Shown here piece by piece: positions 1-64,000 of a DNA stretch of 64,000 nt (positions within the stretch are counted from its first letter, which is position 1; every line of letters begins with the position of its first letter). The stretch is from Novosphingobium piscinae. Its GTDB lineage: Bacteria > Pseudomonadota > Alphaproteobacteria > Sphingomonadales > Sphingomonadaceae. A program made the translations under genes and the position numbers. The notes under the pieces were generated by a model, which was not told where the DNA came from, searched no databases, and worked only from the letters and a program-made list of their open reading frames with translations. The stretch covers positions 248,001 through 312,000 of the forward strand of contig NZ_JACLAX010000002.1 of assembly GCF_014230355.1 (NCBI RefSeq), written 5' to 3'.

Positions 1-183
1 GGTGCTGAGCGCGGGCGGCAGCGCGTCCTCCGAAACCCGTTGGAAGGCCCGCATCATCGCCGTCAGCAGCTTGCCGCAGCCATGGATATCGCCGATCGCC
101 AGAATCCGGTCGCCCGGCGCCGTCCGTGGCGGCGAACGCCAGAACGGATAGGGCACCTGCACGGGTTGAAGCTCGAACGCCAT
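1..183 (-). CDS. Metallophosphoesterase / Ser-Thr protein phosphatase family (5' part only)
   Basis: Only the first 61 codons lie in the window; the gene runs off the left edge. The reading frame begins MAFELQPVQ and reaches ILAIGDIHGCGKLL near residue 35. GDIHG is the first metal-binding motif (GDxHG) of calcineurin-like phosphoesterases, including bacterial PPP-type protein phosphatases and Ap4A hydrolases. The ATG is preceded by a weak GGAAA purine stretch, and no better in-frame start is visible upstream. It is transcribed away from the polysaccharide island. The catalytic remainder is outside the window, so protein phosphatase versus dinucleoside-polyphosphatase cannot be decided. Confidence 0.7.
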   Translation of the reverse strand, partial: MAFELQPVQVPYPFWRSPPRTAPGDRILAIGDIHGCGKLLTAMMRAFQRVSEDALPPALST

Positions 184-518
184 GGTTTCCAGTTGCTGCG
201 GCCATCGCGGCCCGGCCGGGGCGATGTATTGCCCCTGCGCAAAACGCGAAGCGGTCCGACCGCCCGGTCCGGCCCTGTCTTGACCGCGCTCACGCCTATA
301 CTGCGGGCCCGCGCGGAGCAAGGGTGAGCGCCGTCTCCTGGCTGCACCGAGGCGGAAGAGTGGCGCCGCGCCGCCGGTTGCGGGGGCCGTGGAACCGCGA
401 TGATTTCTGCCTCCCGGCGGGACAGGTGCGGAAAACGGCGAATGAGCCCTTGGCAACGCGGCGAAAACGGCTAGCACCGGTCCCAGCCGGCCGACACGGC
501 CCGTATGCGGAGGAGCGA
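184..518. other. Intergenic region between divergent genes
   Basis: This 335-base stretch separates the minus-strand phosphatase from the plus-strand XrtV accessory gene. It is open in several frames, but only because of its high GC content; none of the predicted peptides look like a protein. It should hold the divergent promoters. The only clear signal is the GGAGGAGCGA ribosome-binding site at its right end (about 509-518). Nothing else is recognised. Confidence 0.5.
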
Positions 519-761
519 GTGGAAACGATCTGGGACTGGATTACCGTGTTTTGCTTCGCGGGTCTGGTCACGCTGATGTTGCAGCGCTCGTCCGAACCCG
601 TGCCGCGTGACCAGCTCTGGCACTACGCGCCGCCCGCCGTCGCGCTGGCCGTGGCCAACTATGTCGGCAACGAAGGCAACGACATCGCCGCCGGCGTGAT
701 CCTCGTCGCCGCGGTGGTCTACATTTTCAAGGTGCTGAAGGTTAAGCTGCCGCGGTTCTGA
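519..761 (+). CDS. XrtV sorting system accessory protein
   Basis: An 80-residue membrane protein with two hydrophobic segments (about residues 5-22 and 56-74) flanking a short polar region with the sequence VANYVGNEGND. It resembles the small protein annotated in sphingomonads as the XrtV sorting system accessory protein, which occurs in genomes with exosortase V; its role is unknown. The start chosen is GTG at 519, because a strong GGAGGA ribosome-binding site lies just upstream and the frame N-terminal to it is unlike protein. The xrtV gene itself lies about 16.5 kb downstream. The family call is from recall of the sequence pattern. Confidence 0.75.
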   Translation: METIWDWITVFCFAGLVTLMLQRSSEPVPRDQLWHYAPPAVALAVANYVGNEGNDIAAGVILVAAVVYIFKVLKVKLPRF

Positions 762-896
762 GGGGGCTGGCGAACTGCAGGGACAGGCCAAGGCACGGTC
801 GCGGCCGAGGACCCGGGTTTCCTGCTGCTTCAGCGTGGCTACCCGGCGTGCTGGTTTGTCACCGGTGGTGATGCGATCTGACCGGCCTGTATCGTC

Positions 897-2360
897 ATGC
901 CAAAGCGCTTGCGATGGTCAGATGTCTTATATAGCCCCACACCGCGTGCCAGGCTCGGCCGCGAGCGACGGATCCGGCGATTGCGACTGTTGAAACTCTT
1001 GCCGAATAGCTTTGCGACCAAACTGCTCGGCTCGCAGACGTTGATGATCAGGCTGGGTTGGACCACGATCGGGTACATTCTGGTCCAGTTGATCCGTTTC
1101 GCCCAGAATCTCATCCTGACCCGCCTCATTGCGCCCGAGTTGTTCGGCATAATGGTCATCCTCACCTCGTTACGGGTGGGAGTGGAACTGTTCACCGACG
1201 TCGGGATCGGACAAAACGTGATCGCCAGCCCGCGCGGGACCGAGCCACGCTTCTACAATACGGCATGGACCCTGCAGATGATGCGGGGCCTCATTCTGGC
1301 CGGGCTGTTCCTGCCGTTGCTGCCGCTGCTCCGCCACTATTACGACGACCCTATGGTCAGTGCGGCCCTTCCTGCCCTCTGTCTGCTGTTCTTGCTCAGC
1401 GGGGTCCATGGGATGGGCCCCACGCTGGCCACCAAGGCGATGCAGTCCCGAAAAATCGCAGTGTACAATGTTGTGTGCACGGCGTTTGGATCGATGATCG
1501 CGCTTGTGCTGGCCTGGCTGTATCCTACGGTTTGGGGATTGGTCGCGGGTAATATTCTGTCGACGGTAGCTTCGAGCATCCTGTCATACGTGATGTTTTC
1601 GAAGCTTGTTTATCGGATCCGGCTTGATCGCGAAGTGGTCCGTTCGATATTTTCGTTCGGAAAGTGGATTTTTTTGTCATCTATTGTATTTTTTCTATCA
1701 ACGAATTTTGACAGACTGGTACTTAGCAAATATGTGGCTCTGGGCTTGCTGGGTATTTATGGCGTAGCCCGCTCATTGGGTGACATTGTCGGCCAATTCT
1801 CGCTGCAACTCGGCAACCATCTCATTTTTCCCAGCATATCTTCGGCGGGGGTCGTCGGGCATGAACTGCAAAGCCGGATCAGCTGGTTGCGGCTGACGTT
1901 CCTTCTGACGATGGCCCTGGCTCTGGCCCTGCTGATCGGCTTGTCCGACGTGATCATTCGCATTCTTTACGATGACCGTTACCTTGCGGCGGGTCCGGTG
2001 CTGGCATGGATTGGTGTCTCGACATGGATCTTCGTGATCAACACCGTTGGCGAAAACCTGGCGCTGGGAATTCGCCGGCCTGTGTTCCCCGCCTTGAGTC
2101 ACGGAGCCAAGTTCGTTTGCTTGGTCATCGCCTTGCCTATCGCGGTGTCTCACTACGGCATTATGGGTGCAGCCATCGCCACGGTCGGTGCCGAGTTTGC
2201 TCGCTATACGATCCTGACCGGTGCTCTCGCCCGCGAGAGGATCCATTTCCTTCGGCAGGATCTGGTCTGCACGGCCGCCTTGATCTTGGCGTCGATCGCC
2301 GTCCGCGAACTGGTCAATTTGGTTGGACTGTCATCTGCGGCATCTCCATTTTTGCTCTAG
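897..2360 (+). CDS. Wzx-type oligosaccharide flippase (PST family)
   Basis: A 487-residue polytopic protein of the size and pattern of Wzx/PST flippases, which move undecaprenyl-diphosphate-linked repeat units across the inner membrane. Residues about 65-100 (MVILTSLR preceded by an FAQNLILTRLIAPELFG-type segment) match the conserved N-terminal part of the family, followed by roughly a dozen hydrophobic helices. The start at ATG 897 gives a basic leader of about 50 residues; a shorter start at the MIRLGWT methionine near 1046 is possible, and neither has a good ribosome-binding site. The middle of the gene (about 1600-1780) is clearly AT-richer than its surroundings, as is common for wzx genes acquired by transfer. 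It is the first gene of the polysaccharide island. Confidence 0.85.
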   Translation: MPKRLRWSDVLYSPTPRARLGRERRIRRLRLLKLLPNSFATKLLGSQTLMIRLGWTTIGYILVQLIRFAQNLILTRLIAPELFGIMVILTSLRVGVELFTDVGIGQNVIASPRGTEPRFYNTAWTLQMMRGLILAGLFLPLLPLLRHYYDDPMVSAALPALCLLFLLSGVHGMGPTLATKAMQSRKIAVYNVVCTAFGSMIALVLAWLYPTVWGLVAGNILSTVASSILSYVMFSKLVYRIRLDREVVRSIFSFGKWIFLSSIVFFLSTNFDRLVLSKYVALGLLGIYGVARSLGDIVGQFSLQLGNHLIFPSISSAGVVGHELQSRISWLRLTFLLTMALALALLIGLSDVIIRILYDDRYLAAGPVLAWIGVSTWIFVINTVGENLALGIRRPVFPALSHGAKFVCLVIALPIAVSHYGIMGAAIATVGAEFARYTILTGALARERIHFLRQDLVCTAALILASIAVRELVNLVGLSSAASPFLL

Positions 2361-2498
2361 TGGTTGTGCCAGAGTGGATCTCGTACCCTGCGCTCGCGGC
2401 ACTTGCCTTGCGATATCAGCCGGATCATGCTTTGCCGCGATGACGTAACGGCAAGGTCGGTCGAACGATTGCCACAGGTTCAGGAGACCGGCACCGCC

Positions 2499-3161
2499 AT
2501 GATGGAGCAAAAGCTCAGCCGCCAGAGCATCGTGGCTTCGGCCCGTCGGTTGTATGCCGGTTCGCCTTCGCGTTACCGACTGCTGCAGAGCCTGCGTCCG
2601 TACATCTGTCCATTCGAAGACCTGTTGGCCTTGGTGCCGCCGCGCGGGCGCATGCTCGACATCGGTTGTGGGGCGGGCTTGTTTCTCGCGCTGTCCGCAG
2701 AGCACCGTGCGGACGTGACCGCGATCGGATTTGATGCCGAAGGCAGCGCGATCGCAGTCGCGCAAGCGGTAGCCGATCGTGCCTCACTCTCCGGGCGGCT
2801 GTCGTTCCAGCACAGCGCCGTCGGGGATCCCTGGCCCGCGGGGCCGTTCGATTTCGTCTCGATGATCGACGTATTGCATCACATTCCGGTCCACGCCCAG
2901 CGCGAGGCCATTCTGGCTGCGTACCGTCAGGTCGTGCCGGGCGGACGGTTTCTCTACAAGGACATGGTCGAGCGCCCGGTCTTCAGGGCATGGTGGAACC
3001 GTCTGCACGATCTTGTCGTGGCCAAGCAGTGGATCAACTATCGGGCTATCAGCGACGTCGCGCAGTGGATCGAGGCGGCGGGAGGACGGATCGTGGATCG
3101 CTCCGCCCGGAACATGGGGCCGTATGGGCACGAATGGCTGGTTATCGAGCGTCCCGCATGA
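2499..3161 (+). CDS. Class I SAM-dependent methyltransferase
   Basis: A 220-residue protein with the SAM-binding motif I MLDIGCGAGLFLAL around residue 50 and a downstream FDFVSMIDVLHHI segment typical of class I (Methyltransf_11/25-like) enzymes. The substrate is unknown; its place in a polysaccharide operon suggests a sugar, a lipid-linked sugar or a related small molecule. I chose ATG 2499 because of the AGGAG upstream at about 2482-2486; an in-frame extension to 2364 lacks conserved features. Its stop overlaps the start of the next gene in an ATGA, implying translational coupling with the membrane protein, ArnE/F-like protein and UbiA protein that follow. Confidence 0.8.
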   Translation: MMEQKLSRQSIVASARRLYAGSPSRYRLLQSLRPYICPFEDLLALVPPRGRMLDIGCGAGLFLALSAEHRADVTAIGFDAEGSAIAVAQAVADRASLSGRLSFQHSAVGDPWPAGPFDFVSMIDVLHHIPVHAQREAILAAYRQVVPGGRFLYKDMVERPVFRAWWNRLHDLVVAKQWINYRAISDVAQWIEAAGGRIVDRSARNMGPYGHEWLVIERPA

Positions 3162-5077
3162 ACGCGGTCAAGCCGCATTATTCTGGTGAACCCACCTCGA
3201 CGGGATTGTGGCTGGCCGTTGGGCTCGTGGTACTCGGCTGGATATCGGTGCTGTTGCCAGGGTTCGCCTTTCCCTGGGTCAACAATGTTTTCCATCTGCC
3301 GATCGTGCTTGGCTATGCCCACAGCATTGAGGGCCCGCATGACGCCTTTACCCAAAGTCTGGACAACTTTGTTTCGGGCTTCTGGCTGGTCCTAAAGCCC
3401 TTCACCACCGAGCAGAATGCTTTCTCCGTCTTCTTTGCCGCCCATCTGGCGGCGCGGATTGCCTTTCTGGCGGGCATAACCGCGGTCGCGCGGACCCTGG
3501 GCAGCCGTCCGCTGACCGCTCTTGCGCTGGCCGCGGTGTGTGGCATCGCGCCCATCTTTAAAGGGGTGTCCACGGTAGGTCACACCGAGACCCTGGCGAC
3601 CTACCTCAGCCATACCGGCGTGGCGATCCAATTGCTGCCGATCACCTGGTGGCTCATGCTGCGGCAACGCTGGGTCGCGGCGGCCTGCCTGATCGGCCTG
3701 CTGTTCAATGTGAATGCCTTCATCTCGATCTGGAGCGTGGTCGCCGCTCTTGCAGCAATGTGGTTTGATCGTGCCAGGCTTGATCGCCCGTGGCGCGTTC
3801 TGATCGGCTGCGGTCTAGGCTATCTGATCTTTGCCGCGCCGACAGTATGGTGGACATTCGAGGTGGTCACGCGGCCCTCGCATCCGATCCCCTTTCGCGA
3901 ATATCTGCTCTATCGCTACCCCTATCACACCTTCGTGCATGTCCAGTGGGATGCGGCCATCCGGTACTCCGGCTTTCTCGCGACACTGGCCTGTGTCATC
4001 CCGTTCTGTACTGCCGAACTCGGTGCCCGCGGTCGGATCCTGGCCGGATTGCTCCTCGGCTATGCGGCGGTGTTTGTCGCCGGGGTTCCCTTGCCGTACG
4101 TCACGGGCTCTCGACTTCTTCTTAACCTGTACCCGCTGCGCATCGATGCCGTGATCAATGTCGCGGTGGCGGCGGTCATCGTCGGGTGGGCCGGTCAGCT
4201 TGCCGATCAGGGTCGCCGGGCGTTGGGCCTCGCCTTGGTCTTCAGTGTTCTCGCCGGGGCGATGTTGCCCATCTTGTGGCTTTGTCATGTGCATTGGCGT
4301 GATCGCCGGAGCGCGTGGGTGCCCCTCGCGATTGCCGGCCCCTTTGCTCTGGCCTGCTGGGTGGCAGGCGCACCGCCCATGCTGGGCAATGGGTTTTTGC
4401 CGCTGACACTGCTGTTTGCGGCGGCATCAGTCTCGGCGATCCGCGATCAGGGCCCGAAAGTCCTCCTCCCACTCGTGGCCGCATGGTCCCTGACGCTGGT
4501 CATGACGGCGGGCAAGACTGGTCTTGCCGGCGCTGCCGTCTTGACCCTGCTGACGGCTCTGCTGGCCTGGTCATGGCCGCGCTGGCTTGCCGGACTGGTG
4601 AACGTTGCCACTTCGCCGCGCGGGATCCTCGCCGGTGTCGCCGCGATGGGCATGGGGCTGACGGCCTATGCCGCCGTGCGCGGAACGGTGGAACGCCCGG
4701 ATGCCGACTACGGGCCGGAGCAGGAAGCCCAGCTCTGGTTCAGGACCCACACTCCGCCCGATACGCTGTTCCTGCCGGTGGATGTTACCGGCTTTGCAGT
4801 CCTGTCCCGACGGCCGGCCTGGGTCGATGCCCAGGCTGGAGCCGCCGTGATGTGGAAGCCCGACTTCCTCGACCAATGGTGGCCGCGCATGCGCGAGGTC
4901 GACGCGTGTCAATCGGAAGCCTGTTACATCGACCTCGCTAGGCGCCACGGCGTGACGTGGATCGTTGCCTCTTCCAATCGCTTTGCGGCCCCTCAGGGCG
5001 CCCGTCTGCGGTTTGCCAATCGGCAGATACGCATTCTTGAAGTCGATAGTGGCCAATGGCGGAACCAAGCCAAATGA
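3158..5077 (+). CDS. Polytopic membrane protein, possible GT-C-like glycosyltransferase
   Basis: A 639-residue protein with many hydrophobic helices through residue about 510, then a soluble C-terminal domain of about 110 residues. That tail contains WFRTHTPPDTLFLPVDVTGF and a following SRRPAWVD segment. The tail resembles C-terminal domains of large bacterial membrane proteins in the DUF6798/GT-C-like group, where an HTPPDALFL-type motif recurs; this is recall, not a search result. No enzymatic function is established. The start is the ATG overlapping the methyltransferase stop, and the end overlaps the next gene by ATGA. In context it could transfer a polyprenyl-phosphate-linked sugar on the periplasmic side. 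Confidence 0.55.
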   Translation: MNAVKPHYSGEPTSTGLWLAVGLVVLGWISVLLPGFAFPWVNNVFHLPIVLGYAHSIEGPHDAFTQSLDNFVSGFWLVLKPFTTEQNAFSVFFAAHLAARIAFLAGITAVARTLGSRPLTALALAAVCGIAPIFKGVSTVGHTETLATYLSHTGVAIQLLPITWWLMLRQRWVAAACLIGLLFNVNAFISIWSVVAALAAMWFDRARLDRPWRVLIGCGLGYLIFAAPTVWWTFEVVTRPSHPIPFREYLLYRYPYHTFVHVQWDAAIRYSGFLATLACVIPFCTAELGARGRILAGLLLGYAAVFVAGVPLPYVTGSRLLLNLYPLRIDAVINVAVAAVIVGWAGQLADQGRRALGLALVFSVLAGAMLPILWLCHVHWRDRRSAWVPLAIAGPFALACWVAGAPPMLGNGFLPLTLLFAAASVSAIRDQGPKVLLPLVAAWSLTLVMTAGKTGLAGAAVLTLLTALLAWSWPRWLAGLVNVATSPRGILAGVAAMGMGLTAYAAVRGTVERPDADYGPEQEAQLWFRTHTPPDTLFLPVDVTGFAVLSRRPAWVDAQAGAAVMWKPDFLDQWWPRMREVDACQSEACYIDLARRHGVTWIVASSNRFAAPQGARLRFANRQIRILEVDSGQWRNQAK

Positions 5078-5448
5078 CACGAAACATGCTGGCCATGATC
5101 CTGTTGTGCGTGGTGCTCACGGCTGTGGCCCAGCTTATTCTCAAGGCTGGCATGTCGTCGGCCTCGGTGCAGAAACAGCTCCAATCGGGGCCAAGCGTGC
5201 AAACGGTCTGGACTGTCCTGTTCAATGCGCAGGTGTTCGGGGGACTGGTGCTGTACGGACTATCGACCTGCCTCTGGCTGGTGGTCCTCGCCCGGGTGGA
5301 TGTCAGCCTGGCCTATCCCTTCGTGGCGCTCGGTTTCGTGATTACCGCCCTCTGCGGACATTTCGTCTATGGCGAAGCCATGACCGCGAGCCGGATCGCC
5401 GCCACGGCGCTGATCTGCGCGGGCGTTGCGCTGCTGGCGAGCAGCTGA
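5074..5448 (+). CDS. EamA/SMR-like small transporter, ArnE/ArnF type
   Basis: A 124-residue protein with four predicted membrane helices. The last half contains the segments LARVDVSLAYPFVALGFV and FGEA-type YGEAMTASRIAA, typical of the small EamA/ArnE-ArnF-like proteins that flip undecaprenyl-phosphate-linked aminoarabinose. The start is taken at the ATG overlapping the previous stop (ATGA); an in-frame ATG at 5056 is less likely. It is followed after four bases by a HAD-UbiA fusion gene. The pairing suggests it flips a polyprenyl-phosphate sugar made by that enzyme; the substrate is inferred. Confidence 0.75.
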   Translation: MTRNMLAMILLCVVLTAVAQLILKAGMSSASVQKQLQSGPSVQTVWTVLFNAQVFGGLVLYGLSTCLWLVVLARVDVSLAYPFVALGFVITALCGHFVYGEAMTASRIAATALICAGVALLASS

Positions 5449-5452
5449 ACCG

Positions 5453-6892
5453 ATGTCCCACCAGACCATTCCGCTTTGTGTCGATCTCGACGGCACGCTG
5501 GTGAAGACCGACCTCTTGCATGAATCGGCTCTTGAGCTGGCCAAGACCGCGCCGCTTGCATTGCTGCGCTTGCCCGGCTGGCTTGCCCGGGGGAAGGCGG
5601 TCATGAAGCAACGTCTGTCAGATCATGTCGATCTTGCGGTTGCGCATTTGCCCTACCGGCAAGAGGTTATCGCCATGATCACGACTGCGCGCGACGAGGG
5701 GCGTGAGATCGTTCTTGCTACCGCCTCGGATCAGCGCGTGGCGATGGCTGTGGCAAATCATCTTGGCCTGTTCGACCGGATCCTGGCCAGCGACGGTGTG
5801 ACCAACCTCTCGGCTGAAGCAAAGGCCCGGCAACTTGTCGCCGACTACGGCGAAGGCGGGTTCGACTACGTCGGCAACAGCGCAGACGATCTGGCAGTCT
5901 GGCGTCGTGCCCGCCGCGCTATCATCGTATCGCATGACCGCCGGCTGCATGCTCGCCTGGCAGAACAATCGGGCGAGATTGAGCGCCTGGCGTCCGCGGC
6001 GCCCCGGTGGCGCGATTGGATGCGCAGTCTTCGGCCCCATCAATGGCTGAAGAACCTGCTGATTTTCGTGCCGTTGCTGGCTGCTCACCGCGCTGGGGAC
6101 GCCAGGCTGGCCGGGCAGGCCATAGTCGCGTTCGTCGCCTTTTGTGCAGCCGCATCCTCCGTCTATCTCGTCAACGACCTTGTCGATCTGTCTTCCGATC
6201 GCCGCCATCATAGCAAGCGTCGACGTCCGTTCGCCGCCGGCTCCCTTCCTGTTTCGGCGGGGATCCTGATGGCTCCGGTCGCCCTGATCGTGTCGCTGGG
6301 TTTGGGTTTTGTGCTTCCCCCGGCGTTCACCGCGGTCCTCGGATTCTACCTCATCCTGACAAGCATCTACAGCTTCTGGCTCAAGCGCCAGGTGCTGGTC
6401 GATGTGATGTTGCTGGCGGGTCTGTACACGCTCCGGATCATCGCCGGTGCCGCCGCAACCGGAGTGGTGCCAAGCTTCTGGCTGCTTGCGTTCTCGATGT
6501 TCTTTTTCCTCAGTCTAGCGATGGTCAAGCGTCATCAGGAACTGCATTCTGCTTCGGCGGAAACCGGCATGCTGGCCGGGCGGGGCTACATGCGCTCGGA
6601 TCTTCCGGTGCTCATGGCCTTAGGGAGCGCCAGCGGGCTCATGGCCGTGATGGTGCTCGCGCTCTACATCAACTCGCCCATTGTCATCTCAGGCTATCGG
6701 GAACCGATCTGGCTGTGGCTCGTCCCACCCTTGATGCTGTACTGGACTGGCCGGTTGTGGATGAAAACGCAGCGGGGGGAGATCCATGATGACCCTGTGG
6801 TCTTTGCCTTGCGTGACCGCCAGAGCCTTGTCCTGGCGGCCATGATTGCGGCGGGCCTGGGGGCGGCAGCAGTGGGGTGGCGACCGTGGTAG
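5453..6892 (+). CDS. HAD hydrolase - UbiA prenyltransferase fusion
   Basis: A 479-residue two-domain protein. Residues about 1-190 are a HAD-type phosphatase: CVDLDGTLVKTDL carries the DxDGT nucleophile motif, and GNSADDLAVW the late acidic motif. Residues about 195-479 are a UbiA membrane domain, with the first aspartate motif NDLVDLSSDRRHH and a second DVMLLAGLYTLRI segment. UbiA relatives of this kind transfer phosphoribose to decaprenyl phosphate (the DPPR synthase step of decaprenyl-phosphoryl-arabinose synthesis). A fused phosphatase could remove the 5-phosphate. The substrate is inferred. The start ATG 5453 sits four bases after the preceding stop; gap-free operon context continues from 2499. 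Confidence 0.85.
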   Translation: MSHQTIPLCVDLDGTLVKTDLLHESALELAKTAPLALLRLPGWLARGKAVMKQRLSDHVDLAVAHLPYRQEVIAMITTARDEGREIVLATASDQRVAMAVANHLGLFDRILASDGVTNLSAEAKARQLVADYGEGGFDYVGNSADDLAVWRRARRAIIVSHDRRLHARLAEQSGEIERLASAAPRWRDWMRSLRPHQWLKNLLIFVPLLAAHRAGDARLAGQAIVAFVAFCAAASSVYLVNDLVDLSSDRRHHSKRRRPFAAGSLPVSAGILMAPVALIVSLGLGFVLPPAFTAVLGFYLILTSIYSFWLKRQVLVDVMLLAGLYTLRIIAGAAATGVVPSFWLLAFSMFFFLSLAMVKRHQELHSASAETGMLAGRGYMRSDLPVLMALGSASGLMAVMVLALYINSPIVISGYREPIWLWLVPPLMLYWTGRLWMKTQRGEIHDDPVVFALRDRQSLVLAAMIAAGLGAAAVGWRPW

Positions 6893-7131
6893 GCGCAGAC
6901 AGGGACGCCTGATGGGATGGTGGGCCGGTGTTTTCTCTGGCCAGCCGCTGCTACGGCCGGGGAAGTCTCTTGTGTTGCGCTGCGATACGTTAGAAACACG
7001 GGCGTCGGTGTCCACATCTGGAACGGCAGTCTGCTCCGTCTGGCGCCGCGCGGGCAGATAAGTTACGGCATGAGGAGCCTCACGGGGAGGCTGAGCGGAA
7101 AAGATCCGGTACGAGCGTTGGGGCACATTGC

Positions 7132-8547
7132 GTGAATTCAAGCACGAGGATCATCAAGCCGTTTGCGGCACAGGATCGTCCCCCGGATGATCCACTGGCC
7201 CGCCCTGGCGAGAGCCGCCGGATGGCGGCGCGGGATGTGCGGCTTCTGCTCTACGCCTTGTCACTGGTCATGGATGCCGCTGCAATTGTCGGCGGATTTG
7301 CGATTGCCCTGTTGGTTCGTGCGCCCGAGTGGCTCACGGCGCGCGGGCACTCACTGCTGTCCATCGCCTTGCCGCTCTTTGTCATGTTCTCGATCGCGCG
7401 CGAGGTTCAGTCGGTCGAGACCTTGCAAAGCCGCTCGTTGGCGATCGGCCGCGTCCTGACCGCCTGGGCGGCGACTGCCGTCCTGCTTGTGCTCCTGACT
7501 TTTGCCTTGAACTCCGATGTGTCGCGCCTGGGGTTCGCGCTGACCTTTGTCGCCTCGGCCGGCCTCCTGGTGGTCAGCCGGTTCGTGTTCGACGGGATCT
7601 TCTGGGCGACCATGAAGGGCCGGGCCATCAGCAGGGTGCTGCTGATCGACGGTGTCGACTGCGTTCGGCCCGACGGGATGGATGTGATCGATGTCGGCGC
7701 TGCGGGCCTCTGGCCCGATCTCTCGCGGCCAGAACTGGTCGACCTCGTATCCCGCATGGTGGCGGACTACGATCGGGTAGTCGTAGCCTGTACCGAGGAT
7801 CATCGCCGGGCCTGGTCCATGTTCCTGCGCGGTTCGGACGTGGGCGGAGAAATCATCCTCGAGCCGGGCGTGTTGCAAGGTGCGGTGGCGATCGGCCAGT
7901 GCGGCGAGAACGATACCCTGATCCTGTCGCGCGGTCCGCTCAGCCTGTCGAGCCGGATCCAGAAGCGGGCGTTCGATCTGGTGGTGACCATTCCGTTGCT
8001 GGTCTACCTCCTGCCGTTGTTCGCGGTGGTTGCGGTTTGCATCAAGCTGGAAAGCCGCGGTCCGGTGTTCTTCCGGCAGGTGCGGGTGGGGCAGGGCAAC
8101 CGCCAGTTCAAGATCCTGAAGTTCCGCTCGATGCGGGTCGAGGCATCCGATCACAACGGCGCACGCTCGGCCTCGCGCGATGATGACCGGGTGACCCGGG
8201 TTGGAGCCTTCATCCGGCGGACCAGCATCGATGAGCTGCCGCAGCTGATCAATGTCCTCCTTGGAGACATGAGCCTGGTCGGACCGCGGCCCCATGCGCT
8301 CGGGTCGCTGGCAGGCCAGTCGCTGTTTTGGGAGGTCACCGACCGCTACTGGCTGCGCCACGCCCAGAAACCCGGCCTCACCGGTCTGGCCCAGATCCGA
8401 GGCTTCCGCGGTTCAACCGACAAGGCCGAGGACTTGACCCAGCGGCTCCGCTGCGATCTCGAGTATCTCGACAACTGGAGCATCTGGACCGACCTCTTGA
8501 TCTGCCTGAAGACGCTGCGCGTCATCGTGCACAAGAACGCCTACTGA
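7132..8547 (+). CDS. Undecaprenyl-phosphate sugar-1-phosphate transferase (priming glycosyltransferase)
   Basis: A 471-residue polyisoprenyl-phosphate hexose-1-phosphate transferase of the WcaJ/GumD type, which starts repeat-unit synthesis. Four or five N-terminal helices (residues about 35-165) precede a variable domain. The C-terminal catalytic domain (about 280-471) has [13 protein letters not shown], the [10 protein letters not shown] motif, [19 protein letters not shown] and the VGPRPHALG signature. The start used is GTG 7132; an internal ATG at MAARDVRLL (about 7222) is an alternative. A gap of 239 bases upstream, in which no gene is recognised, probably holds its promoter. Confidence 0.9.
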
Positions 8548-8829
8548 CGCGTTGCGGCGGTCTGGAAGGGTCCGCCTGTCTTTCGCATTCACCCGCGTTG
8601 GTGACGCACATTGGGACAGGTTTCCCAAACGCCCTCAGATACTAGCTTTAGTTGGTATTCGGCGTTAGGGACGAAGCGAAGGCTCAAGCCCGAAACGAAA
8701 GGCGGACGTGCCGCTGCTGCCCACCACCGACAGCCGGAGTGGCGCCGTGACATGGTCGCTTATGGTCTTTTTAACCGGTGCTTGTGCATGGGTGCCGGAT
8801 GCACTGGGGGTGGTTGTGAGGCACAGGTC

Positions 8830-9822
8830 GTGAAACTGGTCATCCAGATCCCCTGCTACAACGAGGAGGAAACACTCCCCGCGACCTTGGCCGATCTCCC
8901 GCGTTCGATCCCCGGGGTGGATGTCATCGAAACGTTGATCATCGATGACGGGTCGAAAGACCGCACGGTTGCCGTCGCCCGTGAGCTCGGCGTCAATCAC
9001 ATCGTCCAGAACAAGCACAATGTCGGGCTGGCGACCTCGTTTCGCCGTGGCCTCGAAGCCTGCATCGACCTCGGCGCTGACATCATCGTCAACACCGATG
9101 GTGACAACCAGTACTGCGGAGCCGATATCGCCAAGCTGGTCGAACCGATCGTCGCCGGCCGTTGCGACGTGGTCATCGGGGATCGGCGGACCCAGGAGAT
9201 CGCACATTTTTCGCCGGCCAAGCGGCTGTTGCAGCGGCTGGGCAGTTTCGTCGTGCGGAAGTTCACCGGCGTCAAAGTGCCAGATGCGGTTAGCGGTTTC
9301 CGCGCGATATCGCGCGATGCCGCCATGGTGCTGAACATTGTTTCGCCATTCAGCTACACCATCGAGATGCTGATCCAGGTGGGGCACAAGGGCCTCGCTT
9401 ACGAGAGCGTGCCGATCAGGACCAACCCGAAGACCCGGGATTCGCGGCTGTTCAAGAGCGTGTTCCGCTTCATCGAACGGTCCGTGACCACGCTGATCCG
9501 GATGTATTCGATGTACCGGCCGCTCAAGGTTTTCGTGACCGTCGGCAGCCTGATGACCGTGATCGGTGTCATCCCGATGCTGCGGTTCCTCTATTTCTAT
9601 TTCTTCGTATCGGGCGAAGGCAAGATCCAGTCGCTGGTGATCGGTCTGGCGATCATGACCATCGGTGTCCTGACCATCATGATGGGCCTGATGGCCGACC
9701 TGATCCGGCACAATCGCCGCCTTTTGGAAATGACGCTCGAGAAGGTGCGCCGGCTGGAGCAGGCCCATCGTCTGCATATCGACGCTGATCCCGACACTGA
9801 CCGCAGCGGACCCGTCCAGTAG
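8830..9822 (+). CDS. GT2 glycosyltransferase, dolichyl-phosphate mannose synthase-like
   Basis: A 330-residue family 2 glycosyltransferase. It opens with KLVIQIPCYNEEETLPATL, then IIDDGSKDRT and NTDGDNQY (the DxD-like metal site), the arrangement of DPM1/GtrB-like enzymes that glycosylate polyprenyl phosphate. Two hydrophobic helices lie at about residues 235-300. GTG 8830 is chosen because a GAGG ribosome-binding site sits eight bases upstream; the in-frame extension to 8611 looks non-coding. The 282 bases before it hold no recognisable gene. It is followed by an LPG-synthase-like membrane protein, a frequent companion of DPM1-like enzymes. Confidence 0.85.
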   Translation: MKLVIQIPCYNEEETLPATLADLPRSIPGVDVIETLIIDDGSKDRTVAVARELGVNHIVQNKHNVGLATSFRRGLEACIDLGADIIVNTDGDNQYCGADIAKLVEPIVAGRCDVVIGDRRTQEIAHFSPAKRLLQRLGSFVVRKFTGVKVPDAVSGFRAISRDAAMVLNIVSPFSYTIEMLIQVGHKGLAYESVPIRTNPKTRDSRLFKSVFRFIERSVTTLIRMYSMYRPLKVFVTVGSLMTVIGVIPMLRFLYFYFFVSGEGKIQSLVIGLAIMTIGVLTIMMGLMADLIRHNRRLLEMTLEKVRRLEQAHRLHIDADPDTDRSGPVQ

Positions 9823-9988
9823 CGGTTGTGGAACCCTGTGTGTCCACCATGGTCCGCCCCCGGCCAAGATGCCCGGGCACTTCGTGCCGGGCGGAATGGC
9901 TAGCCGAGGCGGGGCCTGTTGCGCGCTTTTGGCCAGGTGCCTTGCGTTCGCCCGAGGTGCCGGGGCTGTGTGCGGGCCTGGCCGGACG

Positions 9989-10948
9989 GTGACCAAACGC
10001 CTGCGCCAACTGGGCGGCACTATCGTCGCGCTGGCCTCCAGCCTGTTTCTGATCTGGGCCGTTTATCGCAGCCTCAGTGGCATGCCCTCGGGCCTGTGGC
10101 ATCCAGGCTTCATCGCGCTGCTGGCAGGTCTGGGTATCGGCTATCTGGGCATCAACCAGGTGCTCGGGCTCGCCTGGTTCGTGCTGATCCGCGAACTGGA
10201 GCCTGCCCGGATCAGCTGGTCCGCCGCTCTGGCGATCTTCAACCGGACGCAGTTCTACAAGTATCTGCCCGGCAATGTCTTTCACATGCTGGGCCGCTTT
10301 GCCATGGCGAACGAGGCAGGCGTGCCGGCACGGTCGCTCGCTCTGGCCCAGGTAGGCGAGATTGCCACCCAGCTGGTTGTGGCCGCGCTGATCGCGATCC
10401 TGTTCGGTGGTCGCATGCTGCTGCCGGTGCTCGAGGATTACAGCGTGGTTCTGGCCAGGTTGATCGTTCCGGGTGCCGTGCTGGCTGCCATTGGGCTGAT
10501 CGTCGCTGTGCTCTGGCTGCGGACGCATCGACAGCTCGCCGTCAGGATGCTGCGGGCCTGCAGTGTGGCCTTGCCGGTCTATGCCGCCTTCCTTGTCCTT
10601 AGTGGTGGTTGTGCCCTGGTGATCATGCATTGGCTCGACCCCGCGCCGGTGATCGGAAATGCCGAACTGATTGGTCTCTTCGCCGCCAGCTGGCTGATCG
10701 GTTTCGTGGTGCCCGGGGCGCCAGGCGGGCTGGGCGCCCGCGAGGCGCTCGTCGTCGTCGGCATGACCCTGCTCGGCGCGGGTCTCCCGCTCGCCACGGC
10801 CACCGCGTTGACCCACCGGATCGTGACCATCATGGGCGACGCGCTGGCCGCAGGGGTGGGCTGGCTGATGCTGCGCAAGCAGGTCGCCCCCAGCGTGATG
10901 AGCGGCGCGACGGTGGCCCAAGCGCTGGGCGAGCAAGAGCGCCGCTGA
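9989..10948 (+). CDS. Lysylphosphatidylglycerol synthase TM region / UPF0104 family protein
   Basis: A 319-residue integral membrane protein with the PGAPGGLGAREALVVVGM segment near residue 245. That is the hallmark of the AglD/YbhN/UPF0104 (LPG synthase transmembrane region) family. It lacks the soluble aminoacyl-transferase domain of MprF. Members next to glycosyltransferases are thought to act in lipid or glycan transfer, without a proved reaction. GTG 9989 gives a basic leader VTKRLRQLGG before the first helix; the ribosome-binding site is weak and an upstream in-frame start (9869) cannot be excluded. Confidence 0.7.
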   Translation: MTKRLRQLGGTIVALASSLFLIWAVYRSLSGMPSGLWHPGFIALLAGLGIGYLGINQVLGLAWFVLIRELEPARISWSAALAIFNRTQFYKYLPGNVFHMLGRFAMANEAGVPARSLALAQVGEIATQLVVAALIAILFGGRMLLPVLEDYSVVLARLIVPGAVLAAIGLIVAVLWLRTHRQLAVRMLRACSVALPVYAAFLVLSGGCALVIMHWLDPAPVIGNAELIGLFAASWLIGFVVPGAPGGLGAREALVVVGMTLLGAGLPLATATALTHRIVTIMGDALAAGVGWLMLRKQVAPSVMSGATVAQALGEQERR

Positions 10949-11057
10949 TGAGCCGCACTTAGCTGCTGACGGTTCCCGTCCGAGCCCCTACAATGTGCGG
11001 GCCGGCGTCCTTCCTGGTAATCATTTCGGCAGACACGGTTGGTATCGGGACCACATC

Positions 11058-12440
11058 ATGCGTTTCATTGCTATCGCCGCCGTCCTGCTGAGTTTCCCGT
11101 TGCTGATGCAACTGCTGCGCTCCGATCCGCGTTGGCGCAAGTGGGCCTACTTCGGATTGGGTTTGCTGCCGTTCACCGTTGCGGCGTGGAACCTCGATGC
11201 CGGTCTGGTGAACTGGGCCACCTGGGCAGGTTTCGCCAAGGGCTACGTTCTCACTCTTGAGGACACCTTGGCCCTGGCGATTATCATGACCCACCCGCGG
11301 CCCAAGGGGGCGCCGCCGCTGATCGGCTGGCTCTACCTGTTCATGGTGACCGTGTCCCTGTCGATACCCGGCGCCACGATGCCGATGGCGGCGTCGTTCT
11401 ATGTGTTTCAGCTGGCGCGGGTGGCGCTGGTTTTCGCGGCAGTCGCCAAGATCGCTGGCGACCCCAAGGCGCTGATGTGGCTGGGACTGGGTTTGGCCAG
11501 CGCGATGACGCTGGAGGCCGGGGTGTGCCTCTACCAGCGCTTCCACGGTGCATTCCGCGCGGCCGGGACGATGTCCCACCCCAACCAGCTCGGGATGATG
11601 GCCCACTTCGTGGTCCTGCCTCTGCTGGGGATGATCCTGTCCGGCTATCGCAGCAAGATCATGATGCTGGGCATTGCGAGCGGCCTTGTCGTGATCGTTC
11701 TCGGTGCTTCGCGTGCGACGATGGGCTTCCTGGGCACCGGCATGGTCTTGACCATGCTATTGTCGCTGCGCCGCGGTGCGACGCCCAAGAAGATGCAGAT
11801 GGTGGGGCTTGCTGCTGCTGCTCTGGTTGTGGCCACGCCTTTCTTGCTCCATTCGGTCGGCCAGCGCCTCGCGCAGCAACTGGAAAGTCAGAGCGACTAC
11901 GACGAACGCGCCGCGTTCGAACGCGCCGCGAAGATGATGTGGGCCGAGCATCCGTTGGGGGTCGGCGCCACCAACTATGTGCTGGTGGCAAACACTCAAG
12001 GGTATTCGGCGCGGGCCGGCGTGGTCTGGAACAGCGGCAGCCGCGCCGCCAATGTGCACAATACCTACCTGCTCACAGCTGCCGAACTCGGCTGGCCCGG
12101 CATCATCGCCTATGTCCTGATGCTGGCGACGTCCATCGTGGCAGGCTGGCGGTGGAGCTTCGCCAGCCGCAGGGATCCGCGCGGCGACATCACGCTCGGC
12201 TGCACTGTCGCTCTGATGATGATGGCGCTGCATTCGCAGTACGAATGGATTACCGTGACCTACGAGGTCCAGTACACGATCGCGATCGCGATGGGCATCA
12301 TCAGCGGCCTGACGCGCCAGCGCAAACTCGAACAACGCCAGGCCCGCGAACTGCGTCGGGCCGGTCTGTCGCAGGCGGAGCTGGAATCGGTCGGGTCTGG
12401 TCAGCCTGTCGGAGCCGGACAGCCGGTTCCGGTCAGCTAG
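11058..12440 (+). CDS. O-antigen ligase / Wzy-type polymerase family protein
   Basis: A 460-residue polytopic protein of the Wzy_C/O-antigen ligase family. Helices cover most of the protein. A large periplasmic loop lies between about residues 275 and 350 and contains HPLGVGATNYV and the HNTYLLTAAELGWPG segment typical of these enzymes. It would polymerise repeat units or ligate the glycan to an acceptor. The start is ATG 11058, giving a hydrophobic N-terminus; an extension to 10995 adds a polar stretch without support. Its stop overlaps, on a shared CTAG, the stop of the convergent acyltransferase. Confidence 0.85.
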   Translation: MRFIAIAAVLLSFPLLMQLLRSDPRWRKWAYFGLGLLPFTVAAWNLDAGLVNWATWAGFAKGYVLTLEDTLALAIIMTHPRPKGAPPLIGWLYLFMVTVSLSIPGATMPMAASFYVFQLARVALVFAAVAKIAGDPKALMWLGLGLASAMTLEAGVCLYQRFHGAFRAAGTMSHPNQLGMMAHFVVLPLLGMILSGYRSKIMMLGIASGLVVIVLGASRATMGFLGTGMVLTMLLSLRRGATPKKMQMVGLAAAALVVATPFLLHSVGQRLAQQLESQSDYDERAAFERAAKMMWAEHPLGVGATNYVLVANTQGYSARAGVVWNSGSRAANVHNTYLLTAAELGWPGIIAYVLMLATSIVAGWRWSFASRRDPRGDITLGCTVALMMMALHSQYEWITVTYEVQYTIAIAMGIISGLTRQRKLEQRQARELRRAGLSQAELESVGSGQPVGAGQPVPVS

Positions 12441-13522
12441 GCCGGAGCGCCGGACGGTCTGCCGGCCAACCGCTTGCCCAGAGCGATCCAGCGACTTTCG
12501 TACTGGAAGGTAGACACGTGAGCGAGTGCGAAGGTCGCGCCGATCAGCAAGGGGCGGCGCAGGTAGCGTTCAACCTTGCCGACCTCCTCCCCGCCAAGCC
12601 AGGTGACGCCAAGCACTCCGTGGATCACGTAGAGCGCATAGCTGATCTGGGCAACATAGCGCGCCGGCGTGCTGGACAACAGGGTCCGGAACCAGCCAGG
12701 CGACGCATAGAGCGAGACGCCAACGGCGGCAGCGGCAATATAGGGACGGGCATAGAGCAGGGCGCCTGCCGCGGGATGCGAGGCCCCCAGCAGCAGCACC
12801 CACAGAACCAGGACCGACCAGCCGGGCACGGGCAGCCGGACCGCCCCGGGGCGATAGCGATGCACAAGCAGTGAAAGCGTGGCACCGGCTAGGATTTCGT
12901 CCACGCGATGCCATGTGACGATGCTGTGCGGCTCCCCGGCCGCGATACGCAGTGCGGTCACGGCCAAGGCGAGCAGCGGCAACAGATAGAGTCCGCGTCG
13001 GCCGAGCAGCCCGACGATCACGGCCACGGTGACGTAGAACTGGACCTCGACGCACAGGCTCCACAGATGGTTGCCGCCCTCCATCAGATGCACGGGTGGC
13101 AGGTTCGCCAGGAAGACCAGGTTCTCGAGCAGCAACCCCCGGTTTGCGGGGATCACTGCCAGAAGCCCCATCGCCAGCCAGGCCAACGGGAGGATGCGCG
13201 CCAGGCGCCGGATCAGGAACGCCCCGATCCGTTGATCCTGCAGCAGCAATTGGGTGATCAGGAAGCCGGAGAGGCAAAAGAAGATGGCCATGCCGCTCAT
13301 CGCGACCGCGGCATTCAGTTCCCACCGCGACGGACCGATCGGGAGCAGGTGGCCCGCCAGAACGGAGAGAATGCTCGCCGCACGCCAGCCGTCCAGCAAA
13401 GGCAAGTGCCCCAGCGTCGCAACGATTGCCGATGGCGGGTTGCCGTGCTGCCGGCCAGGCGCCGGCCCAGGATCGGCTGCCCGGGCATGGGGTGACGGAT
13501 CAGATGCAACGTCGTGGTTCAT
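12437..13522 (-). CDS. Acyltransferase 3 family (OafA/YrhL-like)
   Basis: A 361-residue membrane acyltransferase. The conserved N-terminal motif LLDGWRAASILSVLAGHL (residues about 40-57) supplies the Arg and His typical of acyltransferase 3 proteins. HLWSLCVEVQFY near residue 155 is the second conserved block. Such proteins add acetyl or other acyl groups to surface polysaccharides. The start at 13522 (MNHDVAS) has AAAGG upstream; another ATG lies four codons before. Transcribed alone on the minus strand, it faces the polymerase gene and shares a 253-base divergent promoter region with the GT2 gene at 13776. Confidence 0.85.
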   Translation of the reverse strand: MNHDVASDPSPHARAADPGPAPGRQHGNPPSAIVATLGHLPLLDGWRAASILSVLAGHLLPIGPSRWELNAAVAMSGMAIFFCLSGFLITQLLLQDQRIGAFLIRRLARILPLAWLAMGLLAVIPANRGLLLENLVFLANLPPVHLMEGGNHLWSLCVEVQFYVTVAVIVGLLGRRGLYLLPLLALAVTALRIAAGEPHSIVTWHRVDEILAGATLSLLVHRYRPGAVRLPVPGWSVLVLWVLLLGASHPAAGALLYARPYIAAAAVGVSLYASPGWFRTLLSSTPARYVAQISYALYVIHGVLGVTWLGGEEVGKVERYLRRPLLIGATFALAHVSTFQYESRWIALGKRLAGRPSGAPA

Positions 13523-13775
13523 GTCGCCTTTCATCCGCAGCCCTAGCGCCCTTGCCACCCCGTGCCAGCCGGGCCGGGCCGGCGCTCCAGGTTGGGGAAC
13601 AGTCCCGATCCCTGCCTCGTACTGGTGCTTTGGTAACAATCAAACGTCTAGAAAGATTTATCGATGCGCGCTACGCCTGCGGGCCGACAGGGTTGCCTCG
13701 CGGCGGCTGGCAGTGTGGTGGAATGGACAGCGGGGCGCGGTCGGACATGTTCAGCAACGGTGAGGGTCACGCCGG

Positions 13776-14765
13776 ATGAATGCCGCCGGGCCAGCACGGG
13801 GCGAGCCGGTATCGATCGGAGTTGTCGCGATCGGGCGAAACGAGGGCGAGCGTCTGCGCCGTTGCCTGGCCTCCGTGGATTACCCGGGAGCCCGCGTCGT
13901 TTATGTTGATAGCGGGTCCACCGATGGCAGTTGCGCCCTTGCGGCATCGCTGGGCGCCGAGGTGGTCCAACTCGATATGGACCAGCCCTTCACCGCGGCC
14001 CGTGCCCGCAACGCAGGTTGGCAGGCGCTGGTGGACGGTGGAGCGGCACCCGATGTCATCCAGTTCATCGACGGCGATTGCGAATTCGAGCGCGGCTGGA
14101 TCGAGCGGGCGATCGCCTTCCTCGCATCGGACCCCAAAGCTGCAGTGGTCTGCGGCAGGCGGCGCGAACGCTTTCCTGAGGCCAGCTTCTACAACCGCCT
14201 GTGCGATGCAGAATGGAATACCCCGGTCGGGCAGGCCGATGCCTGCGGTGGCGACGCGGCCATGCGGACTGCGGCTCTGGTGGCGGCAGGAGGGTTCGAT
14301 CCGCTCTTGTCCGCCGGTGAGGAGCCCGAGTTGTGTCACCGGCTGCGCAGCGAAGGCTGGACGATCTGGCGGATCGACGCCGCGATGACCATCCATGACG
14401 CCGCGATGTTCCGTTTCGGCCAGTGGTGGCTGCGCGCCGTGCGCAGCGGTCTGGGTTATGCCCAAGCCTGGCGCGCCACCGCGCAGCGGCCGGCACCGCT
14501 CTATCGGCGCGAGTGCCTCAGGGCGCTCGGCTGGACCGGCGGGGTGACACTGGTGGCCTGCGCCCTCGGGCTGTGGCTCGGCTGGGCGGGACTGGCCTTC
14601 GCTCCCGCCGTCTGGGCGGCACAGTACCTGCGTCTGGCTCCAAGGTATGGCCCGCGTCACGCCGGCTTGCTGCTGGTCGGCAAGTTTGCCGAGGCGCGCG
14701 GCATCCTGCTCTATCTGCGACGCGCTCTGGCCGGCCGTCCCGGGGGGACGATCTTCTACAAATGA
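13776..14765 (+). CDS. GT2 family glycosyltransferase
   Basis: A 329-residue family 2 glycosyltransferase with VVAIGRNEGERLRRCL at the start, VDSGSTDGS and the metal-binding IDGDCE, followed by GGDAAMRTAALVAAGGFD (acceptor-side region). Residues about 245-285 are hydrophobic, giving a membrane anchor near the C-terminus. It would add a sugar to the growing repeat unit at the cytoplasmic face; donor and acceptor are unknown. It heads a two-gene unit with the GT4 enzyme, joined by an ATGA overlap. Confidence 0.85.
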   Translation: MNAAGPARGEPVSIGVVAIGRNEGERLRRCLASVDYPGARVVYVDSGSTDGSCALAASLGAEVVQLDMDQPFTAARARNAGWQALVDGGAAPDVIQFIDGDCEFERGWIERAIAFLASDPKAAVVCGRRRERFPEASFYNRLCDAEWNTPVGQADACGGDAAMRTAALVAAGGFDPLLSAGEEPELCHRLRSEGWTIWRIDAAMTIHDAAMFRFGQWWLRAVRSGLGYAQAWRATAQRPAPLYRRECLRALGWTGGVTLVACALGLWLGWAGLAFAPAVWAAQYLRLAPRYGPRHAGLLLVGKFAEARGILLYLRRALAGRPGGTIFYK

Positions 14766-15982
14766 CCCGTATCGCCTACCTTGTCAGCGAGTATCCGGCC
14801 CCCTCGCACACGTTCATCCGGCGCGAGATCGCCGCACTGCGGCGACGCGGGTGCGATATCGGCATTTATTCGGTCCGGCCCGCCGCAAGGGCGCCGCAAT
14901 CGGAACAGGAACGTGCCGATCATGCCGAAACGCAGGCCGTGCTCGGGCGCTCTCCGGTGGCCTACCTGGCGGCCTGCCTGGCCTGGATGCTGACCCGGCC
15001 TTGGCGCACGGTGGCCACCCTCAGGCTGGCGCTGCGGCATCGTCCGCCGGGGGCCAAGGCCCTGATCTGGGCGCTGTTCTACTGGGTCGAGGCGGCACTG
15101 CTCGCGCGGTTGCTGCAGCGCGATGGCGCGCAGCGGCTGCACAGCCACTTCGCCAACAACGGCGCCACCGTGGGCTTGCTGGCGGCGTCGCTGGTGGGGA
15201 TCCCCTGGAGCATGACGCTGCACGGCATTTCCGAGACCGATTATCCGGCCGGGCTGATGCTCCCCGCGAAGATCCGCCATGCCGACTTTGTCGCTTGCGC
15301 CAGCTGGTTCATGCGGGCCCAGGCCATGCGGGTGTCACCTGTCGAGCACTGGCCCAAGCTTCACGTCGTGCGCTGCGGGGTCGAGCCCGAGGCGCTGGCG
15401 GGTCATGCCGCTGAGCGCGGGGTCGGGGTCCGGTTCGTTTGCGTCGGCCGGCTCTCGGCGGAAAAAGGCCAGCATGGCCTGCTCGAGGCCTTTGCTGCCG
15501 TTCGCCGCCAGCGTTCCGATGTCTCGCTCGATCTCGTCGGCGATGGCCCGCTGCGCGCGGACCTCGAGCGGGCGGCCCGGGCGCTGGGCGTGGCCGATGC
15601 CGTGACGTTCCACGGAGCCTTGCCGGAGCCCCAGACGATTGCCTGCATCGGGCGCAGCGATATCCTGGTCCTGCCCAGCTACATGGAAGGCCTGCCATTG
15701 GTGCTGATGGAGGCGATGGGGCTTGGCCGTCCGGTCGTGGCCAGTGGCGTTGCCGGAATCCCGGAACTGGTGCGGGATGGCGAGAACGGTCTGCTGGTGC
15801 CTCCGGGGCACGTCGCCGCCCTGGCTGGAGCCATGCTGCGCCTGGCCGACGATCCGCCCCTGCGTCAACGTCTGGGACAGGCCGCACGTGAGGCTGTTCA
15901 TGCGGAGTTCGTGATCGATCGCGCCGTCATCCCCCTGCAAGACCTGCTTCACGGCAAAGCCGCGCCAGGCGAAGTGGGCTGA
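14762..15982 (+). CDS. GT4 family glycosyltransferase
   Basis: A 406-residue GT-B fold enzyme. The N-terminal half begins MTRIAYLVSEYPAPSHTF, a pattern of colanic-acid WcaL-like transferases. The C-terminal half has FVCVGRLSAEKGQHGLL and LPSYMEGLPLVLMEAMGLG, the nucleotide-sugar binding block with the E-x7-E motif of GT4. The start ATG overlaps the stop of the GT2 gene. Acceptor and donor cannot be read from sequence. Confidence 0.9.
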   Translation: MTRIAYLVSEYPAPSHTFIRREIAALRRRGCDIGIYSVRPAARAPQSEQERADHAETQAVLGRSPVAYLAACLAWMLTRPWRTVATLRLALRHRPPGAKALIWALFYWVEAALLARLLQRDGAQRLHSHFANNGATVGLLAASLVGIPWSMTLHGISETDYPAGLMLPAKIRHADFVACASWFMRAQAMRVSPVEHWPKLHVVRCGVEPEALAGHAAERGVGVRFVCVGRLSAEKGQHGLLEAFAAVRRQRSDVSLDLVGDGPLRADLERAARALGVADAVTFHGALPEPQTIACIGRSDILVLPSYMEGLPLVLMEAMGLGRPVVASGVAGIPELVRDGENGLLVPPGHVAALAGAMLRLADDPPLRQRLGQAAREAVHAEFVIDRAVIPLQDLLHGKAAPGEVG

Positions 15983-16022
15983 AGGCGCCTCAAGATCGCG
16001 GACAGGTCAACCTGCTTGCCAT

Positions 16023-17021
16023 TCAGGGTGCGGGTAGGGCGGGGCGGGCCGGGGTTGGTAGCGCCGCGGCGCCCTGTTCGTCGATCGCCAGGCGACCACG
16101 CTCTTCATCGGCGCGCAATCCCGCCGCTGTTTTGGCCGGGGCGATACCGGGCGTGTCCGGCATCGTTGCCTGGTCGATCAACAGGCCTGAGGCCGGCGGG
16201 GCGGCGACCTGGTCGATGCCGACGTCCGTCGCCGCAAGGCCGTAATCCAGCTTGGGCCACGGCACCGCATCGGTCCCGCCATCGTAGACCCCGGTGAAGG
16301 CGGCGCGCCGTCCCCAATAACCTTGCCAGCGATAGAAGATGTGCGCCCCGATCAGGCTGACCTTGTCAAGCGTCCAGGCCCAGTAGGGGACGACGAAGCG
16401 CGTATGGTAATGGGTCGCCATGCCGACGGCGGGTTCCACCGATCCGCCCAGCGCGGCAGTGGCCACGCCGCGGGCGCGCAGCCAGCCGGCGCGGTCAGGG
16501 GTGCGCGACAGGCTGCCGTCACAGGTAAACGAAAACTGGCACCCGGTGCTGCGCTCGGACCCTTCATAGACAACCGCGCAGATCGATTTCGGGAAGGCCG
16601 GATGCCGCACCCGGTTGAGCACGACCTGGGCCACGGCGCGCTGCCCGATGGCGGTCTCGCTGGCCGCCTCGTAATAGATCGCTGCGGTCAGGCAATCGAC
16701 CGCCGCCTGGTGGGCTGGGAGGTTCTGGGTCACCGCGAGCGGCAGCAGGAAGGGGCGAGCCCGTTCGATCGGTGCGGTGGAGAACGGGATCCCCGCATTG
16801 ATGGCCTCGGCCTTGTCCGGGGGGACCGGCATGAAGCCCTGCTTCAGCTGGGGCAGGGCTGGCAGCGATGCAGTGGTCGCGGGCCGGGCGGCGCCACCGG
16901 TCGGTCTGGCCTCCTGCCGATGCCATGTCCAGGCCGCGATGGCCGCCAGCACGCAGGCCGCCAGCGCCACAACCCAGGCCAGGCGGACACGAGAGCGAGG
17001 GGATATCTTAACGTCTGGCAT
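16023..17021 (-). CDS. SleB-like cell wall hydrolase
   Basis: A 332-residue protein with one N-terminal hydrophobic segment (about residues 14-32). Next comes a Hydrolase_2 (SleB) domain carrying LTAAIYYEAASETAIGQRAV, where the Glu of YYEA is the presumed catalytic residue, and then LNRVRHPAFPKSICAVVY. SleB-type enzymes are lytic transglycosylases on peptidoglycan. The tail from about residue 260 is Ala/Pro-rich and poorly conserved. The start at 17021 puts the hydrophobic segment near the N-terminus; an upstream in-frame ATG would add 33 polar residues. It is divergent from xrtV, with 214 bases between. Confidence 0.85.
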   Translation of the reverse strand: MPDVKISPRSRVRLAWVVALAACVLAAIAAWTWHRQEARPTGGAARPATTASLPALPQLKQGFMPVPPDKAEAINAGIPFSTAPIERARPFLLPLAVTQNLPAHQAAVDCLTAAIYYEAASETAIGQRAVAQVVLNRVRHPAFPKSICAVVYEGSERSTGCQFSFTCDGSLSRTPDRAGWLRARGVATAALGGSVEPAVGMATHYHTRFVVPYWAWTLDKVSLIGAHIFYRWQGYWGRRAAFTGVYDGGTDAVPWPKLDYGLAATDVGIDQVAAPPASGLLIDQATMPDTPGIAPAKTAAGLRADEERGRLAIDEQGAAALPTPARPALPAP

Positions 17022-17235
17022 GTTTAACGGGCTCGGCTGCTGTGGCAGTCTTTCTGCAAGGAATAGGGTTCCGCGGCCGTCAGGCAGGCGGGGCATGGGG
17101 TAAGAAACCTTCGATGGCAATGATGCTCCACATTCGGACAGGCCTGGTGACAGGCCGTCATGTGATTGCGAGACATTTCAAAAACGTCTACATCGCACCC
17201 CCACGGCACAAGACGCCCGGGAGCGATTTCCAGAC

Positions 17236-18180
17236 ATGACTAGGGCTGATGACGTGCCTGCTGCCGCCTTGCCGGAGCGCATGGGGAACGAGGCCCTGGC
17301 GCTGCGTGGCAGCTTGCCGGCCGCACTGGTCTTCGCGGCCGGTGCACTGGTGCTTGCCGCGCCGACGCTGGCCTTCGTGGCGCGCGAAAGCTGGAGCACC
17401 GAACAGGGTGCCCACGGGCCGATCGTGCTGGCCACCGGCCTCTGGTTGCTGCTGCGTCTTTTGCCGCAGGCGCTGACGGTCGCGGTCCAGCCACCAGCCT
17501 GGCGGGTCATGGCGTTGTTCGCCCTGGTTCTGCCAGCCTATCTGCTCTCGCGGATCGCCCAGGTCGTCGAGCTGGAAGGCTACTTCATGTATGCCGCCCT
17601 GCTTGTGGGGATCTATGGTCTGGTCGGCACCGCTGCGATGCGACGGCTGTGGTTTCCCCTGTTCTACCTGGTCTTCATGTTCCCGCCGCCCGAGACCGTG
17701 GTCTATACCCTGACCCTGCCGATGAAGATGGGCGTGTCGACTGCGGCGATCGCCATTCTCCATGCCTTCGGCTATCCGATCGCCGGGCAGGGGGTCATGA
17801 TCTACGTCGGACAGTATGAACTGCTGGTCGCGGCGGCTTGCTCGGGCCTCAACTCGATCATCTCGCTCTCGGCAATCTCGCTGTTCTACATCTACATCCG
17901 GCACGAGGCCGAATGGCGTTATGCCGCCTTCCTGGTCCTGCTGATTGTTCCGGTCTCGCTCATCGCCAATCTCATCCGGGTGCTGATCCTGATCCTCCTG
18001 ACCTATCACGCCGGCGATGCCGCCGCGCAGGGGTTCCTCCACAATTTCGCGGGTTTGCTCATGTTTGCCGTGGCGCTGCTGACCATTTTTGCGCTGGACG
18101 CCCTGTGCAAGCCGATCTGGAACTGGGTCTTCGCCAAGCGGCTGGCCGGCAAGCCGGTGAGCACGGGAGTGTTCTCATGA
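17236..18180 (+). CDS. xrtV: Exosortase V (XrtV)
   Basis: A 314-residue polytopic exosortase, the membrane transpeptidase that cleaves PEP-CTERM tails. The catalytic triad is visible: Cys202 in AAACSGLNSIISL, Arg248 in ANLIRVLILIL, and His269 in GFLHNFAG. About eight helices are predicted. The XrtV subtype is assigned because of the sphingomonad context, the EpsI and EpsD partners directly downstream and the XrtV accessory protein at 519. Substrates in the window are the three PEP-CTERM proteins at 24270, 34945 and 38181. The stop overlaps the epsI start by ATGA. Confidence 0.9.
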   Translation: MTRADDVPAAALPERMGNEALALRGSLPAALVFAAGALVLAAPTLAFVARESWSTEQGAHGPIVLATGLWLLLRLLPQALTVAVQPPAWRVMALFALVLPAYLLSRIAQVVELEGYFMYAALLVGIYGLVGTAAMRRLWFPLFYLVFMFPPPETVVYTLTLPMKMGVSTAAIAILHAFGYPIAGQGVMIYVGQYELLVAAACSGLNSIISLSAISLFYIYIRHEAEWRYAAFLVLLIVPVSLIANLIRVLILILLTYHAGDAAAQGFLHNFAGLLMFAVALLTIFALDALCKPIWNWVFAKRLAGKPVSTGVFS

Positions 18181-18884
18181 CCGACGAGCGCAGCGATGAC
18201 GCCCCGCGCCTGGCCTTCGGGCGGCGTGAGTTTCTCGTCGGGGCAACGCTCGCCGGGACTTCCGGTCTGGGCTATCTTGCCCAACCGCAGGTGGCCAACC
18301 GGCCGGTTCCCGACAAGACGTTCCAGTCCTGGATCCCGAACCAGTTTGCAGATTGGCAGGTCCAGGGGCGCAGCGGCGTGGTCCTGCCGCCGCCCGACGC
18401 CCTGGTCGACCGGCTCTACGACAATCTGGTCACGCGGGTCTACGCGAACGAGCAGGGCGTTCAGGTGATGATGCTGATCGCCTACAACTTCCGACAGGAT
18501 GGGGTGCTGCAGCTGCATCGTCCTGAGTTCTGCTACCCGGCGGGCGGCTTCACCCTGACCGCGACCCGGCCGGTGGACCTTTCGCTCGGTGGGCTGACCG
18601 AGGTGCCGGCCAGTGCCTTCACCGCCACCAATGCCGTGCAGACCGAACAGGTGCTCTATTTCACCCGGCTCGGCGACAGTTTCCCGCGGCGCTGGATCGA
18701 GCAGCGGCTCAGCGTGCTCAAGGCCAACCTGCAGGGCGACATTCCGGACGGCGTGATGATGCGGGTTTCCGTGCTGGACCCGGATGCTGGCCACGCCCAG
18801 GCTCTTCTGCAGGGTTTCCTGGGCGGCTTCTTCAAGACCATTCCCGGCCAACTGCGCCGGTTGCTAATCAATTCGAACGGTTAA
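18177..18884 (+). CDS. Exosortase-associated protein EpsI, V-type
   Basis: A 235-residue EpsI-family protein. An N-terminal RREFLVGATLAG segment looks like a Tat-type twin-arginine signal or anchor. The conserved exosortase-partner block LHRPEFCYPAGGFTL around residues 110-125 holds the characteristic Cys-x-Pro. EpsI proteins are fused or adjacent to exosortases and are needed with them, but their biochemical role is not settled. It is coupled to xrtV by an ATGA overlap and precedes the EpsD-type lipoprotein by 44 bases. Confidence 0.85.
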   Translation: MTDERSDDAPRLAFGRREFLVGATLAGTSGLGYLAQPQVANRPVPDKTFQSWIPNQFADWQVQGRSGVVLPPPDALVDRLYDNLVTRVYANEQGVQVMMLIAYNFRQDGVLQLHRPEFCYPAGGFTLTATRPVDLSLGGLTEVPASAFTATNAVQTEQVLYFTRLGDSFPRRWIEQRLSVLKANLQGDIPDGVMMRVSVLDPDAGHAQALLQGFLGGFFKTIPGQLRRLLINSNG

Positions 18885-18928
18885 ACATGCGGACGCAACA
18901 CACCGCATTTCGCTTGGAAAGGACCTAT

Positions 18929-19768
18929 ATGCGCACGACCAAAGGAACTCTCATCGCCGGTGGCGCGCTGGCGCTGCTCGCGCTGGCAGGGTGCAAGCGC
19001 GAGGCGACCGGTCAGGTGGCCGCAGTGGTCAACGGCGAGGAAGTGACCCTCGCGGAGCTGAACCAGGAACTGCAGGAAGCACGGATTCCCGCTGGCGCCG
19101 ACAAGAAGGCCGTGCAGGCGCGGGTGCTGCAGACGATCATCGACCGGCGGCTGATCGCCCAGGCTGCGCGGCAGGACGGGATCGACAAGCAGCCCGAGTA
19201 TCTCAATGGCCAGCGCAAGGCGGACGAACTGCTGCTGATCCAGCTGTTCACCAAGAAGCTGAACCAGGCTGCTCTGGTCCCCGATAACGCTGCGATCGAC
19301 AAGTACATGGCAGCCAATCCCACCCTGTTCGGGCAGCGGACCGTCTATCGCCTCGACCGTATCGAGTTCCCGGTGCCGAGCGACATGACGCGGCTCCAGG
19401 AGATCAAGAACGATCATTCGCTCGATGCCGTCGCGGCCCGGTTGACCGCCATGGGCATCAAGTTCGATCGGGGCGAAGGAGCCTTGGACTCGGCCCAGCT
19501 GCCGGCGCAGGCGATGAACCAGATCAAGGCTTTGCCGCCCACCGAACCCTTCGTCATCCCCGGCGGGAAGGGCATCATTGTCGCCGTGATCAAGGGAAGT
19601 GAAACGCGGCCCTTCGATGGTCCGGAGGCGCGCACCGCGGCGCTGCAGCGGATGCGGATGGAAAACCTCGACAAGACCCTGGGCGACCGTCTGAAGACCG
19701 TGAAGGCCTCGGCCAAGATCGAGTACCAGAACGGGTTCGCGCCCCCGGCGGCCGCGCCGGCCAAGTGA
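18929..19768 (+). CDS. EpsD-family peptidyl-prolyl isomerase-like lipoprotein
   Basis: A 279-residue predicted lipoprotein: the signal ends ALLALAGCKRE, with a lipobox LAGC. Residues about 30-110 form a SurA_N-like helical domain (AAVVNGEEVTLAELNQEL then QTIIDRRLIAQAA). A C-terminal parvulin-like region follows. EpsD proteins belong to exopolysaccharide/exosortase loci and probably chaperone export components in the periplasm. The ATG at 18929 has AAAGGA upstream at the right distance; an in-frame ATG at 18887 would disrupt the signal. A perfect hairpin follows the stop. Confidence 0.85.
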   Translation: MRTTKGTLIAGGALALLALAGCKREATGQVAAVVNGEEVTLAELNQELQEARIPAGADKKAVQARVLQTIIDRRLIAQAARQDGIDKQPEYLNGQRKADELLLIQLFTKKLNQAALVPDNAAIDKYMAANPTLFGQRTVYRLDRIEFPVPSDMTRLQEIKNDHSLDAVAARLTAMGIKFDRGEGALDSAQLPAQAMNQIKALPPTEPFVIPGGKGIIVAVIKGSETRPFDGPEARTAALQRMRMENLDKTLGDRLKTVKASAKIEYQNGFAPPAAAPAK

Positions 19769-19773
19769 ACTGG

Positions 19774-19804
19774 CCCGCGCTCCCGGTTGCTCCGGGAGCG
19801 CGGG
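19774..19804. terminator. Hairpin between convergent genes, probable bidirectional terminator
   Basis: A perfect 13-base-pair stem (19774-19786 with 19792-19804) around a five-base loop lies six bases after the epsD-like stop and 16 bases before the end of the convergent membrane protein gene. No long T-tract follows on either strand, so termination efficiency is uncertain. Confidence 0.7.
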
Positions 19805-19819
19805 TCGGCTCCCGGACGA

Positions 19820-20314
19820 TCAACGTCTGTGGTCGAGCAGCATCCCGGTCGCCATCATGAGGCTCGCGACGAAATAGGCGATCGCTGCAACGGTGAAGCT
19901 GCCGACAAAATGGCCCAATATGCGGTCGATCCGGTGCGGCGAGACAAGTTCCAAGGCCAGCACCCCCAGCGCGAGCAGGGTCCCCATGGCCAGCAGGCGC
20001 CGTCCGTTCCCCGCCCTTGCCAGATAGGGCAGCAGCAGCAGCAGCAAGGCCACACCAAGCATCGAGCCAGCGTACATGATCTTGGATTGGAGCACTTCTT
20101 TCGCGCCGGGTTGCGGGTGGACCCCGATCAGTTGATCGCGTACCCACGAATGGAACCCAAAACGGTAGGGATTGACTGTTTCGTAGAGTACGAGAGGCAG
20201 GACGACCACGTAGGTCCATTTCCGCCTGAGGATCGCACCCAGCAGGACTGCAGCGAAACCTGCCAGCATGAGATTGCGTGAGGCAAAGTGAATGGCATCC
20301 GAATCTAGCATCAT
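19820..20314 (-). CDS. Hypothetical four-helix membrane protein
   Basis: A 164-residue protein with about four hydrophobic helices, including an LLLLLLPYLARAG stretch around residues 90-102. It has a conserved-looking amphipathic region with WVRDQLIGVHPQPGAKEVL, which may be a periplasmic loop. I do not recognise a family. It lies on the opposite strand within the polysaccharide island, and its 5' end overlaps the 5' end of the divergent polymerase gene by 23 bases. A later start at 20269 would remove the overlap but has no ribosome-binding site. A role in the polysaccharide or exosortase pathway is only guilt by location. Confidence 0.6.
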   Translation of the reverse strand: MMLDSDAIHFASRNLMLAGFAAVLLGAILRRKWTYVVVLPLVLYETVNPYRFGFHSWVRDQLIGVHPQPGAKEVLQSKIMYAGSMLGVALLLLLLPYLARAGNGRRLLAMGTLLALGVLALELVSPHRIDRILGHFVGSFTVAAIAYFVASLMMATGMLLDHRR

Positions 20315-21686
20315 CTTCGGAGCCTACATCCTCTGTTCTGTCATGACGATAGTCGCGGTGGCGTGGTCCGGGTCTCGGCGCGTGGCCTTGGCCTTGCTGG
20401 TCGCTGGATGGATGTTGCTTCCGGTTGAGCGTTTTCCGGCCGAGACCATCACCCCATCCAACTTCACGGTCGACTTCATCGGCACCGCCTTGCCCAGCCA
20501 GATTCTGGTCACCCGCGCCTGGGTGGTGCCGGTCGCGGTGTTGCTGGGGCTCGTGTTGCAGGGCCCCGGCCTGTGGCGCCATTTTCGCCTGTTGCCGGTT
20601 GATCTCCTGATGGGGATCTTTTGCCTCAGTCCGTTTCTTCCGTGGATGTCCGGTCGTCTGTCCGCGTTGGAGGCCGTGCAGCAAAGCGGTTATCTGTTCG
20701 GTTTCTGGGGAGCGACATGGCTGGTCGGACGCCTCCTGCTGTGCGATCTCGACGGGCGGCGCGCGCTGGCGGATGTGCTGATCTGGAGCGGTCTGGCGCT
20801 GCTGCCGATCGCCTTACTGGAGGGCAGCCGGCAGGCTTGGCTCTACGTTGCCGCTTATGGCGCGCATCCCTTTCAGCTTGAAGGGGGATCCGCGCGCTAC
20901 ATCGGTTTTCGTCCGCTCGGCTTTTTCGAGCAAAGCAATCAGTACGGGATCTGGATCGCCATGGCTGCGCTGGCGGCGCTGCATCGTTGCCTGGCCACAG
21001 ATTTGCCGGTCAGGCGGGATCAGATCGTGGCAATCGTGCTGAACCTGGCGGCAATCGCCAGTCAGTCGGTGGGGGCCCTTCTGCTGCTGGCGGGAGGCAG
21101 TGCCTGGTTGGCGATGCGGGCCTCGCTGCGCCGTTCCGTGACGCTGGCCCTGGCCGTGGTACTGGCCTTGGGCGGAGCGGGTTATGTCTCCGGTAAGGTG
21201 CCGCTGGAGCGCTGGGCCAGCACCAGCGCGTCGGGCCAGTTGGTGATGAAGGGGCTCGACAAGATCGGTCGCAAGTCGCTGGCTTACCGGGTCCGGCGCG
21301 ACCAGTTGGCCCTGCCGCTGATCGCCCGAGCGCCCTTGTCGGGTTATGGTCATTGGGACTGGTGGCGGCCGTTGAAATCGCGCCCGTGGGGCCTGCCGTT
21401 GCTCGTCGCCGGCCAGTACGGCATCCTGTCGGCTCTGGTGTTGTCGTGGGTTTTGCTGGCCGGCGCTGCGAGGCGCCTGTTGCTGGCGCAGCCGAGCATC
21501 CTCGCGCTGGTCGTTGCACTGGCGGCCGTTGATGCCTGGTTGAACAGCTTCATCTACATGCCGGCGGTGCTGGCTGCTGCGGCTTGCGCGATACCCTTGA
21601 CCGGAGCGCGATCGCGCAGTCCGGACTCGGCGGAGGGGCAGCCTCAGGATGAAAACCCTCTCGCAGCAGGACCGGTTCATGCTTGA
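20292..21686 (+). CDS. O-antigen polymerase/ligase-like membrane protein
   Basis: A 464-residue polytopic protein with about ten or more helices and a long loop around residues 300-365 (ERWASTSASGQLVMKGLDKI, then YGHWDWWRPLKSR). The size and layout match Wzy/WaaL-like proteins, but the conserved H-N-x-x-L block seen in the 11058 gene is not obvious, so the assignment is by topology and context. ATG 20292 has GAGG eight bases upstream. It ends overlapping the GT4 gene by eight bases. It is the second polymerase/ligase candidate of the island. Confidence 0.65.
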   Translation: MASESSIIFGAYILCSVMTIVAVAWSGSRRVALALLVAGWMLLPVERFPAETITPSNFTVDFIGTALPSQILVTRAWVVPVAVLLGLVLQGPGLWRHFRLLPVDLLMGIFCLSPFLPWMSGRLSALEAVQQSGYLFGFWGATWLVGRLLLCDLDGRRALADVLIWSGLALLPIALLEGSRQAWLYVAAYGAHPFQLEGGSARYIGFRPLGFFEQSNQYGIWIAMAALAALHRCLATDLPVRRDQIVAIVLNLAAIASQSVGALLLLAGGSAWLAMRASLRRSVTLALAVVLALGGAGYVSGKVPLERWASTSASGQLVMKGLDKIGRKSLAYRVRRDQLALPLIARAPLSGYGHWDWWRPLKSRPWGLPLLVAGQYGILSALVLSWVLLAGAARRLLLAQPSILALVVALAAVDAWLNSFIYMPAVLAAAACAIPLTGARSRSPDSAEGQPQDENPLAAGPVHA

Positions 21687-22773
21687 TCATCCCTTGCGCT
21701 TGGCTTTTGCCCTGCCCGGGTTCCACCGCGTCGACCGCGGCGCAGAGGTTGCGCTCCTGTCGGTGGCGCAGGAACTGGCGCTGCTGGGACATGCCGTGAC
21801 CGTGTTCGGATCAGGGCAGCCGCGCGAGGGCACGGCCTACCGGTTCCACCATGTCCCGGCGGTCCCGCGCGAACGGTTCGAACGCTTTCCTTTCTTCCCG
21901 CCGCTGCGCAGCGACGTGAGCTGGGAAGACCTGACCTTCGCCTCGGCCCTGTTGCGCCATTATCGTCCGGCAGATTTCGACGCGGTGCTGACCTGTTCAT
22001 TTCCCTTCACCCAACTGGCCCTGCGGCGGCCGGCCCCGGGTGGAGCGCGCCCCCGTCAGATCTTCGTCACCCAGAATGGCGATTGGCCGGCGCGGGCGCG
22101 AAATGCCGAGTATCGGTTCTTCCGCTGCGACGGGCTGGTGTGCATCAATCCTGACTATTTCGCCGATAATCGGGATCGCTGGCGCTGTGCCCTGATTCCG
22201 AACGGTGCCGACCTCCAGCGGTTCACCCCGGGACCAGGCGACCGTGCGAGGTTCGGCCTGCCCGAGGATCGCCCGGTGGTGCTCATGGTCAGCGCGCTGA
22301 TCGAGAGCAAGCGGGTGCTCGACGGGATCCGCGCGGTGGCGCAGCTTGACCGGGCGCATCTCGTGGTTGCCGGTGATGGGCCGCTGCGGACGGAGGCCGA
22401 GAACCTGGCGCAGCAGCAGCTGCCCGGCCGGTTTTCCCGCTTGTCCTTGTCCGCTGCTGATATGCCGGCGCTTTACCGCTCGGCGGACGCGCTGCTGCAC
22501 ATGTCGCTGGCGGAATCGTTCGGCAACGTGTTCGTCGAGGCGATGGCCTGCGGGCTGCCGGTGGTGGGGCATGACAGTCCGCGGCTGCGCTGGATCGTTG
22601 GCGACACGGCCTTTCTGTGTGACACGCGTGACCCTGCCGCGCTCGGGCAGCAGCTGGCAGCGGCTTTGATTGAAAGGCAGCGCGAACGCCCCGCCGAGGT
22701 CGCGCGGTTCGCATGGTCGGCCATCGCCGGGCAGTATCAGGACTTCCTGAGGATCTGTTGCGCCGCAGCCTGA
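21679..22773 (+). CDS. GT4 family glycosyltransferase
   Basis: A 364-residue GT-B enzyme. LAFALPGFHRVDRGAEVALL matches the N-terminal acceptor domain pattern. ALIPNGADLQRFTP and SLAESFGNVFVEAMACGLP give the GT4 donor-binding domain with its E-x7-E motif. I chose ATG 21679 for the AGGA eight bases upstream; an ATG at 21649 would extend the overlap with the previous gene to 38 bases. It is coupled to the polymerase-like gene and probably adds one sugar of the same glycan. Confidence 0.85.
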   Translation: MLDHPLRLAFALPGFHRVDRGAEVALLSVAQELALLGHAVTVFGSGQPREGTAYRFHHVPAVPRERFERFPFFPPLRSDVSWEDLTFASALLRHYRPADFDAVLTCSFPFTQLALRRPAPGGARPRQIFVTQNGDWPARARNAEYRFFRCDGLVCINPDYFADNRDRWRCALIPNGADLQRFTPGPGDRARFGLPEDRPVVLMVSALIESKRVLDGIRAVAQLDRAHLVVAGDGPLRTEAENLAQQQLPGRFSRLSLSAADMPALYRSADALLHMSLAESFGNVFVEAMACGLPVVGHDSPRLRWIVGDTAFLCDTRDPAALGQQLAAALIERQRERPAEVARFAWSAIAGQYQDFLRICCAAA

Positions 22774-23309
22774 AGCCGCGCCGCTTGCCAGCATGATCGA
22801 GAGGCAGATCTGGCGCAACTCAGCTTTGCCGCGTTCGGCTTATTCGCCTTGCGGCCTATTCGGCACTGTCCATCGCCCCCCGCTTGCCCGAGCTTCGCAG
22901 CCTGCCATGGGTTGAACCCTGTCAATCACCGCGGATGATCGTTCCGAATCGTCATGGTGAAGTTGCGGGGTCGACAATGATTGTTTGCAGAATTCACCGG
23001 CGCAGGGCAGCCGGTGTCCGATCGATTAAATTCGGTGAGATTACGATGCAGAGAAATTAACTCTGCCTTTACCATCGAAGTCCTACAAAAATGGTCAATT
23101 CTGGGAAAATCGCGGCCTGATCAAGCCGTGGTCGAGGCGTGGTGCGTGTTAACCATCGCACTGTAGTCCTTCTTAATTGGATCACCTGCACTATCCGGGT
23201 CGATCGCGAAGGGCGCGATCACCAGGATTACCGGGCCAGCGCATTGGTTGGTCAAGCTGGCTCGGGAGCCCTGGTCGTTCGGAAACATGTCTCGGGGTTG
23301 CAAGCAGTC
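22774..23309. other. AT-richer intergenic region with no recognised gene
   Basis: This 536-base gap follows the GT4 gene and precedes the FeeM-like gene. It is visibly richer in A and T than its neighbours, especially 23030-23180, so it probably contains the promoter of the next gene. One dyad (GATCGCG, five bases, CGCGATC, 23202-23220) is present. The frame of the FeeM-like gene stays open back to 23139, so a longer N-terminus is possible. No small ORF with convincing codon use or RNA gene was seen. Confidence 0.5.
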
Positions 23310-24176
23310 ATGGAACATCCGCTGTCCAAACTCGCGCGCCGCTTCCGGTCGATCAGCGATGTGGGGCTCCACACCTTCGACCTGCCGGATCGCGAAGACG
23401 CCAGCGTCGAGAAGACCATCACCGTCCGTCTTGCCGACGTGGAAGGAGAACGCAACACCGCCACGGCTCTGATCAAGCGAAAGTACAGCAGCCGCGGCTA
23501 CGGGGCGCACCACAAGGTACCCAACCGCAGCAACGCCGTGACCTTCACGGCCTCTACGAACGGCAATCTGATCGGGACTTTAAGCCTGACCGTGGATTCG
23601 CCGCTGGGTCTGGCCTGCGACAAGACCTTCAAGGCCGAACTGGATGCCTATCGGGCTGTCCCCGGCGCCAAGCTGTGCGAACTCACCCGCTTCGCCTTCG
23701 ACACGTCGCGGCCGTCGCTGCATCTGCTGGCGTCACTGTTCCACATCATCTTCATCTACGGCACCCACCACTACAACTGCACCGACCTGTTCATCGAGGT
23801 CGCTGCGCGTCATCGCCGGTTCTACCAGGCGATGTTGGGGTTCAAGCCGGCCGCCGAGCCGCGGGTGAATGATGCTGTAGGGGTCACCTCGCACCTCATG
23901 GTGCTCAAGGTCGCTGACATCCGGCGCATGATCGACGAGCACAAGCGCGATCCGAAGGCGGCCGGGCACTCGCTCTACGTCTATTTCTTTTCGCGTCAGG
24001 AAGAACTGGGCATTTATCAGCGGCTGGCCAGCCCGCTGGCGGAGCCGGCCGCCCATTCACGGTGGCGGCACGGGGCCAGACCGTCGGGCGCCGCGGAGGA
24101 TCCGGCTGTACCGGGCTGGCGCCGCCGGCGCGAGCTGCGGCGCAATCGGCCTGTACTGCATACTTCCCCGGCTTGA
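23310..24176 (+). CDS. FeeM-like N-acyl amino acid synthase domain protein
   Basis: A 288-residue protein of the GNAT-like group annotated as N-acyl amino acid synthase FeeM domain proteins, related to acyl-homoserine-lactone synthases and exosortase-associated acyltransferases. Visible family blocks are KRKYSSRGYG (about 56-65), LCELTRFAFDTS (about 123-134) and a YGTHHYNCTDLFIEVAARHRRFYQ region. It would transfer a fatty acyl group from acyl-ACP to an amino acid; substrate unproved. The last 45 residues are Arg-rich and low complexity. ATG 23310 is chosen because similarity begins close to it; the ribosome-binding site is poor. A strong hairpin follows. Confidence 0.75.
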   Translation: MEHPLSKLARRFRSISDVGLHTFDLPDREDASVEKTITVRLADVEGERNTATALIKRKYSSRGYGAHHKVPNRSNAVTFTASTNGNLIGTLSLTVDSPLGLACDKTFKAELDAYRAVPGAKLCELTRFAFDTSRPSLHLLASLFHIIFIYGTHHYNCTDLFIEVAARHRRFYQAMLGFKPAAEPRVNDAVGVTSHLMVLKVADIRRMIDEHKRDPKAAGHSLYVYFFSRQEELGIYQRLASPLAEPAAHSRWRHGARPSGAAEDPAVPGWRRRRELRRNRPVLHTSPA

Positions 24177-24218
24177 CCGCGGGACCGGATCAGGTCCTAA
24201 GTCCAGACCCCAAAACGA

Positions 24219-24250
24219 CAACGGCGGCCAAATTGGCCGCCGTTGCGTTT
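24219..24250. terminator. Bidirectional intrinsic terminator
   Basis: A perfect 13-base-pair inverted repeat (24219-24231 and 24233-24245) lies between the converging FeeM-like gene and the PEP-CTERM gene. A short GTTT follows on the plus strand. On the minus strand the stem is followed by TCGTTTTGGGG, giving a T-run for the PEP-CTERM transcript. Confidence 0.85.
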
Positions 24251-24269
24251 CAATCCGAGCTTTGTGAGC

Positions 24270-24920
24270 TCAGAAGGCGAAGCGAACCTTCGGGTGCGCA
24301 CGGCCCTGGCGGCGCATGGCGAAACCGACGGCGCCGAAGCCCAGCAGCATCATCGCCCAGGTGGCCGGCTCGGGGACCGAGGTGGCGTCAAGGGTGCCCG
24401 AGTAGGCGCCGCCGTTCGAGGTGCCACCGAGAGTGATCACGTAGAAGTTGGCGGGATCGAGCTGAACGGTGTTGACCTGAACGCCGCTGGTGCCAGAGGC
24501 GATCGCGCTGTAGGTCGCGAGCGGGCCACCGGCCATGGCGGCCGACAGAGCGGTGAACACACCGGGGGTGGCAGCAGCGCCATTGATGAAGGCATTGCCG
24601 AGCAGCGCGGTCAGACCGGCGTCGAGAGCGTAGGCGGTCACCGAAGAAGCGGCCACCGAGAGCGACACGGTCGAGCTACGGGTCACCGAGGCCTGGCCGT
24701 CGCCAACGCCCAGGAAGGTCGGGGCGAAGAAGAAGCGATCCGAGAACGTCCCGGTGCTGGGGGTGTTGGACAGAACCGCCGACACCGAGGTCGCCGTGGC
24801 ATCGGCCACAAAGAAGCTCGAGTTGACGGCCGCGGTCTGGCCGAGAATGAAATCGGCTGCATAGGCCGGAGCGGCCGAGACGCTCGCGATCGCGGCGGTG
24901 GCGAGAAGTAGACGCTTCAT
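24270..24920 (-). CDS. PEPxxWA-CTERM sorting domain protein
   Basis: A 216-residue secreted protein: signal peptide to about residue 21 (AAPAYA then A), an Ala/Ser/Thr-rich central domain of unknown fold, and a C-terminal sorting tail VPEPATWAMMLLGFGAVGFA followed by MRRQGR. The tail has all three parts of a PEP-CTERM signal (PEP motif, hydrophobic helix, basic cluster) and is the WA subtype common in sphingomonads. It is a likely XrtV substrate. A strong AAGGGG ribosome-binding site precedes the ATG, and a bidirectional terminator follows the gene. Confidence 0.9.
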   Translation of the reverse strand: MKRLLLATAAIASVSAAPAYAADFILGQTAAVNSSFFVADATATSVSAVLSNTPSTGTFSDRFFFAPTFLGVGDGQASVTRSSTVSLSVAASSVTAYALDAGLTALLGNAFINGAAATPGVFTALSAAMAGGPLATYSAIASGTSGVQVNTVQLDPANFYVITLGGTSNGGAYSGTLDATSVPEPATWAMMLLGFGAVGFAMRRQGRAHPKVRFAF

Positions 24921-25046
24921 GGTAATCCCCTTGTGATGTGCCGTGACGTTGGCAAGCGCATTTACCGAGACGGATTTTTACACGATTCGGATTCGTTAAG
25001 AAAGCCTCAATTTCGCATTGCACCATTTTAGGACAGGTGCTGATGA

Positions 25047-25082
25047 GCCGATTAAAATCACCCAAATTCAGATGTTTGGGTG
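25047..25082 (-). terminator. Probable terminator of the export/kinase operon
   Basis: An eight-base-pair stem (25059-25066 with 25075-25082) with an eight-base loop is followed on the minus strand by ATTTTAAT. It lies about 90 bases downstream of the kinase gene stop, at the end of the minus-strand wza-barrel-wzz-kinase operon. Confidence 0.6.
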
Positions 25083-25170
25083 TGGCACGCTGAGGGTCAA
25101 AATTCGATCCGAATTGCAATCAATTGTGCACAACCACACGCCTGATGCCAGCCTGCCGCTGGGCCCGCCG

Positions 25171-25965
25171 CTAGGAATAGTAGCTGTCGTACGCCTTCGA
25201 TCCGTAGCCGTAGCCGTAGCCGTAGGCTTCCATGAAGCCGCCACTGTAGCGGTTCATGATCGCGCCGATGCAGGGCGACGGCTGCAGCATCTGCAGCGTG
25301 TCCTGTACCTGCTTGCGGGTCGTGTGGCCGCTGTCGATGACAGTGAAGAAGCCGTCCAGCTTCTGGATCGCGATCATGGTGTCGTCGTTGGCGAACACCG
25401 GCGGCAGATCGCACAGGATGATCGCCGGGCCGGAGATGGCCCGGAACGCATCGATCAGATCACTGAACTGCTGCCCGGTCAGCAATTCGGCCGAGTGCCC
25501 CGAGATGGCAGCGGTCGGGAACACCACCAGGCTTGAATCGCCGATCCGCTGACCCATCGCCGCGAGGTCCGGGCTGGTCCCGTCGAGAAAGTCGGACAAG
25601 CCATATTCGAACTGCAGGCCGAGCTCGTTGCCGATCGAGCCCCGCCGAAGATCGAGATCGATCAGATAGACCGGCTGCTCGGCCACGCGCGAAAGGGCGG
25701 CGGCAAGGTTGAGCGAAACGAACGACTTGCCCGCGTTGGGGGTGGCAGAGGTGATCCCGACCATCCGCGCCTTGCGCGCCGCGATGCGCTTCGAGATCTG
25801 CGTGCGCAACAGATTGAAGGGGCGCGCTCGTGGATCGCGGCTGTTGAAGGCCACAATTCCATGACGGTCGAGCACCTCCGGTTCGAGCTCAACGACCGGA
25901 TAACTCTCCAGCGGCGGAAGAACGATGCCGGCAGGTGCGCCCGGCTTGGATGCAGAATTGGACAT
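25171..25965 (-). CDS. CpsD/CapB-type polysaccharide tyrosine autokinase
   Basis: A 264-residue BY-kinase catalytic protein. TSATPNAGKSFVSLNLA holds the Walker A (Lys80), VYLIDLDLRRG the Walker A' and IILCDLPPVF the Walker B. It ends in a tyrosine-rich tail, AYGYGYGYGSKAYDSYYS, the autophosphorylation cluster. It would partner the Wzz-like protein just upstream and control polymer length and export through its phosphorylation cycle. The start at MSNSAS (25965) has GAGG nine bases upstream; an ATG at 25998 would overlap the previous gene. Confidence 0.9.
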   Translation of the reverse strand: MSNSASKPGAPAGIVLPPLESYPVVELEPEVLDRHGIVAFNSRDPRARPFNLLRTQISKRIAARKARMVGITSATPNAGKSFVSLNLAAALSRVAEQPVYLIDLDLRRGSIGNELGLQFEYGLSDFLDGTSPDLAAMGQRIGDSSLVVFPTAAISGHSAELLTGQQFSDLIDAFRAISGPAIILCDLPPVFANDDTMIAIQKLDGFFTVIDSGHTTRKQVQDTLQMLQPSPCIGAIMNRYSGGFMEAYGYGYGYGSKAYDSYYS

Positions 25966-25979
25966 GCCGATAACCTCGT

Positions 25980-27437
25980 TCAGCGCTTGCGCGGCCACAG
26001 CCGCGCCAGCAGGCCGCCCTTGCGCGGCTGATTCTTGATGCCGGGGCGCACTTCGGTGATCACCGGGATCATGGCGAGCGGCGGGCTCCCGACCAACGCT
26101 GCGAGCGAGCCGGGATCGCGGATCGGGCGGAGCAGAAACTCGAGCGCGAAGGCCAGGACCAGACCCACCGCAAGTCCGCCCGCGATTCCGCCGACCGAGA
26201 TCAGCAGACGATCGGGCCAGACCGGCGTATCCGGAACCACCGGCGGATCGACCACGCTGAGCTTCTCGCCCATCTGTTCGTCTTCGGCGCGCTGTCCGGC
26301 CCGGGCGGCCAGCAGCTTGGAGGACACGTCCTTGTACTGGTCGTTGAGCCCGGCCAGCACACTCTGTAGGTCGGCGATCTGGGTCTGGATCAGCGGCGCG
26401 CGGGCCTGGGCGCTGCGCGCGCTCGACATCTGCGACAGCTCTTGGGCCTTCGCCGCCCGCAGCGCGGCGATCTGAGAATTGTTGAAGGCGATCTGCTGGT
26501 CGATCTGGTCAAGCGGCAGCTTGCGGGTGTTGCCCTTGGCCAGTTCGCGGGCCTCTGCCAAGCGCTGCTTGGCGATCACCACGTCCGGATGGCTTTCGTT
26601 GTAGACCGCACGCGCTGCGGCAAGAGCCTGCTCCGCGGCCGCCACCACCGGGTCGCGCACGTCCGACGTGCGCGCCACGTCGCGCTGTGAGATCAGCTGC
26701 GCCGTGTCGCGCTGGAGGGCCGCAATCTGGACGTCATAGCTCCCGGCGCCGCTGCCCACCATCATCATGCCGCCGTTGGCCAGCACGGCCCCGTTCTGCG
26801 CATTGATGGCCGCGATCTTGCCCTGGACCTCGTTGATCTGGGTCTGCAGCCCCTTGGCCTGTTCCGTCAGGAACTCGACCCGGCGGGTGGCCGCCTCGCT
26901 GTTGCCCGTGGCATCCAGTTCGACGATGCGCTGCATCAGATCCTGCGTCACGGCCTGGGCCGGGGCGGCTTCGCCGTAATCGAACGAGAGCTTGAACGCG
27001 ATGGTGCGATTCTGCGGGCTGGAGGCGCCCTGATCGCTCCCGGTCGGCGACAGCGAGATCGCATCGCGCATGGTCTCGATCACTTCCGACAGCGGCTTGC
27101 GCTTGCGCAGATCCTGATACAGCCCATGCTTTTCGATCAGCGCGATCAGGTCGGGGCGGCTCGTCACGCGCTCGCTGATCCGGGCGATGCGGCGATCGAT
27201 CACCTCGCCGCTGTCAGCGCCGAGCATGGCGCCCAGCTGGGGCGACTGGACCAGCATCAGGGCCGAGGCCCGATAGGTCGGTGGGATCAGCAGAGCCGCG
27301 AGGACGGCACCGATGATGCCCAGCACGGTCGGAATGATGATCAGCCAGCGGCGTTGCCAGAGGATCGCCGGGACGTGGGCAAGAAACTCGCCGCCGCCAT
27401 CGGTCTGGTTATCGTCGAAAACAAGGGGACCGTTCAC
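25980..27437 (-). CDS. Wzz/GumC-type chain-length determinant protein
   Basis: A 485-residue inner-membrane protein with helices at about residues 32-52 and 415-440. A periplasmic coiled-coil domain lies between them (long heptad-like stretches such as LTEQAKGLQTQINEVQGKIA and the GNVR-like region). It carries no kinase domain; the kinase is the separate downstream gene. It sets exopolysaccharide length and connects export to the outer-membrane pore. Translation starts at GTG 27437, overlapping the preceding stop in GTGA. The C-terminal tail is basic (PRKGGLLARLWPRKR). Confidence 0.9.
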   Translation of the reverse strand: MNGPLVFDDNQTDGGGEFLAHVPAILWQRRWLIIIPTVLGIIGAVLAALLIPPTYRASALMLVQSPQLGAMLGADSGEVIDRRIARISERVTSRPDLIALIEKHGLYQDLRKRKPLSEVIETMRDAISLSPTGSDQGASSPQNRTIAFKLSFDYGEAAPAQAVTQDLMQRIVELDATGNSEAATRRVEFLTEQAKGLQTQINEVQGKIAAINAQNGAVLANGGMMMVGSGAGSYDVQIAALQRDTAQLISQRDVARTSDVRDPVVAAAEQALAAARAVYNESHPDVVIAKQRLAEARELAKGNTRKLPLDQIDQQIAFNNSQIAALRAAKAQELSQMSSARSAQARAPLIQTQIADLQSVLAGLNDQYKDVSSKLLAARAGQRAEDEQMGEKLSVVDPPVVPDTPVWPDRLLISVGGIAGGLAVGLVLAFALEFLLRPIRDPGSLAALVGSPPLAMIPVITEVRPGIKNQPRKGGLLARLWPRKR

Positions 27438-28657
27438 AAGATGGCTCCGAAGGAATAGCGCAGGCTGCCGAGCAGCCGGACGTTGTCGAACGATCGCCCA
27501 AAATTATGAATTCGAGCATAACTTGGCGTCAGGTCAAACGACAGACGTCGATTTATCGAGTGCGCCCAGGTCGCGGACGCATTGTAGAGCTGGGACGATG
27601 GAACAGCCAGAGGCCCGTTCATGCCAGCCGAGTTGCCATTGTAAGCGAGGTTCAGGCGGAAGTTGTCCCGCTCAGCCAGTCGCTTGGTGTAGCTGATCGC
27701 GACGCTGCTGAGGGTCTGGATTCCTCCCAGAACAGTGGGCTGGGCGGTCCGGGCCGCAGACAGGCACAGGCTGCCGCGCTCTTCCAACCTGCAGAAGTTG
27801 AGCGTTCCGGCCAATTGGGTGGTCCGGACTTTGCCGGCCAGACCGAGATCGCTTTCGGTGAACGTGACACCGCCACTGGCGTTGATCGTCAGGCGCGGAC
27901 TGAGTGTCAGCCGAATGCCCAACGTTGGCGACACTATGGAACCATCGCCAAGCGGGGTCCGGAGGAAATTGGATCGCCCGTAGGTCACGTTGGCAGTGAC
28001 CGCCAGCCGCGTCGACAACGTGCGGGAATAGCTGAGGCCAAGATTGACGAAGCTGAAGTCCCGGCCGATCAAGGCCGAAGCCTTTGACTGTGAACCTGTG
28101 GCCGTGACGGTCAGCTCGTCCAGCGGGCTCAGCCGGGCCGACATGCCGAGGTTTGCTGTTGCCGTTTCGGTCCGCACCCGGTTGCCGATCAGCGACACGT
28201 CGGGCAGGGGGCCGGTGATCGGAGGCAAGGCCGTATCGGGCGAGGGAAGGGCGACATTGCCGAACCCGATGCCGTTGAGCACGCTGGAAAAGCGTCCGCT
28301 CGCGAACATGTTGACGTAGGACGAGGGCCGATAGATCAGCTCCCCGCCCGCATTCGCGCTGGTTTCGGAGCCGTTTGACGCTTTCGAGAAGCGCCGTGCC
28401 ATCAGGTCGGCATCCACCCTGAAGGTCGTGCGTCCACTGGAGGTGCGCAGGAAAGGCGTGGCCCGGATGCTCCCGGCCACGTCCGCCTCGCGGTTTTCCA
28501 CCAGGAACGGCCTGGAATCTGCCAGAACTTCGGCACCGATCCCGACCCCTGCCTGCGTTTCAGCGAGAGCCGGCGATGCCGCTACCAGCACCGAGGGAAC
28601 CAGCACCATGGCCGTGGCGTGCACCGGTCGTCCCGGCAAGTGATTGACCCTGCTCAT
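27434..28657 (-). CDS. Outer-membrane beta-barrel protein of the export operon
   Basis: A 407-residue protein with a signal peptide (VAASPALA then E) and a series of alternating amphipathic strands ending in LLGSLRYSFGAIL, as in outer-membrane barrels with a terminal aromatic. It resembles the EpsL/TIGR03016-like barrels found with PEP-CTERM exopolysaccharide loci; this is pattern recall only. It overlaps both neighbours by four bases (ATGA upstream, GTGA downstream), so it is made with Wza and Wzz. It may form the outer-membrane exit for the polymer together with the short Wza-like protein. Confidence 0.7.
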   Translation of the reverse strand: MSRVNHLPGRPVHATAMVLVPSVLVAASPALAETQAGVGIGAEVLADSRPFLVENREADVAGSIRATPFLRTSSGRTTFRVDADLMARRFSKASNGSETSANAGGELIYRPSSYVNMFASGRFSSVLNGIGFGNVALPSPDTALPPITGPLPDVSLIGNRVRTETATANLGMSARLSPLDELTVTATGSQSKASALIGRDFSFVNLGLSYSRTLSTRLAVTANVTYGRSNFLRTPLGDGSIVSPTLGIRLTLSPRLTINASGGVTFTESDLGLAGKVRTTQLAGTLNFCRLEERGSLCLSAARTAQPTVLGGIQTLSSVAISYTKRLAERDNFRLNLAYNGNSAGMNGPLAVPSSQLYNASATWAHSINRRLSFDLTPSYARIHNFGRSFDNVRLLGSLRYSFGAIL

Positions 28658-29289
28658 GGGACGATGATCGTGTCGCCGCTCTCGATCCGCTGCACGTTGG
28701 CGCGGCGCAGATCGTCATCGCCGGCCCCGGACTTGAACAGCTGCGAGAGACGGAACTTGAGGGTGGTCTGCTGGTCGCCGTTGCGACGGATCACCAGGAT
28801 CGAGTCCATGTTGGCGAACTCGGCGGGACCGCCGGCCAATGTGATCGCATCGAGGATCGTCGCGTAATAGCCCGGCATGTAGGTGCCGGGCGCCTTGACC
28901 TTGCCCACCACGGCGAAGCGGGTGCCGGTCGGATTCTTCACCGATACGGTCACCTGCGGCACCTGGCCGCGATACTGGTCCTTGAGCCGCTCGGAAATCA
29001 TCGTTTCCAGTTCGGAGGGCAGCTTGCCCTGGGCGTTGATCTGGCCGACGAGCGGAAAGGCGAAGGTCCCGTCGGGCAGGACCTTGACCAGCCGCTGGAG
29101 CCGTTCCTCGCCCCAGACATAGATTTCGACATCGTCGCCGGCGCTGATCCGGTAGGGGGGAGTCAACTGGCTTGCCGCTGTTTCGGTCGTGGTGCCCCGT
29201 GCACGCTGGGCCTCTGCCGGCACCGCATTGATAAAGCAGGCCATAGTCAGACAAACTGCCAGCCGCTTGGTCCGCTGCGACAAACTCAT
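28654..29289 (-). CDS. Polysaccharide export protein, Wza/EpsA-like
   Basis: A 211-residue periplasmic export protein. The signal peptide ends AVPAEA then Q. The Poly_export domain is seen as YRISAGDDVEIYVWGEERLQ and TFAFPLVGQINAQG, followed by one SLBB-like repeat (VVGKVKAPGTYMPGY) and the terminal IESGDTIIVP. It is much shorter than E. coli Wza and lacks a C-terminal outer-membrane helix and a convincing lipobox, so another protein must supply the pore. It is the first gene of the minus-strand operon, with AAAGGGA upstream, and is divergent from the TPR lipoprotein gene with only 56 bases between. Confidence 0.9.
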   Translation of the reverse strand: MSLSQRTKRLAVCLTMACFINAVPAEAQRARGTTTETAASQLTPPYRISAGDDVEIYVWGEERLQRLVKVLPDGTFAFPLVGQINAQGKLPSELETMISERLKDQYRGQVPQVTVSVKNPTGTRFAVVGKVKAPGTYMPGYYATILDAITLAGGPAEFANMDSILVIRRNGDQQTTLKFRLSQLFKSGAGDDDLRRANVQRIESGDTIIVP

Positions 29290-29345
29290 AAAAGTCCCTT
29301 TCCAAGGCAGTCGACTATGTGCCCGGCGCCGCTATAAGGACGTCC

Positions 29346-30929
29346 ATGACCGGTTGGAAGCATATTTACCGTGAATTGTCGTTACTTGGACCGGTTGCAT
29401 TCGTTTTGGTGAGTGCTTTTGCGGTAACTGGCTGCTCGGACGGGATCGAAGCGGCCAATGCCCAGGGGGCCGAAGCCCAGGCGCTGTTGGACGCGGGCGA
29501 TCTGGTCTCTGCGCGAAAGACCATCACCGCTGCCATCGCCAAGCGTGACGACATCGTCGCGCTTCACCTGTTGCGGGCGCGGATCGAGGAGCGGGCGGGA
29601 TCGGCGGCAGGAGCCTTCAGCGCCTACAATGCGGCGCTGGCGCTGGATTCGACGAACGGCGAGGCGCTGGCCGGGGTGGCTCGCCTCGGCATGCAGTTGG
29701 GCTATGTGCGCGAGTCCGAAAGCGCCGCCAACCGCATTCTCGCGCTGGATCCGCGGGCTCCGATCGGACTGCTGTTCAAGGGTCTCAGCAACCTCCTGTC
29801 GCACCGTTTCGAGGCCGCTGTCACCAATGCCGACGCGATCCTCGAACAGTCACCCAACGATGAGAATGCCCTGATCCTGAAATCCCGGGCCTTGTCCCTG
29901 CTGGGCAAGTCCGACGAGGCCTTTGCGGTGATCGAACAGGCGCGCACCTCGGAGCAGGATCCGCTGGGCATTGTCCTGACCAAGCTGGAACTCCACCGCT
30001 ATCGCGGAAATGGCGCGGATATGGTGCCCCTGCTGGAGCAGGCCCGCCGCTTGGCGCCCGATCGCGCCGAGTATGACGTCGACGAGGCCGATACCCTCTA
30101 CAAGCTGGGCAAGGCCGCCGAAGCCCGTTCGATCATCGTGGCCCGGCTGCTCGACGCCAAAACCGACGGCAAGACCGCGCACGGGCTGACCGCGCTCTGG
30201 GCCGAGTACGATCGCCAGCCGCTCGATGCCGCGGCGATGGAGCGGATCGCGCGGGACGCGCCGCTGCCGGCGCGGCTGGCCGTGGCCCGGCACTTTCTCG
30301 AGCAGGCGGACCCAGTGCGGGCGATCGCCACCCTGGCCAATTCCCCCTACATCAATGACGTCATCGCTCTGCGCGCGCGCGCCATGGTGGCGCAAGGCAA
30401 TCTCAAGGACAGCATGGTCCAGGTCGACCAGATCCTCGCCAAGGACCGGACCCACTGCGATGCCTTGCTGGCCAAGGCCGCGGCCCTGGCCCGCGTCGGC
30501 CGCTTCGACGGTGTCGTGCCGCTCAGCAATCTGGCAGCCAACACATGCCCGCAGCAGCCAGTCGCCTATGTGCTCCTGGCGCAAGCCAACGAGGCGCTGG
30601 GCAACAAGGCCGGCAGCCTGATCGCATTCCGGGACGGGTTTGACCGCAATGGGCAGGATTCTGCTCTGGCCCGCACCTATAGTGCCTGGCTGGAGCGGTC
30701 CGGCCAGTCCACCCGGGCGGTCAGCATCGTCCGACGTCTGACCCACAATGCCCCTTCACTGCTGAGTGGATGGAAGCTCTACGTCGAGCTGTGCACGCGA
30801 TATCCGGCCGAGAACTGTCGGGCGGACGCGCTGGCCGGGCAGACCGCCGCGCGCACCCAGTTCGGCGTTGATCCACGGACCGACGAGATGCCGGTCACCG
30901 GCCTGTTCGGCCGTCTTTCCCGGCGGTGA
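29346..30929 (+). CDS. TPR-repeat lipoprotein, PEP-CTERM system PrsT-like
   Basis: A 527-residue predicted lipoprotein: the signal ends VSAFAVTGCSDG, with the Cys near residue 30. The rest is built from tetratricopeptide-like helical repeats (for example AFSAYNAALALDSTNGEALA and AILEQSPNDENALILKSRAL). It resembles PrsT, the large TPR lipoprotein of PEP-CTERM/exopolysaccharide loci, but is shorter. TPR proteins of this kind often scaffold periplasmic export complexes. ATG 29346 is supported by AAGGA seven bases upstream. The end overlaps the WecG-type gene by GTGA. Confidence 0.8.
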   Translation: MTGWKHIYRELSLLGPVAFVLVSAFAVTGCSDGIEAANAQGAEAQALLDAGDLVSARKTITAAIAKRDDIVALHLLRARIEERAGSAAGAFSAYNAALALDSTNGEALAGVARLGMQLGYVRESESAANRILALDPRAPIGLLFKGLSNLLSHRFEAAVTNADAILEQSPNDENALILKSRALSLLGKSDEAFAVIEQARTSEQDPLGIVLTKLELHRYRGNGADMVPLLEQARRLAPDRAEYDVDEADTLYKLGKAAEARSIIVARLLDAKTDGKTAHGLTALWAEYDRQPLDAAAMERIARDAPLPARLAVARHFLEQADPVRAIATLANSPYINDVIALRARAMVAQGNLKDSMVQVDQILAKDRTHCDALLAKAAALARVGRFDGVVPLSNLAANTCPQQPVAYVLLAQANEALGNKAGSLIAFRDGFDRNGQDSALARTYSAWLERSGQSTRAVSIVRRLTHNAPSLLSGWKLYVELCTRYPAENCRADALAGQTAARTQFGVDPRTDEMPVTGLFGRLSRR

Positions 30930-31684
30930 CAGGCTTGACCGAACCTGCCCGCCTGCCCTTCCTCGGGCTGTCGTTCGACGACATCGACCCGGCCGCAGCC
31001 CACCAATGGATCCTGGCCCATGCCGGCGATCGCCCGTTCCGGTTCGTGGTCACCCCGAACGTCGATCACATGGTGCGGCTGCATCGTGACGCCGATCCGG
31101 CGCTCTGGGAGATCTACCGCGGGGCCGATCTGCTGCTGTGCGACAGCCGGATTCTGGCCGCGCTCGCTCGGCGCAGCGGAATCGAACTGCCGGTGGTGGC
31201 GGGAAGCGATCTCACCGCCTTGCTGCTCGGCCAGCCACTTCCCGATGGCTTGCGGATCGCGCTGATCGGCGGCGACGCGGGGCAGCGGCGCTGGCTCGAG
31301 GCCGCGCAACCGGGCATCCGCATCGACCAGTTCGAGCCGCCGATGCAACTCCGCCGCAAGCCGGAAGCCCAGCTGGCCACGGCCGAGTTCATCGAGGCGC
31401 ACCAACCCGACATCACCCTGTTCACGGTCGGGGCACCCCAGAGCGAAATCGTCGCCCATCTGGTCAAGCAGCGGGGAATGGCCGGCGGCGTGGCGCTGTG
31501 CGTGGGGGCCTCGCTTGAGTTCCTCACCGGCGAGAAGCGCCGCGCTCCGCGCTGGATGCAGCAGCTCAGCCTGGAATGGGCGTTCCGGCTGGGCAGTGAG
31601 CCTCGCCGGCTGTGGCGCCGCTATCTGGTCGAGGGGCCGGCGATCTTCGCGATCTGGTGGCGCTGGCGCAGGCAGCGCGATTAG
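30926..31684 (+). CDS. WecG/TagA/CpsF family glycosyltransferase
   Basis: A 252-residue GT26 enzyme. The family blocks VVTPNVDHMVRLHRD, GADLLLCDSRI and LFTVGAPQSEIVAHLV are all present. Such enzymes add N-acetylmannosaminuronate, N-acetylmannosamine or glucose to a lipid-linked primer; the donor here is unknown. Translation starts at GTG 30926, overlapping the TPR gene stop. It fits an early step after the priming transferase. Confidence 0.9.
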   Translation: MTGLTEPARLPFLGLSFDDIDPAAAHQWILAHAGDRPFRFVVTPNVDHMVRLHRDADPALWEIYRGADLLLCDSRILAALARRSGIELPVVAGSDLTALLLGQPLPDGLRIALIGGDAGQRRWLEAAQPGIRIDQFEPPMQLRRKPEAQLATAEFIEAHQPDITLFTVGAPQSEIVAHLVKQRGMAGGVALCVGASLEFLTGEKRRAPRWMQQLSLEWAFRLGSEPRRLWRRYLVEGPAIFAIWWRWRRQRD

Positions 31685-31881
31685 CACGGGCCAGGTCCGG
31701 CCCGACGGCGCGGGGCATCGCCGCGGGGATGATCGTCCGCCGGTCGCCGGCAGATTGATGGTTAATGGTGATGAAGCGTTGAGATTTATCCGCTAAAGGC
31801 CAGCCATGACCGCAAGTGGCCAGTGGTCCAGGGCGATTTCCGGGCGCTGCATCGGGGATTTTTGAACAGGAGCGCGTTGCG

Positions 31882-32259
31882 GTGTTCTGGCAGCTTGTCC
31901 GTTTCGGGATATCCGGCCTGGCCCTCACGGCGCTCGTGTCCGGGCTCTATGGTCTCCAGATCACGGCGCTCGGCCTCGCGCCCGCGCTGGCCCTGACCAC
32001 GGCGACGATCATCGCTTCGGTCATCGGGTACTTCGTGCACGGCCATTTCAGTTTCCGGGCGCATGGCTCGCGGGATGCCCCGGCCCGGCGCTTTTCCCGC
32101 TTCCTGATCGGCAATGGGCTGGGATACGGCCTCAACCTGGCCTTCGTGGTGCTGTTTGTCGACGTGCTGCACTGGCCGCGGTGGACCCCCACACTGGGGT
32201 TCTTCTTCGTCACCCCGCTTGTCTCCTTTTTCCTCAATCGTCGGTGGGTCTACGCATGA
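31882..32259 (+). CDS. GtrA-like flippase
   Basis: A 125-residue protein with four helices in the GtrA/DPMS_3 family; FVRFGISG-like QLVRFGISGLALTALV opens it and FFLNRRWVYA closes it, both typical. GtrA proteins are thought to flip polyprenyl-phosphate-linked sugars. GTG 31882 is chosen because AGGAG sits ten bases upstream and the protein then starts where the family does. It overlaps the next gene by ATGA and is the first of three coupled genes. Confidence 0.85.
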   Translation: MFWQLVRFGISGLALTALVSGLYGLQITALGLAPALALTTATIIASVIGYFVHGHFSFRAHGSRDAPARRFSRFLIGNGLGYGLNLAFVVLFVDVLHWPRWTPTLGFFFVTPLVSFFLNRRWVYA

Positions 32260-33818
32260 CAACGGCTGCGCTCTCCCCATCGGCATCGGCGTCGGCACCG
32301 CCGGGTTGGCGCCAGGCGCTCCTGATCCTGTGCGGGGTCGTGGCCCTGGTCTGGCCGGCGATGATCAATGGCGGGGCTTTCTTCTTCCCCGATACCGGAA
32401 CCTATCTGCGCTCGGCCGACGCCGCCGTGGGCGAGCTGACCGGCTTGCGGTCGGTCTGGTCGGACCGCAAGGACGCCGTCGTCGCCGGGGTTACCGGCGA
32501 TCCGGCGGTGACATCTGCAGCGCCCCCCAAGCCTGCCGCCCATGCTCCGCGGTCTGCCGTGGACACGCCCGGAAAGGCTGTGCCCGCGGCCAATCACCCC
32601 ATCCTGCTGGGACGATCGATCTACTACGGGCTGGCCATCTATCCGGCGATGATCGCCTGGGGCAGCCTGGGCGTCGCCCTGTTGCAGGCCGCGCTGGCCA
32701 TGATCGCGCTGTGGATCGCCGTGGTCGCGTTCGGCTCCCCGCGCGAACGGGCCCCCACCCACGCGTTGATCATCGCCGTGGCGCTGGCCGCACTGACCAG
32801 CCTGCCGTTCTTCGTCTCGCTGATCATGCCGGACCTGTTTGCCGGGGTTTCGATCCTGCTGTGCACCGCCGCCGTGGCCGGCTGGAGCCGGCTCGTCACG
32901 GTCGAGCGGCTGATCCTGAGCGCCCTGCTGATGTTCTGCGCGATGACGCACAGCTCGCACGTGCTCCTGCTGCTGGCCCTGACCGGGGTGGGCGCGGTGA
33001 TGTGGCTCGGTTTCGCGCTGGTGCCGGGGCCGGTGGTGGCCTTGTTCGGACTGGCGGCGGTGGCCGGTCTGGCGGGCGAACAGCTGTTCGTCGCCAGCGT
33101 CAACCACCGCCTTGGGGTGCAACCGGTGCGCCCTCCGTTCCTGACCGCGCGCCTGATCGCCGACGGCCCCGGTTACGCGATGCTGCGCGCGCGCTGCCCG
33201 CAGGTGCAGCTCGTGGCCTGCCGCTACCTGAACCGCATGCCGGCCGACAGCGACGCCTTCCTCTGGAGCCCCGATCCCCGTGAAGGGGTGTGGTCGGCCG
33301 AGCCGATCAGCGTCCAGATCGCCATGGCACGCGAGGACCGGCGGTTCGTGGTCGAGACGCTGCGTTTCGCCGCCGCGCCGGTTGCCGCGTCCACCGCGCG
33401 GGCCGTCGCCCACCAGATCGGGCTGACCAGGCTCAACATCTTCAACCAAGCTGCCAACGCGGGAAGCGGCCTGTCGAGCAGCCTGCCCGAGCCACTGGCC
33501 TCCGAGGTGCGCGACAGCCGCTATGCCCATCGGACGATGCCGGTCGCTCCCACGGAGTGGGCCAACCGCGTGGCGGCTGCCCTCGCGGCGCTTGTGGCGG
33601 GCCTTGTCGCGGCGGGCCGAATCCTCCCTGCGAGCGGGCGCAGCCTGCGGGTTGCCGCTGGCTTCGTGCTCGGGGCCATCCTGCTCAACGCCGCGATTAC
33701 CGGCGCCTTGTCCAAGCCGCACGACCGCTACAACGTGCGCGTCCTGTGGGCGCTGGATGTGGTGGCCGCAGCCTTGCTGATCAACAGTGTGTCCCGGCGT
33801 CAGAGGATCCGCCCCTAA
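32256..33818 (+). CDS. Large polytopic membrane protein, candidate GT-C-like transferase
   Basis: A 520-residue protein with about ten helices and two long loops. The first loop (about 55-120) has GGAFFFPDTGTYLRSAD, then a Pro/Ala-rich insert, then HPILLGRSIYYG. The second (about 290-430) contains RYLNRMPADSDAFLWSPD. I do not recognise a named family. Its position between GtrA and a GtrB-like enzyme, with overlaps on both sides (ATGA and TAATG), makes it the likely transferase of a three-part glycosyl-modification cassette. The D-x-G in the first loop could be a catalytic site, by analogy only. Confidence 0.6.
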   Translation: MTTAALSPSASASAPPGWRQALLILCGVVALVWPAMINGGAFFFPDTGTYLRSADAAVGELTGLRSVWSDRKDAVVAGVTGDPAVTSAAPPKPAAHAPRSAVDTPGKAVPAANHPILLGRSIYYGLAIYPAMIAWGSLGVALLQAALAMIALWIAVVAFGSPRERAPTHALIIAVALAALTSLPFFVSLIMPDLFAGVSILLCTAAVAGWSRLVTVERLILSALLMFCAMTHSSHVLLLLALTGVGAVMWLGFALVPGPVVALFGLAAVAGLAGEQLFVASVNHRLGVQPVRPPFLTARLIADGPGYAMLRARCPQVQLVACRYLNRMPADSDAFLWSPDPREGVWSAEPISVQIAMAREDRRFVVETLRFAAAPVAASTARAVAHQIGLTRLNIFNQAANAGSGLSSSLPEPLASEVRDSRYAHRTMPVAPTEWANRVAAALAALVAGLVAAGRILPASGRSLRVAAGFVLGAILLNAAITGALSKPHDRYNVRVLWALDVVAAALLINSVSRRQRIRP

Positions 33819-34753
33819 TGCCTGCCCCAGAGCCCGCGAAGATCGCCGTCCTCCTGCCTGCCTACAATGAGGAAGCGGCCATCGCCCAGACGGTGGCGGC
33901 CTTCCGGCAGGCGCTGCCGGCCGCCGAGATCTATGTCTACGACAACCGCAGCACCGACCGGACCGCCGAGATTGCCGCCGCGGCCGGCGCGATCGTGCGG
34001 AGCGAGACGCTGCGCGGCAAGGGCAGCGTGGTGCGGCGCATGTTCGCCGATGTCGATGCCGACTACTTCGTCATGGCCGATGGCGACTGCACCTATGACG
34101 CCGCCGCGGCGCCCGTGATGGTCGAGCGGTGCCGGGCCGAGTGCCTCGACATGGTGGTCGGCTGCCGGGTGAGCCAGGACGAGGCCGCCTACCGGTCCGG
34201 CCACCGCTTCGGCAACCGGCTGCTGACCACGATCCTCAGCTACTTCTTCGGGCGCAGCTTCACCGATATCCTGTCCGGCTACCGGGTCTTCTCACGGCGC
34301 TTCGTGAAAACCTTCCCGGCCTTTGCCGCCGGCTTCGAGATCGAGACCGAGATCAGCGTCCATGCCCTGCGCATGCGCATGCCGGTGGCCGAGGTCGAAA
34401 CCGCCTATTTCGCCCGGCCCGAAGGGTCGAGTTCCAAGCTCTCGACCTACCGGGACGGCGTGCGGATCCTGTCGACGATCCTCAACCTCGTGCGGCTTGA
34501 GCGGCCGCTGCTGTTCTTCGGGCTGATTGCCGCGTTCCTCGCGATCGTCGCCGTCCTGCTGGCGATCCCTCTGGTCAATACCTATCTCGCGACCGGTCTG
34601 GTGCCGCGGTTGCCGACGGCTGTCCTGAGCGCGAGCCTGACCGTTCTCGCCGCTCTTGTCGGCTTTACCGGCCTCATACTCGATACGGTGGTCCGCGGTC
34701 GCCGCGAAGTGCTGCGGATGCATTATCTTTCGCTGCCCGACCGGCGCGGCTGA
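33818..34753 (+). CDS. GT2 glycosyltransferase, GtrB/DPM1-like
   Basis: A 311-residue family 2 glycosyltransferase: AVLLPAYNEEAAIAQTVAAF at the start, DNRSTDRT and MADGDCTYD (metal site). An FGRSFTDILSGYRVFSRRFV segment and two C-terminal helices (about 225-285) complete it. This is the layout of enzymes that load a sugar onto polyprenyl phosphate. The ATG shares one base with the stop of the previous gene. With GtrA and the 520-residue protein it forms a complete lipid-linked sugar cassette. Confidence 0.85.
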   Translation: MPAPEPAKIAVLLPAYNEEAAIAQTVAAFRQALPAAEIYVYDNRSTDRTAEIAAAAGAIVRSETLRGKGSVVRRMFADVDADYFVMADGDCTYDAAAAPVMVERCRAECLDMVVGCRVSQDEAAYRSGHRFGNRLLTTILSYFFGRSFTDILSGYRVFSRRFVKTFPAFAAGFEIETEISVHALRMRMPVAEVETAYFARPEGSSSKLSTYRDGVRILSTILNLVRLERPLLFFGLIAAFLAIVAVLLAIPLVNTYLATGLVPRLPTAVLSASLTVLAALVGFTGLILDTVVRGRREVLRMHYLSLPDRRG

Positions 34754-34847
34754 GGATTGCCCTCATCCCGCCGGGGCCGGCGTCGAATAGCGGGCAGCGC
34801 GGTCCGTTTCATTTCGGTACATCCCGCGAATCCCTCGGTTCGGCCGG

Positions 34848-34876
34848 TTGACGCTGCAGTGCAATAAGGGGTAACC
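34848..34876 (+). promoter_or_regulatory. Possible promoter of the PEP-CTERM gene
   Basis: A TTGACG box at 34848-34853 is followed after 17 bases by GTAACC. The -35 match is good and the -10 match weak. It lies about 70 bases upstream of the ATG at 34945, and a small 6-base-pair dyad (34900-34919) sits in between. Confidence 0.3.
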
Positions 34877-34944
34877 TCTAGGCAAGTGGAAGTGGATGTC
34901 GCCCGGCTGCGGTCGGGCGGTTCTGCCGTACAGGATAGGCACCG

Positions 34945-35817
34945 ATGATGAAGCTGTTGTTCAAGGCCGTCGCAACGCTGGCGCTCGCCGTTTCCGGCGC
35001 AACCGCGGCCCATGCCGTGACCTTCTTCAGCAACTACAACTTCAGCTTCAACTCGTCCTGGGTGGTCAGCAGCAGCACCGGGGTGGGCAATTCGATCACG
35101 TTCCGCTCGACCACCGATCCGCTCCTGCGGGTCAAGGCGACGGCGTGGAGCATCGACCGGGGCACGACAGCCAGCAACACCGATGACATCGTCACGGCCG
35201 CTACCCTGCGCTTCTGGAGCGGCGGGCTGGGTGTCCAGAACATCTACGAGGCCAACACCTCGCCCAACCACTCGATCGACAACGGGGTCGATTCGACCAC
35301 GGTCAACGGGAACACCGTCGCCAAGAACATGGTCGATTTCGTGCTCCTGCAGTTCAACTACGACGTTGACATCAACACCATGGGCACGGGCTGGGTGTCG
35401 GGGGATTCGGATGCCTCGCTCCGCGTCGGCGCTGGTCCCACCAGCAATCCGGCGAACTGGGCGAACACCCCGGCGCTGAACAATCGCCCCGTCATCGGCA
35501 ACACGACCGGCGTGGAACTGAGCGATTTCGTCCAGGTGAACACGACCGCTGCCGGAATGAACCCGACGGCCAACGGCACCCCCAGCACCCGCAATGTGAA
35601 CGGTGACAACCAGGACGGCATGATCTGGCTGATCGGCGCCCTGTACGGCACCGAGAGCAATGACTTCTTCAAGCTCAACGCGCTGGGTGTGACCGTCTTC
35701 CCGACCATCCCCGAGCCGTCGACCTGGATGACCCTGATCCTCGGCTTTGGCTTCATCGGCTGGTCGATGCGCCGCGCCGCGTCGCGCGCATCGACCACGG
35801 TGCTCGGCGCCGCCTGA
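34945..35817 (+). CDS. PEP-CTERM sorting domain protein
   Basis: A 290-residue secreted protein: signal peptide to about residue 24 (ATAAHA then V), a long Asn/Thr/Ser-rich domain of unknown fold (multiple FSFNSSW and DNQDG-like segments), and a C-terminal tail with IPEPSTWMTLILGFGFIGW followed by MRRAASR. The tail is a complete PEP-CTERM signal, so XrtV is the likely processing enzyme. AGGATAGG precedes the paired ATG codons. The Asn/Asp-rich body may be surface-exposed and glycosylated, but nothing in the sequence proves that. Confidence 0.9.
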   Translation: MMKLLFKAVATLALAVSGATAAHAVTFFSNYNFSFNSSWVVSSSTGVGNSITFRSTTDPLLRVKATAWSIDRGTTASNTDDIVTAATLRFWSGGLGVQNIYEANTSPNHSIDNGVDSTTVNGNTVAKNMVDFVLLQFNYDVDINTMGTGWVSGDSDASLRVGAGPTSNPANWANTPALNNRPVIGNTTGVELSDFVQVNTTAAGMNPTANGTPSTRNVNGDNQDGMIWLIGALYGTESNDFFKLNALGVTVFPTIPEPSTWMTLILGFGFIGWSMRRAASRASTTVLGAA

Positions 35818-35956
35818 CGCGCCCGGCGCCGTCCTGACCGGGCGGCGACCTTCGGGTCGGACCAAATCCGGCACGCCCCGCAGCATATACCCGATGTTAA
35901 GGCTGCTTCGTCGATAACTCGCTGCGCCCCCGGGATGGGCGGCCATGGAGTGATCG

Positions 35957-36556
35957 ATGAGCGCCTACCTGAACGATGCCACGCTGCTGCGGATAGTGTT
36001 CACGACGATTGCGATCGTGCCCTTCGGCTTGTTCGCCAGCGCGGGCATCTGGCATTTCGGCGGCAAGCAGAAGAGCGGTACGGCGGTCGTCTCGATCGCC
36101 TCTGTGGTCGGCTTCGTCGCCATGCTGACGGCGCTCTGGTCGGCCGAGGGTTTCACCTTCACCGTCATTCCGGGGCTGGTGCTGCAACTCGGCTCGGCTT
36201 TCCTGTTCGGCTGGTCGGTCGGCACCTCGGGTCAGCGTACCCTTAGTCTCGCCTACAGTCCGAACTGCTCGCCGCGACTGGTTACCGAAGGGCCCTATGC
36301 CGTGGTGCGCCATCCCTTCTACACCAGCTACATCCTCTACTGGCTGGGCAATGCCCTGGTTGCGCCGACGCCCTACACCATCGGTTCGGCCGCCACGCTG
36401 GTGCTGATCTACCTCCACGCCTCGCGCGGTGAGGATGCCTTCCTGACCCAGCGCTTCGGCGACGAGTTCGTGCAGTGGCAGCGCCGCACGGGCGCCTTCT
36501 TCCCGAAGCTGGCGCGCTTCGACAACACCGCGCTCGAATCCCGCCAGTCGCGCTGA
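35957..36556 (+). CDS. Isoprenylcysteine carboxyl methyltransferase-like membrane protein
   Basis: A 199-residue protein with about five helices. The segment EGPYAVVRHPFYTSYILYWL is the signature of the ICMT/PEMT-like methyltransferase fold, where the RHP motif helps bind SAM. Bacterial members methylate lipids or unknown small substrates. ATG 35957 has GGAG upstream. It stands alone between a PEP-CTERM gene and a GT2 gene; its link to the polysaccharide pathway is unproved. Confidence 0.8.
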   Translation: MSAYLNDATLLRIVFTTIAIVPFGLFASAGIWHFGGKQKSGTAVVSIASVVGFVAMLTALWSAEGFTFTVIPGLVLQLGSAFLFGWSVGTSGQRTLSLAYSPNCSPRLVTEGPYAVVRHPFYTSYILYWLGNALVAPTPYTIGSAATLVLIYLHASRGEDAFLTQRFGDEFVQWQRRTGAFFPKLARFDNTALESRQSR

Positions 36557-36822
36557 TCCGCCATCAGGGTTGGGGCAGGGCCGCTGCGGTCCGGCCGCGC
36601 TATGGCAGGGTGCCGACCTGTCCCAAACCCCTTGGCCTCGTCCCGGGCAGACTGCTAGGGCAAGGACTGGGTATCGCCAGGACCGCGCAGGGCCGGGCGG
36701 AAGCGGGAGTAGAGTGATGAGCATGCCGGGAGCTGTCCGGATCAGCGGCGGGCAGGGCAGGGCTTTCGCCTCGGCCCTATCGCGGTTTGCGCCGGGCTGG
36801 CCCGCGAGGGCGGGATCGCCCG

Positions 36823-38010
36823 ATGATCGCTGAGGCCTGGCTGTGGCTCGGTTGGCTGCTGGCTGTCCCGCCGCTGGTGGCTCTGGCGATCTTCGTCGCC
36901 GAAGTGGCCATGGGGCTTGCGGCAGCCCGCTCCGAACCGGCGGCGCTATCGGTGCCCTCCCGCATCGCCATCCTGATTCCCGCGCACAACGAGGCGGCCA
37001 GCATCGCCGCGACCGTGGCCGGGCTGCGCGACGCGGCGCCGGCCGGCACCCGCATCCTGGTGGTGGCCGACAACTGCACGGACCAGACTGCCGCGCTGGC
37101 GCGTTCGGCCGGGGCCGAGGTGACCGAGCGCAGCCATGCCACGCTGCGCGGCAAGGGCTATGCCCTGGCTCATGGCCGCGACGTGCTGGCGCTGGATCCG
37201 CCCGAGGTCGTGCTGATCGTCGATGCCGATTGCGAACTGACGCCTGGATCGGTCGAGCAACTCGCTGCCGCAACCCGCAGCGGCGTGCCGGCCCAGGCCG
37301 AAAACCTGCTCCTGCCCGATCTGACCGCTCCGGCGCTGGTGCAGATCTCGAGCTTCGCCCTGCTGGTCAAGAACCTGGTGCGGTCACGCGGGATGACCCG
37401 AATGGGCGGCTGCGCGCTGCTGACCGGCACCGGCATGGCCTTTCCCTGGCCGGTTTTCGCTGCTGCCCCTCTGGCGACATCGGACATCGCCGAAGACCTT
37501 GGCCTGACGATCACGCTGGCGGGACAGGGCATCCGGCCCCGGCTCGTCACCCAGGCCGGCGTGCGCAGCCGGGCCGCGTCGCTCCGCGACAGCGCCGCCC
37601 AGCGGCGCCGGTGGGAGCACGGGTTCCTTGGCAATGCCCGCAAGCATGCCCTGCCCACGCTGTGGCGGGGCCTCACCCAGCCTTCGCGCGTGCTCGTCGC
37701 GCTTGGGCTGCACCTCATCGTTCCACCGCTGGCCCTGCTGTTCCTCGCCGCTGGCGCGATCGAGCTGGTGCTGCTGGCCGGCGGCGCGCTGACCCAGGTC
37801 TGGACCCCGGCACTGGGGCTGGCGGCCGGGCTGGTGGCGGCGATCGTGTTCACGGCGCTGGCCTGGCTGCGCTTCGGACGGTCCACGCTGGCCTTCGCGG
37901 CCCTGCTGCAGGCTCCGCTCTACGTGCTCTGGAAAATCCCCACCTACATCGGCTTTTTCAAATCGCGGCAGGTGACCTGGGAGCGCACGCGGCGCGCCGG
38001 AGAAGACTGA
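36823..38010 (+). CDS. Membrane GT2 glycosyltransferase, processive-type motifs
   Basis: A 395-residue protein: a helix at about residues 5-30, then AILIPAHNEAASIAATVAGL, VADNCTDQT and the metal site VDADCE. The acceptor-side TSDIAEDLGLTI (ED) and QRRRWEHG (Q-x-x-R-W) follow, and three C-terminal helices end the protein. The D, D-x-D, ED and QxxRW set is that of cellulose/hyaluronan-synthase-like enzymes. The polymer is unknown. An ATG twelve codons upstream (36787) is possible. About 266 bases before it hold no supported gene. Confidence 0.85.
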   Translation: MIAEAWLWLGWLLAVPPLVALAIFVAEVAMGLAAARSEPAALSVPSRIAILIPAHNEAASIAATVAGLRDAAPAGTRILVVADNCTDQTAALARSAGAEVTERSHATLRGKGYALAHGRDVLALDPPEVVLIVDADCELTPGSVEQLAAATRSGVPAQAENLLLPDLTAPALVQISSFALLVKNLVRSRGMTRMGGCALLTGTGMAFPWPVFAAAPLATSDIAEDLGLTITLAGQGIRPRLVTQAGVRSRAASLRDSAAQRRRWEHGFLGNARKHALPTLWRGLTQPSRVLVALGLHLIVPPLALLFLAAGAIELVLLAGGALTQVWTPALGLAAGLVAAIVFTALAWLRFGRSTLAFAALLQAPLYVLWKIPTYIGFFKSRQVTWERTRRAGED

Positions 38011-38180
38011 TGCACTCGGTACGGCCTGTGCCGCCAAACCCACAAACATCTGAAATTGCGATGACGTGAGCCACCCTAGGGTAAAGTTTACACTCTTTTG
38101 GTTTCAATGGCCTCTAATGGAACGCTAGGCGAACGAGGCCATAGCTCGGGTTCAGTCATGCCAGGCAAGAGGGGGCGGGA

Positions 38181-38993
38181 ATGCGGATGCTGATCCGCCC
38201 ATTGCGGCGGAAGGGCCGAATGGCAGCCCGCTGGTTGGAGCAGCGGCGCGGCCGTGAGCTTGCGCTGCTGCTGCTCTTGCTCATGGTGTTCCCGTTGGGC
38301 TGGACCCTGTTTCCCACGACGGTAGCCGGTCTCGCCCAGGCGTGGCAGGATCCGTTCCGTCTGATGGCGCTGCGCTCGCCCGGGCCGCGCGACCGCGGTG
38401 CGATGTACAACATCAAGACCCAACGCCTCGCTGCCCGCGACCGCGAGGACCCGGTTCCCGGTCTGACCGACGTGTTCCCGCGCGAGCGGGTCCTGGCGGT
38501 CACCCGCGAGCGCCCCGGGCTGGTCGATCCGGCCGATGCCGGGCAGTTCGCCGGTGATCCGTTCGGCGGGGTGGGTCCCCTGGCCTTGGGCGGGGCCGAT
38601 CCGGGTCTGGCGCTGCCCCTGCCGGCGATTGCTCCGCTGTCGTCAGGCCCGACCATACCGGGGCTAGGTCCCCTGGCATTGATCCCTGGCGGGGGCGGCG
38701 GCGACGATGGGCTGGTTCCGACCACCCCGACGGTCCCGACAACGCCGACCGTGCCGGCCGGGCCGACCACGCCGATCGCGCCGACCGCGCCGATCGGCGG
38801 GACCGACCCGACCGGCGGGACCGGCGGGACCGGCGGCACCGACCCGAACGGCGGCACCGGCACGACGCCGGGCGGCACCTCTGCCATTCCCGAGCCGCAG
38901 ACCTGGTTGACCACGATCCTCGGTCTGTTCCTGGTTGCCGCTGGCTTGCGCCGCCGCACCGCCCGCGGTCTGGCCCGTCCCGCGCTGGCCTGA
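38181..38993 (+). CDS. PEP-CTERM protein with Pro/Thr- and Gly-rich linker
   Basis: A 270-residue protein. The N-terminus is strongly basic for about 27 residues, then has one helix (LALLLLLLMVFPLGWTLF). A polar segment follows, then a Pro/Thr-rich and Gly/Thr-rich low-complexity stretch (about 180-235), and the tail IPEPQTWLTTILGLFLVAAG followed by LRRR. The PEP-CTERM signal is complete, but the N-terminus looks more like an uncleaved anchor than an ordinary signal peptide unless translation starts at the ATG near 38220. GGGGGCGGGA precedes the chosen start. The function of the body is unknown. Confidence 0.75.
   Translation: MRMLIRPLRRKGRMAARWLEQRRGRELALLLLLLMVFPLGWTLFPTTVAGLAQAWQDPFRLMALRSPGPRDRGAMYNIKTQRLAARDREDPVPGLTDVFPRERVLAVTRERPGLVDPADAGQFAGDPFGGVGPLALGGADPGLALPLPAIAPLSSGPTIPGLGPLALIPGGGGGDDGLVPTTPTVPTTPTVPAGPTTPIAPTAPIGGTDPTGGTGGTGGTDPNGGTGTTPGGTSAIPEPQTWLTTILGLFLVAAGLRRRTARGLARPALA
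38717..38880 (+). repeat. Imperfect short tandem repeats within a coding region
   Basis: The DNA consists of repeated CCGACC/CCGACG-like and GGCGGGACC-like units encoding Thr-Pro-rich and then Gly-Gly-Thr-rich peptide repeats inside the PEP-CTERM gene. Such arrays can vary in copy number by slippage. Confidence 0.7.
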
Positions 38994-38999
38994 CCGCCG

Positions 39000-39617
39000 A
39001 TGCGGCGCGCCCCGCTTGTCGCGCTTGGCATCCTGGCCCTGGGCCTTGCCGCCCTGGGCTGGACGTGGTGGCCGGCGGCCCGTCCGGCGCCCGCCCCGGC
39101 GCCACCGGCAGCGTCCTCCGCCGGATCGAACCGCGTGGTCTACCCGCCCGGGCACCGGCCTGCCGTCGTCCTGACCCCGCAGCGGCGCGAGCCGATCCGC
39201 TCGATCCTTAACCTGCGGCAGCCGATGCACTTCGGCCAATGGGTATGGGACGAGCGCGGCATTCCGGCCGGACCGGTGTGGATCAGGGTCGACCTGACCG
39301 CCCAGATCCTCTCGGTGTTCCGCGGCGGGGACGAGATCGGCAGCACCGTCGTGCTTTACGGCGCAGCCGACAAGCCCAGTCCAGCCGGAGTGTTCCCGGT
39401 GCTGCGCAAAGCGGCGGAATACCGGTCGCGCACCTACGATGCCGACATGCCCTTCATGCTCCAGCTCACCGCCGACGGCGTGGCGATCCACGGTGCAGAG
39501 GTGCGTCGCGGCGCGGCCACCCATGGCTGCATCGGCGTGCCGGTGGACTTCGCTCGGCGACTGTTCGGCGCGGTGACCCGGGGTGATCTGGTGCTGATCC
39601 AGGGCGCCGCCAGCTAA
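39000..39617 (+). CDS. L,D-transpeptidase (YkuD family)
   Basis: A 205-residue protein with an N-terminal helix or signal (about residues 5-25) and a YkuD domain: IRVDLTAQILSVFRGGDEIG and the catalytic block HGAEVRRGAATHGCIGVP, with the active-site Cys in HGCIGVP. Such enzymes make 3-3 crosslinks in peptidoglycan or anchor proteins to it. It starts six bases after the PEP-CTERM gene stop, so the two are probably co-transcribed. Confidence 0.9.
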   Translation: MRRAPLVALGILALGLAALGWTWWPAARPAPAPAPPAASSAGSNRVVYPPGHRPAVVLTPQRREPIRSILNLRQPMHFGQWVWDERGIPAGPVWIRVDLTAQILSVFRGGDEIGSTVVLYGAADKPSPAGVFPVLRKAAEYRSRTYDADMPFMLQLTADGVAIHGAEVRRGAATHGCIGVPVDFARRLFGAVTRGDLVLIQGAAS

Positions 39618-39671
39618 GCCCGCGTTAACCACCTGCGCTAACCAGGACCTGCAACCGAACGCTGACCTGAC

Positions 39672-39708
39672 TGCGCGATACCTGCCGGGACAAGGCAGGT
39701 ATCGCGCA
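39672..39708 (+). promoter_or_regulatory. 15-bp perfect hairpin covering the ribosome-binding site of the CAP gene
   Basis: A perfect inverted repeat (39672-39686 and 39694-39708) with a seven-base loop ends one base before the ATG at 39710. Its right arm contains the only Shine-Dalgarno-like sequence (GGCAGG). As RNA it would hide the start site; as DNA it could be an operator. It could also act as a terminator for the preceding gene, but has no T-tract. Confidence 0.6.
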
Positions 39709-39709
39709 C

Positions 39710-40234
39710 ATGGTCCGTTTTCCGCACAAGGCTCTGCTGGCTGCCGCCGCCCTCGCGCTGGGCGCCCCGGCACTGCTCGGCAGCACCAGCTTCGATGGCG
39801 GGTTCGAGCAGCGGGTGCTCGCGGCCCACAATCTCGAGCGCTCGCGCATGGGCGTCGGCCCCTTGCGCTGGAACCCGCGTCTTGCCGACAATGCCCAGCG
39901 CTGGGCTGACTATCTTGCCGCCACCGGGCGGTTCGAGCACGCTCCGGAAAACCGCCTGAACCCGGAAGGCGAGAACCTTTGGGCCGGCACCCGCAGCTAT
40001 TTCACCCCCGAGGCCATGGTCGATGCCTGGGTGCGCGAGAAGCGCCATTTCCGCCCCGGCGTGTTTCCCAACAACAGCCTGACCGGGCAGGTCGAGGACG
40101 TCGGCCACTACACCCAGCTGATCTGGCGCGCGACCGGCGAGGTCGGCTGCGCACTGGCGCGCGGGCGCCAGGAGGACGTGCTGGTCTGTCGCTATGCCGA
40201 GGCCGGCAACTGGAAGGGCGAGCGCCCGCTCTAG
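39710..40234 (+). CDS. CAP domain (SCP/PR-1-like) secreted protein
   Basis: A 174-residue protein with a signal peptide (about residues 1-24) and a single CAP domain: AAHNLERSRMGVGPLRWNP near the start, FEHAPENRLN, and the diagnostic GHYTQLIWRATGEVGCALA. The His/Glu cavity residues are present. Bacterial CAP proteins are secreted or periplasmic and of unsettled function. The start codon lies right next to a perfect hairpin. The gene is followed 79 bases later by uvrC. Confidence 0.9.
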   Translation: MVRFPHKALLAAAALALGAPALLGSTSFDGGFEQRVLAAHNLERSRMGVGPLRWNPRLADNAQRWADYLAATGRFEHAPENRLNPEGENLWAGTRSYFTPEAMVDAWVREKRHFRPGVFPNNSLTGQVEDVGHYTQLIWRATGEVGCALARGRQEDVLVCRYAEAGNWKGERPL

Positions 40235-40313
40235 GCTCGCCCTGGCCGACCGGGCAGCGGGTAACCCGCTCAGCCCCCTCCCAATCCGGGCGGCGATCGC
40301 CTATCTGCCCCCC

Positions 40314-42263
40314 ATGACACGCACGCCGGCCGGTTCCCCGTCTTCGCCCCAGGGCGCCGAGCGCTTCCACGAGGAGCGCGCCGCCACGACCGTGCGGGGC
40401 AGCGAGCAGCCCGATCTCGAGCGCGGGGTGGCGGCGATCCGCGAGACGGTCGCCACCTTGCCGACCCGTCCCGGGGTTTACCGCATGCAGGATGCCCGCG
40501 GCGACGTGCTCTACGTCGGCAAGGCGCGGGTGCTGCGCAACCGCGTGGCCAACTACACCCAGGTCGAGCGGCTGCCGCTGCGGTTGCAGCGCATGGTCAG
40601 CCAGACGCGGGGCATGACCATCGTCACCACCAACAGCGAAGCCGAGGCGCTGCTGCTCGAGGCGCAGCTGATCAAGCGCTTCCGGCCACCCTACAACGTG
40701 CTGCTGCGCGACGACAAATCGTTCCCCTTCATCCTGCTGCGCGCCGATCATGCCTATCCGCGGATCACCAAGCACCGCGGCGCGCGCAAGGCCGAGGGGA
40801 ACTACTATGGGCCCTTCGCCAGCGCCGGATCGGTCAACACCACGATCAACGCGTTGCAGAAGCTGTTCCTGCTGCGCTCGTGCACCGACAGCTTCTTCAG
40901 CCGCCGCGACCGGCCCTGCCTGCTCTACCAGATCAAGCGCTGCTCGGCCCCCTGCGTCGGGCGGATCGACGAGGCCGGCTATGCCGAGCTGGTCGGCGAG
41001 GCCAAGGACTTCCTCGGCGGGCGCTCGTCGGCGGTGCAGCGCAAGATCGAGGCGCAGATGCAGGAGGCGGCCGAGGCGCTCGATTTCGAGCGCGCGGCCA
41101 TGCTGCGCGACCGGCTGCGCGCTGCCACCTTCATCCAGGGCAGCCAGGCGATCAACGCGGAAGGGCTCGACAGCGCCGATATCTTCGCGCTCGCGGCCAA
41201 GGGCGGGCAGATCGCGATCCAGGCCTTCTTCATCCGCGGCGGGCAGAACTGGGGGCATCGGGCCTTCTTCCCGACCCACACCGAGGGCCTCAGCGAGGCC
41301 GAGGTGCTGTCCGCCTTCCTCGCCCAGTTCTACGAGGAGGTGCCGCCGCCGCGGGTATTGCTGCTCGACCGCGACCTGCCCGAGGCCGAACTGCTCGCCG
41401 AGGCGCTGCGCCCGGCCGCCGGCGGCAAGGTCGAGATCGCGGTGCCCCAGCGCGGCGATCGCCGGCGGCTGATCGACCAGGCCAGTCGTAACGCGGTGGA
41501 GGCGCTTGACCGGCGCCTGGCCGAAAGCGGCACCAAGGCGCGCACTCTGCGCGAGGTGGCCGAATTCCTTGAGCTGCCCGAGGTGCCGCAGCGCATCGAG
41601 GTCTACGACAACAGCCACATCCAGGGCACCAATGCGCTCGGCGCGATGATCGTCGCCGGGCCCGAGGGGTTCCTCAAGAACCAGTACCGCAAGTTCAACA
41701 TCAAGCGCGCCGAGACCCAGCCGGGCGACGACTTCGCGATGATGCGCGAGGTCATGGCGCGGCGGTTCGGGCGCGCGGTGAGCGAGGATCCCGACCGCGA
41801 GGGCGGGACCTGGCCCGACCTGGTGCTGATCGACGGCGGCAAGGGCCAGATGAGCGCGGTGCGCGCGGTGATCGAGGAACTGGGGATCGAGGACTTGCCG
41901 CTGATCGCCATAGCCAAGGGCCCGCACCACGGGCGCGAGGGGCGCGAGGTGTTCCACTTCCCCGACGGCCGCGAAAAGACCCTGCCGGTCAATAGCCCGG
42001 TCCTGTTCTATCTCCAGCGGCTGCGCGACGAGGTGCACCGCTATGCGATCGGCGCGCACCGCGAGAAGCGCAGCCGGGCGATCACCGCCAGCCCGCTTGA
42101 CGAGATCCCCGGCATCGGTCCGGCCCGCAAGCGTGCGCTGCTCCTTCATTTCGGCACGGCCGGGAAGGTCCGTGCTGCCTCGCTGGAGGATCTCCGCCGC
42201 GTTCCCGGCGTCAGCGCCGCGGTCGCCCAGACCGTTTACGACTTCTATCACCCCGGCGGCTGA
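40314..42263 (+). CDS. uvrC: Excinuclease ABC subunit C
   Basis: A 649-residue UvrC, the dual-incision nuclease of nucleotide excision repair. Domains in order: GIY-YIG (GVYRMQDARGDVLYVGKARV, about residues 55-75); Cys-rich region (CLLYQIKRCSAPCVGRID); UVR helix pair (EAQMQEAAEALDFERAAMLR); RNase H-like nuclease (IEVYDNSHIQG, then DLVLIDGGKGQ); and the terminal helix-hairpin-helix pair (DEIPGIGPARKRALL). The start ATG 40314 leaves a polar N-terminal extension of about 45 residues and has no clear ribosome-binding site. Length is slightly above the usual 600-630. Confidence 0.95.
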   Translation: MTRTPAGSPSSPQGAERFHEERAATTVRGSEQPDLERGVAAIRETVATLPTRPGVYRMQDARGDVLYVGKARVLRNRVANYTQVERLPLRLQRMVSQTRGMTIVTTNSEAEALLLEAQLIKRFRPPYNVLLRDDKSFPFILLRADHAYPRITKHRGARKAEGNYYGPFASAGSVNTTINALQKLFLLRSCTDSFFSRRDRPCLLYQIKRCSAPCVGRIDEAGYAELVGEAKDFLGGRSSAVQRKIEAQMQEAAEALDFERAAMLRDRLRAATFIQGSQAINAEGLDSADIFALAAKGGQIAIQAFFIRGGQNWGHRAFFPTHTEGLSEAEVLSAFLAQFYEEVPPPRVLLLDRDLPEAELLAEALRPAAGGKVEIAVPQRGDRRRLIDQASRNAVEALDRRLAESGTKARTLREVAEFLELPEVPQRIEVYDNSHIQGTNALGAMIVAGPEGFLKNQYRKFNIKRAETQPGDDFAMMREVMARRFGRAVSEDPDREGGTWPDLVLIDGGKGQMSAVRAVIEELGIEDLPLIAIAKGPHHGREGREVFHFPDGREKTLPVNSPVLFYLQRLRDEVHRYAIGAHREKRSRAITASPLDEIPGIGPARKRALLLHFGTAGKVRAASLEDLRRVPGVSAAVAQTVYDFYHPGG

Positions 42264-42310
42264 GCCGCGCCGCAGCGCAGCACTCGCCGAAGCGGAGGGT
42301 GCGGCTCAGC
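42259..42310. terminator. Inverted repeat spanning two convergent stop codons
   Basis: GCTGAGCCGC (42259-42268) and GCGGCTCAGC (42301-42310) form a ten-base-pair dyad around a 32-base GC-rich interior. It includes the stop codons of uvrC and the convergent cupin gene. A terminator role is plausible but the loop is long. Confidence 0.4.
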
Positions 42311-43145
42311 GCCGCCCGGTCAGCCGGGCATAGGCCCGCCAGGCCAGGGCCTTGCCGCGGTTGGTCGCGGGCCAGCGGCCCGGCCGCCGCGGCGTAAGGC
42401 CCCAGCGCCGCAGCACCCCGTTGAACGCCCGGGCATCGGCCTCGGCGAAGGACCAGTCCGAACGCCAGGTGATCGATAGCGAGACCGAGGGCTCGGGCCC
42501 GTTGCGTACGAAATGCGGGGCCATCACCGGCACGAACAGCGCTTCGCCCGGAGCCAGTGGAAACTCGGTGCCACCCTCCAGCAGCGCGTCGTGCCAGGTC
42601 AGCTCGCGCCCGCCGCCGACGTGGTAGGTCTCGTGCACCTCGTCGGGGGCGTAGCGCGGGTTTCCTGCAGGAAACTGCGTCATCACCTTGGTCCCGCGGA
42701 CCTGCAGCAGGATGTTGTGCTCCGGATCGAAATGGTAGGGCGTGACCCCGCCCGGCGAGGTGATGAAGATGAAGCCCTGCAGCTTCAGCATCGCCCCGGT
42801 GCGCGGCTCGATTGTCGCGCGCAGCTCGGCCAGCAGGCCGTGCAGCAGGTCGCGGTAGGCGGGCACCTGCTCGATGTTCTTGAGCGCGGCCCACGAGCCG
42901 GTCTGCTCGATCCGCCGGATGGTCTCGCCGATCGGGATGCCGGTCGGATCGGGCTTGCCATTGATCCCGATTGGCAGGTCCGCGAAGTTGTATTCGATCG
43001 AGGCCGGCGGCAGCGCCTCGGCCAGCTCGGCGAGGGCGTCGAGCTCGAGCAGCGGGTGCGCGCCCAGGGCGTGGGCCAGCGTGTGCGGCACCTCGGGGTA
43101 GTGGGCGGCGAAGGTGGCCAGGCTGGCCGGCGGGAATACGGTCAT
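42306..43145 (-). CDS. Cupin-like/JmjC-type iron-dependent oxygenase candidate
   Basis: A 279-residue protein with a cupin_8/JmjC-like core. GVTPYHFDPEHNILLQVRG carries the HxD metal pair, PGEALFVPVMAPHFVRNG the distal His, and SITWRSDWS ends the core. Relatives are Fe(II)/2-oxoglutarate hydroxylases, or proteins annotated only as cupin-like. The ATG overlaps the stop of the upstream acetyltransferase gene by four bases (ATGA), so the two act together, perhaps on the same substrate. Confidence 0.8.
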   Translation of the reverse strand: MTVFPPASLATFAAHYPEVPHTLAHALGAHPLLELDALAELAEALPPASIEYNFADLPIGINGKPDPTGIPIGETIRRIEQTGSWAALKNIEQVPAYRDLLHGLLAELRATIEPRTGAMLKLQGFIFITSPGGVTPYHFDPEHNILLQVRGTKVMTQFPAGNPRYAPDEVHETYHVGGGRELTWHDALLEGGTEFPLAPGEALFVPVMAPHFVRNGPEPSVSLSITWRSDWSFAEADARAFNGVLRRWGLTPRRPGRWPATNRGKALAWRAYARLTGRR

Positions 43146-44353
43146 GCAGGGTCTCCGGCAGGGGCCATGCCCCCTTCGAGGGACGGGCCGGGGGCCGTGG
43201 TGCCGCCCTCGGCGCGGGCCAGCAGACGGAAGGCACCGCGCCGCAGCCGACCGCCGATCGCGATCGAGAGGCGGCCGATCGCCCGGCGCTCGCGCCACAG
43301 GTGATCGATCATCGGGTGGTCCTCGGCGGCGCAGCTGTCGCACCAGGCGATCTGCGGATCGTCGAGCAGGGCCAGGTTCTCGCGCTGCAGCAGGACCCCG
43401 GGCGAGTAGCGGGCATAGCGCTCGTCGAAAGCGGTCTTGTACGAGAAGGCGCCGGGCGCGGCGAGAAAGGTCGCCAGCAAAGCGATCGGCACGCCGTCGA
43501 GCGCCAGGGTCAGCCGCTCCAGCCGCCCCTGCATCGCCGCCTCGCGCAGCGCCAGCTCGAACAGGGAGCGCGTCGCCGGATGGCTGGCCAGGGCCGAGCC
43601 CGCGCGCCCCTTCCAGCCGGCCTGCTCGAGCGCCAGAAAGGCGGCAATCCAGCCTTCGATCCCCACCGCATCGCGCTGCCGGGTGATGGCGAGCTCGCCC
43701 AGCTCGGACAGGCGGGCATGCTGACGGCGCAGCTCCTTGCGCTTCTTGCCGCTCAGTGCGCCGTCGAGATAGTCTGCGGGGCTGCTGGCGGACTGGAGCA
43801 GGGCGCGCTCTTCGCGGTGGACCAGCGCAGCCTGCCGGCCCTGCGCGGCGCAGACCGCGGCCAGCGCGGCGCAGACCGGGCTGGCGAGCGGAAGGCCCGC
43901 CAGGTGCAGGAACAGCCCGGTCCCGGCGGTCCGGTCAAGGTGGGCCAGCAGGGCCGTCCAGACTTCGGCCTCGTGCCCGCGCGCGATCAGCGGCAGTCCG
44001 ACGAAGGCATTGGCATGCAGCCAGCCGCGCCAGTGCGGCAGGGGATGGCCGTAATAGCGCCGTTCGAGGGCCAGCGGCAGCAGCCCCAGCCATTCGCCGG
44101 CGCGTTCGATCACCAGCAGGGTGACGCGTCCGCCAGGATCGAGCGCGGCGAGCGAGGGGAGCAGGTACCACGGTTCAAAAAAGGGGTTGGGCTCGGCCGC
44201 GGACGCGACCAGGCGCTCCCATTGCCGTCGCGCTGCCGGTCCGCTGGCCTCGGCCCGCGCGACGGCCATGGCCCGCAGGGTGCCCGCCGGCGCCGCCGGG
44301 CTGGCGTCGCGCGGCAGCCGATCGGCGGCGGCAGGGCTGGCGGCAGTGGCCAA
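43142..44353 (-). CDS. BioF2-like (GNAT_acetyltr_6) acetyltransferase
   Basis: A 403-residue protein with the double-GNAT/FemAB-like architecture. The N-terminal half has FFEPWYLLPSLAAL and the C-terminal half GKKRKELRRQHARLSELG, then GAFSYKTAFDERYARYSPGV, a block shared by FemAB and CelD/BcsL-like acetyltransferases. These proteins occur in cellulose or polysaccharide modification and in peptidoglycan crosslinking; the substrate here is unknown. The first about 28 residues are Ala/Pro-rich and the true start could be the ATG at residue 29. It is coupled to the cupin gene. Confidence 0.8.
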   Translation of the reverse strand: MATAASPAAADRLPRDASPAAPAGTLRAMAVARAEASGPAARRQWERLVASAAEPNPFFEPWYLLPSLAALDPGGRVTLLVIERAGEWLGLLPLALERRYYGHPLPHWRGWLHANAFVGLPLIARGHEAEVWTALLAHLDRTAGTGLFLHLAGLPLASPVCAALAAVCAAQGRQAALVHREERALLQSASSPADYLDGALSGKKRKELRRQHARLSELGELAITRQRDAVGIEGWIAAFLALEQAGWKGRAGSALASHPATRSLFELALREAAMQGRLERLTLALDGVPIALLATFLAAPGAFSYKTAFDERYARYSPGVLLQRENLALLDDPQIAWCDSCAAEDHPMIDHLWRERRAIGRLSIAIGGRLRRGAFRLLARAEGGTTAPGPSLEGGMAPAGDPA

Positions 44354-44454
44354 ACGTGATCCTTACAGCGGCGGCCCGGGGCCGGTTCCGGCTGCGGTGT
44401 AGCGCGACAGGCACAAAGGAAACGCTAACAGGGGTGGGTTCTCAGGACCAGCCT

Positions 44455-44475
44455 TGTTCCGGGTCAGGCCCGGGA
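44455..44475. repeat. REP-like palindrome, copy 1
   Basis: GTTCCGGG, five bases, CCCGGGAC: an eight-base stem with one G-T pair. Same core as the palindrome at 44565, in the 255-base gap between the acetyltransferase gene and mfd. Confidence 0.5.
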
Positions 44476-44564
44476 CCACGGGGGGGTAACGGGCGAGGGC
44501 CGATCTGCCGGGGCTGGACGGTTTCCATGGGGCTGACAAGGTTCAGCCATCCCATGACACCAAC

Positions 44565-44592
44565 GTCGTCCCGGGCTCGACCCGGGACAACG
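44565..44592. repeat. REP-like palindrome, copy 2
   Basis: CGTCGTCCCGGG, CTCGA, CCCGGGACAACG: a twelve-base stem with one G-T pair. The core GTCCCGGGCTCGACCCGGGAC is frequent in intergenic DNA of sphingomonads (recall, not searched). It lies 17 bases beyond the mfd stop and may terminate that transcript. Confidence 0.55.
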
Positions 44593-44608
44593 CTTCTTCT
44601 TCTCGTCC

Positions 44609-47600
44609 CTAGCGCGCCTTGCGGGCGATCTGCGACAGGCCCTTGGTCAGCTGGAACAGGCCGTGCAGCCGCGCCTTGGGGTCACCCCACACGCGGGTCA
44701 CCACCAGCTTGTTGTCGGGCCGCAGCTTGACCGTGCCCTCCAGCCGCTGGGCATAGGCCACCAGCCCCATCGGATCGGGGAAACTGTCGTTGTGGAAGGT
44801 CACCAGCGTGCCCTTCGCGCCCACGTCGATCTTGGCGATGTTGGCGTCGATCGCCTGGCGCTTGATCTCGATCAGGCGGATCAGGTTGGCGGTCGGGCCG
44901 GGCAGGGGGCCGAAGCGGTCGATCATCTCGGCCGACAGGCTCTCGATCTCCTGGCTGTCCTCGGCATCGTTGAGGCGGCGGTAGAGCGCCATGCGCACCG
45001 CCAGGTCGGGCACGTAGTCTTCGGGAATCATGATCGGCGCATCGACCGTGATCTGCGGGCTCAGGCTGTTGCGTTCGCGCGCCAGCCCCATCTCGCCGGC
45101 CTTGGCCGCCAGGATCGCGTCCTCGAGCATCGACTGGTACAGCTCGAAGCCGACCTCGCGGATATGGCCCGATTGCTCGTCGCCCAGCAGGTTGCCGGCG
45201 CCGCGGATGTCAAGATCGTGGCTGGCGAGCTGGAAGCCCGCGCCGAGGCTGTCGAGATCGCTCAGCACCTTCAGCCGTTTTTCGGCCACCTCGCTCAGCT
45301 GGGTGTCGGCCGGCGTGGTGAGATAGGCATAGGCGCGCAGCTTGGCCCGCCCGACCCGTCCGCGCAGCTGGTAGAGCTGGGCCAGCCCGAAGCGGTCGGC
45401 GCGGTGGATGATGATCGTGTTGGCGCTGGGAATGTCGAGCCCGCTTTCGACGATCGTGGTGCTCAGCAGCACCTCGTACTGCTTTTCGTAGAAGGCGCTC
45501 ATCCGTTCTTCCACCTCGGTCGGGCTCATCTGCCCGTGGGCGGTGACGAAGCGGACCTCGGGCACGGTCTTGTGGAGCCACTGCTCCACCTCGGCCATGT
45601 CAGCGATGCGCGGGACGACGATGAAGCTCTGCCCGCCGCGGTGATGCTCGCGCAGCAGCGCCTCGCGCATCACCATGTCGTCCCATTCCATCACGTAGGT
45701 CCGCACCGCCAGCCGGTCGACCGGGGCGGTCTGGATGGTGGACAGCTCGCGCAGCCCGCTCATCGCCATCTGCAGCGTGCGCGGGATCGGTGTGGCGGTG
45801 AGGGTGAGGACGTGGACGTCGGCGCGCAGCTGCTTGAGCCGCTCCTTGTGGGTTACCCCGAAGCGCTGCTCTTCATCAACGATAACAAGGCCGAGCCGCT
45901 TGAACTTGACCGTCTTCGACAGGATCGCATGGGTGCCGATCACCACGTCGACGGTGCCGTCGGCCAGGCCCTCGCGGGTCGCCCTGGCCTCCTTGTCGGT
46001 GACCAGCCGCGACAGCCGGCCCACTTCCAGCGGGAAGCCGCCGAAGCGCTCCTTGAAGTTGGCGTAGTGCTGGCGGGCGAGCAGCGTGGTCGGGGCGATC
46101 ACCACCACCTGCTGCCCGGCCATGGCCGCGACAAAGGCGGCGCGCAGCGCCACCTCGGTCTTGCCGAAGCCGACATCGCCGCAGACCAGCCGGTCCATCG
46201 GCTTGCCCGAGCCGAGATCGTCGAGCACGTCCTCGATCGCGCGCTCCTGGTCCTCGGTCTCGTCCCAGGGGAAGCGGTCGACGAAGGGGCCATAGGAATG
46301 CTCGTCGGGGAGCAGCGCCGGGGCCTGCCGCAGCGCGCGCGCTGCGGCCACCTTGAGCAGTTCGTGCGCGATCTCGCGGATGCGTTCCTTGAGGCGCGAG
46401 CGCCGCTTCTGCCAGGCCTCGCCGCCCAGCCGGTCGAGCGCCACCAGTTCGCTGTCGCTGCCATAGCGCGAGAGCACCTCGAGGTTTTCGACCGGGATGT
46501 AGAGCTTGTCGCCGCCGGCATAGACCAGCATCACGCAGTCGTGCGGGCTCTGGCCGACCGGGACCGACTGGAGCCCCTCGTAGCGGCCGATGCCGTGTTC
46601 CATGTGGACCACCAGGTCGCCCGGGGTCAGCGCGGCCAGCTCGGCGAGGAAGGCGTCGGCGCTCTTGCGGCGCTTCTTGCGGCGGACCAGCCGGTCGCCC
46701 AGGATGTCCTGCTCGGTCACCACCTCAAGATCGGCGGTGCTGAACCCGGTCTCGAGCGGCAGGACCGTGGCGACCGGGCTGCCCTTGGCCGCCAGGCCGA
46801 GCGCCTCCTGCCACGAATCGGCGATCACCGGAGCGGGCCGCGCCGCCTCGCCGAGAATCGCGGCGAGCCGGGCGCGGCTGCCGGGGGTATAGGCGGCGAT
46901 GATCGCCTTGCGGCCGCGCTGCGCCTGCGCGGTGAGGTATTGCGCCGCCGCCTCGTAGACATTGTCGCCGCGGGCCCGCTCGGGTGCGAAATCGCGGCCC
47001 GAGGCGAAGCCGAAATCGACCACGCTGGCGCTTTCCGGCTGGGCGAACAGGTCAGTGCGGTGGATCGGCCGGCCCGCGAGCTGGGCATCAAGCTCGCCGC
47101 GGGTCAGGTAGAGCGCGGTAGGCGCGAGCGGGCGGTAGGCGCCCGCTGCCTTGCCGGTCGTCTCGGTGCGGCTGGCGTGATAGTCGGTGATGTCGCCCAG
47201 GCGCTCGTCGGCGGCACCCAGCGCCGCGGTATCGATCAGGACGATGTCGTCCCGCCCGAGATGGTCGAACAGGGTGCTCAGCCGCTCCTCGAACAGCGGG
47301 AGCCAGTGCTCCATGCCGGCCAGCCGCCGCCCGTCGCTGACGGCCTGGTAGAGCGGATCGGCCGTGGCATTGGCGCCGAAGGTTTCGCGATACCGCGTGC
47401 GGAAGCGCTTGACCGTGTCGTCGTCGAGCAGCGCTTCGCTGGCGGGGAGCAGAAGATGTTCGGGCACCTCGCCGGTCGAGCGCTGGGTATTGGCGTCGAA
47501 CAGGCGCAGGGTCTCCAGCTCGTCGCCGAAGAAGTCGAGCCGCAGCCCGCCCTCGAGCCCCGAGGGATAGATGTCGAACAGCGATCCGCGCACGGCATAT

Positions 47601-48097
47601 TCGCCGGCATCGGCCACGGTGTCGGTGCGCGAATAGCCCTGGCGCTGGAGCAGCGCGATCAGGCTCTCGCGGCCGATCTCCATGCCCGGCTTGAGCAGGC
47701 GCACACCCTCGCGGATGCGGAAGGGCGTGAGCACCCGCTGGAGCACCGCGTTGATCGTGGTGACCAGCACCTGCGGTCCGGCTGCGGCCTGCTGCAGCCG
47801 GTGCAGCGCGGCCAGCCGCCGCGCGCTGATCGACAGGGCCGGGCTGGCCCGGTCGTAGGGCAGGCAGTCCCAGGCGGGGAACTCGATCACCTCGAGCTCG
47901 GGCGCGAAGAAGGCCGCGGCCTCGCCGATCGCGCGCATCGCGCCCTCGTCCGCGGCGATGAACACGGCCCGCCCCCCCGAGGCCGATCCATGGGCCCCCC
48001 GCGCCAGGTCCGCCAGCACCAGCGGCTGCGCCCCCCGCGCCACCGAGGCGAGGGTCAGCGGGGTCGTGGCGGCGAGCAGGCGGGACAGGTCGGGCAT
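44609..48097 (-). CDS. mfd: Transcription-repair coupling factor
   Basis: A 1162-residue Mfd, which removes stalled RNA polymerase and recruits UvrA. The UvrB-like N-terminal module (FPAWDCLPYDRASP near residue 75) is followed by the RNA-polymerase-interacting CarD-like domain (GDLVVHMEHGIGRYEGL, about 505-520). The RecG-like translocase has Walker A GDVGFGKTEVAL (about 640), DEEQRFGV and the motif SGLDIPSANTIIIHRADRFG. The C-terminal TRCF domain ends the protein. Length is typical. It is followed in reverse order by sdhE and recG on the other side, a common alphaproteobacterial arrangement. Confidence 0.97.
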   Translation of the reverse strand: MPDLSRLLAATTPLTLASVARGAQPLVLADLARGAHGSASGGRAVFIAADEGAMRAIGEAAAFFAPELEVIEFPAWDCLPYDRASPALSISARRLAALHRLQQAAAGPQVLVTTINAVLQRVLTPFRIREGVRLLKPGMEIGRESLIALLQRQGYSRTDTVADAGEYAVRGSLFDIYPSGLEGGLRLDFFGDELETLRLFDANTQRSTGEVPEHLLLPASEALLDDDTVKRFRTRYRETFGANATADPLYQAVSDGRRLAGMEHWLPLFEERLSTLFDHLGRDDIVLIDTAALGAADERLGDITDYHASRTETTGKAAGAYRPLAPTALYLTRGELDAQLAGRPIHRTDLFAQPESASVVDFGFASGRDFAPERARGDNVYEAAAQYLTAQAQRGRKAIIAAYTPGSRARLAAILGEAARPAPVIADSWQEALGLAAKGSPVATVLPLETGFSTADLEVVTEQDILGDRLVRRKKRRKSADAFLAELAALTPGDLVVHMEHGIGRYEGLQSVPVGQSPHDCVMLVYAGGDKLYIPVENLEVLSRYGSDSELVALDRLGGEAWQKRRSRLKERIREIAHELLKVAAARALRQAPALLPDEHSYGPFVDRFPWDETEDQERAIEDVLDDLGSGKPMDRLVCGDVGFGKTEVALRAAFVAAMAGQQVVVIAPTTLLARQHYANFKERFGGFPLEVGRLSRLVTDKEARATREGLADGTVDVVIGTHAILSKTVKFKRLGLVIVDEEQRFGVTHKERLKQLRADVHVLTLTATPIPRTLQMAMSGLRELSTIQTAPVDRLAVRTYVMEWDDMVMREALLREHHRGGQSFIVVPRIADMAEVEQWLHKTVPEVRFVTAHGQMSPTEVEERMSAFYEKQYEVLLSTTIVESGLDIPSANTIIIHRADRFGLAQLYQLRGRVGRAKLRAYAYLTTPADTQLSEVAEKRLKVLSDLDSLGAGFQLASHDLDIRGAGNLLGDEQSGHIREVGFELYQSMLEDAILAAKAGEMGLARERNSLSPQITVDAPIMIPEDYVPDLAVRMALYRRLNDAEDSQEIESLSAEMIDRFGPLPGPTANLIRLIEIKRQAIDANIAKIDVGAKGTLVTFHNDSFPDPMGLVAYAQRLEGTVKLRPDNKLVVTRVWGDPKARLHGLFQLTKGLSQIARKAR

Positions 48098-48153
48098 GGG
48101 TCTGGAAGTCGGTCGCTTGAGTGTGGTTCCGTCGGGCGGGGCCTGCGCGTGGG

Positions 48154-48230
48154 CTTCGACAGGCTCAGCCCGAGCGGGCGTTGAGTGGCATCAGATGAAA
48201 CAGGATCCGCTCAGCCTGAGCCTGTCGAAG
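48154..48230. repeat. Inverted pair of REP-like elements
   Basis: CTTCGACAGGCTCAG (48154-48168) and its exact complement (48216-48230) flank 47 bases; with two mismatches the arms extend to 24 bases (48154-48177, 48207-48230). This family of short repeats is widespread in sphingomonads. It lies between mfd and sdhE and could form a long cruciform or RNA hairpin. Confidence 0.7.
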
Positions 48231-48260
48231 GCCATGCGCCAACGCTGGCCCCGACACCGT

Positions 48261-48536
48261 TCACCGCGGAATGTCGACGTAATCGAGCACCTGCATCCGC
48301 GCCATCAGCGGCCCGGCATAGTGCTCCGGCACAGGGATCGTTCCCAGCGCCCAGCCCATGATCTCGACGTCCTCCTCCTCGATCAGGGCTTCGAACCAGG
48401 CCAGTTCCGCCTCTCCCCACTCGGCATGGAAGCGGTCGAAGAAGCAGCCGATCATGTAGTCCGCCTCGCGGGTGCCGCGATGCCAGGCGCGGAACTGCAG
48501 GCGCTTGAGGCGGGGATCGTCGCTGTGGTCATCCAT
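48261..48536 (-). CDS. sdhE: Succinate dehydrogenase assembly factor 2 (FAD assembly)
   Basis: A 91-residue SdhE/Sdh5-family protein that helps attach FAD covalently to the succinate dehydrogenase flavoprotein. The family motif RGTREADYMIG (R-G-x-x-E-x-D) is at about residues 21-31, followed by acidic helices (FEALIEEEDVEIMGW). The start at 48536 gives the usual family length; the frame stays open upstream without similarity. It is divergent from recG, with under 90 bases between. Confidence 0.92.
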   Translation of the reverse strand: MDDHSDDPRLKRLQFRAWHRGTREADYMIGCFFDRFHAEWGEAELAWFEALIEEEDVEIMGWALGTIPVPEHYAGPLMARMQVLDYVDIPR

Positions 48537-48624
48537 GCCCGGCGCGCTACCGGATGGCGGGGCCAAGATCAACGCGACACGTTGGAATATGGCCAATCGG
48601 CCCGGACGCGGTATGAGACTGCCC

Positions 48625-50685
48625 ATGCGTCCCGAGCGGCTCAATCCCCTGTTCGCCGAAACCGATGGCCTCAAGGGCGTCGGACCCGGCCTGCGCCGCC
48701 CGCTCGAGCGGCTCGGGCTGCGGCGGGTCAAGGACATCGCCTATCACCTGCCCGACCGCTTCGTGCATCGCCGGGTGGTGGCCAACCTGGACGAGGCCGG
48801 AGTGGGCGAGCAGGTGATCGTCGCACTGACCCCGCGCGACTACCGCTCGGGCGGCAGCCCGCGCGCCCCGTTCCGGGTCCTGGCCGAGGATGCGGCGGGC
48901 AATGTCTGCGCGCTGACCTATTTCGGCCGCAACGCCGGCTGGGCCAGGAAGCAGCTCCCGCTGGGCGAACCGCGCTGGATCGCCGGGCGGCTCGACCAGT
49001 TCGGCCAGACGCTGCAGATCGTCCACCCCGATCACGTCGCCGATCAGGGCGCCGCGGCGCTGGGCACGGTGTGCGAGCCGGTCTATCCGGTGGCCGAGGG
49101 CCTGACCCAGACGCGCATGGCGGCGCTGGCGCAGCAGGCGCTGGCGCTGGCCCCGGAGCTGCCGGAATGGATCGAGCCGGGCCTGCTCGCGCGGACCGGC
49201 TGGCCCGATTGGAAGGCCGCGCTGCAGGCGTCCCACCGCGGCGAGGACAAGGCCGCGCGCGACCGGCTGGCCTATGACGAGCTGCTCGCCAACAGCCTTG
49301 CGCTGCTGCTGGTGCGCGACAGCAACCGCACCCGCGTCGGCACCCCGCTGCAGGGCGATGGCCGCCTGCGGGGCAAGCTTGCCCTGCCGTTCGGCCTGAC
49401 CGGGGCCCAGCGCCGCGCGATCGCCGAGATCGAGGCTGACCTCGCCCAGACCGCGCCGATGCTGCGGCTGCTCCAGGGCGATGTCGGCGCGGGCAAGACC
49501 GTGGTCGCGCTCGAGGCCATGCTGATCGCGGTCGAGGCCGGCGCCCAGGCGGCGCTGCTCGCCCCGACCGAGATCCTCGCCCGCCAGCACCACGCCACGC
49601 TCAGCCGCATGGCCTCGGGCACCGGGGTGACGATCGCCCTGCTGACCGGCCGCGACAAGGGCCGGGCGCGCGAGGCGATCCTGATGGGACTGCTCGACGG
49701 CTCGATCGACATCTGCGTCGGCACCCACGCGATCTTCCAGGACAGCGTCGCCTATCGCCATCTGGCGCTGGTGGTGATCGACGAGCAGCACCGCTTCGGC
49801 GTCGGCCAGCGGCTAATGCTGACCCAGAAGGGCAAGCGCACGCCGCACTGCCTGGCGATGACCGCCACCCCGATCCCGCGCACGCTGACCTTGGCGCAGT
49901 ACGGCGAGATGGACGTCAGCCGGCTCGACGAGATGCCGCCCGGTCGCCAGCCAATCGACACCCGCGTGGTCTCGGTCGAGCGGACCGGCGACGTGGTCGA
50001 GGCTCTCGCGCGTCATTTCGAGAGCGGTCAGCAGGCGTACTGGGTCTGCCCGATGGTGCGCGAGAACGAGAACGAGGATCTGGCTGCGGCCGAGGCCCGC
50101 TTCGCGGCGTTGCAGGACCGTTTCGGAGACGGTGTGGTGCTGGTGCATGGCCAGCTCAAGCCCGAGCTCAAGGACGCGGCGATGGAGCGCTTCGCCGGCG
50201 GGCGCGCGAAGCTGCTGGTCGCCACCACGGTGATCGAGGTCGGGGTCGACGTGCCCAATGCCACGCTGATGGTGATCGAACAGGCCGAGCGCTTCGGCCT
50301 GGCCCAGCTGCACCAGCTGCGCGGACGGGTCGGCCGCGGCTCGGAGAAGTCAACTTGCCTGCTGCTACGCGGCGAGAGCCTGTCGGAAACCGCGCGCGAG
50401 CGGCTGGCGCTGATGCGCGAGACCCAGGATGGCTTCCGTCTCGCCGAGGAAGACCTGCGGCTGCGCGGCGGCGGTGAACTGCTCGGCACGCGCCAATCGG
50501 GCGAGGCGGCGTTCAATGTCGCCACGCTCGAGCAGATCACCGAACTGCTGCCGATCGCCCATGACGATGCCCGCCTGCTGGTCGAGCGCGACGGCGGGCT
50601 GACCGCGCCGCGGGGCGAGGCCGCCCGGCTGCTGCTCTATCTGTTCGAGCGGGACTACGGGGTGCAGTTGCTGCGCGGCGGCTGA
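48625..50685 (+). CDS. recG: ATP-dependent DNA helicase RecG
   Basis: A 686-residue RecG, which remodels stalled replication forks and branched DNA. The N-terminal wedge domain begins MRPERLNPLFAETDGLKGVG. Helicase motifs follow: Walker A GDVGAGKTVVALEAM (about residue 290), DEQHRFGV, TATPIPRTL and the TRG-type QLRGRVGRG. The start is either ATG 48625 or ATG 48613, neither with a clear ribosome-binding site; the shorter form matches the family N-terminus. Confidence 0.96.
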   Translation: MRPERLNPLFAETDGLKGVGPGLRRPLERLGLRRVKDIAYHLPDRFVHRRVVANLDEAGVGEQVIVALTPRDYRSGGSPRAPFRVLAEDAAGNVCALTYFGRNAGWARKQLPLGEPRWIAGRLDQFGQTLQIVHPDHVADQGAAALGTVCEPVYPVAEGLTQTRMAALAQQALALAPELPEWIEPGLLARTGWPDWKAALQASHRGEDKAARDRLAYDELLANSLALLLVRDSNRTRVGTPLQGDGRLRGKLALPFGLTGAQRRAIAEIEADLAQTAPMLRLLQGDVGAGKTVVALEAMLIAVEAGAQAALLAPTEILARQHHATLSRMASGTGVTIALLTGRDKGRAREAILMGLLDGSIDICVGTHAIFQDSVAYRHLALVVIDEQHRFGVGQRLMLTQKGKRTPHCLAMTATPIPRTLTLAQYGEMDVSRLDEMPPGRQPIDTRVVSVERTGDVVEALARHFESGQQAYWVCPMVRENENEDLAAAEARFAALQDRFGDGVVLVHGQLKPELKDAAMERFAGGRAKLLVATTVIEVGVDVPNATLMVIEQAERFGLAQLHQLRGRVGRGSEKSTCLLLRGESLSETARERLALMRETQDGFRLAEEDLRLRGGGELLGTRQSGEAAFNVATLEQITELLPIAHDDARLLVERDGGLTAPRGEAARLLLYLFERDYGVQLLRGG

Positions 50686-50701
50686 CGCCGGAACCTCGGG
50701 A

Positions 50702-51238
50702 TCAGGCCAGCAGTTCGGCCGCGCCGAACAGCCCGGCCCACAGGGCCCCGCTGCTGCCGACGATGATCGCCGCTCGGGCGAGGCGCGGATACTTGGGATA
50801 GCGCTCCGGCGTGGCCGCGCGCTCCGCCGTGACGACCGGTTCCGGCGCGGTGACGGTGGCGGGCGCCGGCTCGGGCCGACGCAGCGCCGGCGGAACGGTG
50901 CGGAGCAGGGCCGCGCTCACCGCCGCGCGGGTCACCGGCGTGGCGAACTGGCAGCCGACGAAAGTGCCGCTGGTCCACACCACCTGCGCCTCGGTCGGTC
51001 CGGCTTCGGGCAGGTCGATGTCGATCACCGTGCCGATGTCCAGCGGTTCGGGCGTTTCGAGCAGCAGCCCGGTTTCCGACATGTCGCGGATTACCGTAGC
51101 GATCGCGCCGGTGCTGGGTGCCAGCACGGCGGCATCGAGATGCAACTTGCGCCGCTCGGTGGCGCGCGCCTCGAGGGGGGCCAAATTGGTTTGCCGGGTC
51201 GAAAGCCATGCCATGCGCGTGATCCTTTGCGCCAGCAT
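50702..51238 (-). CDS. PilZ domain protein with C-terminal membrane helix
   Basis: A 178-residue protein. Residues about 25-105 form a PilZ domain: an R-x-x-x-R motif in EARATERRKLHL and a D-x-S-x-x-G motif in IRDMSETGLLLE, the c-di-GMP binding pair. An Ala/Pro-rich linker leads to a C-terminal helix (AAIIVGSSGALWAGLFGAAE), so it may be membrane-tethered. It lies 47 bases downstream of the usher-like gene on the same strand. ATG 51238 has GAGG upstream; an ATG eight codons later also has a good AGGA. A role as c-di-GMP sensor for the fibre system is inferred from position. Confidence 0.8.
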   Translation of the reverse strand: MLAQRITRMAWLSTRQTNLAPLEARATERRKLHLDAAVLAPSTGAIATVIRDMSETGLLLETPEPLDIGTVIDIDLPEAGPTEAQVVWTSGTFVGCQFATPVTRAAVSAALLRTVPPALRRPEPAPATVTAPEPVVTAERAATPERYPKYPRLARAAIIVGSSGALWAGLFGAAELLA

Positions 51239-51285
51239 GCCGCCTCACCGGTTAAGGAAGTCTTCACGAAGCCGGTTGTGGGCCC

Positions 51286-54200
51286 CTAGGGCGTACCGGT
51301 GGGTTCGCGGGCCTGCAGATGCAGATCGAGCCGCTGCCCCGCGCCATCGCGACCGATCGTCACCGCCGGTTCCCCGACCAGCTGGATCTTGAGCCGTTCG
51401 GCCTGGCCGGGATCAAGCGCCAGCCGGTAGGGCCCCGGCACGACCTTCTCGAACCAGAACGACCCGTCCGACCCGGTCCGGGTGCGGGCGGCGGGCCGTC
51501 CGCCCGGGTCGAGCAGCAGCACGATCACCCCGGAGACGCCGCGCTCGCCTTCGGCGGTGCGGAAATAGGCGGTGCCGTCGAGCTCGCCCAGCGCCCGGAC
51601 CGGGAAGGATTCGACGTGGATCCGGCCCGGCCGGGGCGACAGCTCGATCCCCTCGCTGACCGGGGCGAGATTGATGTCAGGCAGGCTGTCGGCATCGATC
51701 CGCACGCTGGTGCGGGCACCGTCGCCCAGCTTGCCGAGCAGCACGTGCCCGGCCGCGTCGGTTGCCTGGTTCTCGCTGCCGGCGAAGAAGCGCACATCGC
51801 CCAGCGGCGGCTCGCCGGGGCTGAAGCGGCCATCGCCATCGAGGTCGCGGAAGGCATGGAGGGCGATCGCCCCGCCGCTGGCCAGCCCGGTCTGGCTCAT
51901 GAACAGGCGCCCGTCGAGCGGATTGCGGCCAAGGCTGAAGCTGACCCGCAGCATCGCGGTGTACTGCGCCGGGCGGGTGGAGTAGGCACCGTCGAGCGCC
52001 ACCGCGAAGCGCGGGAAGCGGTGGATCGCCGAGAGGCCGAAACGGTCCTGCCCGGCCTCGAACATGTGCGCCGCCGTGGCGGTGAGCGTGGTGTCGGGGC
52101 CGATGCGGCGGTCGACCTGCACCGCGGCCGAGGCGATCCGGCTCCGCGGGGTCAGCTCGTAGCCCAGGCTGGCGCGCAACTGGGTGCTGCGGCGCGCGAG
52201 CGAGGCGAGATCGAAGGCTCCGCGCAGCTGCGTGGTCGTGCCGAACAGCGGCTGGCTGGTGCGGTTGAACTCGAGCAGGTTGGACAACTGCAGGCCGCGC
52301 GACAAGGGCAGGGTCTGGTTGAGCGACCCGGTTAGCACGCGGCGTCCGTCGGCGAAGGCGAGGTTGCGCACCAGCCCGTTGGTGGGCAGACTGAGCCCGG
52401 CGGCGCCCAGGCGAAGCGCGCCGTTGAAGGCCAGTTCGGTGGCCCGGCGCAGCGGCTGATCGCTGAACGCGCGGACCTCGTCGACGAAGCGGCCGCCGTA
52501 TTCGGCATGGTTGAGCGTCACGCTGAACCCGCCCAGCTTGCGCGCCAGCCCCAGGCCGAGCGCCCGCCCGGCGCCGTCGCTCAGCCCAAGGTCGAGCTTG
52601 ACCGCAAAGCCCGCGAAACCGCTGCGCAGCCCGCCGGTGGCAAGCCAGTGGCGCGCTCCGAACCGCTCGTACCAGGCCGCGCCGAGCGCGCCGGTGAGCC
52701 CTCCGCTCAGGCCGTACTGCGCTTCGGCCGTGGCGCGGAGCGATCCGTCGTCGGCGCCCGGCTGGTAGTCGCGGCCCTGCAGGTTGAACAGGGTGCGGTT
52801 CTTCTGCACCGCGCTGGCGGCATAGACCAGCTCGCCCGCGCCGATCCGGCCATCGCCCACGCTGATCTGCCGCACGGTCTCGCGGCGCTGGCCCTGCGGG
52901 CCGTAGAGCACCACCCGGAACACATTGAGCCCGAACTCGACCGGCACGTTGAGGAAGCGGTATTGCCCATTGTCCGGGCCACTGGCCGAATCGATCAGAA
53001 TGTTGTTGCGATAGAGTTCGGCTTCGAAGCCATCGGGCATGTCGCCGCGCAGCTCGATCCGGTCGAACACCGAGGCCCGCTCGAGCGGGGCATTGCCGAG
53101 GAACAGCCCGCGCCCCGCCACGCTGGCCGGGCCCATTGCCAGCGGGGTCGAGGTGACGTCGCCCAGCCCGAAGGCGGTCGCTCCGAGCGGGCCGAGCAGC
53201 CCCCCGTCGGGATCGCGCCGGCCCAGCTCGAGCCGCGCAGCGGTCAGGCCGTTCTGGCTGTCGCCGCTGACGAAGGCACGTGCGGTCAGCCAGGCGAAAT
53301 CGCCGGCCAGCCTGAGGTCGGCCTCGCTGCGGGTGCCGCGGGTGGTGTCGGAGGCAAGGCGCCATTCGCTGTCGAGCAGCGGCAAGTCGAGCGCCCGCCA
53401 CGGCGTCGCCACCTTGGGAAAGCCCCGCCCGTCACGCCGCTGCAGGCGGCCCCTCAGCTGCTCGCGCGCGGTTTCGCGGGCAAGGCGCTGCTCGAAGGGG
53501 AAGGGCACGCGGGTCTGGACCGTCACCGTCTGGCTGCGCAGGTTGGGGGTGAGTGTCAGCGGGAACAGGTCGCCGAAACGCTCGGCCCGCAGATAGAGTT
53601 CGCCGTCGAAGGCCACAGCGTCGCCCGGCGCCAGTTTGCGGGTCTGGCCGTCGATGGTGACCGTACCCTCGCGCAGGTTGAGCGTGATCGTGCGGGTGGG
53701 ATCGATCGCCCAGCCGGTGGCATAGCGTCCGCCGTCGCTGACCGTGACCGCCAGATCGAGAAAACGCGCGATCTCGCCCAGCGGCAAATAGGGGATGCCG
53801 CCCTGGGTGTAGGCGATGATCGTGCCGGTCAGCTCGTTACGGGCCGTGGCGATCTCGAGGATCAGCTCGTCATCGTCGGCAAAGCCCGCGACCGGCTCGG
53901 CCGCCCGAACCAGCCCGTCACCGCCGCGCGGCACCGGCGTGCCGGCGACCGGGACGGCGGTGATGGGGGCAGTCGCTGCAGGAGCGGCCGGGGTGTTCGC
54001 GGCGACCGCCGCGGTGGGTTCGGGCATCGGCGCCGCGGGCGTGGTCGCTGCGGCCGTCGCGGGAGGGGCGGGCGCGGCTGGAGCCGGGGGCGCGACCGGG
54101 TCGGACTGGGCAGCTGCCAGTGGTGCGGGCGGCAGCGTGGCGGCGGCGTCCGGATGCGCTGGGCTCGGGGTCGGCCCAGAGGCGGGCGGCTCGGCTGCGG

Positions 54201-54945
54201 GCCGGGGCAAGGGGGCATTGTCGTTGGCCGGCGGGGCAGCGGCCGGGAGCGTGAGCGGGGATGGGGGCGGGGGCTCGGCCGGAGCCGCCCGGTGCTCCGC
54301 ATCCGCCAGCCCGAGCAGCGGCTCGCGCGGCTGGACCACGCCGGCGAGGCCCTGGAGGCTGGGCACCTCCGCCGCCGCCGCCGGGCGGGGCGGGGCTGAG
54401 GGTGCGGGCGCGGCTGCGAGGGGCGGATCCGGCTCCGAAGCGGCAGCGGGGGCCGTCGGCGGCCCATCGGGTGCGAGCGGAGGCAAGGCCAGCGCCGCGA
54501 TCCGGTCAGTGCGCGTGGCCGGCCGGGCAACGGCACCGGGCTCAGGCGCGCCTGGCTCGGCCCCCGGCGACGGGACAGGGGGCGGCTGGACGTCAGGCGC
54601 GGGGAGAGCGGGAGGCTGGAGCGCGTCGTTCGCGGCAACCAGCGTGGCGCTACGGCGCGGGCGGCCAACCACCAGTCCACGCAGCGAACTGTCGGCGGGC
54701 GGGCCGGTCCAGCGGCGCGGCGCGCCGGTTGTCGGGCGCGGTGCCAGAGGAGGGCGCAGACCGGGCGCCGGCTGCGGAGCCGGCTTGGCCCTGTCCGCTG
54801 TAACGGCGGGCGCCTGCGCCCCATCCAGCCCCGCGCGCCGGGCCGGTTCCGCCTCGCGCCCACAACGTTCGACCAGCAGCAGCAGGCTGGCCGAAATCAC
54901 CGCCCCGCCGACACGCAGGGCGGCGCGGCGGCGGTGCGGGTTCAC
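51286..54945 (-). CDS. Usher-like outer-membrane protein with long Pro/Ala-rich N-terminal extension
   Basis: A 1219-residue protein. Residues 1-25 contain a basic start and one hydrophobic helix; residues about 30-350 are Pro/Ala-rich and low complexity. A periplasmic domain follows (about 355-480, IPYLPLGEIARFLDLAVTVS). The barrel-plug region is usher-like: AELYRNNILIDSASGPDNG, VEFGLNVFRVVLYGPQGQ and the strand-rich barrel to about 1000. C-terminal domains include HAFRDLDGDGRFSPGE and the carboxypeptidase-regulatory-like GSDGSFWFEKVVPGPYRL. Typical PapC ushers are 800-900 residues. It overlaps the chaperone gene by ATGA. It would export DUF4402 subunits. Confidence 0.7.
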   Translation of the reverse strand: MNPHRRRAALRVGGAVISASLLLLVERCGREAEPARRAGLDGAQAPAVTADRAKPAPQPAPGLRPPLAPRPTTGAPRRWTGPPADSSLRGLVVGRPRRSATLVAANDALQPPALPAPDVQPPPVPSPGAEPGAPEPGAVARPATRTDRIAALALPPLAPDGPPTAPAAASEPDPPLAAAPAPSAPPRPAAAAEVPSLQGLAGVVQPREPLLGLADAEHRAAPAEPPPPSPLTLPAAAPPANDNAPLPRPAAEPPASGPTPSPAHPDAAATLPPAPLAAAQSDPVAPPAPAAPAPPATAAATTPAAPMPEPTAAVAANTPAAPAATAPITAVPVAGTPVPRGGDGLVRAAEPVAGFADDDELILEIATARNELTGTIIAYTQGGIPYLPLGEIARFLDLAVTVSDGGRYATGWAIDPTRTITLNLREGTVTIDGQTRKLAPGDAVAFDGELYLRAERFGDLFPLTLTPNLRSQTVTVQTRVPFPFEQRLARETAREQLRGRLQRRDGRGFPKVATPWRALDLPLLDSEWRLASDTTRGTRSEADLRLAGDFAWLTARAFVSGDSQNGLTAARLELGRRDPDGGLLGPLGATAFGLGDVTSTPLAMGPASVAGRGLFLGNAPLERASVFDRIELRGDMPDGFEAELYRNNILIDSASGPDNGQYRFLNVPVEFGLNVFRVVLYGPQGQRRETVRQISVGDGRIGAGELVYAASAVQKNRTLFNLQGRDYQPGADDGSLRATAEAQYGLSGGLTGALGAAWYERFGARHWLATGGLRSGFAGFAVKLDLGLSDGAGRALGLGLARKLGGFSVTLNHAEYGGRFVDEVRAFSDQPLRRATELAFNGALRLGAAGLSLPTNGLVRNLAFADGRRVLTGSLNQTLPLSRGLQLSNLLEFNRTSQPLFGTTTQLRGAFDLASLARRSTQLRASLGYELTPRSRIASAAVQVDRRIGPDTTLTATAAHMFEAGQDRFGLSAIHRFPRFAVALDGAYSTRPAQYTAMLRVSFSLGRNPLDGRLFMSQTGLASGGAIALHAFRDLDGDGRFSPGEPPLGDVRFFAGSENQATDAAGHVLLGKLGDGARTSVRIDADSLPDINLAPVSEGIELSPRPGRIHVESFPVRALGELDGTAYFRTAEGERGVSGVIVLLLDPGGRPAARTRTGSDGSFWFEKVVPGPYRLALDPGQAERLKIQLVGEPAVTIGRDGAGQRLDLHLQAREPTGTP

Positions 54946-55910
54946 GGTAGGACGAAGTCCTGCTTGGCCAGCACCTTGCCCGGTGCGGTGTCATCGTCGG
55001 TGTAGGTCGCGGTCAGGCGGGCACCGCGCACCAGCAGGCGCGGATCGGCCTTGGGGTTGAGCGGCACCTGCACACTGCGGCTGTCGACTTCGGTGTAGAC
55101 CCCCACGCCGAGCACTTCGGCCACTGGCACCTTGCTGCCGGCCATGGTGATGCGGATGTCGCCAAAGGCCGAGCGGGTTCCGGCACGGGTGATGGTCAGG
55201 TTGATCGTCCGCCCGGCCGGTCCCTCGCCCAGCGCCAGGTCCTTGAGACCGACCGCCAGCGTGGTCTCGCCGACGCGGACGATCACCGGGATCGAAATGC
55301 CGAACCGCGGCACGATCCGCACACCGATCCCCTGGCTCGGCGCGGTGCCGGTGGCGCTGTCGATGCTGAGCGCGTCGGCGGCAGGCGGGGCCGAGACGAT
55401 GGTGAAATGCGAGCGATACTCGCCCGGGGCGAGGCCGGGCGGGACGCGGACCATCACGCGCACGGTCTGCGCCTCGCTGCCGCCCAGCGCGACCCGGCGC
55501 GGCGACCAGCGCAGCATCGCCGCAGCCGAACGCAGCCGGGCACGGGCGGCTGGGTCGGTCACTGCATCGAACTCGAGCAGGTTGCCTTCGGGGGTCATCA
55601 GCTTGTCACCCACGGCGATGTCGTACTCGCCAGGGCTGGCGCTGCGGTTGTAGAGCCCGATCGTGGCCAGCCGGTTGCGGTCGTCGATCACCAGCCGCTT
55701 GGGATAGATGTTGACGTCGCCCATGCCGCCGACCGAGCCGGCCGGCGGGGTCGCCGCCGCTGCGGCGGACGCGGGCGGGGATGCCGGTTGGGCGTGCGCG
55801 CCATTCGTCACGCCGAGGCCTGCGGCGATCAGCCACCCAAACAGGGGCCGCCCGAGCAGGGCGAGCCCGGACCCCAGGCGCGGCTCAGGGCAGTGTGGTG
55901 AGCTGGACAT
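54942..55910 (-). CDS. PapD-like fimbrial chaperone
   Basis: A 322-residue periplasmic protein with a signal peptide (TNGAHA then Q) and a Pro/Ala linker. An immunoglobulin-like chaperone domain follows: VNIYPKRLVIDDRNRLATIG (strand A with the subunit-binding basic residues), LRWSPRRVALGGSEAQTVRV and PGEYRSHFTIV, the usual PapD G1/F1-like order. It is larger than classical chaperones (about 230). Start 55910 has GGAGG just upstream; an ATG seven codons earlier is possible. It presumably delivers DUF4402 subunits to the usher encoded next. Confidence 0.8.
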   Translation of the reverse strand: MSSSPHCPEPRLGSGLALLGRPLFGWLIAAGLGVTNGAHAQPASPPASAAAAATPPAGSVGGMGDVNIYPKRLVIDDRNRLATIGLYNRSASPGEYDIAVGDKLMTPEGNLLEFDAVTDPAARARLRSAAAMLRWSPRRVALGGSEAQTVRVMVRVPPGLAPGEYRSHFTIVSAPPAADALSIDSATGTAPSQGIGVRIVPRFGISIPVIVRVGETTLAVGLKDLALGEGPAGRTINLTITRAGTRSAFGDIRITMAGSKVPVAEVLGVGVYTEVDSRSVQVPLNPKADPRLLVRGARLTATYTDDDTAPGKVLAKQDFVLP

Positions 55911-56000
55911 GGGCCTCCGCTGTCGGTGCAAAACGATCCGATCGGACGAGGCTATGGGAAATCACGGAATCGAAGGCAATGCTTCGTTCCCGCCGGCCGC

Positions 56001-56558
56001 TCACTGATACACAGTTTGCAGCGTGTAGGTGCCGGTATAGGTGCCCACCGCCTGGTTGGCGGCGAGGGTCAGCGTGCCGCCGACGCGGAGACGGAAGGTG
56101 TTGGCGGTTGGCGTCTGGCTGATCAGCTGCAACGAACCGGTGAGCAGGCTGACCGGCATGGTCGCCGCCCCGTTCGACAGGGTGAAGCTGCTGGGTCCGA
56201 ACACGACGAAGAAGGTGTTGGGCGCCACGGTGACGGTGAACTCGCCGGCGCCAGGCCCGCCGCTGGTCTGGGCGATCGCCTCGTTGCCCGCTGCGCCGCC
56301 GGTCGTCGTCACCGTGCCGGCCGGGCTCAGCCGGACCGTGCCTGCGGAGGTCGGCTGGATGATCTGGCCGAAGCGCATGTCCGCGGTGTTGGCCATGCTC
56401 ACCGGCTGCAACACGCGCGCCGCGGCCGAACCGCTGGCGAGCGCGACATTGCCGGTCCCGGCTTGGGCGGCCGTGGGGGCCAGACCCGCAACCGCGAGGC
56501 CGCTCAGTGCGGCGGCCAGGGCAAGGTGGCGAAGCTGCATGGGGGTGCGAAGCCGCAT
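56001..56558 (-). CDS. DUF4402 domain protein 1
   Basis: A 185-residue secreted protein with a signal peptide (PTAAQA then G) and one DUF4402 domain. The N-terminal strand block has ARVLQPVSMANTADMRFGQI, and the tail NTFRLRVGGTLTLAANQAVG followed by YTGTYTLQTVYQ is the DUF4402 hallmark ending. It lacks cysteines. The start may be six codons downstream. It is one of four paralogues upstream of the chaperone and usher genes and is a probable fibre subunit. Confidence 0.85.
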   Translation of the reverse strand: MRLRTPMQLRHLALAAALSGLAVAGLAPTAAQAGTGNVALASGSAAARVLQPVSMANTADMRFGQIIQPTSAGTVRLSPAGTVTTTGGAAGNEAIAQTSGGPGAGEFTVTVAPNTFFVVFGPSSFTLSNGAATMPVSLLTGSLQLISQTPTANTFRLRVGGTLTLAANQAVGTYTGTYTLQTVYQ

Positions 56559-56625
56559 GGGGTGCCGGGAGGCCGCGCCCGACCGGATCCTGGTGGTCCG
56601 GCCGGGCGCGATCCTGCCGCAGTCC

Positions 56626-57138
56626 TTACTGGTAGGTCACCGTGACGGTGTAGCTGCCGGTATAGGCGCCGGCCGCCTGGCCACTGGCCACGGTCAGCGT
56701 GCCGCCGACGTTGAGCGCATAGGTGCCTGCCGCGGTCAGGGTGGCGCTGGTGCCGGCCGAGACGCTGAACGGCATGGTCGCCGGGGCCGGACCACCGGTC
56801 GACACGGTGTTGCCGGTCGAGGCCGCGATGTTGAATGCGCGGTTGGCCGTGCCGGTGACCGTGAAGGCGTCGGCGGTGGGGGTCGAACCCGTCACCAGCC
56901 CGACGTCGCCGCCGGCGGTGGCCACACCGGCGGCGGTGACGACCACGGTGCCGCCCGTTCCGGCGGTGAAGCTGCCGAAGTTCAGTGCGGCGCCGTTGGT
57001 GTGGGTGATCTGCAGCGGACCGACCACGGTGGCATTGGCGGTGCCGGTGGCGGTGGAGGTGTTGCCGGTGGCGGCCTGGGCCGAACCGCTGGCGAAGCCG
57101 GCGGCGAGGGCGGCCATGAGTGCAATCTTCTTCATCAT
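56626..57138 (-). CDS. DUF4402 domain protein 2
   Basis: A 170-residue secreted protein: signal MMKKIALMAALAAG ending SAQA then A. The DUF4402 domain starts ATVVGPLQITHTNGAALNFG and ends YALNVGGTLTVASGQAAGAY, followed by TGSYTVTVTYQ. It is Ala/Thr/Gly-rich with no cysteines and is the most regular of the four, with its own 156-base AT-richer upstream region and a GGGGAAAC ribosome-binding site. That suggests it is the major, most strongly expressed subunit (inference). Confidence 0.9.
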   Translation of the reverse strand: MMKKIALMAALAAGFASGSAQAATGNTSTATGTANATVVGPLQITHTNGAALNFGSFTAGTGGTVVVTAAGVATAGGDVGLVTGSTPTADAFTVTGTANRAFNIAASTGNTVSTGGPAPATMPFSVSAGTSATLTAAGTYALNVGGTLTVASGQAAGAYTGSYTVTVTYQ

Positions 57139-57294
57139 CTGTTTCCCCGATCTGCGTCTCGGGCGCTAGGTTCCGAGAGCGCCCCAATCCTGCGGCGTCG
57201 CTGCTCGGCAACAGCGCCACGGTGCTCGATCTAGGGGATGACCAGTTAACAGCTGACTAAGTGCAAACTCCTAAGTGTTTTGTCGTCGCGTCAT

Positions 57295-57882
57295 TTACAG
57301 ATAGGTCACGATGACCGGGACTTGCGCGGTATAGTGGCCTTCTGCCGCGCCGGCCGGCAGGTGCAGCGTGCCGCCGACCTCGAAGTGGTCGCGGCCCACG
57401 GGCGAGAGCTCGCCGCCGCTGCCGCTGCGGGTACTGGCCGCGGCGATGGTCAGCCCGTCGATGCGCACCGGCACGGCGCCGCCCCCGCTCCCGCCGCTGG
57501 TGGCGGTGATGGTCAGGCTGTCGGGAACGACCACGCGGTAGCTGCGCAGCGGCTCGCCCTCGACCGCGAAGCGGGCGGGATGCGGCGCCGGGCAGGCCAG
57601 GGCGCAAACTCCGCTGGCGCCGCCGGTGTAGCGGGTCCCTCCGCCGAGCGGGGCGACGGCCACTGTGCCGGGGCCGCTGGCGGCGATGGCCACGGTCCCG
57701 AAGTCGAGATCGGCTTCGCGCGCCACGGCCAGCGGCGCGACGACCTGCGCTGCGGCCGAGCCGCTGGCGCTGGCCCCCGGCGCAGCCGCGGCGGGCGCGG
57801 CGAGCAGGGCCAAGGGCAGGACCAGGGGCGGGGCCAACGCCAGCACCGGCAGCACAGTGGGCGGGCGTCCGCGCCTGATCAC
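57295..57882 (-). CDS. DUF4402-like domain protein 3
   Basis: A 195-residue secreted protein with a long hydrophobic signal (LLAAPAAAAPG) and the DUF4402-type strands AQVVAPLAVAREADLDFGTV and FEVGGTLHLPAGAAEGHYTA, ending VPVIVTYL. It has a Cys pair in SGVCALACPAPH that the first two paralogues lack. Translation starts at GTG 57882, overlapping the stop of DUF4402 protein 4 in GTGA, so the two are coupled. The frame stays open further upstream but only inside the neighbour. Confidence 0.8.
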   Translation of the reverse strand: MIRRGRPPTVLPVLALAPPLVLPLALLAAPAAAAPGASASGSAAAQVVAPLAVAREADLDFGTVAIAASGPGTVAVAPLGGGTRYTGGASGVCALACPAPHPARFAVEGEPLRSYRVVVPDSLTITATSGGSGGGAVPVRIDGLTIAAASTRSGSGGELSPVGRDHFEVGGTLHLPAGAAEGHYTAQVPVIVTYL

Positions 57883-58436
57883 AGTTCGGCCAACAGACGG
57901 GCGGTGACCTGCAGCGGGAAGCTGAAGCTGGCCGCGGTGGACCCGCCGCTCAGGGTCAGCGTGCCACCGACGCGGATGCGCGTCTCGCACAGCAGGGCTG
58001 CGCAGGGCGTCAGACGCAGGGTGCGGCTCTGGCCGTTCGTCAGGCCCAACAGGCCGGGCAGGTCGGTGGCCAGCCCGGTCAGGGTGCCGGTACTGCCATT
58101 GACCGTCAGCGGGCTGGCGGTCGCCAGGGTGACCAGCAGCAGCGCCGACCGGCCGGGGCTATCCGGGCGGTAGCGCAGGATGAATTCCGCCGCACCCTCG
58201 CGCGCGCCCGGCACGGCTGCCAGACCGCTGGCGGTGATGCGGCCATCGGGGGTGATCTGCTTGCGTGCCGCGCCGAGCACCACCATCGCCCCGAAATCGA
58301 GTGGCTGGACCACGACCAGTTCAACCGTCCCGGCGGCGGCCGGCGTGGCGGTCAGGGCCAGGCCCGCCGCAGCGATGCAGCCGATCCCCGCGCGGCGGTA
58401 ACGCGAAGCGGGTGGATTGGAACAAGGGTGGCGCAT
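57879..58436 (-). CDS. DUF4402-like domain protein 4
   Basis: A 185-residue secreted protein: signal ending TATPAAA then G, an N-terminal strand block TVELVVVQPLDFGAMVVLGA, and the ending RIRVGGTLTLSGGSTAASFS followed by FPLQVTARLLAEL. It carries two Cys in LRLTPCAALLCETRI, which could form a disulfide. The start at 58436 (MRHPCSN) has AGGA about nine bases upstream. It is the first gene of the minus-strand cluster; the divergent sequence suggests a tip or adaptor role rather than the main subunit, by analogy. Confidence 0.8.
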   Translation of the reverse strand: MRHPCSNPPASRYRRAGIGCIAAAGLALTATPAAAGTVELVVVQPLDFGAMVVLGAARKQITPDGRITASGLAAVPGAREGAAEFILRYRPDSPGRSALLLVTLATASPLTVNGSTGTLTGLATDLPGLLGLTNGQSRTLRLTPCAALLCETRIRVGGTLTLSGGSTAASFSFPLQVTARLLAEL

Positions 58437-58565
58437 CACGGGCTTCCTGAACGGCGTGGCGCACCATAAATGAAGTGCGGCTGCCGTCACTGGGAAATTG
58501 CCGGATGGTCCGGCACTGGGCGATCCCGCTGGGCCACGGCCCGGCATGGGGCGGCGGCGGTTAAG

Positions 58566-58642
58566 TGGTCGGGGAGAGAGGATTCGAACCTCCGGCCCCT
58601 GCCTCCCGAAGACAGTGCTCTACCAGGCTGAGCTACTCCCCG
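58566..58642 (-). tRNA. tRNA-Pro (anticodon CGG)
   Basis: A 77-base cloverleaf on the minus strand with the CCA end encoded (58566-58568). Acceptor stem CGGGGAG/CTCCCCG, D-arm with AGCTCAGCCTGGTAGAGC, anticodon stem CTGTC/GGCAG around loop TTCGGGA (anticodon CGG, reads CCG), and T-arm GGAGGTTCGAATCCTC. All stems pair. Confidence 0.97.
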
Positions 58643-58809
58643 ACCGGAGCCCCACCACAGGGGCGGGACAAGGCAGGAGCGCGCCTATAGTGAGCGTTCC
58701 GGCGGGTGGCAAGCGCTCAATCGCGATCGCCGCGCGAATGTCGCGGCACGGTGGAAAGCGGGTGGGGCGGCGGTTTGGCGCGGGCGCCGGGCGGGCTATC
58801 GTCCAGTCC

Positions 58810-59769
58810 ATGGCAACCCGCGCGCAGCCGTCCGGCGATTCGGCCCCGCCCCACTACGAATGGCAGTACCTGAACCTGATGCGCCGCATCTGGGAGCAGG
58901 GTGACGAGCGCGTCGATCGCACCGGGGTGGGAACCCGCTCGATCTTCGGCGCCGAGCTGCGCTTTGCGCTGTCCGACGGCCAGGTGCCGCTGCTGACAAC
59001 CAAGCGGGTCTACTGGAAGACCGCCACGCGCGAGTTTCTCTGGTTCCTTACCGGCGAGACCAACATCCGCCCGCTTTGCGCGCAGGGGGTCGAGATCTGG
59101 ACCGACTGGCCGCTGGCCCGCTACCGCCGGGAGAGCGGCGAGGAGATTAGCCGCGACGCCTTTTCGGCGCGGATCGTGGCCGAGCCCGATTTTGCCGCGC
59201 GCTGGGGCGATCTCGGCCCGGTCTACGGCAAGCAGTGGGTCGACTGGCCGGTCTACCAGCCGCAGCCCGACGGCAGCTACCGCAAGGCGCCCCAGGGCAT
59301 CAACCAGGTGGCCGCGCTGGTCGAATCGCTGCGGACCAACCCCGGCAGCCGGCGGCATATCGTCGAGGGCTGGAACGTGGCCGAACTCGACGCCATGGCC
59401 TTGCCGCCATGCCACAAGACCTACCAGTTCCATGTTGCCGATGGCCGGCTGTCGTGCCTGCTCTACCAGCGCAGCTGCGATGTTGCCTTGGGGCTGCCGT
59501 TCAATCTGTGGGGCGGCGCGCTGTTCACCCACATGCTGGCGCAACAGTGTGATCTCGAGCCCGGCGAACTGGTGTGGATGGGGGGCGACGTGCACCTCTA
59601 TCTCAACCATGCCGAACTGGTCGCCGCGCAACTGGCGCGCCGGCCCGAAGGGAGCCCGCGGCTGGCGATCGGACGGCGGCCGGATTCGGTGTTCGGCTAT
59701 CGCATCGAGGACTTCACCATCACCGGCTATGCCCCGCAGGGCGCCCTGTCAGCGCCAGTTGCTGTTTGA
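58810..59769 (+). CDS. thyA: Thymidylate synthase
   Basis: A 319-residue ThyA, converting dUMP and methylene-tetrahydrofolate to dTMP. RTGVGTRSIFGAELRF (dUMP-phosphate Arg), the catalytic Cys201 in LPPCHKTYQFHV, and YQRSCDVALGLPFN (Arg, Ser and Asn contacts with dUMP) are present. A short N-terminal polar extension precedes the conserved YEWQYLNLMRRI. It is longer than the 264-residue E. coli protein because of an insert around residues 95-135. It stands alone, 189 bases ahead of the dehydrogenase operon. Confidence 0.97.
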   Translation: MATRAQPSGDSAPPHYEWQYLNLMRRIWEQGDERVDRTGVGTRSIFGAELRFALSDGQVPLLTTKRVYWKTATREFLWFLTGETNIRPLCAQGVEIWTDWPLARYRRESGEEISRDAFSARIVAEPDFAARWGDLGPVYGKQWVDWPVYQPQPDGSYRKAPQGINQVAALVESLRTNPGSRRHIVEGWNVAELDAMALPPCHKTYQFHVADGRLSCLLYQRSCDVALGLPFNLWGGALFTHMLAQQCDLEPGELVWMGGDVHLYLNHAELVAAQLARRPEGSPRLAIGRRPDSVFGYRIEDFTITGYAPQGALSAPVAV

Positions 59770-59880
59770 CCGCACAGCGGTTGGAACCAGATTGACTTTC
59801 GGAGGCGGTGAAATAATATAACCGGAACGTGAAATAAATTTCGTGTCCCAAGAGGGCGGCGGTCTGCCGTCCGGAGCGCG

Positions 59881-59895
59881 AGGAGAGAGGCGATT
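59881..59895 (+). promoter_or_regulatory. Strong ribosome-binding site ahead of an ATT start
   Basis: AGGAGAGAGG (59881-59890) is followed by GCG and ATT 59893. It is the best Shine-Dalgarno sequence near this gene and is well spaced for ATT, while the nearest TTG (59959) has none. It decides the start assigned to the E1 alpha gene. Confidence 0.5.
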
Positions 59896-61206
59896 TCCGG
59901 GTCCGACACTCCGTCCCAGCCATCCGCCAACGGCGGTCGCGCCCATAATCTGGCGCCGTTGCGGTTGCACGTTCCCGAGCCACCCCACCGCCCGGGCGAC
60001 CCGGTGGACTTCCGCCATGTCCATCTGCCCGCCGCGGGCAGCCAGCCGCGTCCGGACGAAACCTGCCCGCCCGGCGAGACCCATCCGCTGTGCAACAGCC
60101 TGGTCCGCGTGCTGGATGACGCGGGGCGCGCCGTCGGCCCGTGGAACCCGCAGCTTGATCCCGCCAGTCTGCGCCGGATGCTGCGCAACATGGCGTTGAC
60201 GCGCGCATTCGACGAGCGGATGTACCGCGGCCAGCGCCAGGGCAAGACCAGCTTCTACATGAAGTCGACCGGCGAGGAGGCGACCGCGGTGGCCGCCGCG
60301 ATGGCGCTCGACTTCGAGGACATGGTCTTCCCCAGCTATCGCCAGCAGGGCATCCTGATCAGCCGCGGCTATCCGCTGATCGACATGATCAACCAGATCT
60401 ACTCGAACCGCGCCGACCGGCTGAAGGGCCGCCAGCTGCCGATCATGTATTCGGCCCGGTCGCACAACTTCTTCACGATCAGCGGCAATCTCGCCACCCA
60501 GCTGCCGCAGGCGGTGGGCTGGGCCATGGCCAGCGCTAGCCGGGGTGACACGCGGATCGCCGCGACCTGGGTGGGCGAAGGATCCACCGCCGAAGGCGAC
60601 TTCCACTCCGCCATGACCTTCGCCGCGGTCTACAATGTCCCGGTGGTGTTCAACGTGGTCAACAACCAGTGGGCCATTTCCAGCTTCTCGGGCTTCGCCG
60701 GGGCCGAGCGCGCGACGTTCGCGGCGCGGGCGATCGGCTACGGCATCGCCGGTCTGCGGGTGGACGGCAATGATCCGCTGGCGGTCTATGCGGCCGAGCG
60801 CTGGGCCGCCGACCGGGCGCGGGCGAACCTGGGCCCGACGCTGATCGAACACTTTACCTACCGCGCCGAGGGACATTCCACGTCCGACGATCCCGGCGCC
60901 TACCGTTCGGCCCAGGAGCGGGCGGAGTGGCCGCTGGGCGATCCGATCGCCCGCCTGCGTGATCACCTGGTCGCGCTGGGCGAATGGTCCGAAGCGCAGC
61001 AGGCGGCGATGGACCTCGAACTGGCCGAGGAGGTTCGCGCGGCGACCAAGGAGGCTGAGAAGAACGGCATCCTAGGGCACGGTCTGCACCATCCCTTCAA
61101 GACGATGTTCGAGGACGTGTTCGAGGACTTGCCATGGCACCTGCAGGAGCAGGCCGAACAGGCCATCCGCGAGCGACGGATCAAGTGGCCGGAGTGGAAG
61201 GAATGA
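59893..61206 (+). CDS. Branched-chain 2-oxoacid dehydrogenase E1 component, alpha subunit
   Basis: A 437-residue E1 alpha. Conserved blocks are LRLHVPEPPHRPGDPVDF near the start, YMKSTGEEATAVAAAMAL, FPSYRQQGILISRGYPL, and the thiamine-diphosphate motif WVGEGSTAEGDFHSAM ending VVNNQ. With E1 beta and E2 it oxidatively decarboxylates branched-chain 2-oxoacids. No ATG, GTG or TTG lies between the upstream in-frame stop and TTG 59959. ATT 59893 follows an excellent ribosome-binding site and gives the expected polar leader before LHVPEP. The stop overlaps the E1 beta start (ATGA). Confidence 0.9.
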   Translation: MSGSDTPSQPSANGGRAHNLAPLRLHVPEPPHRPGDPVDFRHVHLPAAGSQPRPDETCPPGETHPLCNSLVRVLDDAGRAVGPWNPQLDPASLRRMLRNMALTRAFDERMYRGQRQGKTSFYMKSTGEEATAVAAAMALDFEDMVFPSYRQQGILISRGYPLIDMINQIYSNRADRLKGRQLPIMYSARSHNFFTISGNLATQLPQAVGWAMASASRGDTRIAATWVGEGSTAEGDFHSAMTFAAVYNVPVVFNVVNNQWAISSFSGFAGAERATFAARAIGYGIAGLRVDGNDPLAVYAAERWAADRARANLGPTLIEHFTYRAEGHSTSDDPGAYRSAQERAEWPLGDPIARLRDHLVALGEWSEAQQAAMDLELAEEVRAATKEAEKNGILGHGLHHPFKTMFEDVFEDLPWHLQEQAEQAIRERRIKWPEWKE

Positions 61207-62258
61207 CCGTGGAGGAAGCCCCCGTGTCGTTGCAGGACGCCCCCGGCCGCCGGCTGACCATGATCGAGGCGATCAACGAGGCGCTCGACATCATGCTGAC
61301 GCGCGATCCTGACGTGGTGATCCTTGGCGAGGATGTCGGCTATTTCGGCGGGGTGTTCCGCGCCACGGCCGGGTTGCAGAAGAAGCACGGCAAGAACCGC
61401 GTGTTCGATACGCCGATCAGCGAGGGCGGGATCATCGGCGTCGCGGTCGGCATGGGCGCCTATGGGTTGCGCCCCGTGCCCGAGATCCAGTTCGCCGACT
61501 ACATCTATCCCGGGCTTGACCAGCTGGTGTCCGAAGCGGCGCGGCTGCGCTATCGCTCGGCGGGCGAGTTCATCGCGCCGATGACCGTGCGCAGCCCGTT
61601 CGGCGGCGGGATCTTCGGCGGCCAGACCCACAGCCAGAGCCCCGAGGCGCTGTTCACCCATGTCGCCGGGCTCAAGACCGTGGTGCCCAGCACCCCGAAC
61701 GACGCCAAGGGCCTGTTGATTGCTGCGATCGAGGATAACGACCCGGTCATCTTCTTCGAGCCGAAGCGGATCTACAATGGCCCGTTCGAAGGCTATTACG
61801 ACCGTCCGGTGACGCCCTGGGCCGAGCATCCCGACAGCTTGGTCCCCGCTGGCTACTACGCTACCCCCCTGGGCAAGGCCCGCGTGGTGCGCGAAGGCGA
61901 GGCGGTGACCGTGCTGGCCTATGGCACGATGGTCCACGTTGCCGGCGCGGTGTGCCGCGAGAAGGGGGTCGATGCCGAGCTGATCGACCTGCGGACGCTG
62001 GTGCCACTCGATCTGGAGACGGTGCAGAAGTCGGTGGAAAAGACCGGCAAATGCCTGATCGTCCATGAGGCGACCCGCACCTCGGGCTTCGGCGCGGAAC
62101 TGTCAGCTTTGGTCCAGGAGCGGTGCTTCTGGCATCTCGAAGCCCCGATCGAACGGGTCACGGGCTTCGATACCCCTTATCCGCACAGCCTCGAATGGGC
62201 CTATTTCCCTGGCCCGGTGCGTATCGGCGAGGCGCTCGACCGGCTCTTGGGACACTGA
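61203..62258 (+). CDS. Branched-chain 2-oxoacid dehydrogenase E1 component, beta subunit
   Basis: A 351-residue E1 beta of the transketolase-like fold. Blocks seen: MIEAINEALDIMLTRDPDVV, ILGEDVGYFGGVFRAT (Glu contacting thiamine diphosphate), IQFADYIYPGLDQLVSEAAR, and RSPFGGGIFGGQTHSQSPEA, with a C-terminal EATRTSGFGAEL domain. It forms the alpha2-beta2 E1 with the upstream gene, joined by ATGA. The E2 gene follows after five bases. Confidence 0.95.
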   Translation: MTVEEAPVSLQDAPGRRLTMIEAINEALDIMLTRDPDVVILGEDVGYFGGVFRATAGLQKKHGKNRVFDTPISEGGIIGVAVGMGAYGLRPVPEIQFADYIYPGLDQLVSEAARLRYRSAGEFIAPMTVRSPFGGGIFGGQTHSQSPEALFTHVAGLKTVVPSTPNDAKGLLIAAIEDNDPVIFFEPKRIYNGPFEGYYDRPVTPWAEHPDSLVPAGYYATPLGKARVVREGEAVTVLAYGTMVHVAGAVCREKGVDAELIDLRTLVPLDLETVQKSVEKTGKCLIVHEATRTSGFGAELSALVQERCFWHLEAPIERVTGFDTPYPHSLEWAYFPGPVRIGEALDRLLGH

Positions 62259-62263
62259 ACGAC

Positions 62264-63578
62264 ATGGGAACCTACACCTTCCGCCTGCCCGACATCGGTG
62301 AGGGCATCGCCGCGGCCGAGATCGTCGCCTGGCACGTCGCCGTGGGCGACCGGGTCGAGGAGGACGGCCGCCTCGCCGACATGATGACCGACAAGGCCAC
62401 CGTCGAGATGGAAAGCCCGGTGGCCGGGCGCGTGGTCTCGCTGGCCGGGGCCGAGGGCGACATGGTCGCGATCGGCGCGCCGCTGGTGGTGATCGAGACC
62501 GAGGGCGAGGACGCCGCTGCAGGGGCCTCCGGCCCGCCGAGCGTCGTGGCCCCGGCGATCGACCAGGCGGTGGAACAGGTCGCAGCGGCAGCAGTCGAGG
62601 TGATGCCGGCGCTCCCCGTTCCGCCCGCGCCGTCAGTGGCTGAAACGGCGCCTCCGGCTCCCCAGCCGGAGCCGGCGCGCGAAAGCGGGCACGCCGCGGC
62701 CGCCAAGGTGCTGGCCAGCCCGGCGGTGCGCCAGCGCGCGCGCGCTGGGGATCGATCTGGGGCAGGTCCGGCCAGCCGAGGATGGCCGGGTCCGTCACGC
62801 CGATCTCGACGCCTTCCTCGCCTACAACGACGCCTACCGGGCACCGGGCGGAGCGCGCGCCGACCAGCAGGTCAAGGTGATGGGGCTGCGCCGGCGCATT
62901 GCCGAGGCGATGAGCGAGGCCAAGCGGCACATCCCGCACTTCACCTATGTCGAGGAGTGCGACGTCACCGCCCTCGAGGAGATGCGCGCCCAGCTCAACG
63001 CGGCGCGCGGGCAGGGCGAGGGCGCCCGGCCCAAGCTGACGCTGCTGCCCTTCCTGATCGTCGCGCTGTGCCGCACCCTGCCGCGCTTCCCGATGCTCAA
63101 CGCGCGCTTCGATGATGCTGCGGGCGTGGTGACCCGCCATGGTGCGGTCCATTGCGGGGTGGCCACCCAGACCGATGCCGGGCTGATGGTGCCGGTCATC
63201 CGCGATGCCCAGAGCCGCAATCTCTGGCAGCTGGCGAACGAGATCAGCCGCCTGGCAGGGGCAGCGCGCAACGGCACGGCCACCTCGGCCGAGCTGGGCG
63301 GCTCGACCATCACGATCAGTTCGCTGGGCACGCTGGGCGGGATCGCCTCGACTCCGGTGATAAACCGGCCCGAGGTGGCGATCCTTGCCCCCAACCGGAT
63401 CGTCGAGCGGCCGATGTTCGTCCCCGACGGGATGGGCGGCGAGCGTGTGGCCAAGCGCAAGGTGATGAACCTGTCGCTCAGCTGCGATCACCGCGTGATC
63501 GATGGCTGGGATGCCGCCAGCTTCGTGCAGGAGCTGCGGCGGGTGATCGAGACCCCGGTCCTGCTGCTGGCCGACTGA
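62264..63578 (+). pseudogene. Dihydrolipoamide acyltransferase (E2), frameshifted
   Basis: The gene begins MGTYTFRLPDIGEGIAAAEI with a lipoyl domain (lipoylated Lys44 in MTDKATVEM) and an Ala/Pro linker. It enters the subunit-binding domain at LASPAVRQRARA and then changes frame at a (CG)5 tract (62735-62744). Skipping one base, or restoring one CG unit, gives LGIDLGQVRPAEDGRVRHAD and then the full catalytic domain to SCDHRVIDGWDAAS. Read directly, the product stops at 63115 after about 120 foreign residues. A GTG/ATG pair at 62877-62882 could start the catalytic domain alone. Either a real lesion, phase variation or a sequencing error. Confidence 0.85.
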
Positions 63579-63587
63579 GCCGCGGCG

Positions 63588-64000
63588 TCAGCGCACGATG
63601 GCGCGGTAGGCGATCCGGCCGGCCGCCGAAGGGCTGGCGACGCGCCAGCGCACGTGGGTCACGTCCTGCGCCAGCACGAGGCGCCCGGCCGCGCGAAGCT
63701 GGCCGAGCCGTCCCCAGGTGCGGCCGCCGTCGGCCGAGACCTCCTCGGTGCCATCGGCGGTGCCGTCGAACTGGACCGTGCGGGGCAGGGGATTGACCAG
63801 GGTGAAGGCGCCGCCCGGGCCGGGCCGCTTCCACGAGACGATGGTCACGACCCGGTCGCCCCGGCGCAGCTGGTCGGAGCGTTCAAGCACGCGATTCGCC
63901 GCGCCGAGATGCTCGACATAGACCGCGCTGCCGACCGCCACGGCGGGGGGTGCGACCATGGCCGCCTCGGCGGGCGCGGGGGCGAGCAGGACCGTGGCGA
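63588..64000 (-). CDS. Secreted hypothetical protein (3' part; start outside window)
   Basis: The gene enters from the right edge and stops at 63588. Upstream of an internal ATG (63959) the same frame continues with VLLAPAPAEAAMVAPP, the end of a signal peptide, so the true start lies beyond the window. The mature part contains RRGDRVVTIVSWKRPGPGG, then EEVSADGGRTWGRLG and the ending AAGRIAYRAIVR. Similar small secreted proteins occur in sphingomonads (recall), with no known function. It converges on the E2 gene. Confidence 0.75.
   Translation of the reverse strand, partial: ATVLLAPAPAEAAMVAPPAVAVGSAVYVEHLGAANRVLERSDQLRRGDRVVTIVSWKRPGPGGAFTLVNPLPRTVQFDGTADGTEEVSADGGRTWGRLGQLRAAGRLVLAQDVTHVRWRVASPSAAGRIAYRAIVR

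Follow-up and report, generated by a model that had tools for sequence, protein, structure and literature searches.

The minus-strand genes T-d2-d3-d4-C-U of Novosphingobium piscinae very probably constitute a chaperone-usher pilus operon, in which four DUF4402 proteins likely serve as subunits of a fibre predicted from genes and structure models. The genes lie in a window of 64,000 nt (assembly GCF_014230355.1, NZ_JACLAX010000002.1, contig positions 248,001 to 312,000), to which all positions refer. Every minus-strand gene reported here in a preliminary description is present (Table 1). The genes had also been called overlapping or closely spaced, and this holds: the GTG start of d2 overlaps the stop of T as GTGA, and the C and U genes overlap by 4 bases. 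The PilZ gene follows 47 bases downstream of the usher gene. A consensus-based scan of the locus found no promoter or terminator.

Table 1 Genes of the locus in window positions; starts are the likely ones and roles are predicted
Gene	Position	Strand	Pfam match	Start	Features and role
T	57879..58436	-	PF14352, E 9.9e-8	ATG, 58436	No N-terminal extension; predicted tip subunit
d2	57295..57882	-	PF14352, E 6.5e-23	GTG, 57882	N-terminal extension; two Cys in mature part; predicted adaptor below tip
d3	56626..57138	-	PF14352, E 1e-22		N-terminal extension; predicted rod (major) subunit
d4	56001..56558	-	PF14352, E 1.3e-25		N-terminal extension; adaptor or base candidate
C	54942..55910	-		ATG, 55910	Periplasmic chaperone, two Ig-like domains (predicted fold)
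U	51286..54945	-			Usher: N-terminal segment, Ala/Pro-rich tail, N-terminal domain, plugged beta-barrel, C-terminal domains
PilZ-domain protein	50702..51238	-	PF07238, E 5.9e-10		Neighbour of usher gene, not a conserved component

Among 63 loci fetched by their chaperone, 61 carry DUF4402-type genes and 58 an adjoining usher gene, so the association of these genes exceeds chance, and the gene order T-d2-d3(n)-d4-C-U is conserved. Across 147 Sphingomonadales genomes, DUF4402 is found in 35 (34 above cut-off), the chaperone in 35, the usher in 35 with one additional weak C-terminal match, and all three jointly in 34, these counts ignoring kinship. Within a genome, the three components are either together or all absent, one remnant excepted. 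A survey in which DUF4402 genes usually occur without chaperone and usher genes had been named as the result that would speak against such a system. Instead, all 34 genomes with DUF4402 above cut-off have both, with 70 of 136 DUF4402 matches lying away from the chaperone and usher genes. Outside the order, four genomes have DUF4402 above cut-off; a C-family chaperone is found in all four, and the usher profile beside DUF4402 in three. The branch is present in about a quarter of the sampled Sphingomonadales genomes (35/147) and in a few distant ones.

Pfam lists the function of PF14352 (DUF4402) as unknown. All four DUF4402 matches in the operon lie above the curated Pfam cut-off, and T matches the DUF4402 profile at 97.1% (P 6.6e-11). 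The N-terminus has a median length of 15 residues in T (51 proteins) and 30 in the other subunits (214 proteins); T is shorter there than all its sister subunits in 50 of 51 loci, and almost every subunit other than T retains the N-terminal extension. The T family has two Cys that are invariant across 34 rows, and Cys is absent from d3 and d4. T consists of a single DUF4402 domain; in one other lineage (L110), DUF4402 forms the C-terminal domain of a 330-residue protein. The d2 gene is second in order, with one copy in most loci, and d3 is the best conserved subunit type (median identity 52.7%), and 23 of 61 loci carry it in multiple copies. We infer that the stronger candidate for the rod, or major subunit, is d3, and for the tip T. 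The earlier proposal of protein 2 as the major subunit differs from this if the second gene was meant, d3 being the third. The d4 model is all-beta, with pLDDT of about 88-97 at mature residues 21-150 and low values in the first ~20. Sequence searches of DUF4402 against the PDB gave chance matches only (E 0.65 and 1.1). An assignment of DUF4402 to plain SCPU found no support apart from a weak C-terminal match in the profile comparison with archaic SCPU pilins (38%, P 3.4e-4, 33 columns); a search of the source genome for PF05229 (SCPU) found none.

The proposed PapD-like chaperone is supported by the predicted fold of C, a PapD-type protein with two Ig domains that matches FimC, EcpB and CfaA in structure comparison. 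At the family level, C has no PapD match in Pfam at E<=1 and none in NCBIfam, and distant members of its family exceed the PapD_N cut-off of 23 (L066, 29.1 bits; L103, 24.9 bits). The Pro of the SPRR motif, a candidate for the conserved proline of chaperone domain 1, is invariant in 29 rows, is kept in at least 90% of 22 wider rows and sits on a CfaA Pro in a weak HMMER alignment (E 0.56). As mapped from sequence rather than from coordinates, the GEYR Arg, one domain-2 Arg and one Tyr are kept in at least 90% of 22 rows, and the PKR Arg and PRFG Arg, candidates for the two basic anchor residues that classical chaperones have in domain 1, are invariant in 29 close rows, the latter being lost in distant rows. 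The DUF4402-linked chaperones form one clade (support 97/97; small reference set, long branches). As a control, the C profile compared with the subunit profile gave 0.7%.

Likewise, the description of U as an usher-like outer-membrane protein agrees with its predicted structure, a FimD-type outer-membrane barrel that contains a plug and is flanked by periplasmic domains. The model aligns to FimD over the plug, the barrel and one C-terminal domain, the N-terminal domain of U lying outside these alignments; the C-terminal domains are of the SdrD_B/CarboxypepD_reg type. The giant size noted for U comes from a stretch of 326 residues (27% Ala, 25% Pro) that precedes the N-terminal domain. Anchoring in the inner membrane via this long Pro-rich tail was considered from the N-termini and dropped, as several homologues have an Ala-x-Ala-like site; U itself may still be so anchored. 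U has no Usher (PF00577) match in Pfam at E<=1 and none in NCBIfam. In the absence of PapD and Usher matches in these collections, routine annotation does not give the chaperone and usher labels. Of two sequence searches of C and U against the PDB, one gave none and the other one chance match (E 3.2).

The PilZ protein had been counted as part of the system. Where a same-strand ORF of at least 100 residues lies within 300 bases of the usher gene, as in 31 other loci, PilZ adjoins the usher in one (L040) and a GGDEF-EAL protein is found in one other (L038), among the 25 listed of 29 families. PilZ was accordingly rejected as a component.

The co-occurrence of DUF4402 with chaperone and usher, the folds, the extension pattern and the chaperone clade together support the earlier view of DUF4402 proteins as fibre subunits. 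In the assembly proposed here, C would lend each subunit one strand and so hold it in the periplasm, and U would take in the chaperone-subunit complexes and thread the growing chain outward. The N-terminal extension (~15 residues), a putative donor strand, would then replace the strand of C in the subunit ahead. Because T has no such extension, the first position, at the tip, would be the only one open to it, with d2 as adaptor below it, d3 forming the rod and d4 acting as an adaptor or as the base. The DUF4402 genes found elsewhere in these genomes may provide alternative subunits for one usher. A complete DUF4402 fold that needs no donor strand had also been named as speaking against such a system. 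On this point, a read-through model of d4 fused to the chaperone (pTM 0.53) gave good domains for both proteins but no donor pairing: the expected donor segment, residues 371-386, formed no strand and had one bridge residue only. The VIA structural list for this model covers residues 243-504, a range in which pilin matches for the d4 part could not appear.

The system probably forms its own branch of the pathway, closest to the archaic (sigma) group in its chaperone. Evenly poised is the fuller proposal of a fourth branch beside the classical, alternative and archaic ones, in which all pilus parts would be DUF4402 proteins (single-domain tip without donor strand, rod and base). A single usher, with its giant N-tail rich in Ala and Pro, would also serve far-encoded DUF4402 subunits, which would let the cell exchange subunits within one pilus. 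The system was proposed to be undescribed, and a literature search indeed found no paper describing this DUF4402 chaperone-usher system.

It is possible, if rather doubtful, that the locus encodes an ordinary archaic pilus that has merely diverged. The C family is nearer to archaic-type (P 6.8e-17) than to classical chaperones (P 1.9e-7), and by eye the subunits show the LxFG and C-terminal Tyr pattern of SCPU proteins. In addition, the conserved GEYR basic residue and the domain-2 Arg and Tyr resemble the archaic anchor described in PMC4654587; this carboxylate anchor comprises a strand-F Arg of domain 1 together with an Arg and a Tyr of domain 2. However, at E<=0.01 all 54 d rows and all 34 T rows match DUF4402 only, with SCPU absent from the 54 rows. 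In archaic-type control loci of Alphaproteobacteria, Pfam detects all 6 chaperones and all 4 ushers, whereas the window proteins have no Usher or PapD_N match. The U family is linked to archaic ushers at P 4.8e-7 over 156 columns, compared with P 5.1e-31 over 706 columns between archaic and classical ushers, and the separate clade of the chaperones, within its small reference set and long branches, also argues for a branch of its own.

The exported DUF4402 proteins might also not polymerise; single or short units would then coat the surface, much as a polyadhesin or capsule does, in place of a long pilus. The single-domain build of T and the others would suit this, as would the many subunit types per genome with unlinked copies; a separate lectin-like adhesin was not found by Pfam in the window operon. 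Nevertheless, almost every non-T subunit retains the N-terminal extension, as it should where a subunit complements its neighbour, and the d3 type is present in multiple copies, making a coat improbable. Least credible is that the PapD-like protein acts as a WxLIP-type anchor at the surface or wall in place of a chaperone, with the barrel as a generic exporter. The WxL/WxLIP proteins of Gram-positive bacteria have the PapD-like domain in common with C and include its nearest solved chain by sequence, but rank lower in structural comparison. We know of no usher or outer membrane in those systems.

If the pilus reading is correct, DUF4402 gains a concrete predicted role as a pilus subunit with named partners, and the pathway another widespread branch, reaching from alphaproteobacteria to one Deltaproteobacteria bin. 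Chaperone-usher censuses with PapD_N and Usher models apparently miss this branch. The missing extension of T would offer a simple sequence rule for tip calling.

Compared with alternative (alpha) systems, such as the E. coli common pilus (EcpB/EcpC/EcpA), the likeness lies in the fold of C, which matches EcpB and CfaA; no profile link to EcpB, EcpC or EcpA was seen (each a single sequence and a weak probe), and the window proteins have no alternative-type match in Pfam. With classical systems such as type 1 (FimC/FimD/FimA), U shares the FimD plug, barrel and C-terminal domain and C the FimC fold. However, the profile link is weak (chaperone 93.7%, usher 1.1%), and the basic residue aligning near the G1-strand anchor is lost in distant C-family members. 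Archaic systems such as Csu of Acinetobacter (CsuC/CsuD), the nearest group to C by chaperone profile, have the same PapD-type chaperone, plugged usher and beta-strand subunits with N-terminal extension. Their subunits are SCPU (PF05229) proteins and their ushers match PF00577, in contrast to the DUF4402 subunits, without Cys in d3 and d4, and the Usher- and PapD_N-negative proteins of the window. According to PMC9452303, the Csu tip is the two-domain CsuE, which comes first, whereas here the first position is taken by the single-domain T. U further differs from the Csu usher in its SdrD_B/CarboxypepD_reg C-terminus and very long Ala/Pro-rich N-tail.

Four DUF4402 (PF14352) genes (T, d2, d3 and d4), a gene for a PapD-like chaperone (C), one for an usher (U) and a PilZ gene lie together on the minus strand, as the preliminary description had reported. 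With start codons picked by eye, T overlaps d2 at GTGA and C overlaps U by four bases. Neither C nor U has a PapD or Usher match in Pfam at E≤1, and NCBIfam returns no match for either. Among the matches listed for C (120 of at least 690 proteins), no relative carries a precomputed Pfam domain; among those listed for U (120 of at least 248), the only precomputed domains are CarboxypepD_reg, SdrD_B and PF22904. The names on these listed relatives are 'hypothetical protein', 'carboxypeptidase-like regulatory' and 'SD-repeat containing'.

Features of the DUF4402 cluster, in window coordinates
Feature	Position	Strand	Remarks
tRNA-Pro (cgg)	58566-58642	minus	directly upstream of T
T	57879-58436	minus	first in transcription order; DUF4402 over Pfam cut-off, weakest of four
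d2	57295-57882	minus	second; DUF4402 over Pfam cut-off
d3	56626-57138	minus	third; DUF4402 over Pfam cut-off
d4	56001-56558	minus	fourth; DUF4402 over Pfam cut-off
C (chaperone)	54942-55910	minus	fifth
U (usher)	51286-54945	minus	sixth
PilZ gene	50702-51238	minus	last

A chaperone scan of genome contigs yielded 63 loci, nearly all from Novosphingobium and erythrobacters, with one from a Deltaproteobacteria bin (L066). DUF4402-type genes were found in 61 loci (276 ORFs, including those of the window) and an usher in 58. In the two loci without subunits the contig begins inside or just ahead of the chaperone gene, and in the five without an usher it ends within about 1.1 kb past it. Subunits were typed by the nearest window protein, which assigned 267 of 271 ORFs across 61 scored loci. 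T-d2-d3-d4 (25 loci) and T-d2-d3-d3-d4-d3-d4 (8 loci) are the arrangements seen most often, and the d4 type has two or three copies in 12 loci. The d3 type is present in all 61 loci (multicopy in 23) and has the highest median identity (52.7%, compared with 39.9% for d2, 37.3% for d4 and 30.3% for T), which points to d3 as the best candidate for the rod subunit. In L109 (genome G110), the subunit genes adjoin the chaperone and usher genes divergently, on the other strand. Six loci (L013, L014, L016, L025, L027 and L067) share a similar translated stretch between the last subunit and the chaperone, in frame past the subunit stop. After the usher, L110 encodes a 330-residue protein (L110:2744-3736) that ends in a DUF4402 domain and may be a two-domain tip adhesin.

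N-terminal length was measured from the conserved FG back to the predicted signal-peptide site, leaving out 11 of the 276 ORFs (six cut by contig ends, two without FG, and one each without a signal site, antisense or without a profile match). Its median is 15 residues in T (51 proteins) and 30 in the other subunits (214 proteins); a cruder first measurement gave 14 versus 30 with more outliers. T is shorter than all its sister subunits in 50 of 51 loci; the one exception, L006, has a d subunit measured at 11. The extra residues precede the Pfam DUF4402 domain, which begins at mature residue 21 in d4. Visual inspection of the distant clusters L066, L103, L104, L107 and L126 likewise shows one short subunit among long ones in each. 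A chaperone-usher pilus subunit uses its N-terminal extension to complete the preceding subunit (PMC9452303). Since a subunit without an extension could only stand first, T is predicted by analogy to be the tip subunit.

The preliminary description had cast the DUF4402 proteins as fibre subunits of a chaperone/usher system. Among 147 genomes of the order Sphingomonadales, PF14352 matches occur in 35 (34 over the cut-off), the chaperone profile in 35 and the usher profile in 36, one of which (G056) has a weak C-terminal match only. All three components coincide in 34 genomes (Fisher's exact P 4.6e-31, a value that ignores kinship). G083, the only DUF4402 genome without chaperone and usher, has a 24-residue match under the cut-off. 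G133 alone has chaperone and usher but no PF14352 match, and a custom profile picks up DUF4402-like ORFs in it. All 36 chaperone matches are accompanied on their own strand by an usher at 6 kb or less, and 34 of them also by a DUF4402 match at 3 kb or less (exceptions, G110 and G133). All 34 over-cut-off genomes carry chaperone and usher. Of 136 DUF4402 matches, three of them under the cut-off, 66 lie within 6 kb of a chaperone, and 70 lie elsewhere or at distances hidden by contig breaks. The window's own genome has one such distant copy (C40:107715-108074), with the extension and 72% identity to d3 over 151 residues. Distant DUF4402 genes, often paired, are also seen in L105, L108 and L111. 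Distant copies are found only where a chaperone and usher are also present, so these two likely serve them as well.

Across 348 genomes of the window's phylum, 14 match DUF4402, 11 of them over the cut-off (seven inside the order, four outside). Outside the order, both chaperone and usher profiles adjoin DUF4402 in G497 and G388; G474 has an usher by the usher profile and a chaperone by a custom model; and G394 has a chaperone by the custom model beside an 831-residue candidate usher with CarboxypepD_reg domains. Neither chaperone nor usher was found in the three under-cut-off genomes. Among 118 genomes of L066's phylum, only L066's own has a DUF4402 match. From these counts, the system is widespread but sparse outside Sphingomonadales.

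The chaperone family was compared with six archaic-type chaperones of the same class, fetched next to SCPU genes. A widened profile (22 rows, including distant members) matches these at 98.8% (P 6.8e-17, 211 columns), three classical K-12 chaperones at 93.7% (P 1.9e-7) and the alternative chaperone EcpB at 1.5%; the close 29-row profile alone gives 95.4% against archaic and 15.4% against classical chaperones. The chaperone and subunit profiles do not match each other (0.7%). Pfam detects all six archaic-type chaperones (36-72 bits). PapD_N matches occur in three of the 29 close rows (best E 0.047), and its cut-off is passed by the distant chaperones of L066 and L103, with L102 and L113 falling just short. 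In a 32-member tree with six archaic, three classical and one alternative reference, a small set with many long branches, a branch supported at 97/97 separates the 22 DUF4402-linked chaperones from the others. Of the solved chains, Gram-positive WxLIP lies closest in sequence to the widened profile (E 0.0014), a hint that WxLIP and pilus chaperones may be connected.

The usher profile matches four archaic-type ushers at 92.5% (P 4.8e-7, 156 columns); for comparison, archaic versus classical ushers give P 5.1e-31 over 706 columns, and Pfam detects all four archaic-type ushers (94-130 bits). The usher N-terminal domain begins 57-508 residues in (median, 335) in the 37 usher ORFs with the motif, a count that excludes 25 ORFs short or without it. 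In U, it is preceded by a 326-residue Ala/Pro-rich tail (residues ~31-356). A SPOR domain stands at the C-terminus of the distant ushers L066:4412-8563 and L104:1855-5430, which might tie them to peptidoglycan, and the former has a weak Cu_amine_oxidN1 match within its N-terminal domain.

Searches of open PMC full text, excluding subscription papers and preprints, returned nothing on DUF4402 or PF14352 and nothing joining chaperone-usher with Sphingomonadales or Novosphingobium; the one match for chaperone-usher with Erythrobacter concerns PAS and Cache domains, and alphaproteobacteria with fimbriae gave five papers. By the predicted folds of its chaperone and usher, the window system belongs to the chaperone-usher superfamily, and it likely works like a chaperone-usher pilus. 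Tested against the subunit and usher models that define the archaic group, it matches neither; on this sequence comparison we place it outside that group, although its chaperone is nearest to it.
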